Shown here piece by piece: positions 1-64,000 of a stretch of 64,000 nucleotides of DNA. Under the pieces are notes generated by a model. It worked only from the letters and a program-made list of their open reading frames with translations, had not been told where the DNA came from and did not search any database. The stretch is from Lasiosphaeria ovina (lineage: Eukaryota > Ascomycota > Sordariomycetes > Sordariales > Lasiosphaeriaceae). Position numbers and translations under genes: made by a program. The DNA lies in NCBI GenBank assembly GCA_033439765.1, contig JAULSN010000011.1, forward strand, positions 124,001 to 188,000. Reading direction: 5' to 3'. Position 1 is the stretch's first letter, and each line of letters opens with the position of its first letter.

Positions 1-996
1 TTATGTGTCACCCCTGTCAGCCGGGAAGGCAGGCCGTCGTTGGCGGCTCGGCGAAAAAGTTGACCCACCCACGGAGATCGGTGATTAGTGCCGTGGCCGG
101 ACAGGGTCTGGTAGGGCTGATGGTGTGAAGAACGATTTCTTGTCGCGGCGTGGCAGGGGCGGGCTTTTATCAGCCCGCGGGCCCGGTACACGTCCGACGT
201 GTCGGAGACTTTATTTCCGCCTAGTTGCGTATGAAGCCCAACATAGTAGGTGAAGGGCTTGGCATGACGCTGGGCGCGGGACGCACGTATGTCAGGTACT
301 TTTTTTTGGTTCTGGTCGACTGCTGGGTGAGATGTTAATGTTGGCGCGCAATTAGTCTACAACTACCTCGATAAGGGTACGTGATAGAACAATTCTTATC
401 ATATCAAACCGGCAAGCTAACATTGTCTACCTACAGTAGTCGGACTTGGACCGTCTCGGGACTTTTTTGCAAGCCACGTAATGAACAGGGTGGTATCCGT
501 GGAACGGGCCAACGGCTCTGTTTCCTGGCTCGGCTCACCATTCCTCGGTCTACACTACTACTGTGACGCCGAAGGAGCCGTTCCACTCCATCTGGCCACA
601 CACGCCCTGCACCTACCTACCATCCCAAAGGAAGCCAGGTAGCCCCAGGCAGAGTTCCACTAAGGGAATTAATTAGGAATCATACGCACTCCTAGATCAC
701 GCTTATTCCCATCATCATCCTCTTGCTTGCACCTTATCGGTCTTTCAGGGGCCCTCGCAGTCAGAATTGCGATGGACGGGGCCGCCACTTTTGGGAAGCA
801 CTGCCCCCCTTTGGCTAGGAGTGCATATAAATGCCCAAAGAGACAAGTTAGTTACTCAGGACTGCGCCATCACCAATGCAAGGCGTTGGCTGGCTACCGT
901 AACTGGTTTTGTCATCGAGCTCCCCTGCAACAGTTGCTTGGCAGTAAAATCCCCTGCAGTTAAACGGGCAACCCGACGAGCTTGCTGCCGGACTCA
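1..996. other. Intergenic, left edge
   Basis: I see no gene here. Short open frames on both strands lack domain signatures and splice continuity. The right part is the upstream region of the aldolase gene and contains a TATA-like stretch at about 825-831. Confidence 0.6.
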
Positions 997-1002
997 TATA
1001 AA
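997..1002 (+). promoter_or_regulatory. TATA box of the aldolase gene
   Basis: A TATAAA hexamer lies 166 bp upstream of the ATG at 1168. A pyrimidine-rich stretch follows, as is common before fungal transcription starts. The assignment rests on motif and position only. Confidence 0.4.
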
Positions 1003-1120
1003 GAGAGCTTGCCCGAGCAGGTCGAGACGAAAGAAAGAAGCTTCTGACACCAAACACTCACAGTTCATCTACCCTACCCTTCAGAATCATCACAACGTAT
1101 CTCGGTCTCACTCTCCGGTT

Positions 1121-1153
1121 CCAAGAACACTCCAAGAACACCCCAAGAACACT
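1121..1153 (+). repeat. Three 11-bp tandem repeats in the aldolase leader
   Basis: Three copies of CCAAGAACAC plus one T or C start at 1121, 1132 and 1143, and end 14 bp before the ATG at 1168. They probably lie in the 5' untranslated leader. No function is known to me. Confidence 0.7.
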
Positions 1154-1167
1154 CACACCTAGCAGCC

Positions 1168-2120
1168 ATGGGTTCCAACTTCCCGTCTACCCGTCCCCAA
1201 GGCATGGCGGCTTACAGAGCCCCTTCTCTCTTCCAGCCTCACCGCGCACGCCAGGCCATCCGTGACGCCCACGAGAAGAAGATCCCGCCCATGTTGGGCT
1301 ACTATGCGGGCCTCAGCTCCCTCCCCATCACCCGCTTCCTCGCTCCCATGGGTTATGACGCTGTCTGGATAGACTGGGAGCACACATCTTGCAGTGTCGA
1401 GACCATGACTTCGGTACGCACTCTCTTCCCCATCCTCTCTGACAGTTGACGTGGCTGATACTTCCTCGCCAGATGGTTCACGAAACTATGTTTGTGAGCG
1501 AAGGGCGCACGATCCCGTGGGTGCGTGTGCCCGGCCACGACCACGCGGCCATCGGGTACGCGCTGGACGCAGGCGCGAGCATCGTCATCCCGCAGGTCGA
1601 GACGGTCGAGCAGGCCAAGCACATCGTGTCGGCGGCCAAGTTCGGGGCCAAGCGCAACGGCACGCGGTCGGCACCGCCGTTCAGACTGGTGCCGGGCATC
1701 ACCGACGCCGTGGTGGACGCGGCCCACGGCGACATCTGGACCAACCTCAACGAGCAGGCCGCCATCATGATCCAGATCGAGACCGAGGCCGGCGTCCACA
1801 ACCTTGACGCCATCCTCACCGCCGTCCCCGACATTGACGCCGTCTGGCTCGGCCAGCTGGACGCCCGCATCAGCATGGGCCTGCCCGGCAACGGCGGCAT
1901 GGGCGGCGCCGAGCCCGAGTGGACTTCGCTCGTCGAGAAGTTTTACGCCACGCTCAAGAAGCACGACAAGCCCTTCGGCGGCTTCGGCCTCGGCTCCCCC
2001 GAGCAGGTCAAGGCGGCCAACGCCAACGCCTCCCTCTTGTTCATCGGCGCCGACGTGCTGCAGCTGCATGCCATGAACCAACGCCTCGTCGAGACGAGGG
2101 CCGCGTTTGCCACCAATTGA
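1168..2120 (+). CDS. HpcH/HpaI aldolase family protein
   Basis: Two exons, 1168-1413 and 1473-2120, joined in phase 0 across a 59-bp intron (GTACGC...CCAG), give 297 aa. The family are class II, divalent-metal pyruvate aldolases that cleave 4-hydroxy-2-oxo acids such as 4-hydroxy-2-oxoheptanedioate into pyruvate (or an analogue) and an aldehyde. Visible family features are the IDWEH strand with E71-H72 near the end of exon 1, IPWVRVPGHD, a GASIVIPQVET segment, the metal-ligand motif IETEAG, and LGQLDARISMGLPGN near the C-terminus. Length matches the family. There is no signal peptide, so it should be cytosolic. The ATG is the first after a TATA box and a pyrimidine-rich leader. The physiological substrate cannot be told from sequence; 2,4-dihydroxyhept-2-ene-dioate-type or sugar-acid aldol cleavage is possible. 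Confidence 0.9.
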
Positions 2121-3349
2121 CTCCCTTTGCTGTGACGGGGTTCGGGTACATGGTCCAGGGACTCACGTCGTGGCACTGGCGGCGTGGTCGGAAATTGGTC
2201 AAGACAAATAGATGGTATAGATTGGGATGCTACGAATTGAATGGGTATATACTTTTCTCGGTGCTTCCAGGCGTGAATCAACACAGGTTAGTGGCATTGG
2301 TGAGAATGCGGTGACAATAAAGACCCATGCCTGAGCAGGCGGTCGTGTAGGAGGATTTTGCAGTCCAGCCGGTGGTGATAACAAGCTGACTGGTACTGAA
2401 GTTTCAGTCAGACACAACGCACAACAAACCAACACCTAGGCACCTCGTACCTACCTTACCTACTTGCAGACGGTACTCGGTAGGCATTTAGGTTTTCAGT
2501 GATCAGGCTAGGAAGGAGCATACCTATGTTATCAAGCCTTGCCTGAGGTAAGGTACTTATCTCTGCACTTCATTTACACCCTTTCCTCAAAAATCACGAG
2601 AGGTCCTCGAAATAAGGACTTAATTGCCTCCTCACCTCCACTCCTATCATTCGGGAAAGGCCACTTTCCTCCCTCGCGAAGAAAAGCCCAATCTCATACA
2701 TGCCTATTTCTGAGGGTTGAGCACATCTTCTCCACCCTCTTGCTAAACATTAGGACTCGCCAAAATTCCAACATCGAGTGCCTGCTTTCTTCTGCGAAGC
2801 TCACCACACCCGTCATCACCAGCTCACCACTCGAGCTGCTACATCTCACAAGGCCGGTAGGTAATTTTCATGTCTTCAGCCCTTGCCTCTCTTCCCTTTT
2901 CATGTTTGGCAAAATTATAAATGTCGATGATCCCCAGGCCCATGAAATCCCTCCGAAGCCCACACGCACCCGGTTCTTTTCTAGCCCGCACTTTCTTCAT
3001 ATTGAATCTTCACCTTTCATCTCCCCTTCCACCTTTCACCTTTCACATTCCACCTCAAATCCCTCACCTTCCACCCTCCACCCTCCAACCTCTACTCTCG
3101 GACAGCAAGAATTAATCGACACACCTTGGAGCCTTCCCAGATTTGCACTCGTCGGCCACGAAAACTCAAAGAAGAGGCGCTGAGTCGCCTTGAAATCCCA
3201 TATCCAGATCGCCGCTCTAGCTCGCAAGTTCGTCTAGCAAGCTTTCGGATTCCACTCTCCTACATCAAGGCTCTCCGCCGGCCTACAGTCACCCTAGCAC
3301 CTTTTCACTTCTACCCCGGCGGCCATAGGCACTGATAAATAAATTCAAC
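2121..3349. other. Intergenic with pyrimidine-rich leader
   Basis: No gene is recognised. From about 2960 to 3110 the + strand is a C/T-rich tract with short CACCTTTC and CACCCTCC repeats. It probably belongs to the promoter and leader of the gene at 3350. A long open frame across it has repetitive low-complexity composition and no ATG-led domain, so it was not accepted. Confidence 0.55.
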
Positions 3350-4411
3350 ATGGCATACTACAGCCAGGCTCGCCAGTACAAGCTATCGCCCCTGTTCACC
3401 CGGAAAAGCCCCTTCCCATTTCTTTGCATGCCAGGAGAACTCCGCAATATGGTGTACAGGGAGTATATGGAGATACTCGGTGAAGAGAAGTTTGATCCCT
3501 TCGGTCGCGACACCAAGAAGAAGTTCCGGAAGGCACTGCCGCTGATCAAAGTCTGCCGCCGTAAGTCACGCATTATTTCATGCATACCTTCTCCGAAGTT
3601 TTGATTCAAGGACACTCTAACACGGTCTCGTGTAGAGGTCTCCGTAGAGGTATCATCCCTCCTCTATAGCCATGTGTTCTGCCTAGAGGGTGCCAAGCAG
3701 AGCTTGGCCTGGATTCGTAGCCGCCCGCGGGGCCGCCTCGTTCGCGTCCATCTTCTGATCGACACTGAGACGATCAAGGTATGGGAAAGTGCTTTACGAT
3801 CCCTTACCCAAAGGGCCGCCAACCTCGAAGAGCTCGAGATTGTCGCATGTTCTTTGAAACGGTCAGGTTTCCGGGAGCAGATCTCTTGGGCCGATGACAG
3901 CCAACCCACACTGCTCAATGCCTCTCTTATTAATAGTAACTGGAACTTCCTCCTCTTCCACGCACTCTCACAGGCTGTTGGCAATGGTCCTGTTCGCTTG
4001 CCTCGGCCAAATAGGCACATTCACATAGGGCCACTCCTTGGAATTATTCGCAATACATTCCAAGAGTGGGGAAAACACTGTTACGGCTTCCCAGATCCCG
4101 CAATAGTTCTGAGGGCCATGATGGCTCGTGCTAGAGAACGACAATTGTATCACCATACGCTTCCCAAACTCTTGAAACGGTTTTCACGCTTGCCACTCTT
4201 GAAGCTTGTTGGCCGCAGCGACCGAAAATGGATGGAGGAGGCTTGCAAAACTTCAGGGATCAAAGTCATGGCATGTCGTGATCCCTCTGTTTATTCATAT
4301 TGGCTGTCGAAATCACCAGAGAGCACTCGCATCCTTCACGATAAGTGGGCTACGTTGGATGAGCCGTGGGAAACCGTTGAGTTGGTCCATGGGGAGGTTT
4401 TGTGGCACTAG
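3350..4411 (+). CDS. 2EXR-type (F-box-like) fungal protein
   Basis: Exons 3350-3560 and 3636-4411 are joined in phase 1 across a 75-bp intron (GTAAGT...TGTAG), giving 328 aa. The N-terminal part has the pattern FPFLCMPGELRNMVYREYME followed by LPLIKVCRQVSVEVSSLLY across the splice. This is the usual signature of the 2EXR/F-box-like fungal family: a hydrophobic LPxELRNxIY helix, then LLxVCRQIxxE. That reading also confirms the intron. The rest (residues about 95-328) is a fungal-specific C-terminal region with no motif I can name. Proteins of this class are very numerous in Pezizomycotina and lack assigned functions; an adaptor role in ubiquitin ligation is only a guess. Confidence 0.8.
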
Positions 4412-5025
4412 CTTCCGAAACTCCCTAGCTATGGTCAAGGAAGCAGCGTTTACTGGGCTGGCTGCCACAACAAATGGAGTTGACGTGGTTCCAGCCAACT
4501 TGGGCGCTGATTGGGGTTGAACTTAACTCTACATGTATAATACAACAGACCGTTGACGGGAAAATAATTAGGCGCACGAAGAGGCACCTCCCCACATACC
4601 GGAGTATGGGATTGGAACTCAGCACGATAGCGAGTCACAGGCCCATAGTTACAGAAATCAAGCCCCCCCGCGCGTTGCTTTACATTGAAGACCTTGAATC
4701 CGTGCGACTTGGGCGCATGTTGGAAATGATGACTTGGTGACTTTGCTACCGAGTCAATAATTCGCCAATTTCCAAAACCCGGGAAACGGGGCTTTTTCTC
4801 CGCGTCTGACAGAAAAGGGTTACGCCAAGTCGTTCTGCAACCATGCCGGCTAATACCATGAACCTCCTCCTAGGTAATTGCACACATATACCCGGCGCAT
4901 TACATCACGTGGCGTCGACCGCTTTGCGTTCGTCATCGAGAATGCTTCACATTACGCACCCCGGATGCGGCTCGAGAAGACCCTAGACCTGCCGCCAACA
5001 AAAACGCCAATATCTTTCCAATACC
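4412..5025. other. Intergenic
   Basis: 3' flank of the 2EXR gene and upstream region of the glycosyltransferase gene. No gene or RNA is seen. An 88-codon frame at 4474-4740 has no features. Confidence 0.6.
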
Positions 5026-6596
5026 ATGAGCCAATTCGTCCCACCCGCTGTTGGGGACGCAGGCAGGCCTCGACAGCCGTTCTACCCGCACCGCAGGTGG
5101 TGGAAACAGGCCGTTGCGCTACTTTTTCTGTGCCTCGTGCTGAACTATCTGCTCCTCGCCCCAAACTTTGGCTTCGTTCTTCCTCACGTTGACCAAAGGG
5201 GCTATCAAGTGCCGGGGTTTTCAGCAAACCATGACAGCCACGTCTTGCCTCCCTCTCGTGTTCTGAACTCACCCGGCCTCAGTGAGGATGAGTGCAAAGC
5301 CGCGTTCCCGGGCCTCACAAAAGACATTAATAATCATGTCAAGCTCGGCCCATTTGTGATGACTGATCGCTCAGCCGGTTTGGTTGAGGTCAGGGTGAAA
5401 GACAGACAGGTGAGTCTCCCGCTTCGACCCGGTCACTATGAATGCCAAACAGGCAAGAATCTGACACATCGGTGGGACACAGTTGTTTGTACTTCATTCC
5501 GGCAGCGATCTCACCCCAGAGTTGCTTGATGTAAGTCCGCGATCCACATTACGGAATCCATTATTGATAGGCTGACGCATTCCAGGCCCGGTCTGCCACT
5601 TTACAGCAAATCTACCGCGCCATCATCACCTCACCCAGCCCCCTGCCCGAGACTGTCATCACCATCAACGTGCATGACCAGCCGTTCGGGGCCGCCTGGT
5701 CATACTCTCGCCCAGCATACGCCATGCCCACCGCCGGCGGGGCGCCCATAACGCGCGCCTTCTTAATGCCGCACTTCTCCTTCTGGGCCTGGCCACAGCC
5801 CTTCATCGGGTCCCTGCCCCGCGCAGCCGCAGCCATCGACGCTATCGAGGCATCACTGCCGTTCTCCCAGAAGGACGCTCGCCTCGTGTGGCGCGGCACC
5901 GTTGGATTCAACAGCGCGCACCACCCAACCCTGCGCGAGGACTTGATCACGGCGGCACATGGCAAGCCGTGGGCCGACGTCGCGGCTCTGCGCTGGAACC
6001 GAGGGGAAGGCGGTGCCAACGGGACAGCCATGCCGTCCAACGCCCTCATGGTCGAAGACTTTTGCCGCCACAAGTACGTGCTGCACACCGAGGGCGTCAC
6101 GTACAGCGGCCGTCTGCCGTTCTTGCAGATGTGCCGGTCCGTGCTGCTCACGCCGCCGCTCGCCTGGCTGCAGCACACGACCCACCTGGTGCGCCCCCTG
6201 TTTTCGGCAGATCTCGACTTGGAGGGTGGTGCTAGTAGATCGAACTCGTCGAAAACTCCGCCACGGTGGACGCCATCTGGGGGCGAGAACACTGCGTGGC
6301 CAAAGCACTTCACGCCGGGCGAGGCGAATGCGGTGTTTGTGTCGCCCGACTGGTCGGATCTGGAGGCTACAGTGGCATGGCTGGAGCGGCATCCAGATGT
6401 TGCCGAGGGGATCGCTGAGAGGCAGAGGGAGCTGTTTGTCGGTGGCGGATATTTCAGTCTCGCGGCCGAGGCGTGCTACTGGCGGGCACTGGTCAGGGGC
6501 TGGAGCACGGTGGTGGGGGCCAGGACGCTCGAGGAAGATGGCGGCATGGAGGAAAGCGTGGTGAGGTGGGAGGAATTCGTGTTGCGTCCCAGGTGA
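5026..6596 (+). CDS. Glycosyltransferase family 90 (CAP10-like), type II membrane protein
   Basis: Three exons (5026-5409, 5483-5530, 5586-6596) join in phase 0 through introns of 73 and 55 bp and give 480 aa. The 48-bp middle exon restores the family stretch LFVLHSGSDLTPELLD. A short cytosolic N-terminus with RRWWK precedes one membrane segment (about residues 28-50), typical of a Golgi type II enzyme. The luminal domain shows TINVHDQPFGAAWSYSRP, LVWRGTVGF, and the conserved C-terminal block KYVLHTEGVTYSGRLPFLQM followed by LLTPPLAWLQHTTHLVRPLF. This block is characteristic of fungal CAP10/DUF821 proteins, which transfer xylose or similar sugars to cell-wall or capsule glycans. Substrate is unknown. 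Length is normal, with no damage. Confidence 0.9.
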
Positions 6597-7005
6597 TTGA
6601 TCGTTTAATTAGACGGAAGGCGTCATATCCCGCCAAGTTCAAGGCTAATAATTATGAGACTCTTCTAACAGCTTGCTCTTCAGTGGCTAAGGTCCCAGAT
6701 ATCCCGGATATTATGGCACTTAACTGTCTCAGCGCCAGTTGGCCATCGGGTCACTGGTGGTGGTCCAGATCTCAAGTGATGTAGACCGTTTCTGTGCAAG
6801 ATTAATTATTTGCTGATTAGCTGCGTCGTCCCGCGAACTGTCCGTGTATGCTTTTGAATGGGACTGAAAATGTGTGTGCACGTAGCCAATAGCGGAGGCC
6901 TACAACAAGGCACAGCTTCTATGTTCAAGACGATGGACACAATGTATTATTACTCAGAATAAGCCGGGTGCCAGAAAAGTGGCAGAACATTCAACATGTC
7001 AAATA
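6597..7005. other. Convergent 3' intergenic
   Basis: This 409-bp space lies between two convergent genes, the GT90 gene ending at 6596 and the GMC gene ending at 7006. It presumably holds both 3' untranslated regions. No gene is seen. Confidence 0.6.
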
Positions 7006-9160
7006 CTACTTGGTCTTCTCCTCGGCCCACTTGCTCTTCACGAAGTCGGCGCAGCGTTCTGCAACCATGACGGTGGGTGCCATGGTATGCGCGCTGGGAA
7101 TCTGAGGGAAGACGCTCGCGTCAGCCACGCGCAAATTCTCAAAGCCGTGGACCATCAGCCGCTGGTCGACAACGCCATCTGTGGCATCGAGCGACATGCG
7201 GCACGTGCAGCTGAAGTGCAAGCTCGACACGCACACGCGCTTCGCATATTCGTCTATCTCTGCGTCAGACACTGTCTGCCAGCTCCGCCTTTGCTGCTGC
7301 TCGTGTTCTCGAGACTTCTCGCGTCTAACGGCAGCCTTCTGCAGCGGTGCCTGCCCGACAGCCAGAGGCGGCACTGGGACACCCGGGGCGGGCGATATGT
7401 CGGGCTTGGCCTGACCCCCAGCCGACCACCAACTTTTACCCTTGTTTGGCTGACAGATGGAGTCGAACCAGTCCAAGTCCATACCAGGGGCAAAGATCAG
7501 TGGTGCTGGGTGTGGATAATCACAATTGTTGGCGAACTCGTCGGCGAGACGCATAGAGAAGCGTGTCGCTTTGCGCATGGGCACGAGGTCGCGCTGGTCA
7601 GTCAACATGGGGTAGTTCGTCTTTGGGTGATCCTGCGGGTCGGTTGATGCTAGCTCGACGCGGCCCTGGGAGAAGGGCTGAACAAGGGTCGAGTACCATC
7701 CAAAGAGGACCCTTCCAGGAACAGACTCGGCGAGACAGTTAACGGGGATGACCATGACCTCCACGTCCGGTACGTTGCGGGGCATGGAAGGATCTAATGT
7801 GCTATTCCCTTCGTCGTCCTCGCTCCGCACAGTCATCGTCTGTTCGTCCAATGCCGTGGTGCGAACGAAGATGCTCCGTGCAGTTGTGCCGATTGCGAGC
7901 AGGCCGGTTCCAAAAAGAATGTAGAGGATCAAGTTCCAGAAGAAGACCAGTCCATTTTCCAGTGTGTGTAGCGTGTGCTTCCGTGGAAGCTGCATCAAGA
8001 CTGGAAAGGACGTGTGGTCGGACAGATTTCTCCCCACCGCATCGAGTTCGCGCACGACGGGGATATTAAACTGTTCGAGTTGATCCCTTGGTCCAATGCC
8101 GCTGGTTTAATATTTCAGCAACAAAATATCCAACAGGTCTAATATGAAAAGAAAAGAAAAGAAAGGGAGAAAGAAAAAAAAAAAGCCGAGACTTTCTCAC
8201 CTCAGCATGAGCAGCTGCGGGGTGCAGACAGAACCGCTGCAAACAATGACCTCCCGCCGAGCGTTGACCACAAAATCGCGAGACCCATTTCCTGGCCTTA
8301 CATTTCTGATCTTGACAGCCTCAACCCGGGTGCCGTCTTGGTTAGCCACTAGTTTTGAGGCGACGACGCCCGTGCAAACTGTCAGGTGAGACTTCCTCTC
8401 GGTAGCGACGCGGCGGTTGAGCCAGGCTTCGTAGGCAGAGACGCGGACGCCCTTTGCATTGACCGTCTGGTCCAAATGGAAGTAGCCCTGGGCGCTGGCG
8501 CTGGGGTCGTTCATGTCTTGGTGGACGGGCAGGCCCATAACGCGGGCAGCTCGCTCGACGTATGGGATGCAGCCGAGCAGGGTGTCGGCTTGCTTGTTCT
8601 CGATGGGCCCGTCATGGCCGCGGTGGGCCGCGTGCGGGTGGGCAACGGCGCGCTCGCTTTTGCGGAAATAAGGCTCCACCTTGTCCCAGCTCCAGTCGGC
8701 CAGGCCAAAGTCGTGGGCCCAGCGGTTGTATCCGCCGGGGAGGCCGCGGGTCAGGAGCATGGCGTTGATGCGCGAGGCGCCGCCGACGGCTTCGGCGGTC
8801 CACATGCGGGCTCTCCGGCCGCCAACCTCACTGATGGGCTCCGAGAGGCGCGCGACGACCTGCAGCAGGGGAAACTCAAAGTTTTGAGACAGCAGCGGCA
8901 TGCGGCTGAGGAAGTTGTCCTTGACGTGGCCCTTCTCGAGCACCAGCACAGACACGGACGCGTCTTCGGACAGACGCGACGCGACAACACATCCAGCGGT
9001 GCCGCCTGATTGCCAATCGGGTTAGAAGGATGACCCATGATGGATTCCAATATAAAGAAAAGGAATGGCATTCGTCACCTCCAACGATGATGTAGTCAAA
9101 CGTCTGGCCATCGACTTCGGCGGCGCGCACCTCTGGATACGATGACGAAAAGGGCCACAT
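7006..9160 (-). CDS. GMC-family FAD-dependent oxidoreductase
   Basis: Exons (coding order) 9160-9079, 9005-8201 and 8101-7006, with introns of 73 and 99 bp, give 660 aa. The enzyme class oxidises alcohol groups using FAD. The first splice rebuilds the dinucleotide-binding glycine motif YIIVGGGTAGC (residues about 23-33). The second rebuilds GMC signature 2, VCTPQLLMLSGIGPRDQ. Signature 1 is seen as VGGASRINAMLLTRG. The C-terminal block has SSLHFSCTCRMS with the active-site His and PSAHTMAPT with the second His. No signal peptide precedes the FAD motif, so an intracellular enzyme is likely, unlike secreted aryl-alcohol oxidases. A hydrophobic stretch (FFWNLILYILFGTGLLAIG) lies mid-protein. A Gln/Arg-rich insert before the C-terminal block (around 7290-7440) is in frame but unusual and could hide a small unrecognised intron. 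Confidence 0.9.
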
Positions 9161-9611
9161 TGTCGAATTGTATTGTCGCTACTCCGTACTGTTAATTGAC
9201 AAAATCACAGTCGGGAAGGCCCTGTTGAGAGAAAAAGGTAAGCAGCACCTCTCGGCATAGCGCTGAGTCAACTCCGTCACCAGCCCCTTGTTGTCGTCCG
9301 ATTTATATCCACAGGCTGTGATAATATCCCGTGCACCCCGAAACGGCAAAACAGACCCGAGGTGGAAAGTAAGCTGAAGACTTGGGCGGCTTGTAAAAAT
9401 TGAAGTCGCATGCAGGGATAGGGTTTCCAGAGCCCGCACGCTTACGTAAGTAGCGCGCGAATCAATTCTCGTCCCAATCCCTGCAAGCGTTCAAAGTCAA
9501 ACTTTTGTCTTCCCACACTTGAGAAAAATGCATCTCGAAAAAAGCAACTTTCCACCAAATCACTTTTTTATAGTTATTCTGGTTGATATACAAGCAACAA
9601 TATCCATACGA
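9161..9611. other. Intergenic
   Basis: Upstream region of the GMC gene. No gene is seen. It ends at the tRNA gene. Confidence 0.6.
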
Positions 9612-9692
9612 GGTCCGCTGGCGTAATGGTAGCGCGTCTGACTACGATATTCGGTAATCAGGAGGCTCCAGGTTCGAGACCTGGGCGGATCG
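9612..9692 (+). tRNA. tRNA-Arg(ACG) with a 9-nt intron
   Basis: A full cloverleaf can be drawn. The acceptor stem GGTCCGC pairs with GCGGATC (one G-U) and G9692 is the discriminator. The D arm is GCG/CGC around AATGGTAG. The anticodon stem TCTGA (9637-9641) pairs with TCAGG (9658-9662). The T arm is CCAGG-TTCGAGA-CCTGG. The anticodon ACG is at 9644-9646. Sixteen bases lie between the two halves of the anticodon stem, so after A37 a 9-nt intron (TATTCGGTA, 9648-9656) must be removed to leave a 7-base loop. That is the canonical position for eukaryotic tRNA introns. A34 would be edited to inosine to read CGU/CGC/CGA. Confidence 0.92.
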
Positions 9693-9693
9693 C

Positions 9694-9698
9694 TTTTT
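9694..9698 (+). terminator. RNA polymerase III terminator
   Basis: A T5 run begins two bases after the discriminator base of the tRNA, as expected for Pol III termination. Confidence 0.75.
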
Positions 9699-10490
9699 GC
9701 CATTGCCATGCGGCTCTTGTCTTGACTCTTAGGTCGTGATTCCACGCTCCTTTTTCGCCGTTTTCTCCTCTAATTAGATCTCATTAGTTCTAATGTTGGC
9801 TCAACACGTGTCTGCTTCTTAAATCAATAATACGACCTTGACCGCCTTGGTAACCTGCAGATTGAGCCTTGAGGCTCACACCTAATTAGCAGTGTGTCAA
9901 GAGAGCCATGTCTTGTATGTATTGCAAATAATACAATAGATACAGAGCCCAATTGCTATAAGCATGTCTCTTTGGGACACTCGTCTCTGGACATTCTGCA
10001 GGCTCAGACTCTTGGCCGCTAAGTCCGGCGGAGCTGCCTTCTCCCCTCGCCATGACCACGTTCATGTTCTCTTCCTCTGCTCCTTTTTTCATCCTCCTAC
10101 ACCCTACCATTACTATCTACGACTTCAGTTGAGAATGGATAATGAGTTAACAAGCAGCTGATAATATCATTGTGGCCTGATGATTTCAATCCCCAACTAC
10201 TCCCGTGTGTTGTCCCCTTTGCGGCCTCTTTCCAGGCCGCCCCGGCGCCCAGCCAGACTGCAGACCGCGCACGGGCCAGCTATCTCAGTACTTTAAGTAG
10301 GGCCACCTTCTACCCCTTCCTTTGTTCTTCTTCTCATTACTACTAGCATAACATCTTTTTAATATATCTCCGTCGCTTTGATTGGTGCTTTGGCATTCTT
10401 ACCCCTGCCGCCCGTTCTACCCCCGTCGTTCCCATACTTGCCAGTGACAGGCCCTCAACCTTAAACTCTCAGTTCTATTTACTTTTCATC
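9699..10490. other. Intergenic, O-methyltransferase upstream region
   Basis: No gene is seen. From about 10300 to 10400 the + strand is pyrimidine-rich and probably forms the leader of the gene at 10491. Confidence 0.55.
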
Positions 10491-12180
10491 ATGGGCAGCC
10501 AACATGACTCTGCCAGCATCGACGTCTCGGTAGCCCTGGCACCGTGTGATCTTGAGGCTGTCCCAGGTCTGGTGGGCAACATTGCGTCCCTCTCAAAGGA
10601 CCTGACCGCTACAGAGCATGAGACGCGCCTCAAGGTTCTCGCCGACGCGCGCGCCCTCGTCCAGGCCCTCGAGACGCCCCGAGAGACGATGCTTCGACAC
10701 CTTTGGACTAATGTGAGTGGTCCACTGGCCAGCCGATTCCCCCACCATTCCTTGTGAAGAAAGCCAGCTCTGACACGCATCAACAGGGCACCAGCACGGC
10801 CGCTCTGGCCATCGGGGTGGAAACTGGACTGTTCGTCCACATGCTCCAGAACAACGGGGCCCCGAAAAAGGTCCCCGAAATCGCAGAGGCCCTTGGAGCG
10901 GAGTCCGACCTCCTCGGTACGTCTTGGTCATGTAGGCGCAGTGCGGCTCGGGTCCGTCTGGGGACCGTCGGTGCCGAGTTGCCGACGCCGAGCGATATGT
11001 TGTACCACGAGAGGACAAACTTGCTGACAAAACGTAACATCACGCCCAGCCCGCATCATGCGCTATCTTGCTAGCATGGGTTACATTGCCGAAACTGGAA
11101 TAAACGAGTTTGCCCCGACCAGTTTCTCCAAGGCCATGGCTATTCCCATTATCGGGAACGGCTATCCGAGCGGGTATGCTTTACCCCTTTTCTGCTTGTT
11201 TTGGTGGTTCCGCACGGATAGGAGCGTCTACCCCTACAGCAAACAACTCGTGAGAATTGATCAGATAAGCGAGTCTTGGCTGACTTGGTTATCTAACTGC
11301 GTCATGTCGGTACGTGCAGGTGTCGCGTGGTGATCCCGGGCACCTTGAAGCTGCCAGAACACATGCGGGAATGCGGCTACCGCCCGTCGACCGACACGTC
11401 GGGGCTGTCCGCCTTCCAGCTCGCGCACGGCACCACGCTCGACTGCTTCTCGTACATCTACTCGCTCCCGGGCGAGGCCGAGTACTTTAGCCAGCACATG
11501 GCTGCCTCGCGGCTGGGCACGCCGCGGTGGATGGACGCCGGCTTCTACCCGGTGGCAGACCGCCTCATCCACGGCGCCGATGACAACAAGGACTCTGGTG
11601 CCGCGTTTCTCGTCGACGTCGCCGGCAGTACGGGGCACGACATTAACGCTTTTCGCCAAGAGTATCCAGATGCTCCAGGTAGGCTGGTGCTGCAGGACCT
11701 GCCCAAAGTGATCGCCACTGCTGCCAACCTGGGACTGGATCCCAAGATTGAACTCATGGAGCATGACTTCTTCACTGAGCAGCCCCTCAAAGGTGCGTTT
11801 GCCCCAGCCATATCGCGTCCTCTGGTAAGAGACAACTATTGAATAGCATTCTCTATCCAGGCGCAAGGACGTATTACATGCACAGAGTGCTGCACGACTG
11901 GAGCGACGAGGAGGCGCTGCGGATCCTGAAGCACATTAAGGACGCCATGCGGCCTGGCTACAGCCGACTGCTGATCAACGAGAACGTGATCCCAGCGAAG
12001 AGCGCGCGGTGGGAGATGACGGCCATCGACCTAAGCATGCTAATGTTTACCGGCGCAAAGGAGCGCACCGAGACCGACTGGCGTGCGTTGCTCGAGAAGA
12101 GCGCCGGCCTACGCGTTACGGGCATCTGGACGGGTACCAACAGCCTCGAGAGCCTCATCGAGTGCGAGCTGGTGTCATGA
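10491..12180 (+). CDS. SAM-dependent O-methyltransferase (plant/fungal OMT type)
   Basis: Five exons (10491-10712, 10787-10916, 11050-11173, 11320-11792, 11861-12180) keep frame and give 422 aa. The N-terminal dimerisation/winged-helix part reads TSTAALAIGVETGLF, then DLLARIMRYLASMGYI across a splice. The Rossmann SAM site is FLVDVAGSTGHD (about 254-266), where most relatives have VDVGGGxGHD, so two glycines are replaced by A and S. The general base is expected to be H328 in RVLHDWSD, and LINENVIP follows. Such enzymes methylate phenolic hydroxyls of secondary metabolites. A GMC oxidoreductase and an MDR reductase flank it, but no polyketide or peptide synthase is in view, so a pathway cannot be named. 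The third intron (146 bp, 11174-11319) is the least certain junction. Confidence 0.87.
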
Positions 12181-13222
12181 GATGCGCTGCCTTTTAAGGA
12201 ACTTGCCAGTGTTTGCCTTTTGCGTTTATAAAGACGTGCGGTACATTGTCACAGCTAGAGCTTTCCTTCTTACGTTCCTTTTGGTTTGATGGGGAACTTT
12301 TCTCATCTTCAAACTGCCTTCTTTATAGGTCTAGTGATGATTAATTAAATGCAACTAGAGGTTGGTTCAAAATGGCCATTGAGCAGAGGTTTGCGGAGGT
12401 CCAGACACGAATGCGGTTGCCTTAGAGTGGGCACATTATCTTGCTATCATTTTTGGCTCTTGAGCCTCTTGCTTTCACCAGCTCAACTCTTACCTACTCA
12501 TTCAAACATTCGTAAAAACTTATACGCTCTGACAAATCATGTCACCAAACCCCCACTGTAGCTCGCCTCATGTCGTGCTCTATCTAGTCCAGTGAGTCAG
12601 CACCATGCATTCTGATCTTTCATATACCCCTTCGGTATTGTTTAACATAGTTACCAAGCCAGAGTTTAGATCCTTGAATACATACAAGATGGGCGTGGCA
12701 CGAAGTCAAAAGGGGGATATTTACCGAGTGGCATGCGGCAATTTCTTGTTGTAGCAGTGAAACTCGAAGCATCTACTTCGCTAATAGGCTCGTGTGGGAG
12801 GGATGACAAATGCAGGTGCATCATGTAAGTCTGTTGTCACCGCGCCCTAATTTTGATATCATGCGTGCGACCGGCCGCCACGTTGTAGAGCAGATGTTAT
12901 TTTCCCAAAATGGCATCCATAATTCCTCATAGCGGCAACTCCTCATGGCGAGATTCACACTTTAGTCATCGCATCTTTTAATCCGGGACTCGAGATCGGC
13001 GGCTTGGCGTGGGAGCAGAATATCCATAAAGAAGGCCAACGAGCCATGGCAGAAAATGGAGACACACTCAACAGAGACCAGAAAACAACACAAGCCAAAC
13101 ATATCCTGAAATCAACAACCATCCAGGTACCTACGACGGGCCATATCGATTCCATCCCCTCCCGGTATTACTCACTACCCAAAACACTATCACATCAAAT
13201 CACTGTCACGTTAAAAGACAGC
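12181..13222. other. Intergenic
   Basis: No gene recognised. The reading frame of the next gene stays open upstream to about 13004, but that stretch lacks family similarity and is treated as leader. Confidence 0.55.
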
Positions 13223-14212
13223 ATGTCAGACACCATGGATGCCATTGTCATATCGCGGTTCGGCGGGCCCGAAGTGCTCGAGCATCGACGGGTACCCAAA
13301 CCCACGCCCGTCCCCGGCGAGGTGTTGATCCACGTCAAGGCGTTCGGGGTGAACCACGCCGAGATGCACATGCGGCGGGGCGAGTGGGACGAGTGGAACG
13401 CCATCAGCGGGCTCGAGTGCGCGGGCACGGTGGCGGCATGTCCGGGCGGCGAGGTGGCCGTGGGCGGCACGGTCGTCGGCGTCATGGGCCGCATGGGCCG
13501 CAGCCGGCCGGGCGGATACGGCGAGTACGCCAGCGTGCCGGCGTCCAACGTTGTCGCCATCACCGCGGGCGCGCTGCCGTGGGAGCAGCTGGCGGCGCTG
13601 CCCGAGACGTACAGCACCGCGTACTCGTGCCTGTTCACCGTGCTCGACGTGCGGGCTGGCGAGCGCGTGCTGATCCGCGGCGCCACGTCGACGCTTGGCC
13701 AGGCCGCGCTCGACCTGGCCGTCAACGCGGGGGCCACCGTCACGGCCACGACGCGACAGGAGGCGCGCTTCGCCGTGCTCAGGCAGATGGGCGCGGCAGA
13801 CGTCAAGCGCGAGCAGGACGATCTGGGCGCGCAGTTCGGGGAGCCGCCTCGGTTCGATAAGACGCTGAATCTGATCGGCAACCGCGCGCTGCTGGAGAGC
13901 ATCCGGCTGACGCGGCCGGGCGGGCGCATGCTGCAGGCCGGCTGGCTGGGCGGGCTCGACCCCGTGCCCGACTTCAACCCCATGCTGCAGATGGAGAGCG
14001 GCGTGCACTTCAGCCTGTTCCACAGCAAGGTGCTGGGCTCGCGCGACTTCCCCCTCTCGGGAATCCCGCTGCAGGAGATCGTCGACAAGCTGGCGCGGGG
14101 GGAGTGGGATGCGCGGCCCGCCCACGTCTTTGACTATTCCGAGATTCGCGAGGCCCATAAGCTGCTGGATAGCGGCAAGGCCGGGGGCAAGATTGTTGTA
14201 AAGCGCGGCTAG
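13223..14212 (+). CDS. Quinone-oxidoreductase-like protein (zinc-less MDR family)
   Basis: Single exon, 329 aa from the ATG at 13223. A second in-frame ATG at 13235 (MDAIVISRFGG) has equally good context and is where family similarity begins. The protein is a medium-chain dehydrogenase/reductase of the NADPH:quinone reductase type. The GroES-like fold has GPEVLEHRRVPKPTPVPGEV, GVNHAEMHMRRG and SGLECAGTV. The nucleotide-binding turn is GATSTLGQAALDLA (around residue 150). The catalytic-zinc Cys/His set of alcohol dehydrogenases is absent, as expected for this branch. The end DSGKAGGKIVVK is typical. It is cytosolic. It shares orientation with the O-methyltransferase 1 kb upstream, but co-regulation cannot be judged. 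Confidence 0.9.
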   Translation: MSDTMDAIVISRFGGPEVLEHRRVPKPTPVPGEVLIHVKAFGVNHAEMHMRRGEWDEWNAISGLECAGTVAACPGGEVAVGGTVVGVMGRMGRSRPGGYGEYASVPASNVVAITAGALPWEQLAALPETYSTAYSCLFTVLDVRAGERVLIRGATSTLGQAALDLAVNAGATVTATTRQEARFAVLRQMGAADVKREQDDLGAQFGEPPRFDKTLNLIGNRALLESIRLTRPGGRMLQAGWLGGLDPVPDFNPMLQMESGVHFSLFHSKVLGSRDFPLSGIPLQEIVDKLARGEWDARPAHVFDYSEIREAHKLLDSGKAGGKIVVKRG

Positions 14213-14647
14213 GTGGTGGCATGTAATTAGCTCGAACTAGGGGAGTGGCCCTACAATTGCCAGCGTTATGCGTGTACATGGTGTTGGTGTGACATGCAGG
14301 CGGGATGTTTGGTTTGACAAAAAGAAGTGTTTTGCGCGCGAATTTGACGCCAGTGGTATATAACAAAGTAAACTGCCAACTTCATGAGCGCTTCCACCAC
14401 TCCAGGTATTCCCCTGCGTGTCGTCCGTCTGTCATCCATAATTAGATAAATCACATCAGCGTCTGTACTGTACATCAACAGTTCATGAGCCTGCCCGACC
14501 CTGCCAACGAGCCCCTTTATCGGAAGATGGCAGGAATAAGTGGACGCCGCAAGATCGTCATGTTCCCTTCCGTTCCACACGCGTTAATTATTATTATTCT
14601 GGTGAACTGCGGTTTGGCCTTGGCTGCACCACTTCAACCCTATTGTC
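14213..14647. other. Convergent 3' intergenic
   Basis: 435 bp between the MDR gene (+) and the LITAF gene (-). Both 3' ends lie here, and no gene is seen. Confidence 0.6.
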
Positions 14648-15318
14648 TCATTTCTCAGATGGAGCCGGGATCGAGTCTGCGGCCGGCGACGGGGCGACGA
14701 CCGGGGTTACTGACGGGGCGGGAGCGGCGCCAGGCGCGTTGGCGGCAGGGTACTGCGAGGGAACCAGTGTCTGAGGGCCGGCGGCGGGGTACTGTGAGGG
14801 CACCAGTGTCTGCGGGCCGAAGACCTGGATGGCGCCGGAGTCGGACCTCATGGCGACCCTTTGTTTGCATGACATGCAGAAATAGTGTTTCTCCTCGAAC
14901 CACCCCGCCATGCAGGGCACGCACGTTAGACAGACACAGAAGAGGCAGCAGAGCACGCCGGCGACCCTACAGAAAAAAGAGTCAGTCTTGCCAGCCATGA
15001 TGTGTGAGCCTCCAAAACTTACATCTGCATGGGTGTTCCAACTTTCTCGACACGCGTCTGGGTGCGCTGATGGCAAAACGGGCAGTCGATTGATTGCGGG
15101 TAGTCCCCTAGAAGATGCAGTGGTGTTACGGCGGCGACAGCTGCGTTTCCGGGCGCCATGGGCGAGTTTGGCAACGGCTTTGACTGGGCATTGATATCGG
15201 CCGGCAGGGGCGTCGCGGGGCTCACGTTAGGCCCTGGGGATGCGGCCTGCGCCGGAGAGTAGGCAGGAGGAGGGAGCCCCTCGGCCACGCCTTCGCTTTG
15301 CTTCGCGGGTTGTTGCAT
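14648..15318 (-). CDS. LITAF-domain zinc-ribbon membrane-associated protein
   Basis: Exons 15318-15023 and 14966-14648 with a 56-bp intron give 204 aa. The start is the first ATG (MQQPAKQSEG). Residues about 20-26 carry a PPAY motif (PPxY), a docking site for WW-domain Nedd4/Rsp5 ubiquitin ligases that is typical of LITAF proteins. The LITAF domain follows: IDCPFCHQRTQTRVEKVGTP, then a hydrophobic, Cys-rich membrane-inserting stretch (VAGVLCCLFCVCLTCVPCMAGW), then HYFCMSCKQRVA. The two CxxC knuckles bind one zinc. The splice falls inside the domain and joins its halves in frame. Such proteins sit on the cytosolic face of endosomal/lysosomal membranes. The C-terminal tail has a perfect 14-residue tandem repeat (GPQTLVPSQYPAA type) and is otherwise Pro/Ala-rich. 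Confidence 0.88.
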
Positions 15319-16548
15319 GTTGCCGTCGTTGAACTGGCCAAAAATGAGGAAAGTAGTATAGATTAAAAGAAAAAAGGGCGAAAGCTTGGAGAACACTGGG
15401 GATGCAAAAGAGTTTGCAAGACGCAGTTCTCCGACTCCCTGCTTCTTTATTAATAAGTGGGCTGACCCTTTTCCGGCAGGATCAAACAGCCCCCGTAAGA
15501 CTCCTCCTGCCCACGTTCTGGTTTACCTTGGCGGCCCCCAGCTTCTATGCGTCTTGCACCGCCGAGGCACGCACTCAGGACCCTTGGATAAAGAAAAACC
15601 AATCCTTGCCGAAAGGGCCTGGTTGAACTGGGCTGGGCTGACGGGGAGCCTTCACCACGCCTCACGGACACAGCATGGAATCTGTCGCGATGCTACCTAC
15701 CGAATATGGGGCCGTCATCAATCAGTGGGTCTGCCTTGTTTGCCGGCCGCGACAAACAGGGCTCGCCACTGGTCGCAAAAAGCTCATGTGTAACAGTGCG
15801 AGTCGGTCTGATAGGTGCTTATTCCGGGAACCCGTATTAATCAGGCCGCCAAGCTCTTGTGTAATGTTTTTGGCGTCGTGTGGAGCTGCCTTGCCAGCTG
15901 ATGGATGCATATTGGGCGTAGCCTCACTCCGTGTCGTCTTTGCTTGGATCCTGTGGCTGAGGCCTCCTTGGTGTATTTACGGGTGTGGACTGTCTGCGTG
16001 CCGCCGGTAAGCCGAGGGGGAGATCAGCGTAATGGGCAGTTGTGTAGGCAGACGCCTAAGGACAGGTCTTGGCAACTGTGCTGCACAAGCGGTCAATGAT
16101 GGATTCAAGGATTAGAGCAGCTGGGCTTACCGTTCTCCATCCTAAAACCCATCGGGCGGTGAATGCGCGAAAACGGGCTACGTCGAGTACAGCGATTAAG
16201 CGTTGAACACGCCATGCATAGTTCCCTTCAAGATCTGGAGATCTGCTTCCTCGTCGCAGGGCTGAGGGGACCGTGACATCATCTGCAGGTCTAAAGGAAA
16301 CCCCTAGCAGGCGTTTAGCAATAAGCGGGGTGCAGTGGGCGGGCGTGCCTTCCCAGTGGGTGCATCGCGACACAATGACATCATGTCGTCGGTCCAGATG
16401 TCTTTACGAATTCGCACGTCTTAACCAGCCAGGAACAAACGAGCGTAAATCGCAACCAGAGACCAGACATTGACATTGATACACCTAAACTCACGCCAAC
16501 ATTTGGACCCTCCAAATCCAAAATCTGACACGCATCAAATCTGCGATC
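15319..16548. other. Intergenic
   Basis: No gene recognised. A 111-codon frame at 15675-16010 has unusual Cys-rich composition and no homologous motif. Confidence 0.5.
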
Positions 16549-17016
16549 ATGTCCGACATCATCGACGCCATTAAAGACGCCGTCAACCCGAGCCGGCGGG
16601 AAGAAGCGACGGCACCGACCTACGACCCGCACAAGCGCGGACCCTACCCAGACCAAGCACCGCCGCCAGCCTCGGGCGAGCCTGGCGACGACGCGCGCAG
16701 CAAGCGCGAAGCGAAGGCGCAGGCCGAGGCCGTGGAGCAAGCTGCTGCAGCTGACGACGTTACCACGGGCACTACCACGGGCACTACGGATACCGCTGCA
16801 GCGGCGGACCCCTCACCCAAGGCGGCCAGCGGCACGGGCTTCGATGCCCCGGAGGGCACATACGGTCCGCACAGCTCGCGCCTTGCCAACGCGCTCGATC
16901 CCCGTGTCGACTCGAACCGCGACGGCCATCCGCACCACGGGCGCAGCGAGCTGGGCGGCGCTGCGACGAAGCCGGCACATGTTGGTACATCAGCAGGCGG
17001 AATAAGTATGGTGTGA
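16549..17016 (+). CDS. Small disordered protein with GPHxSRxANxxDPRVDS motif
   Basis: Single exon, 155 aa, ATG in good context. Low complexity, rich in Ala, Asp, Gly, Pro and Thr, without membrane segments or signal peptide. An amphipathic N-terminal stretch (SDIIDAIKDAVNPSR) precedes an Ala/Glu-rich middle. The C-terminal part has YGPHSSRLANALDPRVDSNR, a motif I recognise from a widespread group of short, uncharacterised Pezizomycotina proteins. These are often compared to hydrophilic stress/LEA-like proteins. The function is not known. The compact reading frame, clear start and conserved block make it a real gene. Confidence 0.75.
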   Translation: MSDIIDAIKDAVNPSRREEATAPTYDPHKRGPYPDQAPPPASGEPGDDARSKREAKAQAEAVEQAAAADDVTTGTTTGTTDTAAAADPSPKAASGTGFDAPEGTYGPHSSRLANALDPRVDSNRDGHPHHGRSELGGAATKPAHVGTSAGGISMV

Positions 17017-17401
17017 GGGCTGAAAGAGAGAGCACTCGCTGCACGCTGGACAGCTGGACAGGGTGGGCAAGATAGGAGGGAGGGCCTGCCCCGTGAATTT
17101 GCAAGCGCTGAAGCGCTAAAGTGCTGCTGCCACAGCGTGGAAACGCCCTGGACGGCGATAGGAACAGGGCCAATGATACCAATTTGATTAGAGCAGCGAT
17201 GGGATTTTTGGGGCGGCGGATGAGGATTAGGGCAATACAATCGCTGAATTGACCACACCCGTAACGCCGCAAACAACAGCACCATGGAAATTACATTTTT
17301 TGCCTTCGCAGTTCTGTTTAATTTTCTTCCAACTGTGTCCACTAACTCCGCCAACCACTGACTCTAGGCATCTCAGATACCAGATATGCATAGTCGCTAG
17401 G
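17017..17401. other. Convergent 3' intergenic
   Basis: 385 bp between the disordered-protein gene (+) and the secreted-protein gene (-). No gene is seen. Confidence 0.55.
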
Positions 17402-18095
17402 CTAGCCAGCGCATGGCCCGTCATGCAGGACCGTGTGTTCGGGTGCCGCGTCGTGGGCAAAGGGGATCTGAACCAGCACCGTGGGCTCGTCGCTGGGGAA
17501 CTCGGTGAAGTGCCCGGCGAGGGTGCTGGCGGCCTTGAGGTCGGCCGCGATCACCACCGACGACCGCAGCGTGCCAGGCATAATGTACGCGACGTGCGTA
17601 TCCGGACGCGCGCTGCTGGCTACCTTTACCTCCCTGGGCAGCACCGAGGTTATCGACCCTGACGCGTTGGCTGTTGTTGACGTGTCTGCTGCCGGCGCTG
17701 GCGACGTGATTCGGATGAGCCCGTTGAGGATGATGGACAGTCTTTTTTTTTTTTTTTTTTCGTCTTTAGCGCTCGGTCTTGGAAATCAAGTCGGCATGTT
17801 TGCCTAGGTCGCCACACAAGGAAGAGGGATTGGGACAAACTTACTGGACGTGCGGCGCCCACGCCTCCCCGACGCGCGTGCGAGGCTCGATGCGCGACCA
17901 CGTCGCCGCCGTCGCGTTCCCGCCGACGGCGTAGTTGGCTGCCGACATGGCCTCGACCGGCACCGAAGCAAGCTGCCAGCACTCGAGTACGGAATAGCCG
18001 TCACGCGACGAAATGGCCGTCATGTTGAGCGGCGTCGCGAGAGCCCCGGCAAGCGACACCGCCGCGACGGTTGCGATGTGGTATTTTGACCGCAT
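17402..18095 (-). CDS. Small secreted protein of unknown function
   Basis: Exons 18095-17845 and 17741-17402 with a 103-bp intron give 196 aa. A signal peptide is clear at the start (MRSKYHIATVAAVSLAGALA) and one Asn-X-Ser/Thr site follows. The mature part has YSVLECWQLASVPVEAM, then across the splice APHVQLSIILNGLIRITSP, and a C-terminal block AGHFTEFPSDEPTVLVQIPF ending in HTVLHDGPC. The two halves read as one continuous protein, which supports the intron. This looks like a fungal family of uncharacterised secreted proteins. It may be an effector or wall protein, but nothing in the sequence decides that. The intron ends with 18 adenines directly before the splice-site G (coding strand), an odd acceptor. 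Confidence 0.75.
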
Positions 18096-18926
18096 TTCCT
18101 TCTTTTCTTTCCGTTCTTTTTCTTTTTTTGCCCTTGGGACAGAGAAGATGCGATAAATGTGCTTTAATACGCCATGGACAGGGGAGAAGGTAACGGAGCC
18201 GTTATGCTTTGTTGTGGCGTCCGGACTGCTATGTCGGAAGTCCGACATCGTCTTCACCAGCATGTCCTACCCGTCGTTCCCTGTGCAACACAGCCCATCA
18301 GCCACCGCAAATATTCCGGGGCCATGGACGCGATAACCAGCGCTTGGCGTTGTTTGTCAAGGCAGTTGTTACATACCTAGGTATGCTTCGTATCGCTGGG
18401 CTTACATGTTTTTGACAGAATATTACCTGCAGGGACAGGGACTCTACTTCCCGACGACCAAGCGCGGCAAATGGTAGCGGAACCGTGAATAGCCCAACGC
18501 CTAGCGGAGAAGCACACGAGCGACGCCGCTGAAAGAGTGGCTTTTGGGGCATGCTTCCCTGCCCATCTGCACCAGCGTCGTCCCAGCGGCTTGGACGGTT
18601 TGCCCCCCTCCCGCGCATCGACAACACTAGCTCAGGATCGCCGCCATGTGCTTCGCTACGCTCGCAACCGGGGTTCAAGGTGACACAGTCCGACTGGCTA
18701 GTTGTCCGCGGCTTGCCCATCCTCGCAGCCGTTTACTTTGGGCTTATTCCCGATAGTTTTTGTGGCGACTACGACAGATAGGAGCATCGCTATTGGCGGG
18801 GCAATCATATCCGACCTGTACTGACCATTCTGGTCTCGAAACAGAGACATAAATGTGACCAAAAGGCCGCCCAAGTGTGATGGCAAGCCCCAGATACATA
18901 CATTGAACCACACCAGCCGCCGACAG
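18096..18926. other. Intergenic
   Basis: Between the secreted-protein gene start and the end of the HET gene. No gene recognised. Confidence 0.55.
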
Positions 18927-21744
18927 TCAAACAATGGTAACCCACACCCAGGGATCGTCCTTGGTGACAGGCCCCCACGAGCCGTCACCAGAGACGTGGA
19001 GGATCTTGTCCAGCGTGAGCTTCCCGTCGCGCTCTTCATCCCACTTTCTCGGCTCTTTCTCGTCCTCGTCCTCGCCATCCTGCGGCCCATCCTTCTTCAC
19101 ATCGGGCGGGTTCTTGACAAACACCGCCAAGCCAACGCGCACCGCATCGGCCAGCGCCTTGAAGCCCATGCCCTTGAGCGCCGGGTTCTCGCGGACGTTG
19201 CGGTTGACGTCGGGAGTGGTGAGGAGGTGCTCCGAGACGCCCTTGCCGAGCGGGTCGACGTACGTCTGCAGCCCGGCCTTGTTGGGCCGCACCACTAGCG
19301 CGTGCGCCGCGTCGAGGAACACGGCGTAGCACGGGAACAGCGACGCCTGGTCCTCGTCTGGTAGGTCGGCGTGCAGCTCCCCCACCGACACCCCGCGCCC
19401 GTCCTCCAGGTCGATGCTCACCGGGATCCCGTGGCGGTCCCATGCTTTCTTGGGCGTGTGCCGCTTGATCTCGTAGATGGGGGCCTGGGGGAGACAGGTC
19501 AGAAGCCGGGCTCAGAAATGGAAAGATAGGAGAAGACGGGACGAAGAGAAAAAGAAAGAACGAGAACAAAAGTTATGCTCACGCGTATGTCTATCCTCCC
19601 ATATTTGAGCCTCCCAACTCTCCGCAGATCGTCGGCCCTTTTCGGCGTGGTGTCAATCCCGGTCACCGTGGCGACGAGATTGCTGTAGCTCAGGGGTATG
19701 TACTTGATGGGCGCGTCGAGGCTGGCCCACGACCAAGTCGGGGCGCGGTAGTCTCTGGGCCTCGTCGCCGCGCCGACCCTCGCGCCCGTCTTCGGTACCG
19801 TCTGCATGCCCTTGGCGTCGCGGTCAAAGTACTCGTTGTAGCAGCAGACCCTCCAGCACAGGTCCTCGTAGATGTGGGCGGCCCACAGGCCGGCAAAGTA
19901 CGGGTCGCCCGTCTCGGTGGCGATGACGGTGGCCACGCCGGCGATGGCCGGCAGCTTGTCGTCGGCCACGGTGAGGCGCATGCGCGAGTACGTCTCGACG
20001 AGCGAGATCCAGCCACCTTCCCAGCGTCGGCCGCTAGTGGCCGCGTGCCGCCCGACAATGAAGCTGATGCCGCTGGCGCGCGGGATGCCGTGGTCCTCGC
20101 GCGCGATCAGCTGCGTGCGCAGCAGGTGCTGCAGGCTGAAGTAGATGTCGCTAAACACGAAGCCGTCTTCGGACCACATGCCCGTCTCGCACTCGTAGTA
20201 CATCTGGTCTCCCGCGTAATGTACGATGCGAGGTGATAGCATACGCTCCTGCAGCGTCCACCCGCGCGACGACAGCGGCTCGCCGGCGATGGGATCGAAG
20301 CGCCGCCCGAAGCTGCCGATGGCCGTGCGCTGCGGCGTGTGGAACGAAGACCCCGGCAGCCACTCGTCCTCCAGGAAGTGCACCGACGACGGCTTCTTGG
20401 CCGCGTCGGTCGAGTATGTAAATGCCATGGTATAGCGCCCTTCGCCCGAGGCCTCGCGCGGCGTGGCGTAGCCCAGCGAGCGCGTGCCCGGCGACACGTA
20501 GCTGTCCTTGGCGCGCTTGGGAAAGCAGCCGTAGTAGCTGTCGGTCGACGCGGCGGCGGCGACGGTGACGTAGGCGTTGCGATAGATGTATGCCATGTTG
20601 GCGGCCTCGACGTCCCAGTCGGCCAGGTCGTCCTGCACGATGCAGAGGCAGTCGATCCACAGGTACTTGAGCCCAAGGCGGCGCGTGATCTTGATGGCGT
20701 CCTGGAAGGTCTTGGGCAGGAAGGACGTGGCGATGCCCTCCTTGAGGTCGTTGATGGACTCGCGCGTCGCCATCAGCCGCGACGAAGTGCCCCAGCAGTG
20801 GCTCAGCGCCACGTACCGGCCCCGCTGGCCCGCCGTCTCGAGCAGGCACACGCCGCGGTCGTAGGCCGTCACGTCGATGACGCGCCGCGGGAGGTCGGGG
20901 TTGAGCTTTGGCGCACCACAAAAGGCGTGTTTGGAGCTGCAGTCGCCGATCCATTTCTCGACCCGCCGAAAGGCCGTGTCCGAGTCCGAGTGCAGCTCCC
21001 TCAGCCGGCCTGGGATGAAGCTGGCAAAGCTAGAGTCTAAGTAGTCAAGGTCAGCCAAGGCGGCTGTCACCACGGTTCTGGCGAGAGTTAAGTCGTCTGG
21101 TACTCACCGTCGTCGGTGCAGAGGCCAATGGAGCTTCCACACAGCTTGACCTGGTCAGGTCTCACCCCGTAGACATCAAACAGGCTCGCAGACTTTGCAA
21201 ACCGGGCACCAACGCCCATGAGACGCAGATGTGACACGTCGTTGGGCTGCTTGACGTCCTTCTCACGCTCGGCCCAGAAGTTTCCAAACACCCACGCGGG
21301 CATGTCGTCGGGCGGGTCGTCGATGCGCAGCCCCTCGAGCTTCAGCTCCTTGTCCTCGACATGCTCGCCGTCGGGGTTGGGCGCGCCGGTGGCCGCGATG
21401 ACGGCGCGGCCGCCCGGGTTGGGGCCCTTGAAGTCAGTGGCCGTGACGGGCATGCACGGGCCGAGCTCCTTCTGGTACGAGATGTCGCGGGCTGTCAGGT
21501 CCGTGTCGACGAGGCGTACCGCATCGAATTGCCGCCAGTACCCCCGCCCGTTGCGCACCCCGCGCGTGTCTCTGAAGCTCGAGAGGGCCGCCTTCAGCAC
21601 CATGCGGCACATTGGGCACCGCTGGGCCGACGCCTCGAGCGCCTTCCGCGTCCTGTGGTGCGGCGTGGCCGCCCGCGCCACGTCCTCGGGCTGGAGCTCA
21701 ACCCACGGGATCGCCCTGCACACGCTGCACAACCCGGCCGCCAT
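18927..21744 (-). CDS. HET-domain protein (heterokaryon incompatibility type)
   Basis: Exons 21744-21108, 21063-19583 and 19484-18927 give 891 aa. The first intron is only 44 bp (GTGAGT, CTTAAC branch, GACAG), and the second is 98 bp. The N-terminus has two Cys pairs (CSVC at 5-8 and CPMC near 42), as in many HET proteins. The HET domain starts near residue 296 with YVALSHCWG, followed by LPKTFQDAIKITRRLGLKYL, WIDCLCIVQDDLADW, MAYIYRNAYVTVAAAA. A long C-terminal region with SRGWTLQERMLSPRIVHYAG follows. HET domains trigger programmed cell death after non-self recognition between hyphae. No NACHT or repeat partner domain is present, so the ligand is unknown. The next gene downstream on the same strand side is a decayed HET copy of a different subtype. 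Confidence 0.85.
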
Positions 21745-22591
21745 GGCCACGGCCGTAGATGATAAGGGGGTGGAGACTTGCCTAGACCGAGGAGAGTTAA
21801 GGAAAGGGGCCAGGACTGCCCCGACTTAGGTTTGCAGTTGTGTCCTGGGAAATATGAGGATTTATCAACCGGTGATTTATGAGAGTCTGGGCAGTAGTCA
21901 GCTTGCGGAGGAACATCCCCCCGGCGCCGCCAAGCTTCCCCACATGGAAGCCACCGTCCCGGACCCACGATGTCGGCAACAAGCTGAAACTGCCATCTTC
22001 GCCATCGACCCTATCACCGCAGGGCTGGGAATGCCACCAGAACTAGTTCCGGGAGCCACTCTCGCACAGGAGGCTCTCATTCGCGCGTCGGCGACCTGCC
22101 CGGACATGACCTCAGCCCTTTCCACGTGTCCTGCAAGGTCTTGATGCCCGGAACCCTGTGTTGTGCATCGCATGCCCAAACATTTTGAAGGTGGCTGCAG
22201 GCCTCTTTTATGCCTTCGAGATTTGATGTGCCCAGGAAATAAGCGGAGACGTCGCTTTTGTTTTCCTGTTCAGAAAACATTTTTGCAGACTCTCTGACCG
22301 CTTACCATAGTGGCGTTTTGCCGAGGTCGTTGGTTTCTGCACGAGAGGAATCCCTGGCCCTATCGTCATGTGGCTCTATGATGAATTCCAGGAGTAGGTA
22401 CTGTACTTAGAGCGGAGGCTCTCCGCCATTTCCGTCAAGAGATCGGATAGCAGCCCTGTGTTCGGTATAACGTTATACAATTGTGGTGTATATTATATTA
22501 ATATCTTGGTCAGCAAGGATGGCCTCTGTGTATTTATGAATTCAACTTCAACCTCCCTAAACTTTCCAAGGCCCCCCCTTATTATTATTAG
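21745..22591. other. Intergenic, partly AT-rich
   Basis: Upstream region of the HET gene and the 3' flank of the HET pseudogene. The part from about 22440 to 22620 is AT-rich. No gene is seen. Confidence 0.5.
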
Positions 22592-24100
22592 TTAATAAGA
22601 GCCTAGGATATAACATGTGTATAGTTTGGCTACTACGTAGTATCCCACACCCTTCCTGTCTAAAACGGAAATATGGGTATGACTGATAGAGTAATCGTCT
22701 TCTGACCATTTGAACCTGGTAGGGCGGTTGGCCACTGACACCTCGACCAAAGCCTGCTCCCCTGAGCGCTGCGGTTTGGGGAGTTCGCTATGCTCCGCGA
22801 GGTACTTAATTGTGCTGTTCACTTCCGACATTCGCCACAGGTCGTCGCCGACTTTCAGGCCTCGGGGTCTCTAGCCCATGTCTACGGAATAAAGGCGGTT
22901 ATTAGCCCAGATAAACAACACTCGCTGTGTCTGTAGCGTGATAGTAAGCCGTAGGCAAATATTGGCATAGAAAACGCCGGCGATGGCCGAGTCTGCCAGC
23001 CAAAGGACCCCACGGTCTTGCTCAAAGTGCTCGGCTGGCATGGAGGGCGGCGGGCTGGCAATAAAGTGGTTCCGAGACGCAAAGGTCAGTTTTATACCGT
23101 GGATCAAAGAACAGACATCGATTCCACCTCCATCCCCCAGCACTTGACTCTTGCCGGGATGAATTGTGACGCGCTTTTTGACAGAGACGAAGACGTCAGT
23201 TGGCGGCATCGCCGAGTCGACCAAACCGATTCCACGCGCCAAGGGATGGGAACTGGTGGGAACCGGAACCGACAAAAAGATGCGCGTTTCAAGTTTCCAG
23301 AGAGCGGTATCCCGACTCTGCTGCCGCTGCGGTCGCAGATCCGGAGCACTCCGATGAAATTCCATCAGGCGCTGAGTATGGATAGCTAGATCGAGAGGCC
23401 AGCATTGGTGAGCCCAAAGGGCGAGGGCCGAGTCCTTTCCGCAGACCTTCTCAAGCCTGACGCGTCGAGGAAGGCCACAGGATCTAGCGCAACGATGCTT
23501 CCGTCGGGGTTCCCGAGCGACGAGTTCCAACAGAATATAGAATGGTCGTCGGAGAACTTGATAATCTCGTGCTGAAGCCTCTGGAAGGCCTTGGGGCCTT
23601 CGCCGTAGATCAAGGGCATGTTGGCGTCGAAGATGCCCAGCATGTAGTAGGCCATGTCTTTGATCTTGGATGTCGTTCTCCGCCCGAGCCACGACATCCT
23701 CACCGCGACACTCGCATCGCGAAGAGGAAGCCAGGGGTAGAACTGCGACGGCGCTCCGAAATTAAGATATTCCGGATGGATAACGGCGATGCTGGATATC
23801 TCGTCGCCGAGAGAGACCTTGGACCCGATAAAGGACCAGTCTGCGGCATAAAAGTTGACTTCGGATGGGGCCAGGAGCCCCTGGAGCGTCAAGCCCCTCG
23901 TGAACCATCGGCTCTTGGCCAGAGGCTCGGCAGCATCACTTTCTTGCAAGACATCCACAAGGCAGACGTAGTAGACGAGTAGCATTTCGATACCACCTGA
24001 ACATGGAATTGATGGCCTGGGAGAGTTCGCTGTAGTTGCCCGCGGGAACGTCACTCATGTACTCCACGAGGGCAAGAGTTGGCGTGCCGATGACGCGCAT
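22592..24100 (-). pseudogene. Decayed HET-domain gene (HET-E-like subtype)
   Basis: The minus strand holds recognisable HET-E-type blocks in order but in broken frames. It begins with ATG at 24100 (MRVIGTPTLALVEYM). That runs directly into YSELSQAINSMFRWYRNAT, so the usual AILSHTWG...WIDTCCIDK core is deleted. The frame then shifts near 23960. From there to 23386 come SRWFTRGLTLQGLLAPSEVN, VRMSWLGRRTTSKIKDMAYY and MPLIYGEGPKAFQRLQHEII, ending in a stop at GLTNAGLSI. Similarity-like sequence resumes in another frame (GIGLVDSAMPPTDVFVSVKK) down to a stop at 22871. It continues after that stop in the same frame (LKVGDDLWRMSEVN) to 22592. At least one deletion, two frame changes and one internal stop make a functional product implausible. 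Confidence 0.8.
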
Positions 24101-25028
24101 GGTGTCTATGATGAAATGAACTTGAGCCTCTGGGTCGGAATGGAATGAGAATCTAAGATGACGGAAGATGAACTGAAATGTGCTAAAATGATGTTGGGCG
24201 CTTGCTTAGCTTTATCCGGGCCCCAAGGCTGCAGCATCTGCGACGCAGGACCTTGAATAAGGTGACAGCTGCAGAGATATTAGGCCAGCTCTCCAGATTA
24301 TCATACCAGTCTTGTCAAATGCTGGATATTTCCAAGACTATATAAAGCTCACCAGTTGGCCACACTTTGAAGTTAGTGGTAAGCGACAAGAAAAGAGGGA
24401 ACACGGCACTCAGGAAGCCAGGCACCAAAAGGTTGAGCAGTTACCCCCATTAATGTTTCACATCACATCAAACAATGAATTATGTACTTGTCAACTTCGC
24501 CACGACCCGAAGTCAAATCAACATCCCCGAACAGAGCGTCGCCTTCTTCGGATCTAGGATCCTCTCCATCTTGGCCATTGTTCTGATCAGCCAAGTCCAC
24601 ATCCCACTTCGCAAATGGCACCGACTACCTTGCCCACCTCACTCTCCCGCAACCAGCACACAAGACTATAAACAGGGAAAGCCGCAACCATTGTTAGACG
24701 AGTGTTGCCCCTTCCAGATATCTGAATAACTCCAATTTTTCCCTGACCCTTAGCCGAACGCACAAACAATGCAAGTTTCTTTCTGACAGACAGCCGACAA
24801 AACAGAACAGACACGCGAAACACAACCCGCCGTTGGCAAAATAAGATGAAAAGAAAACGAAACACCAGCGGTAAGGGAAGAAAGTCCCTCGCTTTGCTGG
24901 CTAATTCAAACAGCAAAACCAACCCCCGCGAAGAGGTGCCACTTAAGTACATGCACACAAGGTGTTAGAAAAAAGAGAGAACGCCAACAAAACACAAACC
25001 AGCCCAACCCAGCGGTTTAGCCGTATCG
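24101..25028. other. Intergenic
   Basis: Between the HET pseudogene 5' end and the GH16 gene 3' end. No gene is seen. Confidence 0.55.
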
Positions 25029-26389
25029 CTACAGACACTGCGAATAGTAGTCGTTCTGGAACTTGCACGTGGTGCCGGCGGCGCATGTCTTGCAGCCGTT
25101 CCAGTTCTTGCCAGCGCACTGCCCGTATCTGGCGGCGGCGCAGGCGCCGGGCTGGGCGGGCGCGGGCGGCGGCGGGACTTGCTGACCTGTTTTGCGAGCG
25201 AAGCGATAGTCGTTAGCCGAGGGCTCGGGAGGCGGGGGGGGGTTCACAACGATGAGAAAGAAGAGGGGACGAGCAAAAGAAAGGTGACAAGGAGGAAGAG
25301 GAGGAATGGGTGCGGGGGCTGGAGGGTCTTTCTCGTACCGCCGGTAATGAGCACGGGCTGGCCAATCTTTGTGGTCTCGTCGATGCTGCACACGTTGATG
25401 CATGTGCCCGTCTTGACGGCGCCAGGGTCCGTGTTGTTGTATACCATCTCGATCCACTGCATCTGCAGGTAGGCTTCGGAGTTGAGGGGCATGTGGCCGG
25501 ACCACGAGCCTCCGTCGCTCCACGAGTTGAACATGACCTGGGCCGGGTCGCGCGGGGCCTGGAACGAGATGGTGCTGGCCAGCTGCCCGTTGACGTACCA
25601 CGTGCTGCTGCCGGGCGTCCAGTCCATGCGGTAGTAGGCCCAGTCGCTCCAGCGGCGGCCGCCCGGCAGCGACACGTTGCGCGTCGCGTCGGGGATGTCG
25701 CTGGTGCTGTTCCACGACGGCTGGTTCGTGTACTGCACGTACACGGGCGGGTCCTGCGTGCGGATCTCGAGGTCGGCCTCCTGCACGAGCGAGATGTTGG
25801 TCGGCGTCGGCGGCGGCCGGTACGTGAACATGGCCGTCACGGCGCCCTTGGCGCCCTTGGTGCGCGCATACATGCGTATCGACACAAACTGGTACCCCGT
25901 GCTGTGCGACTCAATCTCACTCGAGCTCTGGAACGTCGAGTGCCGCACTGTGCGCATCGTCATCCATGTCGACTGCCCGTTGTTGCCCGGGTCCGTGTTG
26001 CGCTCAATGTAGATGTTGTTGGGGCTGTTGACCATCTTGACCGTCGCGTCGCTGATGTCCGACTTGTTCATGGCCAGCTGCGCCGTATTGTTCCAGTTCT
26101 GGATGTCCCACGCGCCCGCCCATTGCGCCGACGTGAAGAAGGCCGCTACTGGCGGCGCCGCCGCATTGGCCTCGAAGCTGTCGAGCGGCTTCGGCACCCT
26201 GGCATACTGGGCGAGCGAGCGGAAGTCAAAGAAGTTGTGGTGGGCAAAGTAGTTAGCCGATGTTGCGTTGGTCTTGTAGCAGTGGCAGTTGGAGTCGGTC
26301 GTCAAGGGGTAGGCCCCCCGGGCGACGGCGACAAGCGAAGCCGCTGCCACCAGCAGCGCAAGTGGCCGCAGAGTCGGGTCGATCATCAT
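25029..26389 (-). CDS. Secreted GH16 glycosidase with C-terminal CBM1
   Basis: Exons 26389-25339 and 25186-25029 with a 152-bp intron give 402 aa. A signal peptide ends near residue 26 ([15 protein letters not shown]). The catalytic GH16 domain carries the ExDxE motif as EADLE, giving nucleophile E204, D206 and acid/base E208. [17 protein letters not shown] and [17 protein letters not shown] are consistent with the beta-jelly-roll fold. After the intron a Pro-rich linker ([11 protein letters not shown]) leads to a family 1 carbohydrate-binding module, residues about 365-402, with the usual spacing [12 protein letters not shown] and [12 protein letters not shown]16 enzymes hydrolyse or transfer beta-1,3/1,4-glucans. 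With a cellulose-binding tail the likely targets are plant or fungal wall glucans. The intron separates catalytic domain and linker-CBM1, so intron retention would yield an enzyme without the binding module. Confidence 0.92.
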
Positions 26390-28400
26390 GGCCTTAACTA
26401 TCTTGTCCACTGTTGGACTGCTGCAGGACTAGTCGGGGAGACAGACTGCAAAAGGGCAACCCAAACGGAACAGAACCAGAGTCGGAAAGAAGAGTGGACC
26501 TGGCGTCTTTGAGGCGTTCACGATGTGAAAGACGGCGTGGCTGCGCAGACGAGGACCCTTGTTGGTTCTGCAGGACTACATATTTCTAAACACCCCTCTC
26601 ACCACCGTGCTCGGCACTGGGGAATAATATCTGGGGGAGGCGTGTGGCGGACAGGAATGTGGGGAGGAGGCAATATCAAGCCTTTCATTTCCTTCCAAAA
26701 ATCCAGGGCCACGACGAACAACAATAGGGGCGGGTCTGCTCTGGACCACTATGGCTGCCACCACGCCCAAAGGGCACGAGTGCTGGAAAGGATAAGCAGA
26801 ATGCTCATACGAGACGAAAATTAGCAACAGAAACGGCGTTGGCTATAGCGGGCGTAATTAACAGGGGCTCGTCGTCATCAGGGCCGCGGCAAAAAGGACG
26901 ACTAGAGAATTGCTGATGGAGCGGGTCCTCCGCTGGCCTCGTCGGCAGTCACCTGGTGGGACGGGCTGCTGGGGCGAGAGGTCGAACCGGCCGCTTCTGG
27001 TTTGCTCGGAAGTTCTGGCAGCAGAGTCTTTCGCCCAGAGCACCCCAGCCCAGATTTACCCGCCGATATGTCACGATCCATATCGACTGGGGTGCATAAG
27101 CGGGGAACCGAAGCGAGCGGCCGTTGAAACAGATAGGAACAGGAAAAAGAGTGGTGCGTGACTATAACGGGAGCCGGCCAGTCTACAGACGAGCAGCGCC
27201 CGCCATGGCCATTGGACGGAAATGGCATCAATCGAGAACCTTCTTGAGCCAGCCTGCCCTGTCCCTGCTCCACCTTCTCAGCCGACACGGGATTTAATTA
27301 CCTCGGCCGCACGACCTAGACCGAGCCTGCTGCCCAGGAACGAAACGTGTCTGCCGGAACGGGCAGCCAAGAGCTAAATTGGGCCGAATGGTCTCGAACT
27401 TTGCGGCCTCATTTGCGACATGAAATCCGGTCCTATGTCGTCTCGACGTTGAAGCACGACGGCTTGCCAGCCAGGCAAGGATGGTATAAGTCAAAAAAAT
27501 CAGGTAACACCCGAGAGTGCAACCATTGATTCACCGTTGCATCGCTGTGAGGTGCCGAAAAGGATCAAAGGTCGGCATGTTTTCCCAATTCGCCCTCGAA
27601 TCGACTCACTGCGAAATCAACCTTTTATTCTCGCGCCATCGGACAACGTCTCAGGGGCATGGTGCAGCTTCTTCTGGATCCCGTCAAGCTCTCACCCTTT
27701 CCTGATCAACGGCGTAATGCGATTTAATCTCCGAATGGCGATATGGCTCCCGCAGATGGTCCTAAAACGGCATTAATGACCACGGCAAGGTGGCGATATG
27801 GGATCGGACAGATATTCGGTAGGCTTTGGGTTGTCAAAATCCGTCTTTAATCAAACCCTGTCCCTCGCAGCCTAACATTCCACTATGAGTGCGGCCACCC
27901 TCAGGTTTGTTGAAACAGAGACTCATCTTATTGAGCTCGATGCAGCTGCGTCTACCTTTGGCACTTATGAGATTAAAGGCGTCTCGAGAATGATATTGAG
28001 CATAACTTGCGATGAGAAGGAGTTGGAACGTGGACGACGTGACACAAAGCTGAAGCACGGGTCGGAGACCGGCACAGTCGAGCCTCTGGTTTTCGTCCTT
28101 ACTTTGAGACTGTGCCTCTGAGGAAGCCTCCAAGCTCATCTAATCTGCAGCTCACCGGCTACCGCCCGCCCCCCTCCCCCCAAATTGCATGCGAGTCTGC
28201 GTATAGGTGGTGGAGATATAGCCAAGGGATTAAAATCAGGACCAAGTTAAAAGTCAGCTGATTCCAGTCACTCAGTGGCAAGACCTCGACCACCACGAGT
28301 CGCCGACACTCTGGCAGAATTCAAGAGACGAGCGCCGCCAAGGGTCAAGCAGCAACTGACGAAGACGACAGGGGCGGGTTGCCACACTTATTGACACCTT
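26390..28400. other. Intergenic, about 2 kb
   Basis: No gene recognised. A 78-codon ATG-led frame at 27885-28121 (+) has no known motif and is overlapped by a longer empty frame on the other strand. Confidence 0.5.
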
Positions 28401-28435
28401 GCCAGCGTCCTGCCAGCGTCCTGCCAGCGTCCTGC
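28401..28435 (-). repeat. 11-bp tandem repeat just after a stop codon
   Basis: Three copies of an 11-bp unit (GCAGGACGCTG on the minus strand) begin immediately after the TGA of the F-box gene at 28436-28438. They therefore sit at the start of its 3' untranslated region. Confidence 0.75.
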
Positions 28436-30433
28436 TCAGAAGAGATACTCGTCCCATCTGTCTTCGTGGTAGGCATAGAAGAGCTCGTCCAGGCTGTGGC
28501 CGTGGTCCTCGCCAAGACGCTCGAGGAACACGTCGAACGTGGGAGGCCGCCGTGCTTCCCTCTCGGGATCCGACTCCTCGTCGCCCGAGAAGTAGTACTC
28601 GGACGCCTCGTCTTCTTCTTCGAGCTCAATCTCGTCCTCGTCTGCCACGTCATCAAACTCATCCTCAGCGCCCCCTTCCTCATCTTCAAGATCACCCTCC
28701 TCGGCAGGCTCCATTTCGTCCTCGTCCTGGTAGCATGGCAACAGGTCAAAGGTCCTGAACCGGGTTCCTGCCCTCGCACAGCGTTGTCTTGCTTCCAGGA
28801 CCTCCCTCTCGAAGCGCCTGTGAAACCTGCTTTTCGCAGGCCAAGAGTGAATGGCAAGAGAGATGCTGGATAGCCGCGGGGACTGGGTGGCACAGAGACA
28901 CTCAACTCCGTACAGCACCATGGTCAAGTTGGCCAGGTAGCTCTGCTTCCAGTCCTTAGCAGTGCCCCACTCACACACAAGGGTGAAGTGCCGGAGAGAG
29001 GAGGGCAGGAGATGACATAATCTCTCGCCGTCGTCCTCTTCAAGGATGCCAAGTGTGCCAAAGATGCCCCGGTAATCTAGCGTCAAGTTCTCGAGACACC
29101 TAAGCTCGGGAATACATGTAAGGCGGTGGTTTTCAGGCTTCCGCGGTCGCTCCCTACCACGGGTCAAGTAGTGCCCTTCAGAGAGGGCAACCAGCTCTAG
29201 CGTCCGCAACGTGCCAGCCAGGCCAACAAGTGCATCGTTCAATGTCTTGCCGTCAGGAAGAGCATCTCTCTCCTCGTCAGTAGAGCTTGCTTCGAAGTGC
29301 ACGAGGAGACTCTGAAGATTAACGCAAGCGAGACACAGGGCAACCAGTCTCGGCTCGTGGATATGGCTACCGTAGAGCCGAAGATTCTCGATTCCTGGGA
29401 GAGGCGGAATTGGGTTGTTCCCGGCGATGAGGTTCCCGGCCGAGGAACAGCACAGCTCGAGCGTTTTAAGGTTCGTAAGCAAAGGCAAAGTAGAAATGGC
29501 GTAGTCTGCGAGTAGGCGTGAGAAGGATAGATCACGATCCCCCTCCTCTCTGTGGCAGTAGATGCGCAACGATTTCAGGTTCTTCATGAACTCAAAGGGA
29601 AAGAAGCGCGCAACGGCATCGGTGAAGGCAGCCGGATATGCCTCTGTTATGTAGCGGAGCAGGGCATATCGGAACGTAGGCATCAAGAAGTCGGTGCCCG
29701 CCGATGACGGGTCGATTTCAGCAAGCTCGTGGTCGGGAAAGGCAATGAGAAGGTCCTCCAAGTTGGGGGCGTTAAGGAGGATGGCCCTGAGCAGATCGAG
29801 GGCGATGGTGGCATCGGTGCCGCCAGGCATGGGCTGCCATTTCACTGAGCGGCCGTGGCCTGGGTTAACAGAAGGTCGCCTTAGGTCGGTGGGCTACCGA
29901 TGGGTCCTACCTCCAGTCTGCCTCTCCCACTCGCGATGCACCTCTTCGAGGGTCAGAACGCCAGCTACATTGACGAGACATGTGATTTCGCGAATCCACG
30001 GCTTGATCTCTGGGCGGCGGCTCAGGCGCAGAAAGAGGGTGACGAGGGTATGCTCGTTGTGTATGACGATAGTGCGGTACAGCAGAGGCTTGGCGATGGC
30101 GGCCATGCGCTGCGAGGTCTGGGCAAAGGCAAGCAGTTCGTTGTGGCCGGCGAGCCAGTCAGCCCATTGGTGGTGTGCATCCCGGAACTCCCATGTTCCC
30201 GTAGGGCGGAGTGCGAAGCGCGTCGTCAGCGGAGAAGCGGGGACCAGCCCGGCAGCGATGGGCTCTAGCAGCTCGTTCGGCAGACGCTCGAGCGAGGGAC
30301 GGACCAAGGCGGCATGGGCGGGCGTTGGCGTTGGCGCTGGCGCTGGCGCTGGCGCTGGCGCTGGCAAGGGTTGCGGAGCCGGGACGACCTCTGGCAACGG
30401 GCCGGGGATGTCGGCCACGGGCAACGAGGCCAT
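28436..30433 (-). CDS. F-box/LRR-like protein with acidic tail
   Basis: Exons 30433-29911 and 29859-28436 with a 51-bp intron (CTGTTAAC branch) give 648 aa. The N-terminus is low complexity: Pro-Ala repeats encoded by a GGCGCT-type hexamer. An F-box-like segment follows, SLERLPNELLEPIAAGL, then ELLAFAQTSQRMAAIAKPLL and YRTIVI. The middle has Leu-rich elements (NLKTLELCC, ENLRLYGSHI, LRTLELVALSEG, LENLTLDYRGI), as in F-box proteins with degenerate LRRs. The C-terminus (from about residue 545) is strongly acidic, with a DEDEMEPAEEGDLEDEE-type tract. F-box proteins are substrate receptors of SCF ubiquitin ligases. The substrate here is unknown. The ATG at 30433 is the first in frame. Confidence 0.82.
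30321..30365 (-). repeat. Hexanucleotide repeat coding for Ala-Pro
   Basis: Two GGCGTT and about five GGCGCT units (plus-strand reading) form the coding repeat for the N-terminal Pro-Ala/Pro-Thr run of the F-box protein. It keeps frame, and its length may vary between strains. Confidence 0.8.
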
Positions 30434-33400
30434 TCAGGCTCAACCCGACGATAGGGGAATAACGGCGCGGGGTATGGACGACGGGCACAGCGCAGGACAG
30501 GCATGGACACCAGCGACGAATCGGCAGACGAACACGGAAATGCAAGGGCGCGCGCTGGATGGTACGGGCGTGCGTGCGTGGATGTGTTGTGTGTGCGCGG
30601 GCACTTTGGACCTCGTCTCGTCTAATCTCTATCGTCTGGGCTTGGCTGGATCATGGAGCACGTCGTTCGTTCTAGCGTGTCGAGCCTGTTGGGCGGGCGG
30701 CGGGGAAGTGCAAGGCTGGGCTGGGCAGGGCAGCGAAGGGCAGAGCTAGCTCAGTTTGGGTGTCGTCGGCGTCGCAACTCGTGCAAACCCGAACAACGCG
30801 AATTAGTCGTGTCTCCAGAGCTTGCTCCTCCTCTCGGGTCCCGTGGCATTTTCGATGCTATGCGATATGATATAAGAAAGGCCCGGGGGGTGGTTTGCGG
30901 CAGATGCAGATGCAGATGCCAGAGCGTGCGCCGTCCCCGCCGTAGGAGCCGCATCGCATCACATGGGTGCCCTGAGGTGGCCCGGCTAGCACAGCGCTCA
31001 GACCAGCACCTAACTGCCTGAGGTGCAGGGCGGCTGCGACGACCAGCTGAGATGGTGCACAGGTCCAGTCCAGTGCAGCCCGGTGGTGCCTTCCAGTCTG
31101 CGAGTCTGCCCAGAACACCAGCCTCTCACTCTGCAGTTCTGTTGTTGAGGAGGAAGGCACGCCTGCTTACGGCCAATCGGGCAAATCCAAAACCCATCCA
31201 TTGATCCCTCGGCAGCTTCCGATCTCGGCGGGGTTCAGTGCTTGGTCCAGTGGAGGCGCCCCCGTCGCCCCCGTGGAGTGCTGAGCGCGCCTGCCTGCTC
31301 GCAACCATCGACGATTCGGGAAGCTGCGAAACAATGCGGATCATCTCCCATAAGCAGAAGCTCGGAACCCGCAGACACGTTACCTTACAGCCCGGGAAAC
31401 GGCCAGGAAGAGAAGTTCAAGCTTGTCCCGGCAGGGACACGCAGCCTGCAGCCTGAAGGTTTTTTTTTTCCTTTCCATCTTTTGCGGGGTGACCCACGCT
31501 GGCCACGATCTAGGCGATGCTGGGCGCGCTGTAACAGGCATCGGCGGCCCTGAACGCTACTGCCGACATTCGTTAAAATTCGCCTGACACGCTGTAATTT
31601 GCCGCTGCCAGCACTATGGGCCAAATGACGGGTTAATGCGGAAGGCGCATCCGGATCTTGGTGAGATCTGGACTGCTACCGTTGACATGCGACCCGCACT
31701 GCCTTTTATACTCTGGGGCGCGGGCCTCGCCCATCTTACAGCGAGATGGGTGGAGAGGCCAGGGCACAGCACATAACAGAAGGTGGTGCTTCGGATACTC
31801 GGCCGTGCAACCACCCTGACACCACCTGCACCACCCGCACCCGCCGCTGCCGAAAGCCTCGTGCTGGTTAATGGAGGGGGGGACGTAGATCCAGGGTAAC
31901 TGCCGCAGCGCCTGGGTTTCCGACTTTGCTGTGCGTTGGCCTGGTCGCGTTTCCAGACACTGGAAGCGATGTTGTCGATCTCGGGAGTGTGTTGGGCAGC
32001 AAGAGGAACCGCCGCCATTCCCTCCCTGGAACCGTGGCTTACACCTTTCCTTCGCACCACTTCAAAATGGCTCTGTATGCGGCAAACCAGGCGATTTCGC
32101 GTTACACACAACCGTATCTTTTTTGTCGAAACAACCTTTCCGATAGTCGCTACAGCTCAATATTTTGAATCTACAAGAGTCCAAGAGCAGGTTGCACGAA
32201 GTGCATCGTCGACTCAATACCTTTAACATTTACAAAGGACATCACATCACATCCACACCCGCCTTCTACCGAATCTGCAATTAGTCAGATATGTTCCCTC
32301 TGTAATCGTGCGAGTGAAGAGGTTGTGGCAAAAGGTTCAATCCCACAGGAAATATTTCCACTCGACGGCCGATTTGTTGGTTTCCCACAACTGCCCTCAA
32401 CTGCATGCCGGGCTAGTTTGCATCATGAGGCGGAACCATGGCCAGTTCAACTTCCGCTTGGGGACAAGGCCACATTTCAGAACCCCGTTTGCATGGCACG
32501 GTCAGCCTGATCCAATGGGCATTTCGTTAGTTGGTGGTTTTCTTCGTTCTGGCACTGGTTCGCCTGATCGGATGCGCACCGCAGGATGCGGATAGTTGGT
32601 TGGAAGAGACCTGGAGGAAGGTTGTGGACGCCGCAGCTCGACGCAGATCGTGCCGTCTTGGACTAAGAGACGCTCCGTTCCGGTCCAGAGTGTCGGATTC
32701 GTGCGCGCCATGCGCGCCAAGACATCATTAGTTGCGGGTTGCTTCGTTGGGCCGCCCCATTATTACAATGCTTGCTGGCGGCCCGCGAGCCCTCTTCCCA
32801 AGCCTTTCTCGCCCCCATTGCCTGAGCTCCGTTCTGCTCACCGACTTTTCCCTTAGGCTCGGCCAGCATTTCATCCGGCTCTGACAACTTGAAGTGTGCC
32901 CTAACCCAGGCTCTGAGACACCGTTGCGCATGCAAGCGCCCTGCGGATGACGAAACAGCTTGGCGTACGGAGAGGAATCGGAACGTCTTTCACAACTTAC
33001 GAGTCAGCGCCGCAATACTATTAGAAAGTCTTGACGGGACTCCGTCGTGAAATATTTATTTACGTAAATGTGAGTACCGATCTGGAAGGTGGTCTGCGAA
33101 CGGGGGCCCTCGAGCGCTGATTTGCCTTGGGCCAGTTCCGAGCATCCAGGATCAATGCAGCTTCGTGGCACCTTTTCACCAACGTCAATCGGCTCGAGTG
33201 GACTCGAATGGGCTCGAGTGTGACCGTTTGGCTCCGCCTGATAGATCAGGGCAGCAGGCTAAACGATTTCGACATATATGCCCTCGCGGTATCTTGCCTA
33301 AGATCCACTTGGGGGAAGCTAGGAGGCAGGCAAGAACGGACTAGGACAGGAAAAAAAAGAGGTCCAGAGAGTCTTGCCATGATATGGTCTGTGCCCAGTG

Positions 33401-35016
33401 AAACAACGTAGACAAAGTCGGCTTCCCGAATCGCAACTCAACGTCTAGGCCTGCCCACCGCCATTGATCGGTAAACCAGGCTTCGGGGTGGTGTCACAGA
33501 ACGTGGTAGAGACATTATGTCTGCCATATCTTCAACCATGTTCCAACTGTACCTTAGGGAGCTAGCCACAGTGTTGTATGCACATTCCTTGCAATGGTCC
33601 ATCCCAACACTCGTCAGTCGTCATGGTAAGCTGACACGCATGGTCTCGCCGCCGTCTGTCAGTCTGCAATCATGACGCTGACGGAGCTCTGCAGTGAAGA
33701 GGCAGCAAGCATCTTCAGAAAGAAACCCGACCGCATGAATGTAGATGGATCCCATATGTCTTGGCCATATTGTCCATCGATAGCGCCCGAGTCAACCTTT
33801 GAGCGATCTTCGACAACTTCCCCAAGGTTGTTACAAAGCTGTGGCTTCTTGCCGGTTGTTGCTGTTGCCAAAAGTGGGCGAAGAGTTGGCCAGTGTTGAA
33901 CTTCAGGACAAATGGAACATGGCTTCGACGCTTCCATCCCACGCGCCCCGTCAATCGTGTGCGGTGCAAAACCCCGGTGCACAATCTATAAGCTGCTGTA
34001 AAAGCCAAGCTGGTGGTTGCCTTAATCTCGCATCGCGGTGTCGAAGGCGTCGAGGCCCACGTCGTGCAATTCGGTTGGAAGTCGTCTCTCGTCGCGCGCT
34101 TCCCGGCTTCGTGCTTTTGCAGTCAGGAGAACGTTTACACGCAATAAAACATGCACGGTAATAGAAGAGTTTATTGCGTTAATTGAGACGACACAAAGCT
34201 GAGGTGTTCAAGCGAAAGTAAAATGCAAATTAAAAGAAAGCGAAAAACGGAAAGTTAAAAAAAGCAACGTGCGCCGAAGAGTCGAACTGATGGTCTCTCG
34301 TCCTGAATATTTGCACGCGGCAGCGTCATGCCCCCCCGCTACGGCAAAATGACAGCGGGGCGTGCCTCAAATTAAATAATTGTGGGTCCTTGGCACGCAC
34401 GGTTGCGGTCCTGGGAGAGCGGGGTGTCGAGTATCTGCGCACGGACGCCCCCGCTTCTGCGGCGTAGCTCCCTTGGCGAGCTTGGAGCGGGGACGGGTGC
34501 CAAGCCTCCAAAAAGTTTTCTCGCGCCGGAGAAAAAAGTCAAAAAATGAACCGGTCGGAGGTCCCCCTCCTCCTAGCCGGAAAACTCACTTGGTGGCCCA
34601 AGCTGGTTATTCCTCATGGCAGTCGAGTTTCCTGGAAGTTGATCAGACCCCCCGCCTCTCGACGTTAAGCGAAAGCGTTTTATTCAAGGCCTTAAACCTT
34701 GAGCTCAATCGAGACCGCTTGCCGTGAAAGAGAGTGCCGAAAAGAGCCGCTATAGAGCCCGCGCGCGTCTTTTTCCACCAACACGAGTTTGAGGCCATTC
34801 GCTGCCACACCCATTGACATCCGACACAACTGCCCCAAACGCCAAAATTTGCACAATGCAATTGAGCTTCGCAACCCTCCGCGCATCTTGTGAAGTGATG
34901 AATGACGTCTTCTTATTTATTCTCTTTTTCTTTCCCTTATATTATCAACAAAACCCCATGCACGCACGCGTCGTCCTGTATTTTCATCGAACGCCGCTTA
35001 GCCATGGATCGCAGCG
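30434..35016. other. Gene-poor interval, about 4.6 kb
   Basis: I find no gene, transposon coding sequence or convincing RNA. Open frames are short and overlap each other on both strands. A T-loop-like stretch near 34270-34300 is not a foldable tRNA. The leftmost part is the F-box gene promoter. Confidence 0.5.
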
Positions 35017-35523
35017 TCAAGCCGCCCCCTTTCGTGCCTCTGTAAGCTTGGGCGGGTAGATGACCTCGAACCGTTCGCAGAGCACCATGCTGTCGTCGCC
35101 AAACAGCTGCCTCTGCGCCTCGGGCTTCTTCTGCTCCTCGGCGTTGTAGAACCACATGTGCCCTTCCCTATACTCGTTGTAGTCGCCCTCGGCCTCGGCA
35201 AGGGCAAAGTCCTCGGCGACGTCGCGGAAGAGGCAGCGAACGAAGGATGTGGTGCGCATGATGGCGCCCGGGGTTCCGTTGCCGTCGAGAATGATGGACA
35301 AGTCGCCGACGCCCCAGTGCATGGGATCCGGGACGGGCCACGACGTGGTTGCCGACTTCTTGCCCTGGATTGCTAGTGCCAGTTTCTCGTCGGCTAGTGC
35401 TGCGTTGTCTCCACTGAAGTTGAAGATGTCCTTGGGCGCCGGCAGCGTCGCGACGCCCATCTCGGCGCATGCCTTGGCCATGAAGGCGACAATGTCGGGG
35501 CGGCTGGGGCCCACGGCGGACAT
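35017..35523 (-). CDS. ASCH-domain protein
   Basis: Single exon, 168 aa, ATG at 35523. The ASCH fold signature is present: GKKSATTSW (the conserved G-K-K/S-x-T-T strand), VGDLSIILDGNGTPGAIMRT with the D-G-x-G-x-P turn, FRDVAEDFALAEAEGDY, and a terminal WFY-type strand. ASCH proteins have a PUA-like beta-barrel that binds RNA or modified nucleosides. Some small bacterial members are amidohydrolases of N4-acylcytidines. In fungi they are uncharacterised. Length and lack of introns fit a compact single-domain protein. It lies 352 bp downstream of the Dicer gene on the same strand. A functional tie is conceivable but unsupported. Confidence 0.82.
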   Translation of the reverse strand: MSAVGPSRPDIVAFMAKACAEMGVATLPAPKDIFNFSGDNAALADEKLALAIQGKKSATTSWPVPDPMHWGVGDLSIILDGNGTPGAIMRTTSFVRCLFRDVAEDFALAEAEGDYNEYREGHMWFYNAEEQKKPEAQRQLFGDDSMVLCERFEVIYPPKLTEARKGAA

Positions 35524-35875
35524 TATGAGTGGGAGTGGGAGACTATTTGTTTTGTTTTGCCTCTTGGTTAAACTTTGATTTGGTAATACTCTAGACTCTT
35601 GCCGATGGCTGAACTCAAACCTGGGTTATAACGACGTTCATGTCTTTGGGTTTATAACCCTCCCGTTCTTGAGTCTTAGTTGAAACTTTGCTTCGTTACA
35701 CACATGCACACAACCTCGGTCTGTACCTAATCAGCTAAAGTAAGGTAGCATCCAAGACACCGTGTGAGTCACGGCCGCGTCGAGCCCCATCATCCAAAGC
35801 ACAACTACAGTCAGTATAGACCTAATCAAGGGTTACAAACATTAGAAATACCATTCCAAACACAATACCACCACA
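35524..35875. other. Intergenic
   Basis: 352 bp between the end of the Dicer gene and the ATG of the ASCH gene, both minus strand. It must hold the ASCH promoter and the Dicer 3' end. No gene is seen. Confidence 0.6.
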
Positions 35876-38800
35876 TCAGTCTGAAGCCTTGGCCGAAGAC
35901 GACAGGAAGAGCACAGCTTGGGCAGCGGCCTTGATCTGCACCTCGTCCTCGCTCAGACCACCATCAACCTCAGCCACCACCCGGCTGCCCACATAGACCA
36001 CGCAAGAAACATCCTGCTTGCCGCTTCCAGTCGCGGCCCCTTTCTCCACCTCGTACCTTATGGCCTGACTCCCCGCCGCCGCCTGCAGCTGCTCCTTGGG
36101 GTGAACCGTGTCGACGCCGTCGCGCAGGATGCGTCTGAGGTACGGCAGAACACCCATCCTCTCGAGCAGCGCCTCGCATGCCGCCAGCGACCCAGAGTCG
36201 ACGTACACGGCGCCGACCAGCGCCTCGACCACGTCGGCGCAAAAGTCACTCGCGCCAAGCCGCGCCATCTGTAGCCACGGATACGCGGCGCCCGAGGCAA
36301 CGGCTTCCTTGGTCTCGTCTCGCAGCTCCGCGTATCGCGTTTCCAGAGCCGCCATCTCGTCCGTCACCCCCGCCGAGCAGTGCTGCAGGAACCGACACAG
36401 CGGGAAGTCAACGCTGTACCGCTTCTCGCGGAACGGGCCCCGCGGCGACGCCCCGGCCTGCTGCACGTCGGTCCGCGTCCGCGACACGTGCCACTCCAGC
36501 GCGACGTAGCCGAGATATTGGCGGTTGACCAGCGCCGCGCGGTGCACCGTCATGCTGCCGCACGACGTCCGAGGCCCAGACGCGCCGCCGGCTGATGCAC
36601 CAGCGGAGAGCGAAAAGATGGCCTCGGACACGATGCTCTCGATGACGGCGTTGCCGAGGAACGCCAGCCGGTCGAGGCAGCCGTGCGCCTCCGCCGCGAA
36701 GTATGAGCTGTGCGTCAGCGCCTGCACGGCCAGCGCCTTCTTGTGGAACACGTAGCCGGCCAGCGTCTCGACCGTCCCCAGGTGCGCCGGCAGCGCCGCG
36801 TCGCTCGCGCTCACGTCGAACAGCTGCCGCCGCCCGACCTCGAGGCTCGGCAGGTCCACGTCGCCCACCAGGTGCTTGGTCCACGTCAGCGCCGTGCCCC
36901 AGCCGCCCGCCTGCTTGCCCGCGCCGATGAGCGCCTTGGCCGCGTGCGCGAGCGTCCTGCGTGCCACCCGCCGGCTGCTGGGGTCCTCGGCTATCAGTGT
37001 GTCTGTCTTGTCAACGTTGTCCGGGTCGACCTGCCGCCACTCCTCGGCATTGTGCCCCTTGGTAAGGAGGAACGGGTCCAGCTCCCGCTCCAGGGCAGCC
37101 CGGCACAGCCGCGAGTTGGAAATCACTCTTGCTCTGCCGGCCGTCAGGTAACCTTCCGGCCAGAGAGGGTCTGGTGGTTTGAAACCCGTCAGCTGAGAAC
37201 TTTTGTGTATTGTGGGGTGAGACAGTGAGAAGGTGAAAGACACTCACACTTTGTGGCGAAATGGACCGTCGTCAGAAGCTTCAGGCACGCGTCCCCGAGG
37301 AACTCGAGTTTCTGGTACTCTGGCTCCGCCCTGACCGGGGTGGTGATGGCGGAGCGGATCAAGTCAACGACATCGCTGTTGCTGCCGTTGACCACAGGAA
37401 GCCTTGTCTGCAGCTCCTTGGCGACCAGGTGTGCTTCCAGCTTGTACATGAGCTTAGACGTGCAGGCTTTGACCAAAAGACGTGTTGACGATGAACTGCG
37501 GTTCATTTGTGTTAAAGTTTTCAGCCCCTGAGAATTTCGAAAGGCGACAACCTGGCGTGGCTGCTCTTCGATGCTCGGGTCTGAATGCAGCGGTGAGAGC
37601 CGGGCCCTTCGCTGCTCCCCGTAGGCAGAGTAAAATTGGAAATGTTGCGGCTTGCCAAGCTCAACGGGGACCACGACGTGGAACTTGAACTGTGCGACGC
37701 CCTTGCTGTCCTCGAGCAGCATAACGTACGTTTGCGGTTCACCCTGCCTCGAATTGTCAGTGCGCGCCCATGGCTTGAACTGCTCCCGAATGTCGATCAT
37801 GGAAGACTCGTCCTGCACCCCCAGTTCCTCGTGGGTCAGAGGCAGCAAGTTCTCGTCGACGAGTTTGGCGTCGTACAGGCGCATATATGCTTCAAAGGCC
37901 GCGTCCTTGGACGCGTTCTGCTCCGACCGCCACGCCTGCTTGCTCCAGGTGATGCGCAGGGAGTAAGGGATGGATGCCGGCAGAACTACCTTTGCTCTCA
38001 TGAGAGGGAGCTCGCCGTCCGAAGCTGGCGGCGGCTGGTTGGCGAGCTCCTCGTAGACGTAGAAGGGCTGGTTGTCGCTATAGCGTCGTAACCCAGCGAC
38101 GGCACAGAACCGCTGCAGCCTGCCTTTGGCGTTTTCCATGTCCAGGATGGCTCCTGTAGTAGGCTCGGTGAACTCTCTGTCGGACGTCTCTCTGTCGGAC
38201 GTCTCTCTGTCTGCCATCTGGTTGCCAATGGCGCAGTCTCTGTCATCCCGGTCATACTGCGCCTTGAGCTGCTCCTCAATGCCTTCCCAGTCCGTGGCCT
38301 TGTCACGTTCTTCGTCGTCGATCAAGACAAAGTACTCGGACCCCGACTTCCTGGCCCTTCCGCGACGTTGGATGAAGGATTTTGGCGAGGCGGGCGGGTC
38401 GAAGCTAATAACGAGATTGCATGCTGACACGTCAATGCCTTCTTCCAAGACGCTCGTGGCGACCAGGAGGTTGAGTTTGCCGTTGCGAAACTGGTCGAGA
38501 ACTTTCGACTGCTCGGCTGGGTTGAAGATATCTCCGAGGTCTCGTCTGCCGCGGTCATGTTTCGACGACCCGACGACTGCGCCAACTCGGAACAGCTTGC
38601 TCAAGTCAGGGTGCAGAGACAGCAAGTGGTGAAGAACGACAAGGGTTGCTCGCTCGGTGACGAAAACAATTCCGCGGCTGCCGTCGTCGCCGCCGCGGTA
38701 GTGAGAGCACAGAATGCGAGCAAGACGCTCGACCTTGGCCGAGATGGAGGCCGACGAGGGTACCCGGGCCAGGGCGCGTGGATCGACCACGACGCGCTTC

Positions 38801-40245
38801 AGCAGGCGGGAAAGGTAGATTCTGGACGAGTAGTCCCAGGTCAGGAAACACGACTCGCTGGGCGCGCTTGCAGACTCAATAATCAGCGACGTGACCTTGG
38901 CAATGTAGAAGTCGGCAGCCAGGGTTCCAAGCTGCTCACACATGGCCTCTGCCCTCTCGCAAAACACCCTCAGCTGCTCGCGTACAAACGTCTTCTTGGT
39001 CTTGAGAGCCTGCTTGAGCTTTTCCCGGCTCCTCTCCGTGTTTTCAGTTCGCCAGCGGATGATGTCTGGGTCCGTTGCGATATCTAGGCCGTCCAGAATA
39101 GCCCGCATGCTAGTGATGCTCGCCAAACTGACGCTGGTGGGGCTCAAGCTGTAGTATTCAATGGTCAGGGTCGGCCTTTTGACGTGGGTCTGGAGGTTCT
39201 CGCGATGGAGTCGCGGGGTCTTGCAGGCTGCGTTGAGGGTGTCCTCGAGGCTCTTCAGCTTCTTGCCGTCGACTTTGTTCACCGGACTGGCGGTCAGTCC
39301 CAGGATGCGCGGAACGGGCCGTCCCGCGCCCTTGTCTCGCCAGAAGAACTGGTTCATGATCTTGCTTCCGGGGCTCTTGCCAACACAGTTGTGCGCTAGG
39401 ACCTGTTAGCCAGGCCATGATCATTTTTGCGAAGAGGGGTATGAGGCAGGGGTATAAGCATCACGACAAAACAAGGTGGTGACAGAATACAAAACGGACA
39501 GCATGGGGGTCTTACCCTCATCAAACACGATCAGCGCAATCGAGGCCATCTTCACGAAGCCATTAGAGAGGGCGTTCTGCAGGACGGCGTACGTAGCCAC
39601 GGCCACGCGGACATTGTCGAGGGCGGCGTCCCACAGCTTCTGGCTTCTCCAGCCGTCGACATTGTCGCGCGAGGAAAAGGATCGAATCTCGACGGAGCGG
39701 ATCTGCTGCTGCAGCGTCTTACACTGCTGCCGGCAGAGCTCCACCGTCCGGGTCAGGAACCAAATCTTCTGCATTGCGTGTTAGTTGCCATGATGTTATT
39801 ATGTAATGGACAGGGGAGACGGGTCACATGTTGCACCTTTCCTGAATCAATGCGTGCAAGCTCGTGCATGATCCGAAGCGCAGCCCTGTTTCCGTTTTGC
39901 CATCAGTCTCGCGTTCGGGGCCGGCGGTTCTGGGAGCAAGGGAGGCAGATAGTCCATGTTTCAATGGCGAAGACTTTGGGCAAGAGTAAGACTTACACCA
40001 GCGTCTTCCCGCTTCCAGTGTCCATCTGCAATGTGTTTGTCAGTAGTTATTTGAGCTATGACACTAGTGACACCAGTGATAGCGTTGTCAAATGACGTTC
40101 TTACCACCACCACAATGTTCTCCTTGATGCTCTTCTCATACATCTCGGTCTGATATGCCCTGGCCGTGACCGCGTCATTGTTCGTACCACCGGCCTCATT
40201 GTGTGCTGATACGCCCGCCGGAATTCCATTGGAGTTGATAAGCAT
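35876..40245 (-). CDS. Dicer-like protein 2 with disrupted RNase III active sites
   Basis: Six exons in coding order (40245-40105, 40025-39997, 39885-39837, 39768-39516, 39395-37248, 37170-35876) give 1304 aa with no frame break. Domains: DExD helicase with Walker A GSGKT (51-55, made by the 29-bp exon 2) and DEAH (156-159, made by a splice). Helicase C has VATSVLEEGIDV and FIQRRGRAR. A Dicer dimerisation domain follows (FCAVAGLRRYSDNQPFYVYE onward), then RNase IIIa (about 845-970), RNase IIIb (about 1005-1200) and a degenerate dsRBD-like end. This is the DCL2 type that makes siRNAs in antiviral RNA interference. Oddity: IIIa has LEFLGD (E855, D859) but LAHAAKAL where LADVVEAL is expected (H949, K952). 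IIIb has LAFLGN (A1043, N1047) for LEFLGD but an intact ADVVEALVGA (D1186, E1189). Both cleavage centres therefore look crippled. A 15-bp coding repeat (SDRET units) sits near 38174-38210. Confidence 0.93.
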
Positions 40246-41027
40246 GGTGATGGACAGGGTTGCCGCGGTAATTAGTAATTGCTGTGTTTTGTTTTATTCT
40301 GTGCTGATGTCGAAGTTACTGCCGACAGGAAGCGATGGAATGAATTGTGGGAGCCGTTGGGCAGAAAGAAAGTAGCAGAGTCAGACAGACGGACAAACAG
40401 CAAGCAAACAGACAGCATTATATGCCTTGGAGCTTTCGAACTGCCTATCCGATATCTTAACGTCTTGGCAAGGCTCTTCGTTGTAGGCCTCACGCATCAA
40501 TTAGCCCTGTCGGCCTCTCGACATGGCTGTATGCGGGCAGGAGCGAATCGCCATCGACAAAAACTGGACTCGGGACGCATCTCCATTTATTTGGGACGGG
40601 AGCCAATAGTTGCCATCCAGCCAACTTGAAGTATTTGTTGTCCTAAGCACCAAATTCGAGGAGGCCCAACGGCAAAGATCTCGAATGACTACCTGTCGTA
40701 CAGAATCCTGGCCGGCCTCTGTCCGGCCTCTGTCCTTGGAATGGGTTGCAATGGTATGCACGGTCGGTTTGCACTGCAATTTTAGCCTCGAGGAGCCCTT
40801 CAACCGCCCCAGCTGTCAGACTTTCGAGGCCAGCTGAAGGCAGCTGGCAGAGATCCGCCCACGTCATAGTTGCCCCATTCTCGAGTGCTTCACGCAATAC
40901 CTTACCCATGACCTGATCAGGAAATTACATGAACCGGCTATCAACGAGTGTTTCTTTGCTTCGTCGCAGTCTGTGCCTGGCGCTTTCATTCAGGGGCTGC
41001 ACCCATGTCCCGTCCCCCGTCAGCAAC
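40246..41027. other. Divergent promoter region
   Basis: The Dicer gene (-) and the Nudix/eIF2B-like gene (+) are transcribed away from each other from here. No gene is seen apart from the possible N-terminal extension of the latter, whose frame is open from an ATG at 40929. Confidence 0.6.
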
Positions 41028-42916
41028 ATGTCAACCACGACCAACGTCGCCTCAGACGAAAGCCATGGCACCGCCACCTGGAAGAAGCGATCCGTCGTCT
41101 CGTCCTTTATTTTCGACTTCGGGCACGGCGCAACAGACTCTCCGGAGGAGACAGATAGCAGCAGTAGCACCACGAGGCCGCGGGTCGCTCTCTTTCGCCG
41201 CAGCGGCAAGGTGTCGACGTACCAGTAGGTCACTGCCAGCTAGCACACTGCAACCACCTGAGACAATATATGTCATATCTTGACGAGCAAAGAAGCCGCC
41301 ATGGCGTCGGCCCCAAATGCTGAGCCGCAGACAGACACCACCTGGCGCCGATCTCCGGGTCCATCGACGCGGCCGACGCGTCGCCGCTCGCCGCCGCGTG
41401 GCGCGAGCTGGCCGAGGAGACGACGCTGACGGGCGCAGAGCTGGTCCTGCTGCGCCAGGGCAAGAGCTACACCTTCCGCGACGAGTCGGTGCGCCGCGAG
41501 TGGACCGTGTTTCCGTTCGCGTTCCGGCTGCGCACGCCCGCCGACGCGACCCGCATAGTCACCGACTGGGAGCATGAGACCTGGGGATGGCACAACCCCG
41601 CTGTCGTCATTCGTCTCGCAGAGCGCGGCGCCAGCCTGGCAGAATCTGGCGATGACCTGAACGGCGTCCCCCGCCTCGCCGACAGCCTGCGGCGCGTGTG
41701 GTTCGAGGCCGACCTCGGCGATGCTGCGGGACGAGTGCTGGCGACTGGCCTCGACGCGTTGGCGACGGACCACCAGAGCGGCGCGCGGCAGCTGGCCACG
41801 GCCGCGCTGCGGACGCTCCGTGACATCGTCGCCTCGCTCGACTACTCGCCGGCGTCGCCGATGGCTGACCCCGCGTGGTGGTGGGCCCAAGTGGGTATGG
41901 CGGCGTGGCACCTGTGGAAGAATGGCCGCGAGAGCATGGGTGCGGCCATCATGAGCGCGCTGCTGGCTGCACTGGCCGAGATTGGAGACGCGATGCACTC
42001 CCAACAAGAGCAGCAGCACCAGTCGCGATTCGTGATATCCACTGCATGGCGTGACTCGGTCGTCGCCCAGCTGGACCGCCGCATCGCCGCGCGGGCCGAG
42101 TCGGCACAGCGCGTGTCGGCGGCGTTTGCGCAGTATCTCGAGGGGGCATTCGGCGACAAACTGGCATCGCGCGAGCCGCTGGCAGTGCTGACGCTGTCCG
42201 AGAGCTCGACGATACGGGCAGGGCTGCGGCACGCGGCGCACGCGGCGGGCTTCGCGCTCGACGTGCGCGTGCTCGAGTCGCGCCCGCTGTTTGAGGGCGT
42301 GTCGCTGGCGAGCGCGCTGGCGCAGGACCTTGCCGCTACCACCACCACCACTACTGCCGCCGCCGCCGCCTCCGCGCACACCATCACTCTGTTCTCAGAC
42401 GCGTCAGCGGCGCTCGCCGCGCAGGGCGTCGACGTGGTCGTCATTGGCGCGGACCGCATCGCGTCTTCAGGGGCCGTCAGCAACAAGACGGGCTCGCTTC
42501 CTGCCGTGCTGAGCGTAAAGTACGTGAATACGGGCAGTGGCGGCAGTGTCTCGGGCCAAGAAGGAGGAGCCAGGGTCGTTGTTCTGGGCGAGACGGACAA
42601 GATTGCGCTCCCCGGGCGGCCCGAGGAGCATGTCGTTGAGGACAACGACGCCGGCCAGCTCAGCCGCTCGTGGGCAGTCGAGGACAGTAGCGCGCGGGTC
42701 AGGGACGCGGCAACGGCACTGCAGAGTCTGCGCACGGATAGTAGCACAGGGAGCAGGGGGCCCAAGGTCTCGATCCGGAATGTTTTCTTCGAGTGGGTGC
42801 CGGCTGGCCTGATCGATGTCTACATCACAGAATCGGGACAGTGGAGTGTGCAGGATATTTCAGAGCACTCTGAAAAGCTCCGGGACGAAGAGGAACGGCT
42901 CTTGGGTGAATTGTAA
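41028..42916 (+). CDS. Nudix domain fused to an eIF-2B alpha/beta/delta-like domain
   Basis: Exons 41028-41224 and 41335-42916 with a 110-bp intron give 592 aa. An in-frame ATG at 40929 would add 33 residues (Arg/Ser/Leu-rich, possibly a mitochondrial presequence) but has a poor context. The ATG at 41028 has A at -3 and was preferred. The N-terminal part has KKRSVVSSFIF and, completed by the splice, a Nudix-like box GSIDAADASPLAAAWRELAE followed by ET. It keeps RELxEE but has D for the first Glu and one extra residue. The C-terminal half is the eIF-2B/MtnA Rossmann fold: LTLSESSTIRAGLRHA, VDVVVIGADRIASSGAVSNK, and VVVLGETDKIALPG. This two-domain arrangement occurs in fungi, usually labelled as initiation factor 2B-related. 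It is not a canonical eIF2B subunit, and its substrate is unknown. Confidence 0.85.
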
Positions 42917-43098
42917 TTAAGTATTTCAGAGCAATGTAAACCAAATCCAAGATGTCGATAACGGCCTTTTCACCTCTCATGACCCACACCGCGACTTTCT
43001 GACACCTTAATCACACTTGAATTTTGAGATTGAAAACTTTGGCAGAAATCGGAGACGACGTTAATGCTAACATCACGGATGACCAAAAAACACCCGCA

Positions 43099-45942
43099 TC
43101 AATAAACTGTCAGAGGATCGCTATACGACAGCTGGTAGTCCAGCCCCCACCACATGAGAATCTCCTGCACCGTCGCCAAGTCCAAGCTGTGTTCCTGGAA
43201 CGGCACCTGCTCCGGGAAGTTGGCGATGGTGAGCTGGCCCGGGTCGAAGCCTAAAGCGTCCATCATGGCCACGTCGACTTCGTTACTGGGGTCGACCAGC
43301 GTCGGCGGCGGCGCCATGTTCCTCAGGCTCATCAACGCCTGCTCGCCCGGCAGCGGCCCGCGCAGGTCAGGATCGTCGCCGTAGAAGCGGGCACGCAGCC
43401 TCCTGACTAAAGCCAGCAGGTCCCTGAGCACCTTGACGCAGTCCTTCCCGTAGTTGCTCCCCGTGGCTGCCTCCCGGTCGAAGACCTCGAGCGCGAACTC
43501 GATCAGGTACGAGTCGCGCGTGAGCATGTTGGCGAAGCCGATCTGGTGCAGCATGAGGATGACGGCGCCGTTGAAGATGTGGTGCAGGTCCTGCAACAGC
43601 AGCTTCTGCCGCGGGCTAATCCTGCGCACCCACCTGCCTAGCCTCAGATTCCTGCGCGCCGCTTCCCCGCACTCTTTGATGCGCTCCACGTGCGGGTGTT
43701 CGTCGATGCTCCACCGCCCCGTGATCAACCCGTCCGCAACGGCCTTCTTGACGGCTGCCAGGAACATGGGCCGGATGGTCAGGATAATGAGCTTAAGTTC
43801 CTAGTCAGCTTGAACGGGTCCCGAGCTTCAACAACTACAAGCTTATGGTGGGAATTGGTACCTGGTTATATGCCATGTGCAAGACACAGCAAGCGCGGTC
43901 GTCAACTTGGGAGGGCGCATCGGTGATTTGAGGCACCTCAACCACATCAGGGCTATCGGGGACAACTGGAGGTCTGAGAGTGTCTGGGAGGTGAGCAAGC
44001 CACTCTGAAAGTTGCTGCATCACCCTTTCAATGTGCACGATCGCCCTGTTGGACCCATCACGAGCCTGGGGCTGGTAGCTGTTGCGGACGATGAAATCCG
44101 AGATCCTCGACAGCGCAATGTGTGCTCGGAGCCCGTCTGGCGGGGGCAGACCGCTGTATCGGGTTAGCGCGGAACCGCAAAGAAGACTCGGCCTCCCAAC
44201 TCACAAGCACGGCTGCGGGAGAGGGACCTGAACAGCGTCTTCCGGAATCCCGGGTGGCCGACCTTGAAGACAGCTCAACCACCTATAATGGAGCATGACG
44301 AGGGCTTGATCAGCAGGTCATCGTTTTCAAAGGGTCGAGAAGACAATACCTGTCAAGAATATAGACAGTCCAAAATGTCCTCCGTTTCACCTCGTCGGCC
44401 ACGAGGCCCCGGTGGGTGCCGTGCATGATACTCACCTGCATGGCGTTGCCGATGGCTATATATGCGGCGTCTCTGCGGTTGTTCTCGACCAGGTACAGCG
44501 CCATCAGTGCCAGCACGACCGCATCGTCGCTCGAGTGTAATGTAAAGTCGAGCGGATTTCCCAAAAGCATGCGGGCTCGCGCAAAGAAGGGCTCTCCCAG
44601 TTGGCCCTCGACCTTGGAGTTGACGTCGGTAAGCTGCAGCAGGCTTGCAAAGGCAAACGCGGCGTGGTACAAGGCGAGGTCGCGGTGTGTCTGCGGGGGC
44701 GTCTGGTCAGCAGCGGAGGCCATGATGCTGGCCGCGTCTTGCAGGGGCCAGAACAGGATGCCGCCACTCGGAAAGCGACCATTGCCGTCGTTGATGAAAT
44801 ATGTCAGGTCGTTCAGCATCTCTGCCATCTGGGGTTGGGAGGGTAGCCACAGCGCGTTGATGCCTGTGGGAAGCTGCAGCGGGCGAGAATCGTACGTCTG
44901 GTAGACGCCGATGGATTGCACGAACGAGACGCCGTGCGGCTGGTCGAGAAAGGCAAACGTGCCGCTGGTCTTGATGAACGATTTCAAGTGGTCGAGAAAA
45001 GTCGCGCCCGACGTCTCGCCCAGGTAGCGTTCGGTGCCGTCCGTGTCAGCGAGGATCTTCCCACCGTTGCCGACAGTCTGCACGTCGCTGTCCACGGCCG
45101 ACACGTCGCCGCGCGATGAGCCGGCCATGGGGTCGGAGAAGGGGGACAGCATCCCCTCGTCCTGGTCGGTGTGCAGCAAGTCGTCGCGGAGGTCATCGTG
45201 CTGGTCGCCGTCCAGCTGCCGGAAGTTGGGGAGTAGCGGGCCCGCGACGCCGCCGCTGCTGCTGCCAGCGCCGCCATTGCCGGCCAACATGCCATCGAAC
45301 AGCGCGCACTTCCGGCGCAGAGCATCCAGCTCGGCCCTGGGGATCAGGACCTTTTCGATGGGCTCCGGGTACTGACATGGCCGCTGCGAGGCCGAGCACT
45401 GGCGGCAGGGGCTCTCGCCGCTGCACTTGATGCGCTTGACATTGCAGCGGTTGCAGCTTTTGGGTGGCGGGCAATTGACGTCAGAACAGGGCCTGCCCTT
45501 TGCGCGGAGTTTGAGGTTGAGACTGAGGGGGCGAGCAGACGACTGAAGCGGAGAGACTAGGGCAAGGAGGGGCAAGTGTGGGACGTGACGTGACGGGACG
45601 GGATGACATGGGGATGGATTGATCTTCAGGGTAGGAACGAGAGGACTAGGTGATTCTTGCCTGCCTTTCTCTCTTTCTCTCTGTCTCCCTCTCTCTTGCT
45701 CACTCACTGGAGGCAGAAGCGAAATAGGCGACAACGCACGGGAGCTTGCTACGAGAGAGGGGATTTTGGGCTGGGAATGTTGACTCGGAGCTTAGGTTGA
45801 GCTCGGGGCTCGAACTTTAAACTTACGCCGTAGCCACGCGCTTCCTCTCCTCAGCTGGAACCTTTTTCCGGCGGGGGTGGACGGGGAGGCGTTCGGCTTC
45901 TGAGATGTCGACTTTTGCGGACGGCTTCGGAGGCCTGGGCAT
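43099..45942 (-). CDS. Zn2Cys6 fungal transcription factor
   Basis: Five exons in coding order (45942-45827, 45456-44350, 44282-44205, 44153-43862, 43791-43099) give 761 aa. The short first exon ends in RKRVATA. Splicing over a 370-bp intron completes the binuclear zinc cluster C40-x2-C43-x6-C50-x5-C56-x2-C59-x6-C66 (CNRCNVKRIKC, CRQC). A basic KRKK-like stretch precedes it, as expected for DNA contact. A linker with EKVLIPRAELDALRRKC (short coiled coil) follows. The fungal transcription factor domain shows RRTFWTVYILDRWLSCLQG, completed by the third exon, then GRPPGIPEDAVQVPLPQPC. The last exon probably starts at 43791 after AAG, because the earlier TAG at 43801 lies within 3 nt of the CTGAC branch site. 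Targets are unknown. The first intron is long for this genome and contains an AG-repeat tract. Confidence 0.87.
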
Positions 45943-48593
45943 GTTCTGGCATTGAGGCAGTCGAGACGAAAGGTTTGCTGGGCAAACGACGGTCTGTCGC
46001 TGTCGTCGGGTTGTCGCAGTCGCGCCTGATTAAGCTTTCGGTGTCTGTACCCAGGAAAAAAAGAGCGGGTAGAGAGTTCAGGGCAGGCAAGTTGCCTTTG
46101 GGGGGTTGCGAGGGGGAGATGGTGGGGCGACTACGGACCGGGCACGACACGACACCCTCCCCGAGCCTGCTTCCCGTTCCCTACAACGTGCGCCCTGCGC
46201 CAATGAGCGTGGCCGCAACTGCCTGACCATTAGAGTCCGAATCGGGTGTGGCCGTGGCAGTCCTCCATGGGGCCAGGCTCGAGCCCCAGAAGCCGGCCAA
46301 GCCCAAAGGCCACCAACCCGGCCTCTGGCAGCCTCTGTTTGGTGCTTGCTGATCCGTCGATAACGCAGAGGGATGACCAACAACAGCTTTGGTCGCATTC
46401 CGAGCGACTCTGGGGGGTGGTGTGGTGTGTAATATGTGGGTGGGGGCCGGCAGGGGCCAGCCCGCGTCACTAAATTTTAGGTACGACAGATACCCTCAGT
46501 GCGGTGGAGAGGCAGGTCACTATTAATAGCAGAATTCCATCTTCGCTCTAAACAACGGGACGACATTTGGCGCCTGCAACACCGAGGCGCAAGTGACGAC
46601 TCGGAAGAAACTGAAAGCCGCCTGGAAACCTAAGATGCTCTACGCAGTAAGTAGGCCACTAGAATTCGGGACTGAAACACGGGCAGCCGTGGAGACTCGG
46701 ACTCCAGGGAGGTCAGCCCTGAGGGCCCGACCCGCGTCCATCGACAGGGCAGTCGGCAACGGGAGCGGCGGGAGCAACTCACAGGGCTCCCGGTCATTCT
46801 ACCCACCAACAACGTCCACGGTATGTCCTGCGCATACGGAGAGTGTATGCACATACATATGTAATCTCCGTTCGGTGCCGCAATTTGATGGTTTGTTCAA
46901 TTTCCGTACATACCTACCTAGCTACCTTAGCATCTACGTGCACACGTCCACTCTGGATCCTCGTGCACATTGAGTCTAGATCCTCGTGCATTGCAGCTCG
47001 TAAACCCGGGCCGCTTCAACCTGCAAAGATCCCATTTCGCGATCTTGCCCTGCACATGGGATGACCCCGCCCATGCGCTCCGCCTCAGCAACCGCTTCAC
47101 CGCCTGCAGCGTGGATTGACGGGATTCGGGAAGTAAGACAGCCGGTCAGCACCGACCGCACCCAACCCCACCGCTCGGATAGAAAACCTTGTCTTTCACA
47201 AAAACCGCAAGAGAAAGCATACATCATGTCGAATACGCACTTTGCTGACTAGGCTCACCGACGTTTCTCGCTCGCGTCGTCCACCCTCTGAAGCCTTCCC
47301 AGCCTTTGCCCGCCCAGCCGTGGTCGGATTGCCGACGAGCACGCTGCCTCCCGGCGCCGCACCCCGACGCGCCTTATGGTCCGTGGGGGCCGGGTTTTAA
47401 TAACAAAGCATATGGCGTGGAATGCAGAGTGTTGCATGAAGGCCGCGCAATTCGGGACCGTCATGGAACCAACGGGCCCAACAAACCCAGCACTCGGCTT
47501 TTGTGTTAGGATTTCTCTAGTTTGTTGGTGGGACGAGCATCCTTGCTGGCGCTATGATGGCACTGGCTTTGTCGCTTCATCAGGAAATTCAGGATTGCAG
47601 TAGAGCCTTGGGATTTCCGAGAATCTGGAACGCCATCTTGCAAAAAGGAAAAAGAAAAAAAGAAGAAGAAAAACACGCCTTGCTTCGGATATGCCATCGT
47701 AGAGGTCTCTGTAGGTGGCTTCGATCTCGGTGACTTGTGAATGGGGTGAGGATAAAACACAGCAGCATGTTGAGACTCCTTTGATGTCCCTTAAACAAAG
47801 TGCGGCGAAAAAAAGGTAGGTGGGTAGCCTGTGCTCAGGGTTTGCCGATCAACCAGAACGGCAGAACCCGACTTTCCTTGAACGATGAGAGCCTTGTGAC
47901 AACACAACACTGCAGGGAAGTCAACCTGTATTGCTTGGATTGAGCTTTTGAACTTGACGAAAGTTGCTAAGGAAAGAAGCGAGAAGCGAGACAAGTAACG
48001 AAGACCAGGCATGTGGGTGATCAAGAACCATCAAGGTAGCCCTGGAAGAATAAAGGAAATCACAAAATCGAGTTCTTGGTTGGCATTGGCAGTGGCAGAA
48101 GTGGTAATTGTTGCTCTAATAAGTCATCTTGAAGTCCTATTTAGCACTTCGTGGTTCCAATTTCCCCAATAGACTAGACATCCACAAAGGACAGTTGTGA
48201 TTTCCGACATGGAAACAGAAGAAACCGGCTTGGCCATCCTTGCACCTTGAGCTGGGCATGCTACTCGTTCAGCCAGCACGCAATAATGGTGCGACATGTG
48301 GATGAGGGTATCTGGTTGAGTGTTTACAACCAGTTAGTGGTTTTGCGGTCGACTTCAAACATCAGAAGCGAATCATCAGGTATCAAAACAGCATGTGAGG
48401 CAGGTGAAAGTGGCAACAGTGATGAAGAACAGGACATTTGCTGCTAATTTTCATATTCAATAGATGTTTTGTTTTATCTGTTAACATGCAGCTAATTCCT
48501 GTTGTATTAGAGAAGTTAGTACTGGAACTTGGAACTGGAAGCGAATTTGCAACTGGATGAAATTTTGCCCGTCATAATTACGTATCTATTATA
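45943..48593. other. Gene-poor interval, left part
   Basis: Begins with the promoter of the Zn2Cys6 gene. No coding gene is recognised. The sequence becomes AT-richer after about 47500. Confidence 0.5.
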
Positions 48594-48911
48594 GAAGATG
48601 CCTCTTCGGACCGTGGGAAACGTCTATTCGAACCGTAGCATACAACAAGTGACTTGCGCGCTGGGGACCCAACCCCCCCAAGGAAAAATCCACTTTTATA
48701 CCAAAAGAATGGACTTTTCCCAGCACGAAGCCAGCGCATCCCAACTTCAGATCAATTCGCCACATATACAGTCGCACCAAAATTATCAGCATACAGGGCA
48801 TTCAAAGACTGCGTTGATTTCGCTGGGCTAGAGGCTTGGCAGGGATTTCAATGTACTTTTTGTACACTATGGTTCGAATAGATATTTTCTACGGTCCGAA
48901 GAGACATCCTC
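48594..48911. mobile_element. 318-bp MITE with ~50-bp inverted repeats and 8-bp target duplication
   Basis: The left end (48594 onward, GAAGATGCCTCTTCGGACCG) matches the reverse complement of the right end (48911 backward, GAGGATGTCTCTTCGGACCG). The match continues inward for about 50 bp, including TCTATTCGAACC. The direct repeat CTATTATA flanks both sides (48586-48593 and 48912-48919), an 8-bp target-site duplication. There is no coding capacity, so this is a non-autonomous miniature element. An 8-bp duplication points to hAT-type transposition; the long inverted repeats are less usual for hAT. About nine mismatches between the arms in the first 50 bp are all C/T or G/A. Confidence 0.85.
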
Positions 48912-51122
48912 CTATTATATCATCAGGGGGATTCGGAGCTTTAATTAGTAAGTTTCCACTGACCAGTCACACCCGGAATGGAAATGATTAAAAATTCCCC
49001 TAGTTAGAAAGCTCTTGCCGTAAGCTATGTGGTAACTTGACAGCCTCAATAATGGCATTTGATGGATGTAATAGTTAATTAGGAGCGAGAGACCACCGAG
49101 AATCAATTCCTGATGCCGCTGTTGCCCAAGCGTGATGGGAACATGAAAAGACATGACGAGGCTGGAGCTTGTTGCCTAGCCAGGCACGGAATGAGTGGTA
49201 ATCGAGTGAGTTGCTCTCTCAGCATTAGACATCTGATAGTGAAAGGCAGTTAATAGGTGTTGCTTATCTCACACCAGTGAATACTCTGAAGCTTGTTCTT
49301 CGCCTCACTAGAAACAAACAGCTGAAGTGAGTGAGAAATTCGAGTGGGCTCGAGCAGTAATAATCTAGAATCGATACTTGACAAAGCTGGGTTTCATGAT
49401 TAATTGGAGGCAAAAAGAATAGGTAGTCTTGAGAGGGGATGTTCGAACTCGGTGAGTGTAACACATGATTACTCCCCCGTCTCTCACTTTCAGGCTCAAC
49501 AAGTGACTTCCCAGGCAGACAGAGGCAATTTCTCCGTGACGGTACTATAAAAAGCTGATACTAACAATCTAGATAGTTTTGACAAGAAGGCTGCTAGGGG
49601 AGCAATTTGCAACACGATGTTGCTGATTGTCAACTTGAGACGGGCCAGATGGGTCAGACGGGTGAGACGAGCGTGCGCCAGAGCCCCGGACTTCGTCTAT
49701 TTAAGCTCACTAACTAATCCCGCACCAGGCTGGCCGCAAACGGCCCCCTTGCGGAGAGTTTGCGCGTTGCTTAACTCTAAAACCCGTCAGTTGCAAGATT
49801 TGACTTCCGTTTGCATTCCAATTCCAAGCGACCTCCGCATGGGTCGGCAAAGCCGCACTGTGCGCAGCGATAAAGGGGCATCGCCCGTATTCCGTAGCGT
49901 GGGAGGATCCGCTTTGGGCGCCTAGCTTCCTTGGTAAAACCAGGATAATTTTTTTTTTTAGCTGCGTTACCCAGCTTGAAGCTCCACAATTACACTCAGT
50001 CTACCAATCCCATCGCGCCGATTGCCCGATGCTTGGCTGTTGCACGTGACAAACCGTTTTGCCACAACAGGGAGATTGCTAGCTGCAGGGCTCCACCAAA
50101 CCGGAAAGCACATCCTTGGATCGAAGGCAAGTGGGAAAATGTGCGCCACAAATGCATGGTTTTGAGCTTGTCTATAAACTGCAAATTCACGATATAAAAC
50201 AGCTTGCCGCTGGATTAAAGGCGGTGCAGGTAGGGAAATCAGAGTTATACAAGTTATACACGCTTTGGAACACAACAATTACCGAGGTGAGCTGTCTCTG
50301 CCATACAAGTGGCAAGAGAGCCGATTCGCACTGTGATGCAGTTGCCAAGCAGCCGACCGCGTAGCCCTTTGTCCAACTCAGGGGCAAGGGGCGAATGGCC
50401 GACAAGCAACCGGCAATTTTTGGCCGAAAATTTCACCTACCGCAGCACACTCGACTCACGATGGCCCACTTTATTAATCATGTCATTTCAGAGACAAGCA
50501 AGCGAACCAACATCCGTTCGCGCATTATCTGGTAGAATCCCTAAACTGCCAAGCTTCTGCAATTGCAGGCTTGTCCAATACGGTGTCAAGTACCGAATTT
50601 GGAGCGGGGCAGTTGCGCGGCGCGGCCAGGGAGTTCGGCTTGTTGCATTTTAGAGTAGACAGGCCCCTTCAGGCCAGACAGCCGGTCGGATTTGGGGCCG
50701 ATCTGCCCTGCTTGCCCCCGTGTCAGGCCTGACAGAGTTGGCGCCTCTCCCCGAATTCAAGGAATGGAGCACTGCACAGGGCAAAGCGCCTTCCTCCCCA
50801 AATCTGAATCTCCCCAACACCCGACCTCAGTGCCCAGGCACCCCTCTCCTTAACCTGGAACCCCAGACTCCAGACCTTGCGCAATTGCTTCCTACCCACT
50901 GCGGCTTTGAACCGTCCTCTCATTTCTCCGCTGGCACTCCGTTTTCTTCCACTTTTCCATCACTTTCACCTTCGCTGTCCGACCTGGAATCCACGACCGC
51001 CCTCCGCAACGCCCGACACGCCCTCGCAGGTCGCGTACCCTGTCCGCGGTAGAAAGCCAATTGACGACTCGACCCGACCGGCTCAGGACTGTCACGCGCG
51101 AACGCGCGGCGTTTTCGCGCGC
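48912..51122. other. Gene-poor interval, right part
   Basis: Rather AT-rich, with no recognised gene. The last 400 bp are pyrimidine-rich and form the leader of the transferase gene at 51123. Confidence 0.5.
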
Positions 51123-52396
51123 ATGACGGCCATACCGAGCGTCCCGCAGTCATGGCGGCGACTCCTTTTCCTCCTGCCCGTCCTCGTCATCGCACTCGGC
51201 CTTGCTACCGGCCTGTACAGCGGATCGCTTCCCAAGCCCAAATTGTGAGAACCTTCTTTTTCCTGTCGGCATCGAGGAGGCGCCCCCGCGGCCTCGCCTC
51301 TGGCCCTCGACGGCACAGCATCCTAACCTTGTTACATTTGTGCAGACCTAAAGTATCCTTTGGCGACGAGCATCTCAGTCTGGAATGCAAATCTAACGAC
51401 ACGAACCCATTCCATAACCTTCACGATATCATCCACGCCCTGTGGGCCCCGCTTGTCGTGCCCATCAATCAGCCAACGTTCACGACTATCGACGGCGCCG
51501 AGAAGAGCCTCCCTGCGCCCGAGGAGCTGACCCACACCGAGAAGCTGGGGAGGCGGCTCTTGATCCTCGATGTCGACACGCGCCCGCTTTCCGAAGAGGG
51601 CAGCGTCTTCGGCGAGAGCTTGCCCACGTGGGACAATCTCAAAAACCCATCGGCTGGCTTCCTGAGCCACTACATGTACTCGCTCATCCACGGCTACTCG
51701 TACAAGTTCATCCGGGCGCCCCAGTACGTAGACCGGGCCCCGCACTGGTCCAAGGTGGTGTTAACGAAGGAGATGCTGAAGAGCTACGACTTTGTCATTA
51801 TGCTCGACTACGACGCCATGTTCCCGACGCCCGAGCTTCCCCTGGAATGGATGTTCAACTACTGGAAGATCGATAAGAAAGTTATGGTCGCAATGGCCGA
51901 GGACCCGAACGGCGGCGACAATATTGATCTCCGCGACAAGGTCAACATCAACTCGGGCTTCATAATTGCGCAGGCTAGCGAGAACACGCAGGCCCTGTTC
52001 AAGGACTGGGCCGAGTGCCCTTCGGAGAAGCGCTACAAGGATTGTGCCCAGTGGAAGCTGAAGCTGTTCCACGAGCAAGCCGCCTTCAGCTCTCACGTGC
52101 GCTACGACTTCCTCGACGGCAAGAGCATCAACACGGACCCCGGGTACATCCGCATGCTGCCCTGCAGCGAAGCCAATGGCATCCCCAAGGTGAAGCATAT
52201 TGGCTGCTGGGGCCAGCTGGTGCGCCACTACTGGGGCGACAAGAGCAAGACCAACGACGAGTTCAGCCATAACGTCATGTCCGCCCTCACTCCCCTGCTA
52301 GCCAGGGCAGGGTTCGGGCCAGAAGGAAATGTTGACGACTTCCGGAGCAAGTATCTCGACGGTGCCGAGGTCCTCGACCAGCCGCCGAGCGCCTAG
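51123..52396 (+). CDS. Nucleotide-diphospho-sugar transferase, type II membrane protein
   Basis: Exons 51123-51244 and 51346-52396 with a 101-bp intron (TCCTAACC branch, GTGCAG) give 390 aa. One membrane anchor lies near the N-terminus (about 14-31, LLFLLPVLVIALGLATGLYS) after SWRR, so the catalytic part would face the Golgi lumen. The catalytic domain has SLIHGYSYKFIRAPQYVDR, HWSKVVLTKEML and YDFVIMLDYDAMF, a DxD-type metal/nucleotide-sugar motif. It then shows LPLEWMFNYWKI, NINSGFIIAQAS and HEQAAF. The pattern matches the fungal GMA12/MNN10-like or PF03407-like glycosyltransferases that extend N- or O-glycans. Donor and acceptor cannot be told. The domain is complete. Confidence 0.85.
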
Positions 52397-54363
52397 TTCA
52401 AAGGAGACGAGGCGAAGGACCACGAGCGAGCCGAAAAGCCGGCACGACACACCCCGCACACAGGCGGGGCCCTGAACGCGAGACGAGGTGAATGGGATGC
52501 TTTGCTTTAAGACGTTTTAATAAGACTCGGCGACAACGGAAATTCCACATTTTTTGCATCATGGCTGGCGATTATCGATGGATATGTTCGGGGTCTTTTC
52601 TGTCTCTGTTTTATCTTTTTAAACGCGCACTGACGCCGTCGTCTGGGGCCCCAGCCGCGGAAGGCTCTTTCTGGAGGATGTATTCTATCTACGTGTACAC
52701 TTCTGTTTCTGGTTTCTTGTCACATGGAGCCATTTTTGAGCCACTCGGCGAGTTGCCCGGCACTGGGGAAATAAAGAAAAAAATAGATAACTAATATTTG
52801 AAACACTCGGCTGTTCCCGATGCGAGTTGGTGGGTGAGTCGTGCTCTGGTATCTTTGGTGAAAGATGCGCAGGTCGCAACTCGTGGAGCACCTTAACTTT
52901 GGGAGGTGATGCGTCTTGGAGATTCCGCTTGGTGTGCCATGTAGCCTCCTGGATGTCACCACTGTGTAAAACCGCATGTGGTGCTATCGCCCAGAAACAC
53001 AATGCAATAGACATCACCTCACAGCCATCCATATTTGGTTCAATCTTGACTCAAGGAAACACTTGGCGCTTCGAGAGTCGCAGACACCAGGCACTGCATT
53101 CTCACCTGGTGCACTGATAGCTAAGCTAGCTACGCGCACCTTCCAATGCCAAAGCCAGGCGTAGTCCTAAAGTGACAACGAAGTGAAGGGTAGATGATGG
53201 ATCGGCTGAGGTAGGTAGTTGTAGAGAATTATCTTTATCACTCAGGATAGCCGTCGCGCATTTTCTGTTTTAATTTTTGTGTTGTCATTAGTCATTTTTT
53301 ATTCAGCGGTTTGTTTAAATTAAACAGTTGTTGAGCGGATGTTAGGCAAGCTGTGAATTCTCTTTTGGTGGTGAAAATATAGTTCTGTGGTGTAGTTCTG
53401 TGATGTGTGTAAGGCAACTAAATCCGGCCTTGCTGTCTCGCATGTTTGTCCACTTAGGCCAGGAGAGAAGTATATGTATGATGTCACAGCTTCAGCCTCT
53501 GCTGAACAATGTCTTACTGTGCTCCACATACGTCAGCATGCACCGTTCCCAAGGGGGTTGGAAGGCGGTAATGAGCAAACCGAGACACCGCCCACGCGAG
53601 CGACCACTGCCAGTGCCGGTGCCCTCGTGGCTCAGTACACGTGTAGAGGTACAGAATTTTGATGGGGCGTAAATACATGTTTGTAAGTGGTGCTCTGTGG
53701 CTGCAGAGCGGCACAAGCTGGAAGGGAAATGCACCACCGAGGCTCGCCGGATGACATACCCGGCGTGTGGGTGGGTGTGTTTGTGTATGTACATAATTAC
53801 GCTACAGTGTGAATTGGCCATTGACAGCTTGGAGCAAATTTCTGGTTGTCTGCTGTGGCCTTGATGGGGGCTTGGTTTGGGGAGAGAAGGGAAGGGGGAC
53901 CGTAGCTACGAATTTGCGATACAATTCGTGCGATACAACTCCCAAGTATCAGTGTTTATCTTGTTGATTAGCAAGTCACCAACCTGTGGATCACCTCAGT
54001 ATAGTCTAACTAAACAGGCTTGAGTCAGCCTCTGCAGTCTCGGCTGCGATCCCACCCTGTGACATGACGATAACCTTTCATTAACACCCTGCAGAGAGAA
54101 CTGGTCCTTGCTAGTGTCCGCCAAGAATATGGAACAACACATCAAGATCTGACAGCGACAGACAAAATAATAGCGCTAAGTCTCGACAGCCGTAAGATCG
54201 GGCAAACTTTCCAGCACTAGGTGGTATTTTCCCCAAGGATCTTTTGCTCCGCCACCAATCCTCGGGCCAGCGACCGCTGACCGCTGATGAACGGGCCGTC
54301 CAGTGGGTAGGATTGGGATTTTGGGCCCCCAGTTGCTGCCGCTTTGCCCCGCGGGGACGGGAC
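52397..54363. other. Intergenic, about 2 kb
   Basis: 3' flank of the transferase gene, with AATAAA-like sequence near 52769. No gene recognised. A 255-codon minus-strand frame at 54111-54878 is a low-complexity artefact crossing the poly-G tract. Confidence 0.5.
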
Positions 54364-54387
54364 GGGGGGGGGGGGGGGGGGGGGGGG
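54364..54387 (+). repeat. Poly-G tract (G24)
   Basis: Twenty-four consecutive G on the plus strand, about 420 bp upstream of the 7-TM gene. Such a run can form G-quadruplexes and is prone to length error in assemblies. Confidence 0.85.
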
Positions 54388-54529
54388 CACACATCGCGAA
54401 TGAGAACTGCAGGAACAGCCACAACGTTTTGCGCGCCAAGACCGCCAGAGGGTTTCAGCTTTCCAAGAGACCCCCCAGAGCACAGAACCGTTGCCTGTCT
54501 CCCTGTGAAGGGACTCAGGAGGGAAGGAG

Positions 54530-54566
54530 GGTTATTTATATGCCCCCTGGCTAGGTTATTTATATG
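54530..54566 (+). promoter_or_regulatory. Duplicated TATA-like element
   Basis: GGTTATTTATATG occurs twice, at 54530-54542 and 54554-54566, exactly 24 bp apart and 240-276 bp upstream of the ATG at 54806. The exact duplication of an AT-rich element in a GC-rich promoter suggests a core promoter or binding site. Confidence 0.45.
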
Positions 54567-54805
54567 GCTCGGCCGTCGCCCGTCGCACACAGCTGAGCAG
54601 CCACTGCTGCTGCTTCTTTTCCGTGTTTCGTTTCTAGGGGGGATACTGCTTTGTTTACCTCCCCGCCTCCTTTTGTGACGACATCGGATCTCTCCCCATC
54701 TTACGCCCCCTGACATCGAGTTCGAGATTGTTCGAATAAACCAGACAGACAGATCGACAACGCGAGCCCCAAGCCGACACCGCACCGACATACACCCGGA
54801 CAGCC

Positions 54806-56097
54806 ATGGCACCCCGGCGCGGCGGCGGGTCCAGCTCGGGCTCGGGCTCGGGCTCGTCGTCCTCGTCCTCATCATCAAGCTGCGACGCCGACTGGCCGTG
54901 CACGAGCGAGTTAGAGTTCATGTACGGGCAGCGCGGGCAGGCGCTGTGGTCGGACAGCGAGGTGCGCGGGCAGCTGGTCGTCGGCGCGATCTGGGCGGTG
55001 GCGCTGGCGGTGCTGCTAGTAAGCACATGCGGCGGTGCGCGGCCGCTCGTCAAGGGCGCGCGCGGCGGCGGCATGTTGCTTCTGCGCACGGCCATGCTGC
55101 TGTTCGTCGCGGCGTTCGCGTTCCTCTGCACGCGCTACGGCCTCGTGCTCGCCGGCAACGACGTGCCCATCGGATACCGTCATGAGGCGTCCGTCGTCGT
55201 GCTGCTGCAGCGGCTCGCCATGGCGGCGCTGCTGGCGGGCGCGTACGCCGTGGCGCAGGGAGAGGGCCGGCAGCGGCTGGGCTTGGGCGTCGCGGTGCGC
55301 GCGCTGTTCTGGATCGGGCTGGCGGCGTATCTCGTGCTCAATGTCGCGTATGCTATCATGGACTTCCTCGTGTCGGCTCATGCGCTGGACGTGTTCAGGG
55401 ACTCGTGGTCGTGGCGGCTGGGCGACCGCGACTTCGCGCTGGCCATGGACGCTGGTATGGTGGACCGCCTCAAGGCGAACCAGTACACTGTGTATGCGCC
55501 AGGGTATGTCGCTTCGCGCATGTGGATCGACCCCGAGGGCGACGATGCCGATGTCGCCGTGTTCCGCACCCGTGACCCGCAGATCAAGATCGGCGTGGCG
55601 GCCGATGCTATTGCGCTTGTTATTGTCCTGGGGCTGCTGTTTATGGTGCTCGGCGCGTGGGTTGTCGGGCGGAAGGCGGAGCACATGGGGAAGCGCACAG
55701 TGAGTTCAGGTTCCAGACAGCTCCGTTAGGTGGTCTACTAACCATGTCTTGTTCTTGTCGCTAGGTTCTGCTTCTTGTTGCCACGGCGGGGCTGCTCCTG
55801 ACGACGCTCTTCGACCTTGTCGTCTCGGCACACTACGTGCTGTGGAACTGGTCCGTGGTCACGAGCTTCTCGCAGTGGGACAGCTTCGTGGCGGGATATG
55901 AAGCCACGAGCGCCCTGTTCGACTACATTGCGCCGCCAGGCTTCCTGCCAGCCTACCGCGTGACCGTCGACGGCTTCCCCGTCGTCAGGGCCGTGCTCGA
56001 GCCGTTCGGAATCGTGCTCGCCTGCGCTGCCATTGTGGTTCTGGTGCGGGCCGAGGCGCGCGACAGGCAGGCGAGCGTGGCCTATCCGGCCAAATAA
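54806..56097 (+). CDS. Polytopic (about 7-TM) membrane protein, unknown function
   Basis: Exons 54806-55699 and 55765-56097 with a 65-bp intron (GTGAGT...GCTAG) give 408 aa in frame. A Gly/Ser-rich N-terminus of about 25 residues precedes seven hydrophobic segments. They lie near residues 58-78, 90-113, 127-147, 156-183, 262-287, 299-323 and 372-395. The long loop between segments 4 and 5 is polar and contains DAGMVDRLKANQYTVYAPGY. A shorter loop with WNWSVVTSFSQWDSF lies between 6 and 7. I do not recognise a named family. Seven segments with an extended N-terminus recall fungal receptor-like or RTA1-like proteins, but no diagnostic motif is seen. ATG context (GCCATGG) is strong. Confidence 0.75.
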
Positions 56098-56269
56098 AGG
56101 GGCAAGGGGGTGTGGCATGGACTTGGCATTGGATACGATACGAATATGTACCTAGGTAACAAAGCACATTGACGATTGTCTGGATGCTGAAATACAAATG
56201 CATATAGCCTCTATGACATCGTGTGCATGGTCAGGCTCAAGAGTAACAACAAGACAGACACGCGCCAGC

Positions 56270-57658
56270 TCACGAAAAACAGCGCTTGCAGCTGCCATCC
56301 GCGCCGGTGCCGAACACGTCGACCTTGCCGCCGTCCCAGGCCACGGCGTTGGGCTTGGAGTCAACGCTGCCGCCCATGGCCTCCCAGCCGGCGGACCACT
56401 TGTCGTTCTGCCACGTCTTGCGGTACATGGCGCTGTCGTCGCCCGTGATGTAGACCTCCATGCGGCCGTCGACGGCCACCACGTCGGGCGGCGTGCCGTC
56501 CTTGAGCTTGCCGCCCAGGTTCTCCCACGACCCCCACTTGGGCAGCGTCGTCACCGTCGTCTGGTTGGCCTGCGCCGTCGCGTTCCACGCCGTCACCGCC
56601 GTCGTCGTGTTCTTGTACGTCTTGTGCCAGCACGCCCCGTCGCTGCCCTTGGCGAGCACGTCCATGCGCCCGTCCCACGCGCACGCCGCCGGCGTCCCGT
56701 CGAGGGAACCACCAAGGGCTTCCCACTCGCCCCACGCGCTCTTGCTAGTAGTAGTAGTAGTAGTGGTTGTTGTTGTTGTTGTGGTGGTGGTGGTATTGAT
56801 GCCGTACGGCTTGTGCCACACCTGCCCGTCCTGGCCCTTGCAGAAGATGCTCGTGTGGTCCGGGCCCCAGGTGACGGCCTTGGGCGGGCCGTCGAGGTAC
56901 CCGCCGAGGCCCTCCCAGGCGCCCCAGCTGGGTGCTGTCTTGGAGGAAGCGGGCGGCTCGTCGTACCGGCGGTGCCAGCACTGGCCGTCGGTCGCCGACG
57001 ACACGTACACGGCGGCGTGGTCCTTGCCCCAAGAGCACGCCGAGGGCGGGTGCTGCACGGCGCCGCCCATGGCCTGCCACGCGCCCCACGCCCCGCTGTT
57101 GTATGTGCGATGCCAGCACTGGCCGTCGGTGCCCGACCCGAACACGTGGTTGTTGTCCTTCTTGCGGCTGCACGCCGCCGGCGCCGACGCGAACGTGCCG
57201 CCCAGGTCCTCCCAGGATGTCCATTTGTTGTTGTTATTGTTGTTGTTGTTGTTGCTGGCGCTGCTGCTGCCCCAACTCTTGTGCTGGCACCGCTTGTCTG
57301 CCTTGCCCATCTGATACAGGTCCATGCGGGACCCGCCCCACGACACGGGTGCCTGGTACCACGCGGCGCTGCCGTTGAGGTTCTCCCACCGGCCGGACGT
57401 GGCCCGCTTTTGTGTCCACGGGTCGCTGTCTTGGGGCGCGTGGTCAACGGCGGCGGTGGATAGCAGCGGCCGCGGCGGGTCGCTGAAGAACTCGGCCGAG
57501 TGCAGCCCCGACCTCTTCGCCAGGAACCCGCCGTGACCGGGCCGCGGAGCGTTCCAATCGACCTTGCTGGCGCGAGGTTCCTGGTGGAACTTTTGGGCTG
57601 GCGGCGGCAGGGAGAGGGCGCTCTGCCCGAAGCAAAGCACGACGAGGAGGAGCAACAT
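56270..57658 (-). CDS. Secreted PLL-like beta-propeller lectin-like protein
   Basis: Single exon, 462 aa. Signal peptide at the start (MLLLLVVLCFGQSALSL). From about residue 85 the protein is a chain of repeats of about 50-60 residues with the pattern W-x-x-W-E-x-L/M-G-G, then P, W-G, R/K-x-D-V-F, G-x-D-G-x-C/V-W-H (for example WGAWEGLGGYLDGPPKAVTW, TDGQCWHRTYNSGAWGAWQ). This is the blade signature of PLL/AFL-like propeller lectins (DUF346-type), which bind fucose or related glycans. About six to seven blades fit one propeller. Two blades are joined by homopolymer linkers, nine Asn and about 17 Thr. Cys in several blades suggests disulfides. Likely roles are binding to host, prey or own cell-surface glycans. 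Sugar specificity is not readable. Confidence 0.8.
   Translation of the reverse strand: MLLLLVVLCFGQSALSLPPPAQKFHQEPRASKVDWNAPRPGHGGFLAKRSGLHSAEFFSDPPRPLLSTAAVDHAPQDSDPWTQKRATSGRWENLNGSAAWYQAPVSWGGSRMDLYQMGKADKRCQHKSWGSSSASNNNNNNNNNKWTSWEDLGGTFASAPAACSRKKDNNHVFGSGTDGQCWHRTYNSGAWGAWQAMGGAVQHPPSACSWGKDHAAVYVSSATDGQCWHRRYDEPPASSKTAPSWGAWEGLGGYLDGPPKAVTWGPDHTSIFCKGQDGQVWHKPYGINTTTTTTTTTTTTTTTTSKSAWGEWEALGGSLDGTPAACAWDGRMDVLAKGSDGACWHKTYKNTTTAVTAWNATAQANQTTVTTLPKWGSWENLGGKLKDGTPPDVVAVDGRMEVYITGDDSAMYRKTWQNDKWSAGWEAMGGSVDSKPNAVAWDGGKVDVFGTGADGSCKRCFS
56746..56796 (-). repeat. Triplet repeat encoding the Thr tract
   Basis: TAG/TTG/TGG triplets on the plus strand read as ACN Thr codons (mixed ACT, ACA, ACC) on the coding strand. 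Because three different Thr codons are used in blocks, the tract may have grown by several expansions. Confidence 0.8.
57225..57254 (-). repeat. Triplet repeat encoding the Asn tract
   Basis: Almost pure TTG repeats on the plus strand, giving nine AAC/AAT Asn codons between two propeller blades of the lectin-like protein. Confidence 0.8.
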
Positions 57659-57769
57659 GGTTTCTTGGGCTGGCGTCGTCTTCTCCTTGAGGCAAGGGCT
57701 CTTAGTTGGCTATGAACGGACTCTGTAGACCAAGGATACATAGCCCTCACAGCACTTGAGCGTGTTATC

Positions 57770-57775
57770 TTTATA
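57770..57775 (-). promoter_or_regulatory. TATA box of the lectin-like gene
   Basis: TATAAA on the minus strand, 112 bp upstream of the ATG at 57658. Assigned by motif and distance only. Confidence 0.4.
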
Positions 57776-58980
57776 TTCACTGATGGCCGCGCTTTGACTC
57801 ACCAATCTCGCTAGAGTCGCTGGCAGAAGGCTTGGATGGACACTCAGACAGAGACAAGGTGGAGAGCGTGTCGGTTTATCTGGAAGCAGCTGCATCCGGT
57901 GCAGCTTGCCCACCCTCCCAGTCTTGACTTCATCTCGTTAGAATATCGACACGTCCCAGTTCGTGCCCTCAGCATCATGCCATATGGCTCGTCCGTGTCT
58001 GGAATAGACTCGCCAGATGCAACTGCAGTCTGGTGCCTTGCCCGCTCGGACGGCTAGTGTATTATTACCCCTTTTTCTGTCACTCTCCTCATGACAGCGT
58101 GTACTATAATTGTAGACGGCAATGCCACGGCGGCCAGTAGGCAGGTGTAGGTTCCAGACCCCCGGCTGCGGCTTAAGAGAAATTTGCCCGCCGGTGTAGT
58201 CACATCTAATAACCAGCTCTAGCTGCTTGAGGGGCTCGAACAGACGCACGTGGTCAGGCAACAGGAGGGGCTTTCAATCACAGATTGAAGCAGTGTAATA
58301 TACGTCCCGCGGAGCAACTCACCTGGATTGGGCCGGGTGTCGACGCTTCCGCTGCCACTCGCCCACCTCTGCACACGCCGGGGACCCTGTTTTTCTATTA
58401 GAGGCGCGCACAGCCTGCCATGGCACGCTTGCAGGCAATCAAATCTGCAGCAGTCCTTTTAACCTCCCGCCTCCCGGCGCTTGCTGGCTTTTGCCTGTTT
58501 CCAACGACTGCATTTTCTGGGGTAGCATATCTAAGGTGCCTATGATATCGCGGGGAACCCCGGCCGCGGGGTGGCCTTGGCTTCAAAAATGAAAATGGCT
58601 CTTGCGCCGTGGCGTGCCGTGCTCTTCGCTGGGCGAGGGAGAAGGCACGCGGCGAGAAGGTGGCCAGAAATAGCCACATATTCACTTTTATTGGGGGGAG
58701 CTTTAGGTATTTTCTTGACTTTGTTAACACCGGGTCCAGTTTTCGTTCGGTCTTGGCGAAGCAGCTAAGAGGTGTTAAAGGGAAGAATGCGGTCAAAATG
58801 GAATTAATTCATGAATAAGCCAATACAAGGTAAATATTTGTGAGAGTCTAACTTTGAGCATCTTTCATATCGCAGTGACACAGTACTTACCCTACTAAAA
58901 TTTAAGCGGCTATTTATTCCAAGTCTATTAGTGAACGGTCTCAGGATTGATCAAAACGAGAAGAGGCAATCCAGACCCCT
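57776..58980. other. Intergenic
   Basis: Beyond the lectin promoter no gene is recognised up to the end of the metallo-beta-lactamase remnant. Confidence 0.5.
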
Positions 58981-59800
58981 TTACAAACGAGTCTTGCTTT
59001 CACGTCCCACGGCTTTGGCAAAGTCACGCAAAAAGACTCAGCGGGCCTTGTGCACCCAGCCCTGCTCGAGAAAGCCGTTGGCCGTCGACGCCGGGAAGAA
59101 GGCCGCGACGTCGAGCAGGGACTCGTCGTGGGCGGCCGCGAGAAAGACGGTGTCGTGGGCGTCGGCCTCCTGGAGCTTCTCGATGGTGCGCGTGAGGTCG
59201 TCAAAGTTGTAGTGGAACGACTTCTCGGGGTCACTCGTGGCCTCGTAGAAGGGGCGCTCCCGGCGGTGGGGCAGCAGAGCGGCGAATAGGTCGCCCGGAC
59301 ACGTGCTGCCCGGGCGTGTGCGGCGTAAATGGGCTCGGCGAGATGCCGCGCGGCAGAGGCAGGTACTGGCTTGGCCGGATCTCGCCCATGTGGTGGTAGG
59401 CGTCGCCGGCCATCAGGATGAAGGACGAGCGAGAGTTCCCGGCACTGTCGCTGTTGCCCGTGACGCGCGCGAGCCCGCACAGGTGTCCGACCGTGTGGCC
59501 CGGCGCGTCGAGTAGGCAGAAGGAGCCGTCGCTAAAGTAGTCAATGGCGGCGAAGTGGCCAATGGTCGGCGTTTTCCACTTCTTCGTGTTGCCCGAGTCG
59601 CCCCGGGCAAAGTCGAGCTCGACCAGGTCGCGGCCGGAGTAGTCGCTCTCGAGGAACGGCGAGTCCGGGTCGCCGGGGTAGCCGGGCAGCAGCCTGTCTT
59701 TGACCTTGTAATGAGTAAATTTCTTAGGGTTATCAGGACACCCAACCATGGCCGCTGCCGGGACACGCTGAAGTGATAGCCCGAATGTCGAGGTCTGCAA
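58981..59800 (-). pseudogene. Metallo-beta-lactamase-fold hydrolase remnant
   Basis: Minus-strand sequence from 59800 reads LPGYPGDPDSPFLESDYSGR, IDYFSDGSFCLLDAPGHTVG (with the H of the fourth MBL motif), SFILMAGDAYHHMGEIRPSQ and YLPLPRGISPSPF. This is clearly the C-terminal two thirds of a fungal MBL-fold hydrolase family. The N-terminal third with the metal site HxHxDH is missing. After TPHTPG (about 59310) the conserved continuation TCPGDLFAALLPHRRERPFY is in another frame (one-base shift). A TGA at 59038-59040 falls where relatives have Trp, and the family ending FLRDFAKAV continues in frame beyond it to a stop at 58981. A 61-bp GT-AG intron could bridge the frame change but would delete the conserved YLPLP block. 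Not functional as it stands. Confidence 0.78.
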
Positions 59801-60041
59801 TTGTTCAGCCTCGTCATGCCTCCAGCCTTTGCGTTTTTGTCCTATCGGCGACCCGAAGTTACCTTATGGCGGGTCGCTTGATATCAATTCAACGGGATCC
59901 GTCCGGTTTTCTTCTTCAATGACATGTGTCCAGCTATTGTTCGGCCCCCACGCCAATTGAGGTGTCGTTGGACTTGCATGATGCATGAGCATCGTGGCTG
60001 TGGCGCAGTCTGTCAGAGGGCTAATCTGGCATTGATGCCGT

Positions 60042-60995
60042 TTGAAATGCCCCGCAGCCCTGCGAATACTTGACCCTCTCCGCAGCATTCCCTGGTCCTC
60101 TGCATCACCGTCCAGCACGTGGACCGACAACTCGATAGGGGCACGCATAGGCTTCACCGTCTCCAATGGCGGAGTGACGCTGTGGGCCAATCTCTTCGAG
60201 ACGACCGATGGGTTTTTGATACCCCTGCAGTGCTGTCGTGGCCAGGCAAGCAAAGAGGCGTGGCTGGCCATCCACCTGGAGTACATCCGCTACGGCGGCG
60301 AGCGCTTCACGTCCTTGATGAAGCCCAAAACGCTTGAGGGCGGTAAATGTCCGTTCGACCGTCTCGAAACGTTGCGGGAGGCCAGGGAGAGGGATACTGC
60401 ACTGAACGACTTGGGGCAGCGGCAGATCTGCATCAGCTTGGAGGACAACTTTCTGGAGTTCTTATCGGACTCGAGCCTACAGGTCCTTCCCGCTTCGCTC
60501 GGAGCGCAATCGCATCTGGAGGATTACACCGTTTCGCGAGAGGTATACAACACCATGAATTTCCTATGGGGGAAGTGGGAGGACGTGACGCTTCGAGGCA
60601 GCAGAGAGTGGCAGATGCCATTCGAAGGCATCACCATTCGCGAACTCCAACTGAAGGGAGGCCATTCAAGTATCAAGGTTCTGTTTGGGCTGAAGAAAAA
60701 GATGGGCGAGAGAGCAATTCACGGGTTGTGGCCGTCAGGCGGCGGGCCGCACTGGTACTCTGAAGTCGCCAGGGTCTTAGCGGCTGAAGACGACGAGGGA
60801 TCGAGCACGCCGAAGGATGAGGAACCGTTTCCCTCCCGCGTCGTCCTTGAAGTCAAGAGTGGGCGGCTGGATATCCAGTACGAACTAGTGCCGATGAGTC
60901 CGAGGGATACTGAGAAGTTGGGGATCCATGGGTATACCAAGCCGCCAAATTCTCGCACCTTCGTATTCATGAGACTTCACGTCACCCGCTCATAA
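60042..60995 (+). pseudogene. Start-less 317-codon frame, possible HET-type C-terminal remnant
   Basis: A long open frame preceded by a stop at 60033 has no ATG until residue 93, so a 5' part is lost or spliced from an unseen exon. The product begins similarity-like sequence at IGARIGFTVSNGGVTLWANL, continues GFLIPLQCCRG and WLAIHLEYIRYGGERF, and ends VFMRLHVTRS. The I-x-x-SNxG / fixed-length Leu pattern followed by a YLAxLxC-like strand resembles the C-terminal tails of some HET-domain proteins, but I am not sure. It lies head-to-head with the metallo-beta-lactamase remnant 240 bp away. It may instead be a real gene with a 5' exon that I could not identify. Confidence 0.4.
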
Positions 60996-62128
60996 CGGGC
61001 CATAGTTAGGGCAGCTGTTCATCAATAATTAGTCTATGAATCTTGAATGAAGCCATCGGTGCAAGTGATAACGAGTCCAAACGCGCATTCTGGCCCTCGT
61101 GGTTGGTCTGATGGTCTCAGGGGCAAACGTCTCGTACAAGTCTGAGCCCTTGTTCGAAGTCGGCACTCGGTGCGGTGCCACCTTCTGCCACCCTGTTGCT
61201 CGCTCTGTTTGGCGGCGGTTTGGGGCCCCTGGAGCCAGCGGTAGAAGATGAGGGCAGGCGCCCCTGGAAGGTCCTGGCCACGACCCGTGCAAGGCAACAT
61301 CCAGCGAGAAGTGCTGTTGGGCTACCCAGTTACGTGGAAGCGCCGAATCTCATGACATTTGCGAGACATCTTTCGGAAAGGGTTTTCAGGAAGGCCTGCT
61401 CCCTGAGGTCTTTCCGAAAGATTTGGGGGCCGGGCGCTTTTGGGAAAAGTGGCGGGGTGCACGCTTAACTAGTGAGGGCCTGGGTTGGGAAATTAGTTGA
61501 CTAATCTCGTAATTGAACCAAAAAAAAAAAAAAAAAAAAAAGCAAATGGCGAAAGTCTGCTGAGCATCCTCATCGCTCCGTTGGCCCTCTTATCATCGTT
61601 CGTTTATCTAGGTAGGTAGGTAATGATCAGAGTGGAAGATCGCAACTGGGTGCAAAGGGCGAACCAACTGTGAGATATTGTCCAATACACTCGAAGCAGC
61701 ACCGCCTTTTCCATTTCAGGATGTAAAAACAACCCTGACCTTACCCTTACTCAGCTGAACTCAAAGATAATGCAGCAAAATGCACCTATAACTTTTTGAT
61801 TGGACCTGGAGGTTGATCTGCTGCAAGGTAATTATGAGCTGTTTCTTTTTCCGTGGATTTTTATTTCATTGGGTGCCGCAGTTCCCGGGCTCGAAATCTG
61901 GCTTTGGCTGGTCAACCCGCCACCCTAATTTATTAAACCGCCTTTTCCACAGGTGCGACCGGGCGAGCGAAGCCTTTTTTCTTCCCTACAACAATCAGTA
62001 TACACACTGCGAATGCCCTCACCCTTGACTGATTTGTGCGCCATTTAGCTTCTGGGATATTTTGCCTCGGCAGTTTCATCTTCCGCTATTGAGATCCCAG
62101 TCACCAGTGTCTCAAGTGACTGTGGGCG
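60996..62128. other. Intergenic with poly-A tract
   Basis: No gene is seen. A run of 22 A lies at 61520-61541 on the plus strand. It is not preceded by recognisable coding sequence, so I do not call it a retrocopy tail. Confidence 0.5.
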
Positions 62129-64000
62129 ATGGATGATTCAACATCCTGTAACATCGAGGTAAACCCCGATATCATCGGGATAGGGGTACGTATCTTCGTG
62201 ACATGGTAGGTATCTACCTCATTGGCAGAGAGCTAACTAGCAAGGTCCGGGTTGCGCTCTACGTACAAGCGCTCGCCGGGCCCATCGCGTCGTTTGCGGC
62301 CCCAAAGGGCTCGAGGAAGCTGCTTGCCCTCGCCAATAAGACCATGGGGTTTATGGGGCTTGCGCTGCTCATCACCTCATTCAGCTTCGCCGGAAAACAT
62401 GAGCTCGATTTGTTCCACGCCTTGTGTCTATTCCACCTCATCGGTCTCGTTGGGCTCTCTATCAGCGGAGCTGGCGAAGAGAAACACTCCAGTTCAGTCG
62501 TTGAATTTGGTTCTCGAGTGCTGCACTACCTTGGATTGCTCGGGTTCTTCATCTTCCAAATCTACGTTTTTGCCACGGCCCCCACCTTTGGACCCCAACC
62601 GGAATGCAACGACGGTGTCAGGTACGTTCTATTCGGAATCGACACTCCTGCCACTAGCCCAGCGTTCCGTGGGCTCTTCATTGCCATGTTTGCGATCATG
62701 TTGTTTGTTTCGGTACTATCACTCCTCAGAGACGAAAGCGACGAGAGCGACGAGAATAAGGGTGATTATATCATGGGCAAGATACTCGAGACTGTTCTTC
62801 GACTCCTTTGTTTCGGCGAGGGGGCGATATTTCTTCTCCTGATGGCATTTTTTGCAAAGATGAAAAAGTCGCGACAAGAAGATGATGGCAAGGAAGGCTA
62901 TAAGTTGCTTGGGGAGGTTGTCGGCCGTTCGTATGTCATTGTGATGTTGGAGCTAATTATCCATCGCAACTCGGATTCGAGCACCGCCAACGAATGGGGG
63001 TTCGGCCAAATACTGTCCATGGTTCTTCTTCTAGGCCCACTTGCGGAACTGGTCTCCGGATACTCCGAATCTAAAGGTATGGTCAAACCTCCTGGGCTCT
63101 TGCTAATTGCGCTAACTGTTGTCCTCCAAAGGCCCCAGCTTTACACATAATGACCGCTTCAGGTTCTTCCTCCAACGTGTGTTATGGCAACCCCGGTCGT
63201 CTGTTGTTTACACTGCAGGGTTAACTCTAATACATGACTAACAGCATTGATACGCATTGTTGTATCCGCTGTGGATCTCGCAATTTGCGCGGCGGGAGGC
63301 GCAGCCGCCGCAGCAACGGGTGCCCACGTCAATGGTGACCCAGTGACAAGCGGAATTGTCAGGTATGGAGCGCTCGGGGGCGTCATCGGCTCTGGTGTCC
63401 TAGGGGTCTGCGTTTTCGTCGCTAAAGCCGCCTCAACCGTGACGTCGAGCACTCTCGTATTCGCGGTCTCGCCGCTGGGTGCAGGCTTTGCTATTGCTCT
63501 AGCAATTTGCAACAGGGTCCTAGGAGAGGCGCCTAATGCTATACTACTTGGAGCTATCCTGGGCGGAATACCGACGATTTTTGGCAGCAGTTGGAACGCG
63601 GCCGGAGGTACGTTCATACCCAGATTCTTCCAGATGTTCCTCCGGCTTCTTGACGTGTATCATTGAATAGGACCAAACCGCTCTCTCCTCATAATGGCCG
63701 ACGCCGTAAGGGCAAGTAGTGATGCCATTGGCCTTTCTCTCTTCGTCGTTAGTATACTCGCCGCGCTTGCCGGTATCGGATTCGACGCGATTGGAGGAGC
63801 AGTATTCGCCCAAGTTGCCCGTACCAACGGTAAGCTGTGAGACCAGCGAGTACTGTCATTAACTAAGACCACTGACAGGCGTCCCTAGGCTTTCCAATTT
63901 GTACCCTGGGCTCTGCTGCCGCGGCTGGGGCTGTCTACAGCGTTATAGTCTATATCCTGCACATCCCGCAGTCGATCGGCTGGATCTCCCTGAGTCGGGG
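62129..64000 (+). CDS. Polytopic fungal membrane protein, right end cut by the window
   Basis: Exons: 62129-62185, 62245-63076, then most simply 63245-63607, 63671-63829 and 63889 to the edge. Each junction keeps frame. The first splice gives NPDIIGIGVRVALYVQAL, a start typical of a large fungal family of uncharacterised multi-pass proteins. The second exon has about eight hydrophobic segments, including GFMGLALLITSFSF, YLGLLGFFIFQIYVF and WGFGQILSMVLLLGPLAEL. Later exons add at least four Ala/Gly-rich membrane segments (VVSAVDLAICAAGGAAAAA, FVVSILAALAGIGFDAIGG). A small extra exon at 63132-63176 is an alternative that also fits the phase. Two acceptors lie just after a closer AG overlapping the branch site. 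The second half may be a fused domain or a separate gene. No function can be given. Confidence 0.6.

Follow-up and report, generated by a model that had tools for sequence, protein, structure and literature searches.

Dicers are defined by cutting. The Lasiosphaeria ovina genome encodes a third Dicer-like protein in which both RNase III centres lack catalytic acids, and the locus raises the question of whether such a protein can dice double-stranded RNA (dsRNA) and, if it cannot, what it is retained for. The gene, designated DCL2b, is located on the minus strand (40245-35876) of the window, which is the whole 64-kb stretch of DNA analysed. It encodes a DCL2-like protein of 1304 amino acids plus stop. 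Six exons (40245-40105, 40025-39997, 39885-39837, 39768-39516, 39395-37248 and 37170-35876) join into one open frame; their borders are predicted, as read from splice motifs and homology. The features of the gene are as follows.

35876..40245, minus strand: third Dicer-like gene, the putative pseudo-Dicer DCL2b, whole (six exons); stop-free spliced frame, Pfam DEAD, Helicase_C, Dicer_dimer and two RNase III stretches
39268..40167, minus strand: helicase N-terminal domain, residues 27-200 (motifs and Pfam)
38350..38733, minus strand: helicase C-terminal domain, residues 379-506, with RRGRAR (Pfam)
37828..38127, minus strand: DUF283 / Dicer dimerisation domain, residues 581-680
37468..37821, minus strand: shortened linker at the PAZ/platform place of Dicers, residues 683-800 (DUF283-to-IIIa motif length)
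36836..37365, minus strand: RNase IIIa domain, residues 835-985, with the last intron inside (Pfam)
37291..37305, minus strand: kept half of IIIa, E855 and D859 (spliced translation)
36935..36946, minus strand: predicted dead half of IIIa, H949 and K952 (D114 and E117 of E. coli RNase III)
36125..36781, minus strand: RNase IIIb domain, residues 1004-1222 (Pfam)
36650..36664, minus strand: predicted dead half of IIIb, A1043 and N1047 (E41 and D45 of E. coli RNase III)
36224..36235, minus strand: kept half of IIIb, D1186 and E1189 (spliced translation)
35891..36124, minus strand: C-terminal region, residues 1223-1300, possibly dsRBD-like (weak)

DCL2b shares the domain order of ordinary fungal DCL2 (helicase, DUF283, RNase IIIa, RNase IIIb and C-terminal region) and is 36-44% identical to it in the local alignments listed, most of which extend over half of the query. 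A Dicer-type DExD/H helicase (PF00270, 67.1 bits; PF00271, 67.6 bits), a DUF283 dimerisation domain (PF03368, 68.2 bits) and a tandem RNase III pair (PF00636, two stretches, 96.5 bits) are present, and the best match in the PDB is AncD1D2 (9mw6, E 4.5e-63). The helicase motifs GSGKT (residue 51), DEAH (156) and RRGRAR (501) are undamaged, the Walker A GSGKT being encoded by the 29-nt exon 40025-39997, and only 26 residues are located N-terminal to the helicase. A Pfam scan of the protein yielded no dsrm match and a standard dsRBD was not confirmed; in the relative P0006 the C-terminal dsRBD signal is 22.9 bits, with a cut-off of 23. Third-position codon GC is 0.66-0.87 per domain. The Pfam scan of 20 open frames of the window identified no RNA-interference domain among the neighbours.

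The DUF283 domain and the IIIa motif are separated by 172 residues, compared with at least 286 in 159 of 160 other fungal proteins, so that the linker preceding IIIa is ~110-120 residues shorter than in fungal DCL2. In the comparison with Dicer chains for a PAZ fold in the linker, the alignments that span the whole 314-residue model have RMSDs of 14.7-19.3 Å, and a reduced PAZ-like fold may remain. The shortening of the PAZ region weakens the claim that RNA would be held in the normal dicing geometry.

Instead of the four catalytic acids per RNase III domain of a Dicer, the IIIa columns of DCL2b contain E855, D859, H949 and K952 (EDHK), and the IIIb columns contain A1043, N1047, D1186 and E1189 (ANDE). 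The corresponding motifs begin at residues 854 (LEFLGD), 947 (LAHAAKAL), 1042 (LAFLGN) and 1185 (ADVVEAL). The complete EDDE/EDDE set occurs in 175 of 186 aligned rows, and 8 of the other 11 belong to the DCL2b clade described below; the remaining three are P0073 and P0157, each with one D to N change, and P0136, with an alignment gap. P0157 is an insect ribonuclease 3 and P0073 is the ordinary DCL2 of L. miniovina. A sequencing error or frameshift is ruled out because the frame is open and the same residues appear in proteins of other genomes, a recurrence that, with 175 rows intact, also argues against chance. Since the two catalytic centres of an RNase III dimer lie apart, it is unlikely that the two kept halves join as one working centre.

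Alignment to E. coli RNase III places H949 at D114, K952 at E117, A1043 at E41 and N1047 at D45. Aquifex E110 is presumably the counterpart of E. coli E117. The passages of PMC8708148 that bear on these residues report that E. coli E117K, E117A and E117Q are inactive in vivo and in vitro while retaining dsRNA binding (Table 1), and that E41A and D45N have weak activity even in excess Mg and lowered dsRNA binding. By their titles, PDB entry 1rc7 is a solved complex of Aquifex RNase III E110K with dsRNA and 2ez6 is a complex of Aquifex D44N with cleavage product, which indicates that the D44N change alone need not stop cutting. Dcr-2 D1217N/D1476N is described, in an excerpt of PMC9279154, as having no dicing activity and as holding dsRNA in the RNase centre. 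By alignment, K952 and N1047 thus coincide with engineered substitutions that weaken or eliminate cleavage. The engineered proteins carry the same letters at equivalent residues but are laboratory-made, whereas the DCL2b changes are natural and conserved. The initial annotation had proposed that half of each quartet is lost, that the six-exon coding sequence and the helicase motifs are undamaged, and that neither strand is cut normally. The losses are confirmed by the spliced 1304-residue translation, in which the four codons read CAC (H), AAG (K), GCG (A) and AAC (N); the single open frame retains GSGKT, DEAH and RRGRAR; and abnormal cutting of both strands is well supported by analogy with the E. 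coli E117K/A/Q, D45N and E41A mutants. The residues predict that DCL2b does not cut dsRNA into small RNAs, and the protein is very probably a pseudoenzyme.

In a tree computed with the eight catalytic columns blanked, the L. ovina protein and seven relatives (six from Sordariales and one from Microascales) form a clade with 100/100 support. Its sister comprises four Leotiomycete second DCL2 proteins (Phialocephala, Acephala, Leptodontidium and Cadophora; P0007-P0010; 100/100), which differ from DCL2b in their intact EDDE/EDDE quartets and linkers of 292-295 residues. The twelve together are supported at 100/100, and this DCL2b grouping (P0001-P0010 and P0124; 12 rows) is monophyletic and separate from ordinary DCL2, also at 100/100, as a paralogue clade. 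With the sister group intact, a single loss of catalysis on the stem leading to the clade of eight is probable. Lys at 952 and Ala or Ser in place of Glu at 1043 each occur in 8/8 members and in 0/160 other fungal Dicers examined. L. ovina shares the EDHK/ANDE set with L. miniovina and P. didyma (Podospora didyma), and the sets of Madurella mycetomatis, Immersiella and Cercophora are almost identical to it. Both acids of the IIIb dead half are absent together in 7/8 members, and the kept IIIb pair is D or E at 1186 in 8/8 and E at 1189 in 7/8, P0006 having K at the latter position. A functional-divergence comparison of the groups lists 23 switching columns, among them the four dead catalytic ones. 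Among members with covering gene models, GSGKT is present in 6/7, DEAH in 7/7 and QRRGRAR in 7/7; P0124 reads QQRGRAR. The P0005 model lacks GSGKT, likely through a missed exon, since in L. ovina this motif is located in a 29-nt exon, and in the P0006 model seven residues are missing from the helicase C-terminal domain. The P0124 model lacks the first half of IIIa, so its first two catalytic letters were left uncounted, and the sequence itself was used for its third letter (D), as the alignments place that residue differently.

The distribution is patchy, with the pseudo-Dicer in 8 of 168 fungal proteins examined, and eight members is a lower bound. The first homologue search scored 8000 candidates, of which the best 120 of 934 matches were listed; a region search with P0006 returned 52 proteins, adding P0124 and missing the known member P0004; and a profile search identified no further member among the best 120 of 916 matches. 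The L. ovina genome also encodes DCL1 and an ordinary DCL2, both with intact quartets, which rules out a genome devoid of another Dicer. Among the matches listed, ordinary DCL2 was found in at least 5/8 clade species, including L. miniovina, M. mycetomatis, D. grovesii and C. gorgonifer, and none was found for P. didyma, Immersiella or Cercophora.

Constraint on the dead domains was measured by protein distances. Between L. ovina and L. miniovina, DCL2b is 96.0% identical in IIIa and 95.0% in IIIb, compared with 89.8% and 87.8% for active DCL2. Between L. ovina and M. mycetomatis the identities are 57.1% for DCL2b and 66.8% for DCL2 in IIIa, and 55.1% and 60.5%, respectively, in IIIb. On these comparisons the dead RNase III domains appear still constrained, though drifting somewhat more at greater depth. 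The RNase III/helicase distance ratios for five species pairs are 0.75, 1.43, 1.64, 1.37 and 1.37 for the pseudo-Dicer and 1.99, 1.41, 1.25, 1.25 and 1.29 for DCL2, with intervals overlapping in all five pairs, which share species and are non-independent. In three pairs lacking a DCL2 counterpart the ratio is 2.16 (L. ovina/P. didyma), 1.55 (Immersiella/Cercophora) and, for an intact pair from Leotiomycetes, 0.95; constraint may therefore have relaxed to some extent once catalysis was lost. The initial annotation had entertained a recent loss of function and had called for an alignment with relatives' Dicers and a search for a second DCL2 in the genome. The alignment shows the substitutions to be clade-wide, which rules out a recent loss, a proposal also at odds with the continued constraint, and the second DCL2 is the intact one noted above. 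Because the relatives keep the same broken RNase III centres, DCL2b is probably a functional, non-cutting RNA-handling protein rather than a decaying gene.

The reading favoured on balance is a conserved pseudo-Dicer that would work in trans beside active DCL2, binding dsRNA without dicing it; for the trans role taken separately, the chances fall a little short of even. Both RNase III sites of an old DCL2 paralogue would have been disabled on the stem leading to the sampled Sordariomycete clade, and the gene retained ever since. Its helicase may still bind and move along dsRNA, and its RNase III pair may still form an RNA-holding valley in which K952 would stand in for a metal ligand, leaving the RNA held and uncut. 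The protein, a helicase that would bind dsRNA but not dice it, would then most likely modulate the dicing done by active DCL2. Its effect could be that of a brake or that of a cofactor; these two alternatives are forms of the same explanation and their odds overlap.

DRH-1 of C. elegans and mammalian LGP2 have no RNase III domains, LGP2 being a helicase without nuclease. DCL2b differs in having two RNase III stretches; the likeness, in the excerpted literature, is that of Dicer/RIG-I type helicases that modulate a true Dicer without a nuclease of their own. As a brake or sponge, DCL2b would compete with DCL2 for dsRNA ends or join it in a dead complex, dampening RNA interference. This is somewhat unlikely as a specific form, although it rests on the same parts as the pseudo-Dicer explanation: in the passages of PMC5813259 concerned, LGP2 inhibits Dicer processing of long dsRNA, but beyond mere substrate competition. 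A non-dicing cofactor, whose motor loads or translocates dsRNA for active DCL2, is a fairly unlikely alternative. The helicase motif conservation and the ordinary DCL2 of at least five clade species (among the matches listed) are consistent with it, as is the precedent of DRH-1, a helicase working with worm DCR-1; however, DRH-1 binds Dicer via its own N-terminal domain (as excerpted from PMC11095941), for which the 26 pre-helicase residues of DCL2b leave little counterpart, and P0124 departs from the QRRGRAR motif.

That DCL2b senses dsRNA and signals in the way of RIG-I-like receptors, instead of feeding RNA interference, is improbable. The helicase is related to RIG-I, MDA5 and LGP2 chains and the nuclease acids are lost, but the Pfam scan of the protein shows no signalling domain, and we know of no fungal downstream pathway for such signalling. 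Residual nicking, in which IIIb with D1186 and E1189 cuts one strand weakly, is very improbable: the conserved kept pair, the weakly active E. coli single mutants (PMC8708148, as excerpted) and the product-bound Aquifex D44N speak for it, whereas both other IIIb acids are gone in 7/8 members, E1189 is K in P0006, and the Dcr-2 double mutant D1217N/D1476N does not dice (PMC9279154, as excerpted). Decay through recent or drifting loss, for which the few species found (only eight, as a minimum), the shortened linker, the somewhat greater divergence of the RNase III domains at depth and the one catalytic change in the ordinary DCL2 of L. miniovina could be cited, is the least probable, given substitutions common to several genera and two orders, an open frame and a closest pair more constrained than active DCL2.

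The nearest natural likeness in fungi is Mucor R3B2, described in passages of PMC4395119 as an RNase III whose catalytic acids are altered and which is nonetheless needed for RNA silencing; it differs in having one RNase III domain and two dsRBDs, no helicase and a distribution limited to Mucorales, and it is not a Dicer. No naturally catalytically dead Dicer was found among the titles and abstracts listed in searches of open-licence PMC papers. The words 'inactive' and 'degenerate' are absent from the main text of a 2025 survey of 1592 fungal proteomes, the available passages of which do not treat catalytic-residue loss (PMC12663654). Tentatively, the conserved pseudo-Dicer may be a selected one, a whole Dicer remodelled as a dsRNA receptor that does not cut and that, in fungi, either controls a true Dicer or signals dsRNA; its active sites would be fixed to the kinds of substitution with which structural biologists trap RNase III and Dicer on RNA. 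If so, the dsRNA-handling functions of Dicer would be selectable separately from dicing, a full Dicer having been kept in several genera and two orders. DCL2b would then provide a natural test of the helicase and RNase III shell without cleavage, with an active-type DCL2 in the same fungus for comparison.

The gene for the Dicer-like protein DCL2b occupies the minus strand of the window, and its spliced frame of 1304 residues contains no internal stop. The exon borders are predicted from splice motifs and homology. It lies among the following features (ASCH is an RNA-related domain):

Features of the window
40245 to 35876, minus strand: DCL2b gene, six exons
41324-42913, plus strand: NUDIX and IF-2B open frame, upstream of DCL2b on the opposite strand
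35017-35514, minus strand: small ASCH-domain frame, downstream of DCL2b
19502-21073, minus strand: open frame with a HET (heterokaryon incompatibility) domain, PF06985 at 105.4 bits
9612-9692, plus strand: tRNA gene (Rfam, 49 bits)

Pfam matches in DCL2b are to the DEAD/ResIII helicase, helicase C-terminal and Dicer dimerisation domains, together with two stretches of RNase III, IIIa and IIIb. The catalytic columns, EDDE in each intact domain, are E855, D859, H949 and K952 in IIIa and A1043, N1047, D1186 and E1189 in IIIb. Alignment with the translated RNase III of E. coli K-12 equates H949 with D114, K952 with E117, A1043 with E41 and N1047 with D45. The initial annotation had described changed catalytic residues in both centres; the columns, EDHK and ANDE, bear this out, and its residue numbers and codons proved exact when re-read from the spliced gene.

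A protein search with DCL2b scored 8000 candidates and matched 934 proteins, and six stood apart by score among the best 120 of these. One more, an incomplete protein of Cephalotrichum gorgonifer (P0124), came from a region search, and a profile search found no further member among the best 120 of 916 matches. The eight proteins, termed here the dead clade, belong to the Sordariales except Cephalotrichum (Microascales), L. miniovina and Cercophora sp. LCS_1 being placed by genus.

Dead-clade members, with identity to DCL2b and catalytic columns (IIIa/IIIb)
Lasiosphaeria ovina DCL2b: EDHK/ANDE
L. miniovina: 94%, EDHK/ANDE
Podospora didyma: 60%, EDHK/ANDE
Madurella mycetomatis: 55%, EEHK/ANDE
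Immersiella caudata: 51%, EDHK/ANEE
Cercophora sp. LCS_1: 49%, EDHK/SNDE
Diplogelasinospora grovesii: 52% (covering 55% of the query), EDDK/ADDK
Cephalotrichum gorgonifer P0124: IIIa D..K, IIIb A..N and D..E; first half of IIIa missing from the gene model

The catalytic alignment comprised all 185 retrieved proteins and DCL2b, and 175 of the 186 rows retain EDDE/EDDE. Lysine at position 952 occurs in all eight dead-clade members and in none of 160 fungal proteins outside it. The substitutions are thus clade-wide, and the recent loss of function entertained in the initial annotation is contradicted. Three rows outside the clade depart from the intact set: P0136 has an alignment gap, while P0157, a ribonuclease 3 from an insect, and P0073, the ordinary DCL2 of L. 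miniovina, each show a single D-to-N change. In P0073 the asparagine (FSNMFEAV) lies at the IIIb column of residue 1186; since it replaces a nearly fixed aspartate, which the ordinary DCL2 of L. ovina keeps, this IIIb domain may be weakened too.

In a 24-row tree, computed under a mixture model with the eight catalytic columns blanked, the eight degenerate proteins form one clade (support 100/100). Its sister group is made up of four Leotiomycete proteins whose quartets are intact, and the twelve together are also supported at 100/100. The ordinary DCL2 proteins of L. ovina, L. miniovina, M. mycetomatis and D. grovesii are placed elsewhere, and a broader tree of 69 rows, built with a simpler model, gives the same picture. 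The sister proteins (P0007-P0010, from Phialocephala, Acephala, Leptodontidium and Cadophora) represent a second-type DCL2, which Phialocephala subalpina carries besides an ordinary DCL2 (P0076). By parsimony, E952K and the loss of E1043 would be earliest, on the stem of all eight, and D949H would have arisen later, in the common stem of all members but Diplogelasinospora and Cephalotrichum (six proteins). D1047N, present in seven of the eight, would be a parallel change or else have reverted in Diplogelasinospora; the branch placing Cephalotrichum outside has support of only 90/88.

A second change concerns the linker between DUF283 and the IIIa motif, where Dicers carry a platform and PAZ ruler. 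This stretch spans 172-183 residues in six dead-clade members, whereas 159 of the 160 fungal proteins outside the clade have at least 286. The one shorter protein among them, P0120, is probably an alternative gene model, since its tree distance to P0116, from the same species, is zero. The stretch measures 334 residues in Diplogelasinospora and 146 in P0124, whose model is incomplete. An AlphaFold2 model of DCL2b residues 560-873 (mean pLDDT 83.4, pTM 0.58) shows a DUF283 fold, a small strand set and a long helix; whole-model alignments to Dicer chains gave RMSDs of 14.7-19.3 Å.

Between L. ovina and L. miniovina, DCL2b is 96.0% identical in IIIa and 95.0% in IIIb, similar to its N-terminal (94.3%) and C-terminal (95.0%) helicase parts, whereas the active DCL2 of the same pair falls lower (IIIa 89.8%, IIIb 87.8%). 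With narrower column sets, DCL2b divergence in this pair comes to 4.1% for the RNase III domains and 10.0% for the linker. The RNase III/helicase distance ratios in five species pairs are 0.75, 1.43, 1.64, 1.37 and 1.37 for DCL2b and 1.99, 1.41, 1.25, 1.25 and 1.29 for DCL2, with overlapping bootstrap intervals in all five pairs, which share species. At depth, between L. ovina and M. mycetomatis, identity is lower in DCL2b than in DCL2 (IIIa 57.1% versus 66.8%, IIIb 55.1% versus 60.5%). Pairs without a DCL2 counterpart gave ratios of 2.16 (L. ovina/P. didyma), 1.55 (Immersiella/Cercophora) and 0.95 (the intact Leotiomycete pair). The deep identities and the latter ratios make some relaxation after catalytic loss possible. 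Free decay of DCL2b does not match the protein-level comparisons.

The window sits on contig C3 of the 51.7-Mb L. ovina genome, in which searches with the RNase III family and the DCL2b protein identified three Dicers (DCL1, ordinary DCL2 and DCL2b) and, on contig C28, a single-domain RNase III. DCL1, on C29, has intact LEFLGD/IADVCEAL and LEWLGD/LPDVVEAY motifs. The second DCL2 paralogue proposed as a check is present on C28 with its catalytic acids intact; an 829-residue run of its database entry, P0108, is identical to the C28 frame. RdRP and Piwi-domain genes also occur. Three RdRP genes have long frames (C30:1507393, C29:3154851, C5:412151-414138), and of the RdRP-like pieces (C5:4324-5910, C30:328202-330106, C31:317065-317382) some contain in-frame stops, which may lie in introns. 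Four Piwi-domain loci have long matches (C23:3997546, C30:2557731, C23:2589880, C1:7782928-7783928), with additional fragments on C11 and C28, a number that looks high against the two Argonautes of Neurospora.

Engineered mutants offer a guide to function. E. coli RNase III E117K is reported to lose cutting and keep dsRNA binding, and E41A and D45N to bind poorly and to be weakly active when Mg is in excess (PMC8708148). The D1217N/D1476N mutant of Drosophila Dicer-2, whose changes correspond to Aquifex D44N, is described as lacking dicing activity, its complex stopping while dsRNA occupies the RNase III centre (PMC9279154); chain 8hf1 has N at the column of DCL2b N1047. By their PDB titles, 1rc7 is Aquifex RNase III E110K with dsRNA and 2ez6 is the D44N enzyme with cleavage product, so D44N alone need not stop cutting. 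DCL2b has an E117K-type change in IIIa and a D45N-type change plus loss of E41 in IIIb, from which we infer that it would hold or scan dsRNA without dicing it. By analogy, the impairment of the matching mutants gives good support to the earlier proposal that neither strand can be cut normally.

Because this genome also encodes an active-type DCL2, DCL2b would most likely serve to modulate that enzyme, as cofactor or brake. As a cofactor it would help DCL2 as DRH-1 does worm Dicer, with which DRH-1 is reported to act (PMC11095941); as a brake it would restrain DCL2 in the manner of LGP2, the precedent for this form (PMC5813259).

The Mucor protein R3B2, a fungal RNase III whose acids are naturally altered, is reported to be required for silencing (PMC4395119); unlike DCL2b, it is not a Dicer. 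Literature searches found no report of a naturally dead Dicer among the titles and abstracts listed, and the words inactive and degenerate are absent from the main text of a 2025 fungal Dicer survey (PMC12663654). DCL2b and its relatives are a conserved pseudo-Dicer clade, whose predicted role would be testable.
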